Origin: Blastopirellula sp.
GTDB taxonomy: Bacteria; Planctomycetota; Planctomycetia; Pirellulales; Pirellulaceae
DNA: 36,995 nt
Reading direction: 5' to 3'
Assembly: GCA_002701545.1 (NCBI GenBank)
Contig: NZVR01000185.1
Span: forward strand, 1-36,995
Below, one piece after another: positions 1 to 36,995 of the stretch. How positions within the stretch are numbered: position 1 is the stretch's first letter; each line of letters opens with the position of its first letter. The notes beneath the pieces are model-generated. The model was not told where the DNA came from. It ran no database searches and worked only from the letters and a program-made list of their open reading frames with translations. The translations under genes and the position numbers were made by a program.

Positions 1-783
1 ACTAACGGAACGATCACGAACTTCGATCCAGCCACCGGGGCGTTTAACTACGAACCCAACCAAGACTTCAACGGCTCGGATTCCTTCGTCTACTCGGTCA
101 ACGACGGAACGGCAACGCCGGTACAGGGCACCGTCAATATCACGGTGAATGCCGTCAACGATGCTCCGACTGCCAACAACACCACACTGACCACAGACGA
201 AGATGTCAACATCACCAACGGTGACCTGGCAGCGCTCACCAACGATGTCGATGCCGACACACTGACCTATGCCATTGTCACCCAACCGATCAACGGGACG
301 ATCACGAACTTCGATCCAGCCACCGGGGCGTTCCATTACGAACCGGATGCCGAATACAACGGATCGGATTCCTTCGTCTACTCGGTCAGCGATGGGGTGG
401 CGGCACCGGTACAGGGCACCGTCAACATCACAGTGGATGCCGTCGATGACGCTCCGATTGCAAATGATGACACACTACGCATCTTCACTCGTGGCGGCAC
501 CCAGAGCGTCGTTGTCATTGTCAATGATCTCGCAGGCCCACTCGACTCGAATGGGCAAGAAAGCGAGGATCGATCGGTTCTGCAAATTACGGGCAACACC
601 GCTCCCACGATCATATCGACCATCACTCCCGGTACCGGGGGCGGCGCTGGAACATTGGTGCCTAATGGAAACACCTTCGAGTACACACCACCAGAAGGTT
701 TCGAAGGCACGGTGACGTTCACCTACACGCTCTCCGATGGCTCGGGGACTACGGATACCGCCGAAGTCACCTTGAACATTCGC
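1..783 (+). repeat. 288-bp (96-residue) tandem cadherin-like coding repeats
   Basis: Bases 10-44 are identical to bases 298-332, and similarity continues across the unit at an offset of exactly 288 bp. The complete unit is about 160-447, the preceding one is cut by the window edge (1-159), and the next (448-783) is diverged and longer. Identity at the DNA level, not only in protein, suggests recent duplication or gene conversion. Confidence 0.85.
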
Positions 784-1674
784 AACGCGGATCCGAGCAC
801 GGTCACGGGCGTCGTCTACGCCGACTACAACAATAACGGTGTGCAAGATCCTGGCGAACCGGGCATTAACAACGTGACCGTCACGCTCACCGGCAACGAT
901 GACTTTGGCGAAGTCATTAACCAAACAGCGACAACCGACATCAATGGTGTCTACCTGTTCGACACCAACGGAAACGGTGATGAGTTGGCGCCCAGCAGCA
1001 CCAGCGGGTACACACTGACTGTCGGTGGCATGGCCAACCTGAACAACGGTACTCACAGCACCGAGGGGGCTGATGCGGTCGCAGACGACGACAACATCGG
1101 CAGTTACTCGGCAAGCGTTGGTGCTGAATCCATCGTGATCGACATGAGTGAACTGGGCGGTGTGAACGCAATTGGCAACTTCGCCAAGCGGTCCAGTGCC
1201 GGCTGGCTCGATCTCGACGGGCAATGGGACACGGTCGCCAACGACAACGACGACGGATTCCTCTATGCCACGAACACGTCTGGAGAAGATTACTGGAATC
1301 TGCTGCTCAACAACTTTGGTGTGCATTCGATTGAGATCAACACCTCACAATTGCTGACGCAAGGATCGGTAACTGTCTCGATTGTGGTGAATCAGGGCGA
1401 ATCGGCACAAGTCCGCGTCATCGACATGACCAGCAACACCTCGCGGATGTACTTCCATGCGGTTGATAATCCCCGCAGTGTCAATGATTTCGTCCTTCGC
1501 TTCGAGGGAACGCTTCAGGACTTCCTGAACCTGCAAGCGTCTGCCGCGATTCCCGCTCTGGAAGGCGAAGGACCTGTCTCAGCGGAAGACTTGGAAGCCA
1601 TCGCTGTCGGTCGCGACGGCCAACCCGTCTACGAACGTGCAGTGGACGCAGCCTTCGCGGATGGTCTGGCCTAA
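1..1674 (+). CDS. Large secreted protein with cadherin-like repeats and SdrD-B-like domain, C-terminal part
   Basis: The reading frame is open at the left edge, so only the last 557 residues are seen. They hold a partial and then a complete 96-residue Ig/cadherin-like repeat (each has GSDSFVYSV followed by GTVNITV), then a diverged third Ig-like unit (about 448-783). Next comes an SdrD-B/Cna-B-like domain starting at [19 protein letters not shown], whose Asp/Asn-rich loop resembles Ca2+-binding loops of that family. The C-terminal ~200 residues are not recognised, and no LPXTG signal, dockerin or membrane anchor is visible at the end. Such proteins are normally exported, very large and structural or adhesive; export is inferred because the N-terminus is outside the window. 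A hairpin terminator follows 63 bp after the stop. Confidence 0.88.
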
Positions 1675-1736
1675 GACGCATCGTCATAGGCTTCGGCAAA
1701 GAAGCCCAACGCATCACACAACTCCATACTGTGTGC

Positions 1737-1782
1737 AACAGGGGTTTGCGACCACCACCGCAAACCCTTGTTTCGTTCTTGA
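1737..1782 (+). terminator. Rho-independent terminator after the repeat protein
   Basis: A 14-bp stem is formed by 1737-1750 and 1759-1772 (one G-U pair, the rest Watson-Crick) around an 8-base loop of ACC repeats. It is followed by a T-rich stretch (1771-1780). It lies between two convergent genes. The T tract is only on the plus-strand side, so it should act mainly on the upstream adhesin-like gene. Confidence 0.8.
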
Positions 1783-1869
1783 CTGCCGCCATTTCCTTGG
1801 CCAGCACCCCGACAGATCATCCGCGTTCACACTGATCAGAAGCAAAGACTGGCAACGCCCAACGCTACC

Positions 1870-3117
1870 TCAGTTCTCGAATAACAGCACATGCGGGTCA
1901 TCGACACAGCGCATCCCAATGGGGACAGTGTGAAAAGACGCGGCCTTTCCCACCGCGATCTCTCCCAAATCATCATACCCCAGCGCATCGGCGCCATTAC
2001 GGGTCGCCATTTCCAGGATCTTGCTAGGCGCGATCTCCGCATGCTGCCGTGCCGCAAAACGCATCTCGGCCAGCATATCCAGGTCCGGATTGGAAGCTCG
2101 CGAATCGGTCCCTATGGCAACCTTGATACCACGCCCCAGCATCTCGCCGAGCGGATACGTCGCATCATGAAAAAAATGGAAGGTACGCGGACAATAAGCA
2201 ATGGTCATTTGCCGGCCACAACCTGCGACATAATCCAACTCTGCGGCCGACAAGAAGTTACCGTGCACCACAAGCGCTCGGTCGGCACGAGCCAGCATCT
2301 GTAGATAGTCAAGCGGCTGACTGTCACGCGGCATTGCTTGTTCGTCCCACGCATCCAGCTCTTGCAGCAGTTCCTTGAATGGACCCGTCCCGTTCTTCAA
2401 CAACAATAACTCTTCGGGCGACTCAGCCAAATGCATTGCCAGAGGAATCCGCATTGTTTTCGAAAGCTCACAAAGTCCCGCCAACAACTCCGGATGCACC
2501 GTGTACGGCGCGTGCGGACTCAACGACTTGACCGCCAACGGTGAATCAACGAAGTCCGTCAACCATTGCCTGGCACCGTCGAGGCACTGCTGAACACGCG
2601 TTCGTGGCAGGCCGATCTGTTCATAAAACAAGCGACATCGCACGCGGCTTTGTGGAAATGTCGAAGCCTCCCAAGGCAGCGTAGCAATCTCGCCGATCGC
2701 CGCGACTCCTGCTTGCTCACTTTCGACCAGACCTCGATTGACCGCTGCGGTGACACGTTCCGCTCGAGAAGCCGCTCCTAAAGCCTGCTCACGACGATTC
2801 GCCACCACGAGTCGAATCCAATCGACCAACGAATTGCCTGGCTCGCCCAAAGGCGTTTCCAGCTCACTGAACTCAAGATGCGTGTGCGCATTGACGAACG
2901 CAGGAATGAGCGCTACATCGCCAAGATCGATCGTCGTCGAAGTGGGGGATGCCTGGCTTACGCCATCAACACGGCCGTCGACAACGGTCACGCACCCGTT
3001 CTCTATCGGTGGCGCCGAAACGGGGAACACATATCGAGCTCGAAACGTCTGTGCTGTTGCCACCAAATTGTCGTGATCGCTGCTATGGGGACCAACTAGG
3101 CGCCGCGTTTCGTCCAA
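1870..3117 (-). CDS. Amidohydrolase-superfamily deaminase/hydrolase (possibly aminofutalosine-deaminase-like)
   Basis: This is a 415-residue metal-dependent hydrolase of the TIM-barrel amidohydrolase superfamily. Visible metal and catalytic motifs, numbered from TTG 3117, are NAHTH (H78, H80), SPHAPYT (H202), H229 in AMHLAE, H285 in VVHGNF and AIGTDS (D338). The set matches the cytosine-deaminase/TrzA/SAH-deaminase branch. The HTHLEFS and YCPRT motifs resemble proteins annotated as aminofutalosine deaminase-like (menaquinone route), but substrate cannot be settled here. The start is uncertain: TTG at 3117 overlaps the upstream gene's 3' end by 22 bp and lacks a clear ribosome site, and an internal TTG/GTG near 3060 would also keep the fold. 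It is probably co-transcribed with the upstream alpha/beta hydrolase gene. Confidence 0.88.
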   Translation of the reverse strand: MDETRRLVGPHSSDHDNLVATAQTFRARYVFPVSAPPIENGCVTVVDGRVDGVSQASPTSTTIDLGDVALIPAFVNAHTHLEFSELETPLGEPGNSLVDWIRLVVANRREQALGAASRAERVTAAVNRGLVESEQAGVAAIGEIATLPWEASTFPQSRVRCRLFYEQIGLPRTRVQQCLDGARQWLTDFVDSPLAVKSLSPHAPYTVHPELLAGLCELSKTMRIPLAMHLAESPEELLLLKNGTGPFKELLQELDAWDEQAMPRDSQPLDYLQMLARADRALVVHGNFLSAAELDYVAGCGRQMTIAYCPRTFHFFHDATYPLGEMLGRGIKVAIGTDSRASNPDLDMLAEMRFAARQHAEIAPSKILEMATRNGADALGYDDLGEIAVGKAASFHTVPIGMRCVDDPHVLLFEN

Positions 3118-4055
3118 GTCAGCTCGGCTCGCTTCGGAGCAATGAACTGATTGAGGAACGTGCTGATGTACTTGGGAACCTCAAGTTTCGCTTGCGGGTT
3201 CACCAGCATCGTCCCTTGTAGAGAGGTCGATACGTCCGCAAAGATCAAGGCGCGTTTCTTGATCTCTTCAGGGTCCTTCGATGGCCGTCCACGTCGCTGA
3301 TCGATCGCTTTATGCACTTTTTCACTCTCTCGAAACGCGCGACGATCCTGTTTGCCTGCCACAATCATGATGGGCATTTTGGTCGCCACATAGACCTGCC
3401 TCAACGCCAGCGCCACAGACGTGCCCCCTTCACGAAAACTATTTAGCGGTGAGAGCAAAATCAGCCCGCACACGTCCTGGCCTTGCTTGTAGACCTTCGA
3501 AGGAGGATTGCGACGAGACCAATCGTAAGCAGCGTACTGTACCGCAACGATCCCACTCATTTCAGCACCCATCAAGGTCAACAACTCAATGTTGCATTTA
3601 CCATCGTTATGCTTCTCGATCAGGAACTGTTTGACTGCTTGCACGTCCATGACCATGGCTTCAAAGTCGGGTTTACGAAATCGATCGAGCTCCAATTCGA
3701 CGTCACCGTCTCCAACCTTGCGCACCAAACTCCGCCCATGTCCACGCAAGTCGACCGTGACCACCGCGTGTCCCTGACGTTGCAGGTATTTGGCCATGGC
3801 GGTGTACTCGGCACCCGCACCCTCATACCCGTGCAACATGATGATCGGGATCACCTCCTTACCGTTCTCCTCTGCATTGGCCGCCTCGTAATAGACACCA
3901 CGGATTTCTACGAAGTCCTTCGTCCGCACGGTCAGCGGCTCGACCAACAGCTTTTCCTCTTCGGGTTCATCCGCCACCACAGGCGCGGCAAACATCAGCA
4001 GGAGGGAGAACATGACGGATATCGGGAGATATTTTTCTGGGCTTTTGACGAGCAT
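3096..4055 (-). CDS. Exported alpha/beta-hydrolase-fold protein, probably non-catalytic
   Basis: The protein has 319 residues from ATG 4055. The frame stays open to a TTG at 4100, but the ATG puts a normal signal peptide first (hydrophobic core 10-24, likely cleavage after VVA28). Alpha/beta-hydrolase landmarks are the oxyanion segment HGYEGAG (75-81), DLRGHGRS (102-109) and an Asp after IMIVAGKQD. The nucleophile elbow reads GAEMSG (163-168), so Glu occupies the usual Ser/Cys/Asp position of G-x-Nuc-x-G. No His is seen in the segment where the catalytic His normally lies. The fold assignment is confident; loss of hydrolase activity is an inference. The gene has its own promoter (4116-4144) and overlaps the amidohydrolase gene. 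Confidence 0.85.
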   Translation of the reverse strand: MLVKSPEKYLPISVMFSLLLMFAAPVVADEPEEEKLLVEPLTVRTKDFVEIRGVYYEAANAEENGKEVIPIIMLHGYEGAGAEYTAMAKYLQRQGHAVVTVDLRGHGRSLVRKVGDGDVELELDRFRKPDFEAMVMDVQAVKQFLIEKHNDGKCNIELLTLMGAEMSGIVAVQYAAYDWSRRNPPSKVYKQGQDVCGLILLSPLNSFREGGTSVALALRQVYVATKMPIMIVAGKQDRRAFRESEKVHKAIDQRRGRPSKDPEEIKKRALIFADVSTSLQGTMLVNPQAKLEVPKYISTFLNQFIAPKRAELTWTKRGA

Positions 4056-4115
4056 AAGATCAATTCTTGCTTCAGGGAAATTAGATAGCCAGGAGCACAA
4101 GCGAGCCTCATCCTA

Positions 4116-4144
4116 ATCGTAGATGTCACCACAACTACCGTCAA
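4116..4144 (-). promoter_or_regulatory. Sigma70-like promoter for the alpha/beta-hydrolase gene
   Basis: Read on the minus strand, TTGACG (4144-4139) and TACGAT (4121-4116) are separated by exactly 17 bases. They match the consensus at 5/6 and 4/6. Transcription would start near 4108, giving a leader of about 50 nt to ATG 4055, which fits that start better than TTG 4100. Confidence 0.55.
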
Positions 4145-4434
4145 ACAGGCAGTATGATGGTGCAATTTGCCGCTGTAGAACGGCTTCCCCCCCAATATAC
4201 AGGGAAATCAGTGTAAGAAATCATCGTAATTGAGTACAAACCGCCTGCTTGTGCGCTCGAGTAATATTGAGGTAAGAGCGCGCTGTTCCCTGAGGGTAGC
4301 AACGCGAAACGATTTGACAGCTTGTGCTTACGTCAAATCAAGCACTTTCGGGCATCTTGGCACGGATCTCTTGATTTACGGAAGCTCATAGCTCAGAATA
4401 CCTTACGAGCCTCTATTCCCCCTTGGAGATAGCC
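4145..4434. other. Divergent intergenic region between hydrolase and vWA genes
   Basis: With the promoter region to its left, this makes a 379-base stretch (4056-4434) with no supported gene. It holds the minus-strand promoter, a nested inverted repeat at 4311-4345, and the ribosome site of the vWA gene at its right end. A TTGACA occurs at 4314-4319 within the inverted repeat, but no good -10 follows at 16-18 bases. The rest shows no clear structure. Confidence 0.6.
4311..4345. promoter_or_regulatory. Nested inverted repeats upstream of the vWA gene, operator-like
   Basis: GATTTGAC (4311-4318) is the exact reverse complement of GTCAAATC (4332-4339), with a 13-base spacer. Inside and overlapping, GTGCTT (4324-4329) pairs with AAGCAC (4340-4345). 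The two pairings compete, so this could be a repressor/activator site overlapping a TTGACA or an RNA switch-like hairpin. Only the symmetry is seen; function is inferred. Confidence 0.35.
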
Positions 4435-6438
4435 GTGCAGTCCCTGAAATCTTGGTGGCAACGTCAAACTGGCGAAGATGACACTCCGTTCGATGGTGAT
4501 TCGGGTGCATTTATCGTAAGTCTCGTCTTTCACTGTGGCCTTTTGGTCGTTCTTGGTTTGGTCCCTTTCTTAGTGCGCAACCCCTCAGTCGCGTTGACGC
4601 TAGCACCTGCTGAGGAGATCACCGAAGAAGAGACAGTGGAGCTGCCTAAAGAGGTGTTTTTCAGCGAAACACCCGCCACGGAAGTTGGCGCTAACAGCAT
4701 GCACGACGTGGAAATGGCCCTTTCCTTAGCGCCAGTCGTCTCGGATGTTTCCGATATCCCGAACGTCGTCGAACCAACCTCGGATGTCGGCCAAATTGAA
4801 GTGAACGAAGCAATTCAAGTCGCCACCGGCTTGCACGCTCACGACAACTTGGCGGTCAAAGGAGCTGCTGGTGAAGGTACCAAGGGTGCCAGTGGCGCAG
4901 TGGACCGCATCACGCACGAAATTCTCAATTCCCTGGAAGAGAGAAAGACCCTGGTGGTTTGGCTGTTCGATCAATCCGGCAGCTTGACGCGTCAGCGTCA
5001 ATTGATTCACGATCGTTTCGATCGCATTTACAAAGAGTTGGGCGTCCTGGAAGCCGCTGGCAACGAGGCGTTCACAAAGCATGACGACAAGCCGCTGCTG
5101 ACCTCGGTTGTCTCCTTCGGCCAGCAGATTAATCTGCTGACGCAAAAGCCGACCGACAATCTGGCAGAGATCAAAGAAGCTGTCCAAGCCATCGAGCAAG
5201 ACACCAGTGGTGTCGAGAACGTGTTCTCTGCTGTCTACATGGTCGCCGACAAATACAAAGACCAGCGCGTTGCCATGGGTCGTGACACGACACCAAAACG
5301 CAACGTGATGCTGGTGGTTTTCTCGGATGAAGCTGGCGACGACCAAGTGGGACTCGATAAGACGGTCAAGATGTGCCGTCGTTACGAAATGCCCGTCTAC
5401 GTCGTGGGTGTTCCAGCACCATTCGGACGCCGAGAGACGTTGGTCAAATGGGTCGATCCCGACCCCAAGTTCGACCAGTCGCCACAGTGGGGTGAAGTCG
5501 TGCAAGGGCCTGAATCATTCATGCCCGAGCGTTTGAAATTGCACTTTGCTGGTGGACGCGAGGACGACACTCCGATTGACTCCGGATTTGGCCCGTTCGC
5601 ATTGACCCGCTTGAGCTACGAAACCGGTGGAATCTACTTCGCTGTGCATCCAAACCGCAACGTCACGCGGCAAGTAAGCAAGCGCGAAGTCGATGCCTAC
5701 TCGGCTCACATCAAACACTTTTTCGACCCGCAAATCATGCGTAGCTATCGACCCGACTACGTGTCGATTGACGAGTACAAGCGACGCGTTGGACAAAACA
5801 AGTCACGTGCCGCTCTGGTCACAGCTGCTCAAAACACCTGGGTCGCTCCGATGGAGTCGCCTCAACTGCGATTCGTTAAGCGGGATGAAGCTTCCTTCTC
5901 CAACGCACTTTCCGAAGCTCAAAAAGCGTCAGCGAAACTGACCCCACGAGTTCAATCTTTACATGCCACCTTGAAGCTTGGTGAATCGGATCGTGACAAA
6001 GAAGTCTCGCCTCGTTGGCAAGCAGGATTTGACCTGGCAATGGGTCGTATTCTGGCCGTCAAAGTCCGAACGGAGGCTTACAACGTGCTGTTGGCCAAAG
6101 CAAAACGCGGCCTGAAGCCCAAGGATCCCAAAACCAATACCTGGGTGTTGACCGCCTCAGACGACTTCACCGAGCTTGGTAGTTCCTTGGAGAAAGAGGC
6201 GAATAAAGCCAAAATGTATCTGGAGCGGGTGATTACAGATCATCCCAACACCCCTTGGGCGCTCCTGGCACAACGCGAGCTCGATGCCAAAATTGGCTGG
6301 GTGTGGAGTGAAGATTTCACCGACTTGACTCCTCGTCGCGCCGGAAACGGTGGTGGGAATGGCAATGGCAACCCCAACAACGACGCGAAAAACATGATCA
6401 AGCGTCCGCCACCCAAACGCAAGCCACCCAAGCTGTAA
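4435..6438 (+). CDS. Membrane-anchored von Willebrand factor A domain protein
   Basis: The frame reaches back to TTG 4423, but GGAG at 4425-4428 lies six bases before GTG 4435, which decides for a GTG start and 667 residues. The protein has one membrane segment near residues 25-47, then a variable acidic linker. The vWA domain starts around 173 with a MIDAS-type D-Q-S-G-S (D179, S181, S183). A helical region follows, then a Gly/Asn-rich linker and a very basic Pro/Lys tail (RPPPKRKPPKL). The vWA domain should bind a divalent cation and a protein partner outside or at the membrane. No partner gene is obvious next to it. A candidate terminator follows at 6571-6616. Confidence 0.88.
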   Translation: MQSLKSWWQRQTGEDDTPFDGDSGAFIVSLVFHCGLLVVLGLVPFLVRNPSVALTLAPAEEITEEETVELPKEVFFSETPATEVGANSMHDVEMALSLAPVVSDVSDIPNVVEPTSDVGQIEVNEAIQVATGLHAHDNLAVKGAAGEGTKGASGAVDRITHEILNSLEERKTLVVWLFDQSGSLTRQRQLIHDRFDRIYKELGVLEAAGNEAFTKHDDKPLLTSVVSFGQQINLLTQKPTDNLAEIKEAVQAIEQDTSGVENVFSAVYMVADKYKDQRVAMGRDTTPKRNVMLVVFSDEAGDDQVGLDKTVKMCRRYEMPVYVVGVPAPFGRRETLVKWVDPDPKFDQSPQWGEVVQGPESFMPERLKLHFAGGREDDTPIDSGFGPFALTRLSYETGGIYFAVHPNRNVTRQVSKREVDAYSAHIKHFFDPQIMRSYRPDYVSIDEYKRRVGQNKSRAALVTAAQNTWVAPMESPQLRFVKRDEASFSNALSEAQKASAKLTPRVQSLHATLKLGESDRDKEVSPRWQAGFDLAMGRILAVKVRTEAYNVLLAKAKRGLKPKDPKTNTWVLTASDDFTELGSSLEKEANKAKMYLERVITDHPNTPWALLAQRELDAKIGWVWSEDFTDLTPRRAGNGGGNGNGNPNNDAKNMIKRPPPKRKPPKL

Positions 6439-6570
6439 ACCGTCCGACCGCACTGGTGCCTGAAAGCGAACTCTGGTCAACGGTTTTCCCAGGCTCACGG
6501 TAAAGATGGAGTTGGCGCTGCGCCCGCAGCATGCTCCTGGCACTGACAGCAAGGAATCCCCTTTGAAAGA

Positions 6571-6616
6571 AGATCCGGAACCCTCAGGGGCTCAGGATCT
6601 CTCTTTCGTTGTTTCG
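6571..6616 (+). terminator. Candidate terminator after the vWA gene
   Basis: AGATCC (6571-6576) pairs with GGATCT (6595-6600). Between them CCC pairs with GGG around a short loop, with two mismatched steps in the stem. The following 16 bases are T-rich. The hairpin lies upstream of ATG 6671, which argues against the longer acyltransferase frame from 6506. Confidence 0.45.
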
Positions 6617-6670
6617 TGCAGCCTGTCACAATACAGAGTACCAATCCAACGGACTCTGGACATCGACAGC

Positions 6671-7603
6671 ATGGATGCGGCAAAAAGAGCTGTGATAGAT
6701 TATCTGGTCTATCTCGTCGTGCGTATTTTCATTTGTTGCTTGCAGATCTTGTCACTTGAAAAGTGCCGGCAACTATCGTACGTCATCGGTGTCCTGGCCA
6801 CCGACATCCTCAAAATTCGCCGTTCGCTACTCGAGGAAAACCTCTCTCATGCCTTGCCGGAACTGAACGCGGCTGAGCGCCGCGATCTGGCCATTCGCTG
6901 CTGGGCACACCTGTTCCTGATGGTCTGCGAGATCGCTCATCTGCCGCGCAAACTGCACGACACGAACTGGCGACAGCATGTCACGTTCTGCAACAAACGC
7001 GAGACCTTGAGATATCTGTTGGATGAACGCGCCACAGTATTTGTCACCGGTCATTTCGGCAACTTCGAAGCGGCCGGATACGTCATCGGCCTGTTTGGCT
7101 TTCCGAGCTTCACGATCGCGCGCCCACTGGACAACAAGTTCCTGCATCAATTCGTGAATGATTTCCGCAGCATGACGGGACAGTTCATCTTGCCAAAACA
7201 GGGCAGCGCCAAGCATGTGGACGAGGTATTACAGGCGGGGGGAACCCTGTCGCTGCTGGGCGATCAATACGCGGGCCCCAAGGGCTGCTGGGTGGAGTTC
7301 TTGAATCGCCCAGCCTCTTGTCACAAAGCCATCGCAGTGTTTACCTTGCTATCGGGCGCACCACAATTGATTTCCGTGAATCGTCGCGTTGGGGGGCCTC
7401 TCGAATTCGAACTTGGGACAACCGCCGTTGCGGACCCCCAAAAACCGACGCCTGCTCTGGACGGAGTCCGTCAACTCACCGAGTGGTCGACACGGCACCT
7501 GGAAACATTGATTCGGGAAAACCCCGAACAGTACTGGTGGATTCACCGCCGTTGGAAAGGCACGCCCCCCAAGCGTTTTTTCCGCCAGCAAAAAGCCGCA
7601 TAG
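6671..7603 (+). CDS. LpxL/HtrB-type lysophospholipid acyltransferase
   Basis: The protein has 310 residues, the usual size for the LpxL/LpxM (lipid A late acyltransferase) family. A hydrophobic N-terminal segment (about 10-28) anchors it to the inner membrane. The catalytic H-x4-E motif is GHFGNFE (H128, E133), and the family's C-terminal signature is YWWIHRRWK (about 288-296). The expected reaction is acyl transfer to a lipid A or related lysolipid precursor; the acceptor cannot be read from sequence. ATG 6671 is chosen because it starts directly at the membrane segment. The frame extends to 6506, but that extension is not hydrophobic and contains a candidate terminator. It runs 34 bp ahead of the Rieske gene, possibly as one transcript. 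Confidence 0.9.
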   Translation: MDAAKRAVIDYLVYLVVRIFICCLQILSLEKCRQLSYVIGVLATDILKIRRSLLEENLSHALPELNAAERRDLAIRCWAHLFLMVCEIAHLPRKLHDTNWRQHVTFCNKRETLRYLLDERATVFVTGHFGNFEAAGYVIGLFGFPSFTIARPLDNKFLHQFVNDFRSMTGQFILPKQGSAKHVDEVLQAGGTLSLLGDQYAGPKGCWVEFLNRPASCHKAIAVFTLLSGAPQLISVNRRVGGPLEFELGTTAVADPQKPTPALDGVRQLTEWSTRHLETLIRENPEQYWWIHRRWKGTPPKRFFRQQKAA

Positions 7604-7637
7604 CCACGTCCTCGCATTCCCCTGGGAGAAGTATCAC

Positions 7638-7952
7638 ATGCCGCGTTGGATTCGCGTCGCTTCGGCAGCCGATCATCCTGCTGGATCCGCAGTGGAACTT
7701 GTCGCAGAAGACCGGATCATTGCCCTGTTCCACGTCGATGACCGCTGGTTTGCGTTGGATGGCGTCTGCCCTCATCAAGGCGGTCCCCTGGGTAAAGGGA
7801 CATTACAGGGCTGCATTGTCACCTGCCCGTGGCATGGGTGGCAATTTGACGTCGAAAGCGGCCAGCATCAAACAACGACCGCTGCGGTCCATACGAAATT
7901 TGCCGTAAAAGTCGAAGATGGGGAAGTATACGTCGACGTCGATATCGAATAG
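7638..7952 (+). CDS. Small Rieske [2Fe-2S] ferredoxin
   Basis: This 104-residue single-domain protein carries both Rieske cluster motifs: C-P-H-Q-G-G (C44, H46) and C-P-W-H-G (C63, H66). It lacks a signal peptide or membrane helix, so it should be a soluble cytoplasmic electron carrier of the NirD/dioxygenase-ferredoxin type. The ATG is preceded by GGGAG with nine bases spacing. Its redox partner is not evident nearby: the flanking genes encode an acyltransferase and an acetyltransferase. Confidence 0.92.
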   Translation: MPRWIRVASAADHPAGSAVELVAEDRIIALFHVDDRWFALDGVCPHQGGPLGKGTLQGCIVTCPWHGWQFDVESGQHQTTTAAVHTKFAVKVEDGEVYVDVDIE

Positions 7953-8001
7953 ATTACGCAACGTCGCGCGCCCCACGCTGCAACACAATAGTGGATCTGT
8001 T

Positions 8002-8958
8002 TTGGTTACGTATCGGCCATTTCGAAATACCGACCCACGAGGACTTGCAGACGTCTGGTGCAGTCATTCCCTGCAACGCTCATTGATGCAGCCAATGACC
8101 CCTGCTCTGTTCGACAGCCTCGTGTTGTGCAAACCCTACTTCGATCGACATGGGTTAATCGTCGCAGAAGACGATGGGCACATCGTCGGATTTGCTCACG
8201 CTGGCTTCGGTCCAAACGCGGAAGGTTCCGATATCGACCGCTCGACCGGCGTCGTCTGCCAGCTCCAAGTGGCACATCGCGACGGACGCGATCAAATCGC
8301 CAAGGAATTGCTCGGTGCCTGCGATCGTTACTTCCGACACCACGACACACGACGTGTTTTTGGCGGCATCAACGCAGCTGCAGACCCCTATTACCATGGT
8401 CTGATTGGCGGAAGCCAGCCGAGTGGCGTTGCTGTTGAGGATGTCTGGCTCACTCAATTGCTGCTGGAAAACGACTTTGCTGCGGTTGACGAGCATCTCG
8501 TCCTTCACCGACAACTCGCTGGATTCCGCCCTGCAGTCGATCGCACGCAAATGCAAATCCGTCGGACACATCATGTCAACTGTTGTCTCGATCCGCCGAG
8601 CCCCACATGGTGGCACGCTTGCACCTGGGGACACACCGAGAGAACGGGGTTTGTCTTGCAAGACAGACAGACTGGTAGCGAGATCGCATCTCTCGTCCTG
8701 TGGGATTGTGAGCCCATTGCAAGCAGTTGGGGCGTGCATGTCATTGGCATCGCGGAACTGGAGACCGTTGCCAGTGCCAACCAGGAAAACACCGCATTGT
8801 TCTTGATTGGCGAAGCGCTACGACAAATGCAATCGCGCGGTGTCACATTGACCGAAGTCCGAGTACCTGAAATACAGACCAGTACATTGCAACTCTACTC
8901 ACGTCTCGGGTTTGAAGAAGTCGACCGATCCATCACGTATCTGCGCACACTTGAGTGA
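8002..8958 (+). CDS. Double GNAT-family N-acetyltransferase
   Basis: The protein has about 318 residues with two GNAT-like halves. The first holds IVAEDDGHIVGFAHAG and a V-x-x-x-x-R-x-x-x segment (QLQVAHRDGRDQIAKELL). The second ends in the typical SRLGFEEV near the C-terminus. GNAT proteins transfer acyl groups from acyl-CoA; the substrate is unknown. The frame is open from ATG 7918, but that would overlap the Rieske gene by 35 bp and add a non-conserved tail. TTG 8002, preceded by GTGGA six bases upstream, begins right at the domain (VTYRPF). The start is therefore probable, not certain. Confidence 0.78.
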   Translation: MVTYRPFRNTDPRGLADVWCSHSLQRSLMQPMTPALFDSLVLCKPYFDRHGLIVAEDDGHIVGFAHAGFGPNAEGSDIDRSTGVVCQLQVAHRDGRDQIAKELLGACDRYFRHHDTRRVFGGINAAADPYYHGLIGGSQPSGVAVEDVWLTQLLLENDFAAVDEHLVLHRQLAGFRPAVDRTQMQIRRTHHVNCCLDPPSPTWWHACTWGHTERTGFVLQDRQTGSEIASLVLWDCEPIASSWGVHVIGIAELETVASANQENTALFLIGEALRQMQSRGVTLTEVRVPEIQTSTLQLYSRLGFEEVDRSITYLRTLE

Positions 8959-9028
8959 CGCGACCTGATAGGACGACTCCCTGTGGCTTGCCGCACTCGA
9001 CAGAGCGTGCAGGGCACACCGCATTCGC

Positions 9029-10474
9029 CTACAAGCCGAGCGATTCGTATCGCCAGTCATTTGCCGCGACCATCTCCTCGACGTCCGGCAACACCGAAAA
9101 ACCAAATCCTGGGCACTGCAACGATTCAATCGCCAGTTTTCCATCCACCACCTGAGGTCGTACCAAGCCATCAATTAGCGCGTAACAGTCCGCATGTTCC
9201 TTGAGTGCCGCACGCTGCTGCTGTTCTGGCAAATAGGCAAGTCCCGGATGGAAGTGATAGCCATTGCGTTCCACATGCGTCAAACCAATCGTTGCCGCCA
9301 AACACAAATCCGCCTGCATGGGCACGATACCCACGGAACAAAGATCTTCGCCGGTCATGACAAAATGACTTTGTTTCCCAAAGTCGTTTGCCAACCAGGT
9401 GAGCCCGGCATTGAGCAGGGTTTTGATCGGACCTTTGCAGTTCTTACAGCTAACCCCTCGGTAACCCAATGCCAGAGCTCGAGTGTACGCGTCTAGCTCT
9501 CCATCCGATTCGTCGATGATGACCGGCTTTTTTTGGCCAAGCTGGCGAATCCCTTCCGTGTGCTTTGGTGACAAGGCAATCGCACGATTCAACGGCTGTT
9601 CGATCACCAGGGTGTTGCGCCACAACTGTCGCAGGCGTGCGTCTCCCTCAATGGCGTCCACGAGCTGATCAAATTCCGCAGGTGTTTGATATTGCTCGTT
9701 CCCATCCAAAGTCACACGATAGTCCGATCCACAAGCTTTTTCGACGAGTGCAGCAATCGTGCGCAAACGCTCAAGATCGGTGTCCAGTTGATTGGACACT
9801 TTAATCTTCAAAAAACGTATGCCGAAACGCTCAACGTACTGCTCTAAAGCTTGGGGATATCCATCCTGCAGTTGGTCTGTTGCCGGGATCTCAGCAGCTG
9901 TCAGAGGATCCCCTAAACCCACGGTGTGTCGCACATCGATCTCAGACGTCGGCAGCTTGGGGAGCCAATCCTTCGGTTGCCAAGTCAAGGAATCATGGAT
10001 CGCAGTCGGTTCGATACAAAAGATGTTCTTGCGGACCGCCTCAGCAAAAGACAATCCAACAGCACGGCACATCGCATCCATCAAGGCCCGCTCGACGAGG
10101 CTGACACCAAACGTGGCAAGCAGTGACGTAAATCCTCGCTCACGTGCTACCTCGGCGACGCGTTCGTACAGCGGCAACCATCCCCGAAACAACTCTTGAG
10201 GCGCGGCAAATGACTCCATCGCAACCCGCTGTGCGAGCGCAATCACCTCGAACATATCATCCAATTGTTGCTGGTAGTCCGGTGTCGACTTATCAAACCA
10301 ACCAGACGGCAAGCAATCTCCGCTATAGCCCACGCACCGCCCCGCATCGGTCTCGACAACGGCCTGCAAAATCGCCTGCGGACAACGAGTCAGGCACGTA
10401 TTGCCGTAACGAAAGGGAATTCGTAAGACACTGTTGCGTAGATAAAGTTCAGTGGTGTGCAAACGCAATCGCAT
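9029..10474 (-). CDS. Enolase-superfamily (mandelate racemase/muconate lactonising-type) enzyme
   Basis: The protein has 481 residues from ATG 10474; a TTG at 10510 could add 12. The barrel carries the superfamily signature: K-I-K (K223, K225), VTLDGNEQY (D257), VIEQPL (E292), IDESDG (D321, E322) and a later Lys (K344). This fits Mg2+-assisted proton abstraction next to a carboxylate. At ~480 residues it is longer than typical 350-400-residue members, with extra sequence before the barrel (about 65-215), so it may form its own subgroup. Substrate is unknown. It is the last gene of the minus-strand run, 50 bp after the gluzincin gene, and converges with the GNAT gene. Confidence 0.85.
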   Translation of the reverse strand: MRLRLHTTELYLRNSVLRIPFRYGNTCLTRCPQAILQAVVETDAGRCVGYSGDCLPSGWFDKSTPDYQQQLDDMFEVIALAQRVAMESFAAPQELFRGWLPLYERVAEVARERGFTSLLATFGVSLVERALMDAMCRAVGLSFAEAVRKNIFCIEPTAIHDSLTWQPKDWLPKLPTSEIDVRHTVGLGDPLTAAEIPATDQLQDGYPQALEQYVERFGIRFLKIKVSNQLDTDLERLRTIAALVEKACGSDYRVTLDGNEQYQTPAEFDQLVDAIEGDARLRQLWRNTLVIEQPLNRAIALSPKHTEGIRQLGQKKPVIIDESDGELDAYTRALALGYRGVSCKNCKGPIKTLLNAGLTWLANDFGKQSHFVMTGEDLCSVGIVPMQADLCLAATIGLTHVERNGYHFHPGLAYLPEQQQRAALKEHADCYALIDGLVRPQVVDGKLAIESLQCPGFGFSVLPDVEEMVAANDWRYESLGL

Positions 10475-10524
10475 GCAGGGCAATGTAGCGACCAGACATC
10501 GGCAACGCAATTACCAAGCAGAGC

Positions 10525-11328
10525 TTAATGCAACGTACGGCTCTGCAACAAAGATCGCAAATGATCAGCAACCAGTTGCGGCGCATTTGGCTCCAACGAC
10601 TTGACCACAACCGAGAGCGAGGGAGTTTCCCCAGTCAAGCGCATCCGGGCAACATGATTCCGTAACAGGTCCAGCCGCGGATCCGTCGTTTCCAGCAGCC
10701 AGTGTGCCCACAACCAGGACTCGGCGTAATCTTGCTGGGACATCTGCTCGGGGCGCTCCAACTTCTCGAGCTGTGCCATGTCCGGAAACCACTTGCCAAA
10801 CTTGAGCTGCTCAGCAAGTAACTCGACGTGGGCTGCATTCACACCGCGTTGTCCGCGAGGCACCTCAAAGTATTCCGCAAACCCCTCATCCAACCACAAC
10901 GGCAAATTCGTCAGCACCGCATGCAGGTACCCGTGAGTCACCTCGTGTCGCAAATCTTCTCCCACACGGTCACCCCAATAGGCGTACACTTTCAGGCGTG
11001 TGTCCGTCTCCACGAAAAATGCTCGCCGATCAGGAAAGCTCGGATACTTTTTCGCAATGAATTCGTGGTATTCGCTGGGGGAGTCGAAAAGGAACACGTG
11101 AATCGGCTCGTCCGACAAGGGCAACTGGAGTTTGGCAGCCAAATCCAATCGCCGGGCAACCAACTCGTCCAGCAAGCGGTGCCGTTTCGCCAAGCGAAAA
11201 TCACTGTGAATCACAAGCTGATCACGCTCCACCTGATACGCATTGGGCGAGGAGATTTCTGTGCGCATCAGCGTGCACCCAGAAATCAAAACGCTAGCAA
11301 TGCATACGGCGCGATAAACGGTCTTCAT
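10525..11328 (-). CDS. Lipoprotein zinc metallopeptidase-like protein (DUF1570-like gluzincin)
   Basis: ATG 11328 has GAGG six bases upstream (11335-11338) and gives 267 residues beginning with a lipoprotein signal. The lipobox is LISGC, with Cys18 as the expected lipidated residue. The mature part carries HEVTH (H128, E129, H132), followed after 16 residues by the Glu of LDEGFAEYF (E148). This is the HExxH...E layout of gluzincins with three zinc ligands. It should be an envelope-anchored peptidase; the closest family I can name is DUF1570/peptidase-MA-like. It lies between a DUF1553 protein and an enolase-superfamily gene on the same strand. Confidence 0.82.
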   Translation of the reverse strand: MKTVYRAVCIASVLISGCTLMRTEISSPNAYQVERDQLVIHSDFRLAKRHRLLDELVARRLDLAAKLQLPLSDEPIHVFLFDSPSEYHEFIAKKYPSFPDRRAFFVETDTRLKVYAYWGDRVGEDLRHEVTHGYLHAVLTNLPLWLDEGFAEYFEVPRGQRGVNAAHVELLAEQLKFGKWFPDMAQLEKLERPEQMSQQDYAESWLWAHWLLETTDPRLDLLRNHVARMRLTGETPSLSVVVKSLEPNAPQLVADHLRSLLQSRTLH

Positions 11329-11436
11329 GATCATCCTCGTATCGAGGCGGCAGTGTAGCAAAGATGACCACACGACCGAATGGCAACCCTTTTCGGTGGC
11401 TAGCAGCAAAAGAACGGTGCGCCAGGCTCTCAAACG

Positions 11437-11475
11437 CCGCTCCACAGGGCCGCTCTACAGGACCGCTCTACAGGA
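11437..11475. repeat. Three 13-bp tandem repeats next to a stop codon
   Basis: Units at 11437-11449, 11450-11462 and 11463-11475. The last two are identical (CCGCTCTACAGGA) and the first differs at two bases. The array ends two bases before the stop codon of the minus-strand PSCyt1-DUF1549-DUF1553 gene, so it lies in that gene's 3' untranslated region. Confidence 0.85.
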
Positions 11476-11477
11476 CC

Positions 11478-14243
11478 TTAGGGCACAAAGACAAATTCAT
11501 TGCTATTGAGCAACGCTCGGGTGAATTGCGTCAGACCAAACTCGCGGATGAACTCCACCGCCGGCTGCACTTCGGAATCTTCCGCCGGCCGCCCGAAAGC
11601 CAACCTGTATGCCAGCCGAACCTGAGCGGTGTGCGTATCCCCCGCTTCAGCGACCAACCGTTCCGCCAAGATCTTCGCTTGTTGATTGACGAAGACACTA
11701 TTCAACAGGTTGAGCGCCTGCAACGGTGTGGTCGATCGACTTCGCTTCGGCACGACTTGGCTTGCATCCGGACAATCGAACACACCAAAAACGGAGTCTT
11801 TTTCTTGCCGCACCTTTTCCATGTAGATCATCCGCCGCCAATCTTCAGCGGAATAAGATGTCTTCGGGAAATAGTGCCGCACGTTTTCCATTTGCACTTC
11901 AAACGCGCTAAAGCCTTGCCCACCTAAGCTAGGATTCAACGCACCGCTCACGGCCAAAATCGAATCCCGAATTGCTTCCGCTTCTAGCCGGCGTGGCGGA
12001 TATCGCCACAAAAGACGTGATCCCGCATCCACTTGCAGCGCTGTCGCCACCGGCAAACTTGACTGCTGCCACGTTTCCGACAATAGAATCTGCCGGTGGA
12101 GTTGCTTCAGTGACCAGCGTTGGTGTATCAGCTCGGACGCCAGCCAATCCAATAACTCGGGATGCGTTGGCGCAGTGCCGTTGGCACCCAAGTCATTTGG
12201 CGTATCCACCAATCCCACACCAAAATGAAATTGCCACAGCCGATTGACGATCACCCGCGCGGTCAGTGGATTTGCTTCACTCGCCACCCACTTTGCCAAT
12301 GCCAATCGCCGCATCGCCTCAGGCGTATCGGCCTGTAAGTCGAGTGACCCGAGCGCCAATACGGTATCTGGCACAACCGCTTCGCGAGGTGCTGTCGGAT
12401 CCCCTCGGTAGAGCCGATACGTTGGACCAGGCTGTGTGAATCGCCCGGCATAGACCTGCACGGGTCGCGCAAACTGCTCGCGTTCCTGCATCACCGACTG
12501 GAGACGCTTTAGCATTCGCCTTCCCGATTCAGCCTCTGCTGGTATCTGTGAAAAATCGTATTGTGTTGCGAGATCCGCCTTGGTTTGAAATGCAACTCGA
12601 TCGTCGGAACTTGCAACCGTCTCCCATTTGCCTGGTTCTTCTGCGACTTCAATGCGATATCGTACGGCGAGCCGGTCTGCGTATTTTTGTTCGCGATCAC
12701 GAGCCCACACGATCCGATCGATATTCGCAGGTTGGGCCAACTCAATCTGCACCCATCCCCCGGTTTGCTGTTTGGCGATCCAACTATGTGCATTCCCGTA
12801 GCGACCGTCATTAATGTGCGCGAGTTTATGGAGTCGGTGAACAAAGTCTCCTGACGAAGTAGGTTTCGCACCCTCACTCGCAAGTGCTACGTTTTTGCTC
12901 CCGGCAAAAACCTCCAGCTCGTCAATACACGGTTCACCTTGGTTTGTTTCCAGAATCGTGAAGCGAACAAAACGCGCGCGGCGGGCACTAAATTGCTCCT
13001 CATTCAAACCGGTTTTAACTGCAGGTCGCAGCGGCTTCCGTTTGGCAAACTTGGCAAGCTTCCCTTTCAGCTCACTGATTTGCTTATCGCGAACTTCCAA
13101 GCCACGCTGTTGCTCTGCGGTCACAGGCAGCACGCTTTCCGCATGCTGGACACCGGAAAACACCGCCTGCAAAGCGTAGTAGTCTGACTGCCGAATGGAA
13201 TCAAATTTGTGATTGTGACAACGGGCGCAACCGAGAGTAAGACCTAAAAACGCCGTACCCGTTGCGTTGATCATGTCGGCCAGTTCGTCTTGGCGTTGCG
13301 TCAACCGCAACAACGCGTCTTGTCCTTTGACGATGTCATACGGACCCGCGACTAGGAATCCCGTGCCAACTGGATCCCCGAGTTGATCGCCCGCCAGTTG
13401 CGCTGCAACAAACGTGTCGTACGGTTTGTCACCATTGAGCGAGTCAATTACCCAGTCACGATATCGCCACGCGTTCGGGCGTTCACGGTTGGTTTCAAAC
13501 CCATGCGTCTCACCAAAACGTACGATATCCAACCAATGGGTTCCCCAACGTTCACCATAATGCGGACTAGCCATCACGCGGTCGACTAAACGCGCCCAGG
13601 CATCGGGTCGTTCGTCCGCCACATAAGCGTCTATCGCATCCGGCTCCGGCGGCAGACCGAGCATCACCAGATACAGTCTACGAATGAGCAAGCGTCGCTT
13701 GGCGCGGGATGAGCTGTGCAGCCCCACTTGACTCAAACTGGCTTGGACCAAGGTGTCGATCGCATGCTGCTGAGTTGCCGCATCCAGTGACGGACGCGTA
13801 ATCGGCCGCCATGACCAATGGTCATTTTGAGTCTCCGCCAAAGCTGCTTGCGCCGCAGCCCAACTGGGCGCGTGATCGATCCAACGCTGAATGATCTTGA
13901 CCTCGCCGTCCGAGAGACGATCGCCTTCGGGCGGCATCCGCCGTTTGACGTCGGTGCTGGTCACCAATTCCACCAGGTAACTTGCTGCACTCTTGCCGGG
14001 GACGACCACACGTTCACCGGAATCACCTCCTTGCAGTGCGGCTTGCACACTATCCAGCCGCAAAGCCGACTCCTGGGTATCAGGACCGTGGCAGTCGTAG
14101 CAATGCGTTTTCAAGATCGGAACGACGTCTCGTTCGTAGTCCACTTCGTCTGCAGACAACGGGGCAACGGCCATCGCCAAGCTACCGAACCAGGCGATAG
14201 CGAGCAACCAAGGTAATCGTTTCGACAATGACACAGGTTCCAC
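11478..14243 (-). CDS. Planctomycete PSCyt1-DUF1549-DUF1553 protein with discoidin-like insert
   Basis: The protein has 921 residues from GTG 14243 (GGA six bases upstream), starting 16 bp after the propeller gene. In order: a signal peptide (about 8-31); a PSCyt1 cytochrome-like domain with CYDCH (C48, C51, H52) and MPP (M107); DUF1549 (about 160-370) with a second CxxCH (C339, C342, H343); a discoidin/F5-8C-like insert (about 421-552, with FVRFTI, DELEVF and WVQIEL); and DUF1553 (about 630-905). CxxCH implies covalent haem. In planctomycetes such proteins are often linked to sulfated or complex polysaccharide degradation, which would fit a carbohydrate-binding insert. The usual DUF1501 partner is absent here. 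Confidence 0.9.
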   Translation of the reverse strand: MEPVSLSKRLPWLLAIAWFGSLAMAVAPLSADEVDYERDVVPILKTHCYDCHGPDTQESALRLDSVQAALQGGDSGERVVVPGKSAASYLVELVTSTDVKRRMPPEGDRLSDGEVKIIQRWIDHAPSWAAAQAALAETQNDHWSWRPITRPSLDAATQQHAIDTLVQASLSQVGLHSSSRAKRRLLIRRLYLVMLGLPPEPDAIDAYVADERPDAWARLVDRVMASPHYGERWGTHWLDIVRFGETHGFETNRERPNAWRYRDWVIDSLNGDKPYDTFVAAQLAGDQLGDPVGTGFLVAGPYDIVKGQDALLRLTQRQDELADMINATGTAFLGLTLGCARCHNHKFDSIRQSDYYALQAVFSGVQHAESVLPVTAEQQRGLEVRDKQISELKGKLAKFAKRKPLRPAVKTGLNEEQFSARRARFVRFTILETNQGEPCIDELEVFAGSKNVALASEGAKPTSSGDFVHRLHKLAHINDGRYGNAHSWIAKQQTGGWVQIELAQPANIDRIVWARDREQKYADRLAVRYRIEVAEEPGKWETVASSDDRVAFQTKADLATQYDFSQIPAEAESGRRMLKRLQSVMQEREQFARPVQVYAGRFTQPGPTYRLYRGDPTAPREAVVPDTVLALGSLDLQADTPEAMRRLALAKWVASEANPLTARVIVNRLWQFHFGVGLVDTPNDLGANGTAPTHPELLDWLASELIHQRWSLKQLHRQILLSETWQQSSLPVATALQVDAGSRLLWRYPPRRLEAEAIRDSILAVSGALNPSLGGQGFSAFEVQMENVRHYFPKTSYSAEDWRRMIYMEKVRQEKDSVFGVFDCPDASQVVPKRSRSTTPLQALNLLNSVFVNQQAKILAERLVAEAGDTHTAQVRLAYRLAFGRPAEDSEVQPAVEFIREFGLTQFTRALLNSNEFVFVP

Positions 14244-14259
14244 TTTCGATCCACATCCG

Positions 14260-15207
14260 CTATTTGAGAGTATTCTTTTCCAACGGCTTGCCGTTGGTCG
14301 TCAGAATCTGGAAATGATGGAATCCACTGTTCATTCCGTTGTAACGCCATACGACTTTTTTATCGCGCGTTACCTCAAACAGTTTGACGGCATCACCCTT
14401 GGCATGATAACTCGAAATCACCGTGTTCCCGTTCGGCAAACGCTGCGCTCCACACGCGTCGTCGAACAGATTTTCGCCAAGATCTTCATTGTCAACACTC
14501 CAAACAATGTCCCCACCTGCATTGACCTCAATAATGCGATTGCCGTTGGTGCAAGCAATCAACGTGTTGCCATTACTTAAACGTATTGCTGTGAACGGCC
14601 AATCACGCTTGCCGCGCCCGCGATCGTCCGTCGGAAACATGGACAACACCTTTCCGTTGGCCGGATCGTACTCTTTCACTGCGAAGTCCAATAAATGTGG
14701 CGCCAGATAGTTACCGTTTGGCAAGACTCGTAACATGCGCGTCTGCATATGAAAATTATTTTTCTGACAAGCCAACGGAGTGGATCGCACTACGTTGCCG
14801 CTCGGATTCACCACGACCGCCTGCGGTTCCGGACCTAGCTCGACAACGAGGTAATTCCCGTCCGCCAGTTTTTGTACCGTACTGGTCTCTTTCTGCTGTC
14901 CCTGGTAGGCAAAGATCGTTTTCTTGGTCTGACGATCGACTTCAATCGCTCCGCCATTTGGAAATCCTGGAGTGCTATAAAGCGCTAACAGGACATTGCC
15001 ATTCGGCAAAACCCACCCATCACTGGCCGGCTTCGCAAGCTTCCACACTACCTTCCCACTGTCGTCCACAATGACTGCCTGATTCGCCTTGCCGACACCC
15101 AAAAACGAATGCGTCACCGTGTCCGCCGCCGAAACAACAGTCGTCCACAGCATCACCATACTGATCACCAACGGTAAAGCACCCTGGCGGTTTGGGAAAA
15201 TCATCAT
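14260..15207 (-). CDS. Exported beta-propeller protein (PQQ/NHL-like)
   Basis: ATG 15207 has GAGGAG nine bases upstream (15217-15222) and begins a signal peptide with likely cleavage after VSA27, giving 315 residues. The frame itself reaches ATG 15330. The mature part consists of repeats of about 45 residues, each containing a variant of L-P-N-G-N (LPNGNVLLAL, LADGNYLVVE, LPNGNYLAPH, LSNGNTLIAC, LPNGNTVISS). These are blades of a propeller of perhaps six blades. No catalytic residues are recognised. It sits 16 bp before the DUF1549/DUF1553 gene and is very likely co-transcribed with it, so it may be its periplasmic partner. Confidence 0.85.
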   Translation of the reverse strand: MMIFPNRQGALPLVISMVMLWTTVVSAADTVTHSFLGVGKANQAVIVDDSGKVVWKLAKPASDGWVLPNGNVLLALYSTPGFPNGGAIEVDRQTKKTIFAYQGQQKETSTVQKLADGNYLVVELGPEPQAVVVNPSGNVVRSTPLACQKNNFHMQTRMLRVLPNGNYLAPHLLDFAVKEYDPANGKVLSMFPTDDRGRGKRDWPFTAIRLSNGNTLIACTNGNRIIEVNAGGDIVWSVDNEDLGENLFDDACGAQRLPNGNTVISSYHAKGDAVKLFEVTRDKKVVWRYNGMNSGFHHFQILTTNGKPLEKNTLK

Positions 15208-15338
15208 CGACACAAACTCCTCATCTAAATTGGCTTTCCACGCATCAGACGCATCCAGTCTAACGACGCGCTCGCTGACGTGCCACTTGGACTCCACCAC
15301 TTGATCCGATTCACCACTCAGGACACGCATCCTGCTGC

Positions 15339-15367
15339 GCAGAGACCTATTTCACGTAGGTCGCTGC
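15339..15367. other. Intergenic hairpin between NPCBM and propeller genes
   Basis: GACCTA (15344-15349) pairs with TAGGTC (15357-15362). The stem extends past one mismatch by GCAG/CTGC. No T tract follows on either strand, so this is not a standard terminator. It could be a weak terminator, a processing site or chance. Confidence 0.3.
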
Positions 15368-15415
15368 CCGATACACAGAAGGATTCGCAGCGTGGCCCTG
15401 CAGAGGAATCTCACA

Positions 15416-16666
15416 TCAGCGCGCAAAATAGAGATTCAACCAATCGGCGTAGTCCAGGACATCTCCCTGGTCGGCAAATTCGACCACCAGCATCACACCG
15501 CGGGCATTCGCCACATCGACAGACAATGGCGCTGGTCGGGCCCCGCCACGCACAGGTTCACTTCGAAATACGGTTTGCCAACCTTCCTCCGGGCGGTTCA
15601 CGAAAACTCGATACAGGACACTCCCTCCTTGACCGGCCTGATCATCAATCGCCAACTGCCCTTCCAATCGCGTAACACCCTTGGGCACGGAATAAACGAG
15701 CCGCGAAGTACTGTGCATGCCCACACCCTTCAGCGTTAACTCGGCGCCGGCCCGCAGCCTTCCGCCGAGCACATTGCGATCCGGTTGATACTCCCAACGA
15801 CGCTGTAAAAAAGGAATGTGCTTGTAGTCGATTACCTTGAGGTCCGAGAGGTAAAGACAGTCGCCACCCAGCGGCTGTAAACAGACGGTCACATCCACCA
15901 CCGTCTCCAGATCGGTATCGATTTCCAACCCACACACCAGTCGCAACATCATGCTGCGTTTCGTTTGGACTTTGGCTACCCATAATAAACTGCCATCGTC
16001 CAGCCCAAAACCGCAACGCAATCCGCGCAGACTCGGGGTCTTTCGTAGCGCAGGATCGAAGATCACCGCCGTGATCTTTTCGTAACGTATCGCGACCGGC
16101 TCGTCCGCAGACGGCAGACGAATGTTAATTTTGGTCAACACGTCATCTGCCGACCTGGGTCCGACTCGCGGTTTCTCAGAAATGACCCCCTGGACTACGT
16201 CACCATTTTCCATCAGCAATCGATCTTGAGTCCCTGCCGCCGTGCGAATCTGATCCAGCAGCAGGTCCCGACGCAAGGGATCCATCGGCGGCTCCAACAC
16301 CATGCCGGCGACCTGTGCCAAAGGGATTGCAAGTTCCCCAAACACATCGCTGTAGACAGACAGGGTGTCATCATCAATGGACAGAATTTCAGCAACCAGT
16401 ACTCCACCATCGGCGAGCACGACCTGTGCCCCGGAATCATCATCCCGGTACGCCCCCCACCGCACCAAGCGACGTCCCGCAACTTCGCGTTCCTGACCGT
16501 CAACTGCGAATGTAAAGGTCCAATCGTCGGCGATGTCCGCCAATTTGGCAGATACAGGATCCGCATCCAGCGTGAAGCAACGGCGCTCCTGTTCCGCCGC
16601 CGGTAGTTGACAAACCAGCGCGCAACACACAAACAGGAATGTCCGGAAAAACACCATTCTCGACAT
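15416..16666 (-). CDS. Exported NPCBM-domain protein
   Basis: The protein has 416 residues from ATG 16666, five bases after the stop of the upstream cyclase-fold gene; a TTG at 16675 would overlap it. It begins with a signal peptide (hydrophobic core about 6-20, cleavage near A23-A24). The N-terminal ~270 residues are beta-rich and not recognised. The last ~140 match the NPCBM (GH98-type carbohydrate-binding) pattern, with LKGVGMHS, then LEGQLAIDD, VLYRVFVN and a terminal WLNLYFAR. It probably binds glycans in the periplasm or on the cell surface. Tight spacing places it in an operon with the cyclase-fold gene. Confidence 0.82.
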   Translation of the reverse strand: MSRMVFFRTFLFVCCALVCQLPAAEQERRCFTLDADPVSAKLADIADDWTFTFAVDGQEREVAGRRLVRWGAYRDDDSGAQVVLADGGVLVAEILSIDDDTLSVYSDVFGELAIPLAQVAGMVLEPPMDPLRRDLLLDQIRTAAGTQDRLLMENGDVVQGVISEKPRVGPRSADDVLTKINIRLPSADEPVAIRYEKITAVIFDPALRKTPSLRGLRCGFGLDDGSLLWVAKVQTKRSMMLRLVCGLEIDTDLETVVDVTVCLQPLGGDCLYLSDLKVIDYKHIPFLQRRWEYQPDRNVLGGRLRAGAELTLKGVGMHSTSRLVYSVPKGVTRLEGQLAIDDQAGQGGSVLYRVFVNRPEEGWQTVFRSEPVRGGARPAPLSVDVANARGVMLVVEFADQGDVLDYADWLNLYFAR

Positions 16667-16671
16667 CGCGA

Positions 16672-17727
16672 TCAATTCTGAAAAATTGGCAAGTAGTTGT
16701 TAGGCATCTGCAAAACAATACAGGCCATCGCGGTCCCGTATTCCGGACAGATTTGCGAGAACCAAGCTCCTTCGTCGCGTTGTTTATTCAGCAACACGTC
16801 ATGGATCGCCGGATACCACTTCTTCCAACGTTCACCACCGGCATGCCACATGGCTTGAACACCATAGTAGTGTCCATAAAAGAAATGCCCACCGCGCACG
16901 GGAGCATCAGCATGGGGCACATGCTGCATGAGGTAGTCAAGCCCACGCTCCAACTCTTCTCCCTCATAGATCCCAGCGCTATACAATGCCACGACTCCGG
17001 CGGCACTTCGCGGAAACAGGCTTTCTCCTGGCTGGCTCAACATGTACATGAAGCCGCCATCCGCGTTCTGACTTTGCTTGACGTACTCAATGCATTTCTC
17101 GATCGTTTCATTGGGCACGTAGATACCGGCGTTACGTGCCGCACGCAGCGCCATCACTTGGCAGATGGTAACCGAGATATCCGCATCCAGCTTTTTGGGT
17201 TCGTAGCGCCACCCACCCTCATCGTTTTGGGTTTCCACAATGAGCTTGATTGCCTTTTCCAGCTTTTCACGGAGTGCTGGATTTCGCGACATCCCGTGAG
17301 CTTCGGCAAGAAACAAGGTGGCAAACCCGTGACCATACATGCGTCCTCGCCCCGCACTCGCGGCAGCTGTAATAAACCCACTCGGTTGCACATTGTTGAG
17401 GATATAGTTCAGCGATCGCTGGACTTGCTGTCCAAAACGCCCGCGTCCCGGCGTGCTACCGCTCGCCATAAACGCCATCCCACTGAGCGCGCAGACGGCG
17501 ACATTTCGGCTATAACCGCGCGATCCGAACGAACCATCTTCATTCTGCTGGCTCTTGAGATATGCCAACCCTTTGCGAATTGCCTCGCGCGTCTCCGGCT
17601 TCATGAGATTCCGCGATGACTTCCGCGAGTTCCTATCCTGCCCCCAGGCAGTCCCCGTCAGCGCACTGCAGAAGCCGGCAGTCACACCTGCCATCCACTC
17701 GCGACGCTCCAAACAATGCCGTGCCAT
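16672..17727 (-). CDS. Exported prenyltransferase/squalene-cyclase-fold repeat protein
   Basis: The protein has 351 residues from ATG 17727. The N-terminus (ERREWMAG, then a hydrophobic stretch ending TAWGQ) looks like a secretory, possibly Tat-type signal. The mature part has the alpha/alpha-barrel repeat of squalene cyclases and prenyltransferase beta subunits, with QW-like turns QNEDGSFG (61-68), QNDEGGW (167-173), QNADGGF (220-226) and QRDEGAW (316-322). The DxDD acid motif of class II terpene cyclases is not present; only D-A-D-I occurs at 181-184. A binding or scaffold role is therefore as likely as catalysis. The operon context is membrane vWA and coiled-coil proteins, not isoprenoid genes. 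Confidence 0.85.
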   Translation of the reverse strand: MARHCLERREWMAGVTAGFCSALTGTAWGQDRNSRKSSRNLMKPETREAIRKGLAYLKSQQNEDGSFGSRGYSRNVAVCALSGMAFMASGSTPGRGRFGQQVQRSLNYILNNVQPSGFITAAASAGRGRMYGHGFATLFLAEAHGMSRNPALREKLEKAIKLIVETQNDEGGWRYEPKKLDADISVTICQVMALRAARNAGIYVPNETIEKCIEYVKQSQNADGGFMYMLSQPGESLFPRSAAGVVALYSAGIYEGEELERGLDYLMQHVPHADAPVRGGHFFYGHYYGVQAMWHAGGERWKKWYPAIHDVLLNKQRDEGAWFSQICPEYGTAMACIVLQMPNNYLPIFQN

Positions 17728-17801
17728 GGACAGGCTCTCACCAACGTTAGAATTTTGACCAGCTGTGCAATGATGGGTGGGGAAATCGAAAACCGCAGCG
17801 C

Positions 17802-18533
17802 CTACCGATCTTCAGCATCTTCGGTCAATCGTTCGTAATACTTCTCAATCAACGCTTCGTATTTGGACAGAAACTGCTCTGATGCGGCATTCTGCATCTG
17901 TTCGCGAACTCGCACGGGAAGATGGCCCCACACTTCCTTCAGCATCTGCTCCAGTTCTTCACGTTGAACTTGGGCGTCCTCCGCCTCACCGTCCCGCATC
18001 TGACTCTCACTGGAAGCCTTGTTGCCCGCCTGATTGCCCTGCTGGTTCCCCTTCTTCTGAGGACCTGGTTTGCTGCCAGGTTTGGGTTTTCCTGCCTGCG
18101 GTTGCTGCTGCTTGGGTGACTGGCAATTACATTGTTTCTTGACCAACTGAATCATTTCCGTCAGTTCCGCCACAATCTGCTGTTGAATTCGCTGCGTTTT
18201 CTCGGCGGTTTCCTGTTCGGCAATCAGTTCCTCCACGGCCCGCATCCGATTCGCAATCTTAGTCAACGGATCTCCTTCTTCGCCGATGTCTTCACCGTCT
18301 CCCAACTGATCCAGGAGCGCATCATCCAAAGGATCGTCGCTACCTTTCGCTTTTTCCACCTCATCTTCCAGCGACAGGTCATCCAATCCTTCCAACAAAT
18401 CGCCTTCGAGGTCATCCAGCAGTTGCTGATCAAGTGACTTGTTGTCCTTGGTCGAGTCATCCTGGCCGTAACTCACCTGCCCGCCAAGCAACAAGCCGCA
18501 TACAACCAATCCGATCCACTTTGTCTTTCGCAT
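17802..18533 (-). CDS. Small exported acidic/coiled-coil protein, function unknown
   Basis: The protein has 243 residues from ATG 18533, two bases after the TGA of the upstream gene. AGGA within that gene's last codons serves as ribosome site. A GTG at 18539 overlapping the stop (GTGA) is the alternative. It has a signal peptide (about 4-23, ending VSYGQ), a very acidic Leu/Asp segment (about 30-90), a helical segment (about 90-135), a Gln/Lys/Pro/Gly-rich linker and a C-terminal helical region. No known domain is recognised. Tight coupling to the DUF4175-like gene suggests a periplasmic partner of it. Confidence 0.8.
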   Translation of the reverse strand: MRKTKWIGLVVCGLLLGGQVSYGQDDSTKDNKSLDQQLLDDLEGDLLEGLDDLSLEDEVEKAKGSDDPLDDALLDQLGDGEDIGEEGDPLTKIANRMRAVEELIAEQETAEKTQRIQQQIVAELTEMIQLVKKQCNCQSPKQQQPQAGKPKPGSKPGPQKKGNQQGNQAGNKASSESQMRDGEAEDAQVQREELEQMLKEVWGHLPVRVREQMQNAASEQFLSKYEALIEKYYERLTEDAEDR

Positions 18534-18535
18534 CT

Positions 18536-21500
18536 TCACTTATCCTGTTTGCTGGAAGTGCCTGCATCCAACTCCCGTAACAACTCGTCGTCCAAGCCTT
18601 CGTCGTCCAAGCCTTCGTCATCCCGCACGTCGGGCAGGTCCTCCGGATTGTCCTCCGGATTCTCCATCACCTGTTGTACAAGATTCAGAATCATCTCGGC
18701 CAACTTCCCTTGCTGTTCCGACAAATCCACCAGTTCGTCTGCCTGGGCATCGGTCAGCATGCCGCTCATCTGTCGCTGCTGTTCTAATTCTAACGTGCGG
18801 CGATTGACTTCCTCTTGCAATAATTTTACCAATTTCAGTTCGGCAAGTCTCTGGATTCCATCCGCGGGAGGCTGCTGATTCTGACCTCCCTCGCCTCCTT
18901 GCTGTTGCTGGGGTGGTTGCTGGGGCCCCTCCTTCAAGTCCGGCTTCAATGCCTCTTTCAACTGATTCAATCGCACCAATGCGTTGGCCTGAGCCTGTTG
19001 CGTATCTTGCCCGGTCTCCCGTCGCTCCAGTCCGCTTGCCGAGCGAGCCATTTCCTGCATCGCTCCGCGTAGCGCAAACACAAACGTTTCCGCTTGTTCC
19101 AGTTTTTCACTCAGCGCTCTCGCATCGTCGGCCATGAGCCGCTGTTCCGCCGCGAGATCCCCGACACTCGCAAGTTGTGAACGTTTCAAACTGCCGTCCT
19201 GGGATTCTCGTAGTGTCTCGAATTCCAGCGTCCGCTGATTCACGGTGGTCTGGCGTTTAATGAATCCGGTGATCGTCTGTTCGAGTCGCACGAGCTGCTC
19301 GTTGAGCAGATCTTGTTCTTTTTTCTGTGCCTCCTGCTGCAACTGCTGCTCCGCCTGCTCCAACAGTTTTTCACTTTGCTGAGCATTTTCCAAAGCCGAC
19401 TGCTGCTCGCCCTGCTGTCCCGCTTGAGCCCCCTGTTGCATCGTCGCGGCGGCTTCTTCCATGGTACTGCCGGGTTTTTCAGCGCGCAATCGCTGCAGCC
19501 GACGGCGCATCGCTTCCGCCTGCTTGGCGAGCTGTTCTTGTTCACGTGCCAAGCGCATCAGCTCACGTTGCTTGTCTGCTGGTTTTTTCTGCTGATCGCT
19601 TTCCAATGACTTGAGCTTACGTGTGAGCGCACTCTGCTGGGTTTTCAAATCGGCAACGTCCGCTTCTGCTTCTCTCAGCTTCTCCGTCAATCTTCCCAAT
19701 TCGCTTTCGCGACGATTCGACAACACGTCCTGAACTTCTTTGAGGCCGGCCATCGCTTGCTTCTGCAAGTTGGACGCTTGCCCTGCCTGCCCCTTCTCCA
19801 CGCTCCGGCCGCTTTCGCGCATCTGCGACGACACCGCATTACGGCGGGCGGCATCCAGTGCATCGGCGATGGTTGCGGCCGCCAAGGGATCCGTATCCGC
19901 GAGCTCTGCTTGCATCTTGTCCATACGGCTTTGCACACGATCAAAGCGACGAGCCAACTCCATTTGCCTCAATGCCAATTGACGCATCTCGGCCCGCTGC
20001 TGCGACTCTTCCTCATCGGTTGTCGTACCGAACATTTTCGCACGCTGCGATTGTGTTTGACTTTGCAACTCTTCTTGCTCGCGTCGGATGCGTCCCACTT
20101 CACGGGCAAATCGACGATAGTTATCCCACTGTGTGAGATCGCCGAGCAACGCCTCGAGTTTCTGAATCACTTGGCCTTGTCCGACCGTGGCCGCACTCAG
20201 GGAATCATTAATTTCCTTGAGTACCTGCGGATCCTCTGGTGACCCGCTGGCGCGTGCCACTTTCAGCGATCCAATCAACTCGCGCTGCACTGCGGGTATT
20301 TCCTGTCGTGCCATGCCATTGACGACATCCAAGATCTCCCGCAACTTACGGTACACTTCCGGCCGATCCACGCGGTTTGCGTTCAGGTCCTCTAACACTT
20401 CACGGATACGTGCCACAACGCTGTCAGATCCGCTGGTCAGCAGGCGCGTCACGCTCCGTTGATTTAATTCAGCACTTTGCAGTTGATCCACATCGGTACT
20501 GGCAATGACCTTCGTCTCGACAAGTTGCACTTGCAGTGACTCAGTTTGCGTACGAGCAGCATGCTGCAAGCGAAGCACTTCGGCCAGTTGACCCAGGATG
20601 GTGGATTGCCTGGCAGCGACACGATCTTCCAACTCATCAATGCTGATGATCGTAATGCGACGCGAACCACTCTCCCCAGCATTGGGCTTATAATCCCGCG
20701 CGCGGACATAGAAATCGAACTGTGTTCCGGCTGTCAACGTACCGGGTAAGGCATTCAATTCCCATTGATATTGGATATCGCGACTTTCACCGGTTAGCAC
20801 TGCCAGATCTTGCCCTGCGAAGTCGGGCGGATGCTCTGCTCGATACAATTCCACCACCTGCTCGCCCACATCTGTCTGGTCAGATCGCACGTACACAAGT
20901 TCCGCTGACGCAATTCCCAAATCATCTTTAACCAGCGCCGCAATCGGCACGTTCGCCTCCGCGGTCAAAAATTTGGGACCGGCCGGTTTTTCCAATGCGA
21001 CACTTGGGGCAAGATCCTTGATTGCCCGGACTTCCCACTGTTGCTCACTGCGGCCGACTAATCCCTCGGTGTCCACCAGATCCAGCCAGAACGTATCCGA
21101 CTCTGCGATCTCCCAGGGTGTGTTCGTTGCTTCATCGCCTCCCGGTAACCAAAACGAAAGGCCATCGGCTCCCACTTGAACCTCGACATCCAAAGGTCTT
21201 TCATCACTCTCTCGGCGGAGCAGCACCTGACGCACAGGTTTGGTAACCTGACCTCGGATCCCAATCTTCGACCCGATCAGAACGCGCGTTGTCGCAGCCA
21301 GTTCCTCCACGGGTAAACCACTGTAAACCGGAGGATCAATCCGCGTCGACACGCTGACCGTTCGCGGTGGTTCGACAATTTCCAGGTCTTGCCAGTTCAT
21401 GGCCTGATCATCGCCACCTCGCGCACGGAACTGGAAATTTTTGGTGACATTCGTCAGTCGTAATTCGGCAACATTTTTCGACAGAACAACAGGTGGCTCG

Positions 21501-22216
21501 ACGTCGATTTGGCTGCGCCCCTCAACCCGATATTCGACCACCACGTCGTCAGGCAATGCGCCATTCGCATCCACCAGTGTCGCCACGAAGTCTTGTCCGG
21601 CAGCCAGACGGTGAGGCGTATCCTGAAATTTCAACTCGTGGCGCCGTGGCCAATCCTCGCTACCCCAGGGGATCACCATGCGTTTCAGTGCCAAGCCGGA
21701 TGCCGTGGTATTCCAGCCACCAATCAATGCAGCAACAAGGCAAACTCCCACCGCCATGACGGTTGCCTTGGTCGCGCGTGAACGGTCCAAGCAGGCCCCG
21801 AAATCGTACTCTGCCAGCCGCGCTGTCGCTTCCGCCACCACGGCGCGTCGCAATTCAGGGGATCCGGCTGTCGGATCATCCTCTGTCTGCTGCAAAAACT
21901 CCATGGTGCTCGACAGACGGTCACCGCAATCCGGCAGGTGTTGCTCGATGCGACGCGCCAACGCGACATCGCTGATCCGAAAGCGCCAAGCAGGCTGAAC
22001 GAACCAATACGCAGCCCAAACAGCGACAGCCACCACACTCAGTGACAAAATGACCCGGACACCCGTATCGCTAATGCGACAGGTGTAATCGATCAACCCA
22101 GCCAACAGGACAGCGCTTACGACCATCGCTGCGAATCGCGCGACCCCCTGCTGGAACAGCAGGCGATGCGCTCGCGCACCAACAGCACGTACTTGTTTTT
22201 GCAGCGGATGTAACAT
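18536..22216 (-). CDS. Giant DUF4175-like membrane and coiled-coil protein
   Basis: The protein has 1226 residues. The N-terminal part has three predicted membrane segments (about 28-45, 53-73, 151-168), followed by periplasmic Ig-like beta segments up to about 530. Then come about 600 residues of heptad-rich, Gln/Glu/Arg-rich coiled coil. The tail is very acidic and includes the duplicated D-D-E-G-L block, encoded by a 15-bp DNA repeat near 18588-18617. The layout resembles DUF4175 proteins found beside vWA/Bat genes. A scaffold spanning the periplasm is an inference. It follows the vWA gene by 73 bp and is coupled to the next gene. Confidence 0.85.
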   Translation of the reverse strand: MLHPLQKQVRAVGARAHRLLFQQGVARFAAMVVSAVLLAGLIDYTCRISDTGVRVILSLSVVAVAVWAAYWFVQPAWRFRISDVALARRIEQHLPDCGDRLSSTMEFLQQTEDDPTAGSPELRRAVVAEATARLAEYDFGACLDRSRATKATVMAVGVCLVAALIGGWNTTASGLALKRMVIPWGSEDWPRRHELKFQDTPHRLAAGQDFVATLVDANGALPDDVVVEYRVEGRSQIDVEPPVVLSKNVAELRLTNVTKNFQFRARGGDDQAMNWQDLEIVEPPRTVSVSTRIDPPVYSGLPVEELAATTRVLIGSKIGIRGQVTKPVRQVLLRRESDERPLDVEVQVGADGLSFWLPGGDEATNTPWEIAESDTFWLDLVDTEGLVGRSEQQWEVRAIKDLAPSVALEKPAGPKFLTAEANVPIAALVKDDLGIASAELVYVRSDQTDVGEQVVELYRAEHPPDFAGQDLAVLTGESRDIQYQWELNALPGTLTAGTQFDFYVRARDYKPNAGESGSRRITIISIDELEDRVAARQSTILGQLAEVLRLQHAARTQTESLQVQLVETKVIASTDVDQLQSAELNQRSVTRLLTSGSDSVVARIREVLEDLNANRVDRPEVYRKLREILDVVNGMARQEIPAVQRELIGSLKVARASGSPEDPQVLKEINDSLSAATVGQGQVIQKLEALLGDLTQWDNYRRFAREVGRIRREQEELQSQTQSQRAKMFGTTTDEEESQQRAEMRQLALRQMELARRFDRVQSRMDKMQAELADTDPLAAATIADALDAARRNAVSSQMRESGRSVEKGQAGQASNLQKQAMAGLKEVQDVLSNRRESELGRLTEKLREAEADVADLKTQQSALTRKLKSLESDQQKKPADKQRELMRLAREQEQLAKQAEAMRRRLQRLRAEKPGSTMEEAAATMQQGAQAGQQGEQQSALENAQQSEKLLEQAEQQLQQEAQKKEQDLLNEQLVRLEQTITGFIKRQTTVNQRTLEFETLRESQDGSLKRSQLASVGDLAAEQRLMADDARALSEKLEQAETFVFALRGAMQEMARSASGLERRETGQDTQQAQANALVRLNQLKEALKPDLKEGPQQPPQQQQGGEGGQNQQPPADGIQRLAELKLVKLLQEEVNRRTLELEQQRQMSGMLTDAQADELVDLSEQQGKLAEMILNLVQQVMENPEDNPEDLPDVRDDEGLDDEGLDDELLRELDAGTSSKQDK

Positions 22217-22289
22217 AGGTGACCTGCCCTATTAGATCATCGTCTTTTATTAGACCATCATTCAGCTGGTGTCGCGACAGGAATTCGAT

Positions 22290-24707
22290 TTACAACAGGC
22301 CGACGCGCTTCCTCAGTAGCCACTCGGAAACCAACAAGGTGATGAACAAGCCAGCCAACAGGGAAGAATTCCAGATCGGCTGTGGGGCAAGTGGTTGGAT
22401 CCGGACTTCCCGACCTGCGGGCAAGTCTTTCCATAGCTGATCAGCCGCCGAAACGGGGTAAAACTCACCCCGCGATGCCTTAGCGGCCAACCGCAGATCT
22501 TCTCCATCCATCTCCAGACGCGTCCGCTCGCCGGGCGGCGCCGTCACCAGAAACTCGCGTGCCGGAGGTTGTCCTTCCAAGGTTGGCGTTGCCATCCAGG
22601 CCCGGTAGTCACCTTCGGGCAGGTCGGTCGCCACACCTTCGAAATATCCTCGCCGATTGGCATCCCTCGACAAACGGACTTGTCTTCGCTTACCCCCATC
22701 GCGCTCCACAATGACGGTCACACCATCATCCTGCACCGGAGCCAAACGCTCGTCAAAGAAACGGACGGCCAACCGAACCGGTTCGCCACGACGATATGTG
22801 TCCTGGTCAAACGGCATCTCTGCACCGCGGTCCTTGCCCAACAACTTGCTACGGCTCAGGTAGCGTAACATCTGGATCCAGTAGCGGGTGTAATATTGGC
22901 GCCCATCCTCGTGCCGGGACCAGCGATAGGACTCATCAGTCAAATGCAAAATCACTTTGCCGGCGCCGACATACTGCCAGACCACCACCGGTAAATTCTC
23001 ACCCGTCGTGCCTGTCCGCGTCGGGTGGACAGCCAAGACGCGGGCTGCCGGTCTGCGATCAGGAGCTTCGATGAACCAATACAAAGGTGGCATGGACCGC
23101 CACGCCTGGCTGCTTTGCATGGCATTCTCACCAATCTGTAACATCGGCGAGTTCATCCCCAAACCGGTTGGCTGCGTGACAAACTCGAACTGTTCATCCA
23201 GATTCAATGTCGAGTCCGGCATCACTGCCGTGTCGAGATTGATAGGCAGCAGTGAGGCCAACGGCGTATCGCGATAAGCCAGCGGTGTATTTTGGGGGCC
23301 CGACAAAAAAACGATACCACCACCACGCTCTCGAACAAAGGCATCGATATTCTGCATCACACTACGATTCAGAAACGACGGATTCACATCACCAAAAATA
23401 ATGACGTCATACGCAAACAGCTCTTCGCGGGTCACGGGAAAGACACGCGTCGCCGAAGCGTCCTGTGCTGCATACTCGGCATCGGCCTCATGCAACACGG
23501 TTGTCAATTCGATCGCTTTCTCTGTCTCCGATCCCTGTTTAAGAATCCGTTCCAACATTGACTTCAAAAACTGAAATTCGTGACTTGCGTAGTCCTGGAC
23601 CAGCAACACGCGCAGCGTCTCGTCACGTACTTGAACAGTTTCTGTTTTACGGTTGTTCTCTAGACTGGCTTCTCCTGCCAGCTGGTCCGCTTCGACCACA
23701 TACTCAAAGTCGCCTTGCTCCGTCGGCCGATGCGACAGGCGCACGGACTGCAACCGCGTTTCCTCGTCGAGATCGATTTCCGTTTCTGCCAAAATCTCGG
23801 ATTCACCTTGGCGTTTAAGACGCAGCTTAAGTTTTTCTCCTGCGTAACCACTGGCGGTCACTTTGAAATCAAAGTTGACGACATCATTAACAAACACCAT
23901 GTCGTCCACCACCAACTCACTGAGACGCACGTCTCGCGGCGCTTGCTCGCTACCCAGACCCACGACGTACAGTGGCACCGCCTTGCGTCGTGCATACTCA
24001 GCCACTTCACCAAGCGACTTGCCTTCCGTCGTCACACCATCGGTAAGCAGCACCACGGCAGCGGTGGGTCGACCGCGTTGTGTTTCCAGAATATCTCTCA
24101 AGCCATCGCCCAGCCGACTTGCTTCCTGATTCGAATCCAGCTGCTCGATCACTTGCGACAGCGTCTCCGGATCCTCTGTGGACGCCACACGTGCTGATCC
24201 GCCCACCCGAAAAAACTTGACGTTATAGCGGGCCTGCAAGGCGCGCAGCGATTGGCTGTCATTCTCCAGTAACAAGACTTTCGCCAAATTGGCGCGCGTG
24301 AGCTCCTGAAAACCACCGGCTTCGATCTTGGCGAGCAGTTCGGTGCGGACTTTTTCCTCGTCGTAATGATCGACCAACATCATGCTCTCGGAGTCGTCCA
24401 CGACAACGACGATATCCGGTAGGTCGGTCTTGTGCTGGTTTCGCATCCAGCCGTACATCATGAACACCACAATCAGAACCAGCGCGGTACGTATGGAAAT
24501 CAACAACACGTTCCACAGCGCGGATCCGGAACTGCGTTCGCGCAGGTAGATGGCAACAATCCATGCCAAAGCCCCCATTACGACCAGCAAGGTGACCCAC
24601 GGCGCGAACGGCCAAGTGTGCGAAATGGTGGTTTGAAGGCCCTCACCCGCCTCCGTCGATTCCTTGCCGTACAGGGCGTCAACGATCTTAATAAAGAATT
24701 CGTTCAT
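22290..24707 (-). CDS. Membrane vWA protein with glutamine-amidotransferase-like domain (Bat-like)
   Basis: The protein has 805 residues from ATG 24707; the frame reaches TTG 24746, but that extension is not conserved-looking. There are two membrane segments near 36-55 and 65-86. A vWA domain follows with an intact MIDAS D-D-S-E-S (D104, S106, S108) and a later LLTDG. Next come beta-rich periplasmic segments and a Rossmann/amidotransferase-like segment (VIIFGDV, then GGGIVFLSGPQ), probably without the catalytic Cys. A C-terminal membrane helix lies in the last 25 residues. This is the layout of BatA/BatB-type proteins, which usually work with MoxR ATPases. No moxR or DUF58 gene is adjacent: the upstream neighbour is divergent rph. 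A candidate promoter lies at 24761-24791. Confidence 0.86.
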   Translation of the reverse strand: MNEFFIKIVDALYGKESTEAGEGLQTTISHTWPFAPWVTLLVVMGALAWIVAIYLRERSSGSALWNVLLISIRTALVLIVVFMMYGWMRNQHKTDLPDIVVVVDDSESMMLVDHYDEEKVRTELLAKIEAGGFQELTRANLAKVLLLENDSQSLRALQARYNVKFFRVGGSARVASTEDPETLSQVIEQLDSNQEASRLGDGLRDILETQRGRPTAAVVLLTDGVTTEGKSLGEVAEYARRKAVPLYVVGLGSEQAPRDVRLSELVVDDMVFVNDVVNFDFKVTASGYAGEKLKLRLKRQGESEILAETEIDLDEETRLQSVRLSHRPTEQGDFEYVVEADQLAGEASLENNRKTETVQVRDETLRVLLVQDYASHEFQFLKSMLERILKQGSETEKAIELTTVLHEADAEYAAQDASATRVFPVTREELFAYDVIIFGDVNPSFLNRSVMQNIDAFVRERGGGIVFLSGPQNTPLAYRDTPLASLLPINLDTAVMPDSTLNLDEQFEFVTQPTGLGMNSPMLQIGENAMQSSQAWRSMPPLYWFIEAPDRRPAARVLAVHPTRTGTTGENLPVVVWQYVGAGKVILHLTDESYRWSRHEDGRQYYTRYWIQMLRYLSRSKLLGKDRGAEMPFDQDTYRRGEPVRLAVRFFDERLAPVQDDGVTVIVERDGGKRRQVRLSRDANRRGYFEGVATDLPEGDYRAWMATPTLEGQPPAREFLVTAPPGERTRLEMDGEDLRLAAKASRGEFYPVSAADQLWKDLPAGREVRIQPLAPQPIWNSSLLAGLFITLLVSEWLLRKRVGLL

Positions 24708-24760
24708 GCTGCCGAAATACAGATTGTTCCCCTCTGCCTTCCCCAATGCGCCAATGCTTC

Positions 24761-24791
24761 ATTGTAGCAGCTTCGGTAGGTGCAGCGGCAA
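24761..24791 (-). promoter_or_regulatory. Candidate promoter for the vWA/DUF4175 gene run
   Basis: On the minus strand, TTGCCG (24791-24786) and TACAAT (24766-24761) are 19 bases apart. The -10 matches at 5/6; the spacing is longer than ideal. The predicted start lies about 47 bases before ATG 24707. Confidence 0.4.
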
Positions 24792-24901
24792 GTCTCCATA
24801 GCCGTTTCCAAAACAAATGCCCCTCCGCGTTGACGTATCGTGACGCTCGGGTATGTTGACCCGTTTCCCGTTCTCCAAAGCACCCAGACGGCTGATCTTC
24901 C

Positions 24902-25624
24902 ATGACACGTCAACACGACGAATTACGCTCCATCTCGATCCAGCGCAACTTCACCAGAACAGCGGCGGGCAGCGTGCTGTTCCAAGCCGGAGGTACGACG
25001 GTCCTTTGCACAGCCAGCATTGATGCCAGCGTACCACCTTGGCTCGAAGGCAAAGGAAAAGGCTGGATCACAGCCGAATACAACATGCTGCCCGGCAGCA
25101 CGAGCCCCCGAAAAAAACGTGATCGCGGTGGCAAAGTCGACGGTCGCACCACAGAAATTCAACGCTTGATCGCTCGCAGCTTTCGCGCGACAGCCGACCT
25201 GGAAGCGCTCGGAGAACAGCTGATCACGGTCGACTGCGATGTACTGGAAGCTGACGGCGGCACGCGAACGGCCAGCATCACCGGCGGCTTTATCGCCCTG
25301 GTGGACGCCATACGCTCGATCCAACACGCGCTACCAAATCCCGACGTCTTTCCTCTGCGCGACAGTGTGGCGGCCGTCAGTGTGGGTGTCGTCAGTGAGC
25401 AACTCACGCTGGACTTGGATTATGAGAAGGACTACGCGGCGGACGTTGATATGAATGTCGTCATGACAGGAGGCGGGCGCTTCATCGAAGTTCAAGGGAC
25501 CGGAGAAGAAGCGACGTTTTCGGAAGAAGACCTGCAAGGCTTGATCCGCCTGGCCAAAACCGGGATCCAGCAACTGACCGCACAGCAAGCCGCTGCCTGT
25601 GGCGCTGACTGGCCGTTCTCGTAA
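24902..25624 (+). CDS. rph: Ribonuclease PH
   Basis: The protein has 240 residues, the family's normal length. RNase PH is a phosphorolytic 3'-5' exoribonuclease that trims tRNA 3' ends. Visible hallmarks are the N-terminal D-E-L-R (usually D-G-R), TTVLCTAS, AEYNMLPGST, DGRTTEIQRLI, the phosphate-binding GGTRTASITGG (119-129), and the D-Y-x-x-D-x-x-A-x-V-D-M-N-V-V-M-T block (about 173-189) carrying the catalytic Asp. It is transcribed alone and diverges from the vWA gene. It ends 36 bp before a tandem repeat array that separates it from the convergent ABC ATPase gene. Confidence 0.96.
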   Translation: MTRQHDELRSISIQRNFTRTAAGSVLFQAGGTTVLCTASIDASVPPWLEGKGKGWITAEYNMLPGSTSPRKKRDRGGKVDGRTTEIQRLIARSFRATADLEALGEQLITVDCDVLEADGGTRTASITGGFIALVDAIRSIQHALPNPDVFPLRDSVAAVSVGVVSEQLTLDLDYEKDYAADVDMNVVMTGGGRFIEVQGTGEEATFSEEDLQGLIRLAKTGIQQLTAQQAAACGADWPFS

Positions 25625-25660
25625 ACGCGACCCCGGACTGTTGACGGAAAGCACGCGCGC

Positions 25661-25736
25661 AACCGAGACCATTCACTCCAACCGAGACCATTCACTCCGA
25701 TCGAGACCATTCACTCCGATCGAGACCGTTCACTCC
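25661..25736. repeat. Four 19-bp tandem repeats between convergent genes
   Basis: Units at 25661-25679, 25680-25698, 25699-25717 and 25718-25736 share the core CGAGACCATTCACTCC. Units 1 and 2 are identical. Units 3 and 4 begin GAT instead of AAC, and unit 4 has one further change. The stop codon of the minus-strand ABC ATPase gene (25730-25732) is inside unit 4. There are no spacers, so this is not a CRISPR array. Confidence 0.92.
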
Positions 25737-26410
25737 GATTCGGGGCGTAGCCTGCCTTCGTCAATATAAAACCGCTCTGGAAACAACTCTGCCAGTTCGC
25801 GACTGTGTGTCACGGCGACTAACATGGCATTTTCCTCTTGCTGCAACTTCAGTAAGAGTTCGGCGATCTTCCCGGCCGTCGTGCGATCTAGATTTCCTGT
25901 CGGCTCGTCTGCCAGCAACAATCGCGGCTTGTTTAACAGCGCGCGTGCGACCCCCACTCGCTGGCGTTCACCCCCGGACAATTCTGCCGGGCGGTGCTGC
26001 AAACGCTCCGACAATCCAACGCGCTCTAACAAGTCGCGCGCTCGGTCGACCACATCCGGAGTCGGGGTCCCATTGGCAAGTGCCGGAATCAACGTGTTCT
26101 CCAAAACATCGAGCTGCGGTAACAGATGGTGATCTTGAAACACAAAGCCAATGTTTTCGTTACGAAAACGCGCCAACGATGGCTGATCCAGAGCAAACGG
26201 ATCTTGCTCCGCAAGTTGCAGAGAGCCGGACGTCGGCTGATCCAACGTCCCTAGAATGTGTAATAAAGTGCTCTTACCCGAACCACTGGGCCCGAGGATT
26301 GCCGCTGTCTGACCAGGAGATAAACGCAACGACGCCTCATGCAACACCACCAACGGGTCGCTCAGTGTCGGGAATTCCTTATTCACCTTGTCAACAATTA
26401 AATCAGCCAT
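25730..26410 (-). CDS. LolD/MacB-like ABC transporter ATP-binding protein
   Basis: The protein has 226 residues from ATG 26410, with GGGA upstream; the frame extends to 26521 without domain support. A complete ABC ATPase is seen: Walker A GPSGSGKST (40-48), Q-loop Q92, signature LSGGE (144-148), Walker B LLLADEP (164-170) and H-loop H202. Length and the RNENIGFVFQDHHLLPQL region fit the LolD/MacB/FtsE class, which drives lipoprotein release or similar mechanotransmission with a separate permease. No permease gene is adjacent, so its partner must be elsewhere. The 3' end runs into the 19-bp repeats. Confidence 0.92.
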   Translation of the reverse strand: MADLIVDKVNKEFPTLSDPLVVLHEASLRLSPGQTAAILGPSGSGKSTLLHILGTLDQPTSGSLQLAEQDPFALDQPSLARFRNENIGFVFQDHHLLPQLDVLENTLIPALANGTPTPDVVDRARDLLERVGLSERLQHRPAELSGGERQRVGVARALLNKPRLLLADEPTGNLDRTTAGKIAELLLKLQQEENAMLVAVTHSRELAELFPERFYIDEGRLRPESE

Positions 26411-26598
26411 CACGGTTCCCGTCCTTTCTGCTTGCACACGACACGTAATGTCGCGGAAAATCGATAGCGACTCAAGTGCCCGCAACAACGGTGCGCGGTA
26501 TGCTTGGTCGCGGGCAGCCACCTGTGCGCGCCCGCACCTCGAGATTTAACCGCAAATCTGCTGACACTGAGCGCCCCGTCGCTCACGAAAGGCCCGCT

Positions 26599-27396
26599 GT
26601 GAACCTGCTGCCCATCTATACTCTGCTGGTCACCCTGACCAGCACGCTGTTGATTACAAGGATCGCAACGGTTGCCTTATCGCTCACTGGAATGTCGCGG
26701 CAGTCGGCTCGCTTTCAAGCCCGTTCGGCCATGACCGGTGTCGGCTTCACGACCCGTGAGAGCGAGCATATTCTTAATCACCCCGTGCGACGGCGGATTG
26801 TCATGTGGCTTATGCTGCTGGGAAATGCCGGTATCGTAACCATCGTCGCCACGTTGATGGCCTCGCTCGTCAACATCAACCACCAAAGCACCGGTTTGGG
26901 GCGCAGCATCACCGTGCTCGGTTTAGGCATCTTCATCCTGTTCTGGCTCGCCAACAGCCGCTGGGTGGACCATTGGATGAGCCATGCCATCGAGTTCGCC
27001 TTGCGACGCTGGACCCAGCTCGACATCCGGGATTACGTCTCGCTGTTCCGACTTTCAGATGGTTATGCCGTGTCGGAAATTCAAGTCGACGACCATGACT
27101 GGATTGCCAACAAGACGCTGGCTGAACTTCGACTCCCCGCAGAAGGCATCCTCGTCCTCGGCATTCAACGCCTGGATCAAACCTATGTCGGGGCACCCAA
27201 TGCCAAAACCAAGATCCTGTCAGGGGATCTGCTGATCATCTACGGGCCGGGCCATCGCATCGAAGAATTGAACCGTCGGCGTGAGGGCCTCGAAGGCAAA
27301 CTTGCCCACATGGAAGCCGTCGAGGAACAACAACGGGTCACCGCCCAACAACAGGATGAGGGAGAATCCCCCGAGACCCCGGAATCGACGCCGTAG
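26599..27396 (+). CDS. Three-helix membrane protein with TrkA-C (RCK-C)-like domain
   Basis: GTG 26599 with AAAGG six bases upstream (26588-26592) gives 265 residues. The open frame begins at 26476, but its first 41 codons are polar and overlap the region upstream of the divergent ABC gene. Membrane segments lie near 3-30, 66-90 and 103-120. A cytosolic TrkA-C-like domain follows (about 150-220, including KTLAELRLPAEGILVLGI and GDLLIIYGP), which in other proteins binds nucleotides or regulates ion transport. The loop with MTGVGFTT (45-52) looks conserved. The C-terminus is Gln/Glu-rich. No transporter core is present, so it is probably a regulatory or uncharacterised transporter-like protein. 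Confidence 0.82.
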   Translation: MNLLPIYTLLVTLTSTLLITRIATVALSLTGMSRQSARFQARSAMTGVGFTTRESEHILNHPVRRRIVMWLMLLGNAGIVTIVATLMASLVNINHQSTGLGRSITVLGLGIFILFWLANSRWVDHWMSHAIEFALRRWTQLDIRDYVSLFRLSDGYAVSEIQVDDHDWIANKTLAELRLPAEGILVLGIQRLDQTYVGAPNAKTKILSGDLLIIYGPGHRIEELNRRREGLEGKLAHMEAVEEQQRVTAQQQDEGESPETPESTP

Positions 27397-27495
27397 GCAC
27401 CAAACAGGCACCATGCTAGCTGTCCAGAGGCATCGCTCCCCACGGTTTGGCTTAAACTTCACTCAATTGACTTACCGAAGAATCTTTTGAGTAGC

Positions 27496-27524
27496 TTGAT
27501 TTTGACCATCTGCATACCTACGAT
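27496..27524 (+). promoter_or_regulatory. Candidate promoter for the serine acetyltransferase gene
   Basis: TTGATT (27496-27501) and TACGAT (27519-27524) are 17 bases apart, each 4/6 to consensus. The same -10 hexamer occurs in the promoter at 4116-4121. The predicted leader to ATG 27684 is about 150 bases, with no clear structure seen. Confidence 0.4.
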
Positions 27525-27683
27525 GCCTGAGATAGCTGACTCCGAGAACCCGCCCTATGCATCTCGCTGATCATTTCTCTCTGGCACCCACCCGTTGTCC
27601 GGGCTAACCGGACACCGCCCCCTTTCTCATCCTCGGACCGCGATCACCCTCCCCTCCTCATCTTCTGCGCAGCGAGCGTTGTC

Positions 27684-28655
27684 ATGGCATCTGATTTTCG
27701 CCTGAAGGAACAGCTCCCCGACCTGACCAGTCAAATTGTGGACACCTACACCAGCGTGGGCACGATCAACCATCTCGGGCACTGTCCTTTGCCCAGTTAC
27801 GACGTCGTCGTCTCATCATTGGCCGACCTCAAGGAGGTCATTTATCCGGGATATCAACGACGCGAAGGCTTGCACATCGGCAATGTGACGTATCACGTTG
27901 GCGATCTGATTGATGGTCTCCACGACAAACTCACCACGCAGATCGCGCGCGCCCTGCGACATGAAGAACGCGTCAACACCGGCAAAGGGGACGATGACGC
28001 CGAGGAGATCGACTACGAGGCCATGGGACAGGCCATGGCCATTGAGTTCTTGAAGCGAATTCCTCGAATTCGCGAGATTCTTGCCACCGACGTCCAAGCC
28101 GCCTTTGATGGGGATCCCGCTTGCCAGACGATCGACGAAGTGATTTTTTGCTATCCCGGATTGGATGCCATCACCGTCTTCCGCATCGCCCACGAACTGC
28201 ATCGCCTCAAAGTGCCGTTCATCCCGCGCATGATGACTGAGTGCGCTCACAAAGAAACTGGTATCGACATTCACCCCGGTGCAACCATCGGGAATCACTT
28301 TTTCATTGACCACGGAACGGGCGTCGTGGTGGGTGAAACGTGCAACATCGGCAATCACGTGAAACTCTATCAAGGAGTCACGCTGGGAGCGTTGAGCTTT
28401 CCCACCGACGCGGATGGCAACATCATTCGCAGTATGAAACGCCACCCAACACTGGAAGATAATGTCGTTGTTTACGCCAACGCGACCATTCTGGGTGGCA
28501 AAACAACCATTGGCCACGATTCCGTCATTGGCTCGAGTGTGTGGCTCACCCACAGTGTCGAACCCTACACAACCGTGATCCTGGAAAAGCCGAAACTGCG
28601 ACTCAAAGCCGATACACCTGGCGAATTGACCGCGGAAGCGAACTATCAAATCTGA
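27684..28655 (+). CDS. cysE: Serine O-acetyltransferase
   Basis: The protein has 323 residues. This is the first enzyme of cysteine synthesis, acetylating L-serine from acetyl-CoA. The N-terminal helical half (to about 180) has the E-x-P-x-x-R-E-like pattern [10 protein letters not shown]. The C-terminal half is a left-handed beta-helix of hexapeptide repeats with the active-site motifs DIHPGA (H197) and FIDHGTG (D209, H210), and the loop GVTLGALSF. It is longer than the enterobacterial enzyme (about 270), mainly through an N-terminal region, as in the EpsC/SatA-like long forms. A cysK neighbour is absent. Its last ten bases overlap the 3' end of the convergent YfhO-family gene. Confidence 0.93.
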
Positions 28656-31165
28656 CGGGTGCGGCGACGCACGCACCACAAGCATCCCCACACCGCCGCC
28701 GCCAGCCAACTGCAAGCACTTACCAGTGCGCCCATCCAAAACGTGCGCGGTCGATATCGAAAGACAACCCGCGTATCGCCCGGTGGAACCATGACGCCTC
28801 TCATGATTCGATTTACTCGGAGCATTTCCACCGGTACAGGATCGGTCGCATCGTCACCGGCCAGCGTCACCTGCCAACCGTCGTCGTAAGTATCGGCCAG
28901 GACAAGCAAGCACGCTGAGTCCGTATTGACGGCAACTTCGACGCACTGGGGTGTATCGATCAGCATCTGACAGGAACTCTGTTCCCCGCCAGTTTGGCTG
29001 AACTGCGTGCCGGTTTGACCCAAAGCACTCCCTTCGATCACCGCGACATGCCGTGGGTTCGGCGCCTCAGCAAGCAGGCGGGCAACCTCGCGAGAACGCC
29101 CAGAAACATCTCGCGGATGATGGCTCGCGAGAGGCTCCAGCACCGTCGCGCTTTGTGGAATCCAAACCCGGGGTCGTATTTCGCGCACACCCAGCTGCCG
29201 ATCCCGTGACACACAGAGCAGATTCCGTAACAGCGCGCCAGTCGTATCGGCACGTCGCAACTCGGTAACAAAAGTATCGTGCGTCAACGACGACAAAGTA
29301 ACCGAAGTCCGCACGACGGGTGTGGGGTCGAGCAGGTTGAAACGAGCAAACCTTGCCTCACGTTGCCAGGCGATCAACTCGGCATTCCGCTGATCCGAAC
29401 GCGTGCTGGAGAATTCTGGGGGTGAAACGACGGGCACCCAACCGCGATCCAGACGAGTCCCCTCCGGCGTTTCCGAGCCTTGCCCAAGAGGCATGAACGC
29501 GGTGGCAGGAGCGGTCGTCAACAACACACGATTTGCCAAACAGATTTCCACGAGAATCACCGCAGCCATGATCCATGCGCGGGTCCTGTGTTGCCAGCTC
29601 AACAACGCCACCATTCCCCCACAGACCAGGGCAACATGCAGGAATGCCAGGATCATTCCGTCAATCGCACCGCTTACATCAAGCGGTCCGAACACCGCTC
29701 CTGCAGGTACCTCAGCGAACTTCATGGACAACGGCGACCGGGTGCACCACGTCACTGCAGCGCCCAGGCAACTTAACACTCCCAGCCATCCGCAAACCCT
29801 CCGGAGCAAAGCAGTGGAAAGACGGATGCGATCGAAGCCGCGCGCCGCCAACAAACTCAACCCCAACGTCGCCACGACCATTAATTTGGCCGGAAATCGA
29901 AAGTATACGTAGCCGGGGAGGAAAACCACCATGAACCAGTACAAACCACCCACTGGCTTGTATGCCCATCCCTCCGTCGCCCCCGCAGCAGCCCGCACTT
30001 CCTCAACCAACCATCCGACACCATAGCCACCAAAACTGGCCAAGGTCGCCAGCAGGATGACCCAGCTGAGATAGCGCACCCGCAACGATCCTCGCCAAAA
30101 ACGGATCGATAAGATGGCGAGTAAGAATGGGATCGTTCCCATGTACAAGGAGGGCGACCAAATCCGACCTTCCGCCGGAATGACTCGCGTCCAACGTTGA
30201 TCCGTGGGAAACAAGCGGCCGGAAATATTAGGCCAGAGAAACTCGCTCAACCGCCAAGGCCCGACGCTGAACTGATACACCGCGTGTTGGTGCGAACCCA
30301 CAGGTGCCTTCTGAAACAAGCTCGCCACACCGGACCCAGATGGCGACGTTTCCATCCATTCGTAAATCGTCCGCGGATTCTCGTAGGCAGCCCTTTGACT
30401 CGTTCGTGCCCACTTGGCAGCTGGAAGAACCTGACACGCAGACAACCCAAAGGCCAAAACAAGGCTACCGAAAAACATCCCTCCCAGCTTCACGAAACGC
30501 AACGGCAAGCGTCGCTCCGGTTTGCGAGCGCGCATGCGCCACCAGGACCGGACGGAGCGCACAAGATACCAGCCACCAGTCAGCAAGACCGCCTGATACG
30601 CCATTTGTGGATCCCCGCCCAGATTCATCAATGCCAAGACGACGCCGAATCCCAACACGGCGGGCCAACTTGAACGACGGAGCATCATGTCACCCGTCTG
30701 CAGTGCAAGTGGCAACCAGGCTGCTCCCACCAGAAAGACGACGTTGCAATACTGAAACAAAACACTGCCACTCAGCGCATAAGAGACCGCCGCCACAAAG
30801 GCAGCACACCGACTCGCATTCCAGTGTCGAGCCGCCAGATAGGCGGCAATCCCCGCCAAAACGATGTGACCAAAGACATAGAGGTTGTAGGCCGCAGGGT
30901 ACGCCACAGGGAGCGCAAACAGGATTTTCCCAGGGTACAGCACACTCGAAGTCGCATCAGCCAAAGCGGGCGTGCCACAATTCTCATACGGATTCCACAA
31001 CGGGATCCGACCCGCTTGCCACTCACTCCGGCACCAATGGAACAACGGGTAGTAGTAATGCGCACCGTCACGAAAAGCGACGACATGGTCACTTGAAATG
31101 GTGACCAGCAACCAGATCACCGCCGCGACTAGAATCGCGCAACCAAACCAGCGACTTTTCGACAA
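28646..31165 (-). CDS. YfhO-family polytopic membrane protein
   Basis: The protein has 839 residues from TTG 31165; GGGAG (31174-31178) lies eight bases upstream and no ATG is available nearby. It has a first membrane helix at about 7-25, then a loop with [10 protein letters not shown] and [10 protein letters not shown] typical of YfhO/glycosyltransferase-C-like proteins. About a dozen membrane segments follow, then a large extracytoplasmic domain (about 560-800) and a final helix followed by VRRRTRQI. YfhO proteins are involved in decorating envelope polymers with sugars in Firmicutes; here the role is inferred. It is transcribed towards cysE, whose 3' end it overlaps. Confidence 0.85.
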
Positions 31166-31413
31166 CGCAACAGCTCCCGCAAGGCATCCCCTCTGGATAT
31201 TGTCGCGAACTCAACGACTCGAAGCCAGTGCGACGCTTGGATGTGCGACGCATGGATATTACGTCCGCGAACTCATCGTTTGCCGTTGTTTACCAGTGCG
31301 TCCCCAAGCGTCCCGACACAACGCGAAAGCAGCGCGACATTCACCAAGCGACACCAGGCGCCGGGTACCACACGCAACCGCCTCCGGGCATCGCGAAGAA
31401 CGCAGACCTTCGA

Positions 31414-31809
31414 TCAACCGCGGCTTGCTACCTTCAGTTGTGCGCGAGCTTGTGCAACGCTCTTGTCTCGCAAGGCGAGTAACTCGTCGGTGTCCACCGG
31501 ACTCTTCGCGGCAAGTTGCAATTGCTCCTCTGCCGCAGCCCGATCCACATCGGCCGCGTCGATTGCTCGGTTGGTGATGATCGATACCGTATTATCGGTG
31601 ACCTGTACAAAACCACCGTCAACATAGTACCGCCGCTCGCCCTCGCTGGTCTTCACTCTCAGCTCACCGTAGCCCAAGCGCCCGATCATAGGAGCATGAC
31701 CCGCAGCGATCCCCTTTTCGCCGTCGAATAATGGAACGGCAACAAACTCGGCTTGCACATCCAGCGCAGTCGATTCCGGGGTAACTACAACGCAATTGAT
31801 TCCAGACAT
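31414..31809 (-). CDS. atpC: F1F0 ATP synthase subunit epsilon
   Basis: The protein has 131 residues, the usual size. An N-terminal beta-sandwich carries the conserved GEKGIAAGHAPMIGRLGYGEL segment (split near 31 and 45) and YYVDGGFVQV. The C-terminal helical hairpin is rich in Ala/Gln and ends after ARAQLKVASRG. The subunit sits on the rotor stalk and regulates ATP hydrolysis. ATG 31809 follows the atpD stop after two bases, with GAGG inside the end of atpD. It appears to be the last gene of the operon; no clear terminator is visible in the 248 bp after it. Confidence 0.95.
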   Translation of the reverse strand: MSGINCVVVTPESTALDVQAEFVAVPLFDGEKGIAAGHAPMIGRLGYGELRVKTSEGERRYYVDGGFVQVTDNTVSIITNRAIDAADVDRAAAEEQLQLAAKSPVDTDELLALRDKSVAQARAQLKVASRG

Positions 31810-31811
31810 GC

Positions 31812-33305
<1,494 letters not shown>

Positions 33306-33322
33306 TTATTTCTTAGCTATTT

Positions 33323-33348
33323 GCTGCTGGTAAATGCTGCTGGTAAAC
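33323..33348. repeat. 13-bp tandem duplication after the DUF4870-type gene
   Basis: GCTGCTGGTAAAT (33323-33335) is followed directly by GCTGCTGGTAAAC (33336-33348). The array begins 10 bases past the stop codon of the DUF4870-type gene in transcription direction, and lies in the leader of atpD. Confidence 0.75.
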
Positions 33349-33358
33349 GTTTGTCTGT

Positions 33359-33775
33359 CTATGTAATCATGCGAATACATATAGGGTAACGGTAGTACTC
33401 GCCATTGTTGGCTTGCATCGAGCCAATAATGCCAAAAATGATTTGCAAAACAATCGGAACGAACAGCAGAGGAAAACCAAAGCCGCAAGTGGCGCCGGTG
33501 ATCGCACCCGCGATGATCACCGCAATGAACATCGTCAGCTGAAAATTCAACGCTTCCTTCGCTTGGTCCTCGACAAAAGGATGTTCGTCTTTCTTCAAAA
33601 AATACACCACTAAGGGTCCCAGGAACGGCGCAACTCCACCGGAGAGCAAAACCGCAATCAAACCCGACATGTGAGCCAACATACCCCACGTCCTGGCGTC
33701 TTGTGTTAGCTCGCCACTCTGAGGAGGTTTCTTTTCTGGACCAACGTCGATCGGTTTTATTTCCGGTGCGTCCAT
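33359..33775 (-). CDS. DUF4870-type small membrane protein inside the atp operon
   Basis: The protein has 138 residues. The DUF4870/Tic20-like pattern is clear: a start with WGMLAHMSGL, then FLGPLVVYFLKKDEHPFVEDQ, KEALNFQ, and a terminal YYRYPICIR. Membrane segments lie at about 33-58, 80-98 and 101-120. The ATG shares a base with the atpG stop codon (TAATG) and has GGAAGGGA in front, so it is translationally coupled to atpG and well translated. DUF4870 function is not known to me. Its place between the gamma and beta subunit genes suggests either an ATP-synthase accessory role or co-expression by insertion. A frame in another register over this region (33306-33806) is a shadow. Confidence 0.9.
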   Translation of the reverse strand: MDAPEIKPIDVGPEKKPPQSGELTQDARTWGMLAHMSGLIAVLLSGGVAPFLGPLVVYFLKKDEHPFVEDQAKEALNFQLTMFIAVIIAGAITGATCGFGFPLLFVPIVLQIIFGIIGSMQANNGEYYRYPICIRMIT

Positions 33776-34668
33776 TATTTCCCTTCCAGTGCCTGAGCGC
33801 CTCCAATCACTTCCATAATTTCGCCAGTAATCTGTGACTGTCGTGCGCGGTTGTACGTCATCGACAGCTGCTTGATAATATCGTTCGCATTCTCCGTCGC
33901 GGACTTCATTGCGATCATGCGAGCAATCTGCTCACTGACCGCCGCGTCCAAAAAGCATTTGAACAATTTGACTTTAAAGCTGGTGGGCACAACCTCCTCC
34001 AAGATACTCTCCGCCGAGGGAAAGAACTCGTACATGGAAGCGCTGCGATTCTCCTCGCTCTCCCCTTCGCCATCGACTCCCTCCAGAGAGCTGAGTGGCA
34101 GGATAGTTTCGACCGTCGCAATTTGCCTGGATGAACTGATGAACTGCGTGTAGGCGACATCGACGCGATCAATTTTGCCACTGGTGTAATCTTCCAGATA
34201 GCGATTCGCGATCACTTCGACTTCATCAAATTTCGGCTGGTCCTCAAAGTGGGTGAACGATTCATCCACGGGGATCTCGCGAAACTTCATAGCAGAGACG
34301 CCACGTTTTCCGGATACTTCCAGCCGCAGGCTATCCATTTCCGCCGACAACTCCTGATGACGACTCATCCCCGCGCGGATCACACTACTGTTATAGCCGC
34401 CACAGAGACCTCGATTTGCCGTCAAGACAAGCAACACGGATTTGCTCGCTTCGGAGCGTTCTTCCAGCAAAGGGTGACTCACTTTGAGGCCGCTCTGCGC
34501 CAGATCTTTTACTAACTGCGAAATCCGATTGGTGTAAGATGTCGCTGCACTCGCCCGGTCCATTGCCTTTTTGAATCGAGCTGTTGCAATCAGCTCCATC
34601 GTCCGAGTAATCTTCCGGATATTTCGGATCGACTTGCGTCGTTTGTCTAGTGCGCGTGCATTCGCCAT
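33775..34668 (-). CDS. atpG: F1F0 ATP synthase subunit gamma
   Basis: The protein has 297 residues, typical for gamma, the central rotor shaft. Termini carry the conserved blocks: RRKSIRNIRKITRTMELIATARFKKA (split around residues 10-35), TANRGLCGGYN, and the C-terminal MIAMKSATENANDIIKQL followed by YNRARQSQITGEIMEV. An acidic, less conserved insert lies near residue 200. The ATG (34668) has only a weak ribosome site. Unlike in standard operons it does not follow atpA directly: 475 bp holding an opposite-strand gene intervene, so it may need its own promoter. Confidence 0.97.
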   Translation of the reverse strand: MANARALDKRRKSIRNIRKITRTMELIATARFKKAMDRASAATSYTNRISQLVKDLAQSGLKVSHPLLEERSEASKSVLLVLTANRGLCGGYNSSVIRAGMSRHQELSAEMDSLRLEVSGKRGVSAMKFREIPVDESFTHFEDQPKFDEVEVIANRYLEDYTSGKIDRVDVAYTQFISSSRQIATVETILPLSSLEGVDGEGESEENRSASMYEFFPSAESILEEVVPTSFKVKLFKCFLDAAVSEQIARMIAMKSATENANDIIKQLSMTYNRARQSQITGEIMEVIGGAQALEGK

Positions 34669-34716
34669 GGGTTATTTCACTGGCTCAAGTTGTTTCTGCT
34701 ATTTCAAGATCACCGG

Positions 34717-34722
34717 TATAAT
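34717..34722 (+). promoter_or_regulatory. Exact TATAAT -10 element placing the start of transcription at the ATG
   Basis: TATAAT at 34717-34722 ends six bases before ATG 34729, so transcription should begin at or next to the A of the start codon and give a leaderless mRNA. The -35 region is poor (TTTCTG, spacing 18). The complementary strand reads ATTATACC, which could serve as a weak -10 towards atpG. Confidence 0.5.
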
Positions 34723-34728
34723 TCTGAC

Positions 34729-35154
34729 ATGAACCAGGAACCACGACTTACCGACCCTGCCACTGTTGCAAAACCGAATCTCGTCACCAGTCTCGGCATC
34801 ATGCTGTTATTGGGATCCGTCTTTGCGTTGCTTTGGGGCGTCCTGTTTGCGTCCACCGTCGTCTTGTTACTGTGGCCGGGAACCTATTTTTCATTCACGC
34901 TGGCGATCATTGCGGGCATCAAAGCGTGGAAACTACTGAGCCACGACGCCGCCACCACGTCGCCACCCAAAATCGTCGCCTTCCTGCAAATCGTCAACTT
35001 TGTCATGGTGCTGGACTTCGTTAACTTGGCTCTGGGGATCACCATCCTGCTGCTGCTCAACTCACCTGATCTCAAACGTTACTTCGGTAAGTCTCCAACG
35101 TCCGGCGAACCCAAGTCAGCATTGCCACAAGCCGCTGCTGAAACTAAGCCTTGA
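34729..35154 (+). CDS. Small membrane protein encoded antisense within the atp operon
   Basis: The protein has 141 residues from ATG 34729; the frame extends to 34690, upstream of the TATAAT, so the shorter start is preferred. A polar N-terminus is followed by hydrophobic segments at about 20-48, 51-69 and 81-112, and a polar tail. The motif [12 protein letters not shown] after the first segment looks conserved. The family is not recognised. It fills the whole interval between atpA and atpG on the opposite strand and overlaps the atpA 3' end by 11 bp. No minus-strand gene competes for this interval. Spacing, hydrophobic pattern and promoter make it a convincing gene. Confidence 0.78.
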
Positions 35155-36673
35155 AGCCGCGATTAAACTCTTCCAAAGCAGCCACAACCGCTTTGGTCAC
35201 TTCGTTATCCGCTTTCTTCAGTGCATCACCGTTATTCAGGTTGTCCTTCATCAAGGTCAGGACATCACCTTTCTTGTCGGCAAGGAACTGGTGAAATTCA
35301 CTTTCCCATTGACCCACGTCGGCAACAGCCACTTCATCCAGGAATCCGTTGGTGCCGGCATAGATACTAATCACTTGTTCGGCCACATTGAGCGGCTTGT
35401 ACTGTGGCTGTTTCAGCAGTTCCACCATTCGGTAACCGCGATCCAGCTGTTTCTGTGTTGCCGCATCGAGATCGGTACCGAGCTGGGCAAATGCCTCCAA
35501 CTCACGGAATGCCGCCAAGTCCAATCGCAGACTACCAGCGACATTCTTCATCGCCTTCACCTGGGCCGCACCACCTACGCGTGAAACCGAAATACCGACG
35601 TTCATAGCAGGCCGAATCCCCGCAAAGAACAAGTCGGGCTGCAAGTAAATCTGCCCGTCCGTAATCGAGATCACGTTCGTCGGAATGTAGGCGGAAACTT
35701 CACCTTCCAGTGTCTCAATGATCGGCAACGAGGTCAGGGAACCACCGCCCAACTCGTCGCTCAATTTCGAAGACCGTTCCAGCAGACGACTGTGGCAGTA
35801 GAAGACGTCGCCAGGGAACGCCTCACGTCCGGGCGGGCGCTTCATCAGCAACGACAACTCGCGATACGCGACCGCTTGCTTGGAAAGATCGTCGTAGACG
35901 ATCAACGCATGCTCGCCCTTCCACATGAAGTGCTCAGCCATGGCGGTCCCGGAGTAAGGAGCCACGTATTGCAGGGGAGCTGGCTTACTAGCACCGGAAA
36001 CGATCACCGTCGTGTAGTCCATGGCGCCGTGTTCTTCCAGCACCTTGACGACGCCGGCAACCGACGAGTCCTTTTGGCCCACGGCGACGTAAAAGCATTT
36101 CACGCCGGTATCTTTTTGATTCAGAATGGCGTCGATGGCGATGGCGGTCTTACCCGTCTTGCGGTCACCAATGATCAGCTCGCGTTGACCGCGACCAATC
36201 GGTGTCATGGCGTCGACCGCCTTGATACCCGTCTGCATCGGCTCGCTCACCGGCTGTCGCTCGGCAACACCGGGTGCCAATACTTCCACCGGACGCTGCT
36301 CATCGGAATTCACCGGGCCTTTGCCGTCCAGCGGATTGCCCAGCGGATCGAGTACCCGCCCAATCACACCTTCGCCAACAGGCACGGACAACAGTTTCCC
36401 TGTGGCCCGAACTTCGTCGCCTTCGTTAATCGTCAGGTAGTCACCCAGAATGATCAAGCCAACACTGTTTTCTTCCAGGTTGAACGCCAGACCAATCACA
36501 CCGTTGGGAAACTCAACCATCTCGTTTGCCATGACGTTGGACAGGCCATGGACACGGGCAATACCATCACCCACTTCCAAAACCGTACCGACCTCACGAA
36601 CGTCGAGTTCGCTGTCGTATTGCTCGATCTCTTTCTGTAAGACCGATGCGATTTCATCAACATTGAATGCCAT
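35144..36673 (-). CDS. atpA: F1F0 ATP synthase subunit alpha
   Basis: The protein has 509 residues from ATG 36673, which has AGAGGAAA just upstream; the 15-codon extension to 36718 is not needed. It is the regulatory nucleotide-binding subunit of F1. Visible are [14 protein letters not shown], the P-loop GDRKTGKT (169-176), [20 protein letters not shown] (arranged around residue 290) and [10 protein letters not shown] with the arginine finger. The gene converges with the small antisense membrane gene, overlapping it by 11 bp, and follows atpH after 74 bp. Confidence 0.98.
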
Positions 36674-36747
36674 GATTTCCTCTTTTGAACCCACTCCCGT
36701 GGGAATGGCCGACGCCAATTACCGGCACATCGCCGGCAACTCACTCG

Positions 36748-36995
36748 TTAACTCGCCACCATGAACCGATCTAACGATTCGCGTATCTGTTCGGCAGTCT
36801 TATTCACCACGCCTCGTCGCAACTGTGCCAGCTGATTCGCCACACTTCCGTCGTAGACCGTATCACCGACCTGCACGACGATCCCGGCAATCAACTCGCT
36901 GTCAGTCACCGTTCGCAGCACCACTTCTTTTTTCAGTGCGGACGACAAGGCGGTCGTCACAGACGCCGCTGTCGCATCGTCCAATGGCTCGGCGG
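36748..36995 (-). CDS. atpH: F1F0 ATP synthase subunit delta, C-terminal part
   Basis: The frame is open at the right edge; the last 82 residues are present. The C-terminal signature of delta/OSCP is clear: an A-E-P-L-D start, ALSSALKKEVVLRTVTDS, ELIAGIVVQVGDTVYDGSV and ANQLAQLRR (adjacent blocks). The subunit forms the peripheral-stalk cap on F1. The order atpH-atpA and the strand fit a canonical operon whose F0 genes should lie beyond the window. Confidence 0.93.
   Translation of the reverse strand, partial: AEPLDDATAASVTTALSSALKKEVVLRTVTDSELIAGIVVQVGDTVYDGSVANQLAQLRRGVVNKTAEQIRESLDRFMVAS

Follow-up and report, generated by a model that had tools for sequence, protein, structure and literature searches.

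Five co-directional genes in the window, by which we mean the whole analysed stretch of 36,995 nucleotides of Blastopirellula sp. DNA, very probably form the rear half of a nine-gene MoxR/Bat operon of the Planctomycetia that has been scattered in this genome. We put the probability of this reading at about 0.9, a figure that covers the identity of the operon and its scattering and excludes the mechanism. The original prediction had described an envelope system without MoxR; this description had to be given up, since orthologous X-MoxR and DUF58-BatA gene pairs occur in the same genome.

A compact five-gene locus

All five open reading frames lie on the minus strand of the window and are tightly packed (Table 1). 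DUF4175 and SML overlap by 4 bp, as do CYC and NPCBM, and the remaining gaps measure 73-74 bp, in agreement with the tight coupling first proposed. The start of VWA was placed at the ATG at 24707, which corresponds to the invariant M1 of the alignment, in preference to a TTG at 24746. The DUF4175 match (PF13779) scored 29.9 bits against a gathering cut-off of 27.3 and is partial, spanning positions 182-393 of the 825-position profile, while the NPCBM match (PF08305) reached 77.5 bits against a gathering score of 23.9, bearing out the predicted NPCBM protein. Neither MoxR nor DUF58 genes were found within the window or adjoining VWA, whose upstream neighbour is the divergent RNase PH gene, so the predicted absence of both from the immediate neighbourhood held. 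Downstream of NPCBM, the last gene of the operon, positions 10525-15330 carry co-directional DUF1570-like, PSD1/PSCyt (with an F5/8 domain) and PQQ/ASST-like genes; these were rejected as members of the system because they do not adjoin NPCBM in relatives.

Table 1. Features of the locus and its upstream boundary in the window.
Feature	Coordinates	Strand	Description
VWA	22290-24707	-	vWA domain with intact MIDAS; Pfam VWA 1.6e-6
DUF4175-like	18536-22216	-	1226 aa; Pfam DUF4175 2.1e-7
SML	17802-18539	-	245 aa, acidic, exported; no Pfam family
CYC	16672-17727	-	351 aa, exported; Pfam SQHop_cyclase_C 1.5e-13
NPCBM	15416-16675	-	exported; C-terminal NPCBM/NEW2 domain; Pfam NPCBM 1.3e-21
Break point	24708-24901		site at which relatives have BatA upstream
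RNase PH	24902-25624	+	divergent upstream neighbour of VWA

A nine-gene operon in related genomes

We compared the regions around DUF4175 orthologues from 40 related genomes; the junction table scores 33 genomes. The commonest gene order was X-MoxR-DUF58-BatA-VWA-DUF4175-SML-CYC-NPCBM, in which X encodes a protein with TPR repeats and a PQQ propeller. X-MoxR and DUF58-BatA lie directly upstream of VWA in most relatives, making VWA the fifth gene of the ancestral operon and the first of the surviving rear half. All eight junctions are intact on a single contig in 16 of the 33 scored genomes, and the order in one more (G003) is consistent with an intact operon but crosses a contig end. At named loci the same operon occurs in Pirellulales and Isosphaeraceae, and Gimesia loci hold VWA-DUF4175-SML only. 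A phylum-wide search with X returned strong matches mainly within the same class. Failure of the five families to co-occur in other genomes had been named as grounds for abandoning the original prediction; when this was tested, they were found to travel together in related genomes. Chance neighbourhood was rejected on the junction table and on the recurrence of the operon at the named loci.

Among the traits of a MoxR/Bat operon, a MoxR gene adjoining DUF58 and membrane vWA genes is not found in the window, whereas the vWA protein has an intact MIDAS and membrane anchors, and relatives carry the same operon, whose orthologues this genome has kept. The operon belongs to the known MoxR/Bat kind as an uncharacterised variant; our search found no experimental work on it, and no title or abstract returned describes it.

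The front half is retained elsewhere in the genome

Searches with the relatives' proteins located the genes that had been considered missing, with X-MoxR on contig C93 and DUF58-BatA on contig C22. Complete paralogous MoxR-DUF58-BatA-VWA operons are also present in this genome; the operon models scored the C93 and C22 copies above the genome's own next paralogue in every case (X, 669 versus 78; MoxR, 644 versus 562; DUF58, 532 versus 381; BatA, 863 versus 395). The tetranucleotide composition of both contigs correlates with that of the window (r of 0.96 for C93 and 0.94 for C22). A tree of the rear half grouped the window with G024, G001 and G033 (SH-aLRT 100), and a separately built tree of the front half placed it with G001 and G033 (100) and then with G024 (97). 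The scattered parts are orthologous and have a shared vertical history. Since G001 holds all nine genes together, while the window's genome, G024 and G033 are broken at different junctions, the intact order is likely ancestral in this clade. We are highly confident that the operon of this lineage was rearranged into three retained pieces, namely X-MoxR, DUF58-BatA and the window locus.

Because the genome is a draft of 229 contigs with 8.55% contamination, one could suspect that the scattering arose in assembly or binning. This explanation is extremely improbable, however, as RNase PH adjoins the break, which falls within contig C145 itself, and composition and trees agree. Moreover, the operon is also split in three single-contig genomes (G019, G006 and G042), indicating that scattering is not an assembly effect. 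We rejected contamination or an assembly break on the model scores, the trees and the composition.

Further observations concern other loci. The same genome has, on contig C28 (L049 6181-18001 plus L102 1-6345), another complete operon of analogous make-up in the order CYC-MoxR-DUF58-BatA-TPR-PQQ/HEAT-VWA-DUF4175-like-coiled coil-TPR-NPCBM; the N-terminal part of its NPCBM protein shows a weak LSM-like match. Contig C71 (L104 2561-16684) holds a third MoxR-DUF58-BatA-VWA-DUF4175-like operon, with one more MoxR gene in front of it. On C93 (L283 6140-7174), an open reading frame judged by eye to be ROK-type kinase-like follows MoxR at the place of DUF58 in relatives. Contigs C223 (L105) and C201 (L106) carry near-identical pieces of the VWA region, which suggests duplicated assembly or a mixture of strains.

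The operon breaks often but its genes are kept

In the 33-genome table, breaks were counted at X/MoxR in 0 of 30 genomes, MoxR/DUF58 in 4 of 32, DUF58/BatA in 7 of 32, BatA/VWA in 3 of 31 and VWA/DUF4175 in 6 of 33. Six of the eight junctions (MoxR/DUF58, DUF58/BatA, BatA/VWA, VWA/DUF4175, DUF4175/SML and CYC/NPCBM) are broken recurrently, with three to five changes each on the tree. Both SML/CYC breaks in the table and two of the five DUF4175/SML breaks (G012 and G016) are really fusions of SML, so the DUF4175/SML count is overstated. Outside the table (L313 6624-14668 and L316 8708-11017), X and MoxR of G026 are 4.4 kb apart and G023 has X without an adjoining MoxR; the pair is therefore not unbreakable. 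Two Thermoguttaceae (L247 and L252) share the window's layout, in which VWA comes first and BatA is lacking. In G058, BatA was seen only as a fragment at a contig end.

Thirteen genomes were treated as split, of which G003 is the contig-end case, leaving 12. X, VWA and CYC are kept in all 12. Among 21 genomes in which DUF4175 matched weakly or not at all, X and CYC also tend toward joint loss. Of 52 relatives overall, 50 have both or neither (Fisher 3e-10, or 7e-8 with two ambiguous genomes counted against, both uncorrected for kinship), although paralogues of the C28 type blur presence calls for CYC in distant genomes.

These patterns bear on whether the rear half could be a MoxR-independent envelope assembly, with the front-half genes found elsewhere serving paralogous systems. 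Such independence would fit a window that holds neither MoxR nor DUF58, the many operon junctions that can break, and the genomes in which DUF4175 stands alone (L067, L068 and L093). It is nevertheless quite improbable given the retention of X, VWA and CYC in all 12 broken genomes examined, the shared losses of X and CYC, and front-half pieces in this genome that are of the operon type rather than paralogues; we rejected it because the front half was found in the same genome. As the operon scatters often, the lack of an adjacent MoxR gene is weak evidence of MoxR independence in planctomycetes. What appeared to be an exception, a vWA protein without MoxR, becomes a rule: one conserved gene set keeps its parts even when the operon is broken up. 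The results also provide a defined gene list and test species with an intact operon for work on the MoxR system of a cell envelope that is itself unusual.

Features of the VWA, DUF4175 and SML proteins

The expected membrane vWA protein with an intact MIDAS was recovered, with DDSES at residues 104-108 and the LTDG aspartate at 223. It has transmembrane segments at 37-55 and 67-85, a C-terminal hydrophobic segment and a weak GATase1/ThuA-like domain, and its large domains look periplasmic by a positive-inside reading. The DUF4175 protein (pLDDT 85.6, pTM 0.53) had been described as three helices followed by a giant coiled coil. Its length and the three N-terminal membrane helices stand, but the single coiled coil does not: the model contains Ig/FN3-like beta domains at about 195-523, then a helical region at 526-1184 (about 660 residues) that is broken into helices no longer than 68 residues, and an acidic tail.

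SML is small and acidic as predicted (20.8% D+E) and has a conserved C-terminal motif, WGxLP...FLxxYExLIExYYxRL. In nine genomes SML forms the C-terminus of the DUF4175 protein, which indicates that the two proteins belong together; on the tree this fusion label needs 6 changes, at least 3 of them forced by well-supported branches. Free SML opens with a segment resembling a signal peptide, so the C-terminal part of the fusion proteins is expected to lie in the periplasm, and with it the helical region of DUF4175. By eye, an acidic LDxxLLxxL-type motif (18300-18640) is common to the N-terminal part of SML and the C-terminal tail of DUF4175 and could be a shared binding motif.

CYC is a conserved toroid without DxDD

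The structure prediction for CYC (pLDDT 89.8) is a single (alpha/alpha) toroid of the squalene-cyclase/prenyltransferase type, resembling AprG, terpene cyclases, sugar epimerases/hydrolases and TED domains. The cyclase fold without DxDD was foreseen correctly: the motif is absent from CYC, the corresponding stretch being DAD[ILMV]S in the alignment and DADIS in the window protein. CYC scored 35.6 bits against a cut-off of 431.1 for the squalene-hopene cyclase equivalog TIGR01507, and its 351 aa compare with about 620 aa for that enzyme. We rejected a terpene cyclase on DxDD and size. The modelled fold alone appears compatible with several functions and does not decide among them.

The original prediction assigned CYC the part of a scaffold. 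An alternative that concerns this role, and not the identity of the operon, is that CYC may be an enzyme acting on an envelope sugar or isoprenoid-linked glycan, with the other operon genes serving its maturation or placement. In mean identity (57%, compared with 33% for DUF4175) CYC ranks third among the nine proteins, a degree of conservation more in keeping with a site for binding or catalysis than with a passive scaffold. An enzyme is also suggested by fold matches to MmpH, cellobiose 2-epimerases and GH76 as well as to AprG and terpene cyclases, by the neighbouring NPCBM domain, which belongs to a glycan-binding family, and by the twin-arginine-like signal at the start of many orthologues, fitting export in folded form. 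On the other hand, TM-scores are only about 0.6, TED toroids of the complement type are almost equally good matches, no catalytic motif is recognised and DxDD is incomplete. Enzymatic activity is a serious contender that falls a little short of even odds.

A proposed mechanism

We infer that the operon most likely serves to assemble or remodel an envelope complex, driven by MoxR. The mechanism is drawn by analogy with other MoxR/vWA pairs such as NorQ/NorD, in which an acidic patch on the client is the proposed ligand of the MIDAS (PMC9976466), and as a whole it is tentative, with the odds leaning against it. A cytoplasmic MoxR ring together with DUF58 would do conformational work on BatA and VWA, the membrane vWA proteins, whose MIDAS sites would capture an acidic partner, perhaps the tail of DUF4175 or the LDxxLL-rich acidic part of SML. 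A periplasmic DUF4175-SML bundle may then relay this work to the CYC toroid and to the NPCBM protein, which binds glycans, and the system would thereby assemble, load or check an envelope structure, either glycan or surface. Direct contact between ring and vWA domain is unclear, given that MoxR is cytoplasmic and the large domains of VWA are apparently periplasmic. An envelope location with a glycan-binding end, as first suggested, is plausible; the span across the periplasm that was also suggested is a conjecture. An ATP-driven machine common to the class, running from MoxR through vWA and DUF4175-SML to a toroid enzyme exported by Tat for modifying or loading a glycan at the surface, its full set kept despite scattering, is a bolder and unlikely extension.

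Comparison with known systems

CYC shares the alpha-alpha toroid and QW-like repeats of squalene-hopene and type II terpene cyclases but differs from them as a single exported toroid of 351 aa without DxDD. In the literature searched, DUF4175 is mentioned only for AdvA, a cell-division protein of Acinetobacter that, in the excerpted text (PMC7481262), carries the DUF4175 annotation and transmembrane helices like the window protein; those excerpts describe no link of AdvA to MoxR, and the likeness noted is one of annotation and membrane helices. MoxR, vWA and beta-propeller components likewise co-occur in the bpMoxR ternary conflict systems, in which propeller and vWA are always parts of one fused protein (PMC7159879). 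Here, by contrast, the propeller resides in the separate TPR-PQQ protein X, the vWA protein has a GATase-like domain, and a Pfam domain search found no propeller match in VWA; assignment to these systems was rejected on this architecture. A close parallel lies in the Bat operons of Riemerella (PMC11834572) and Borrelia (PMC5700661), where genes for a MoxR AAA+ protein, DUF58 and membrane vWA proteins are likewise adjacent. Relative to these operons as the abstracts present them, the planctomycete operon adds X and the DUF4175-like, SML, cyclase-fold and NPCBM proteins, and in the window's genome it is split.
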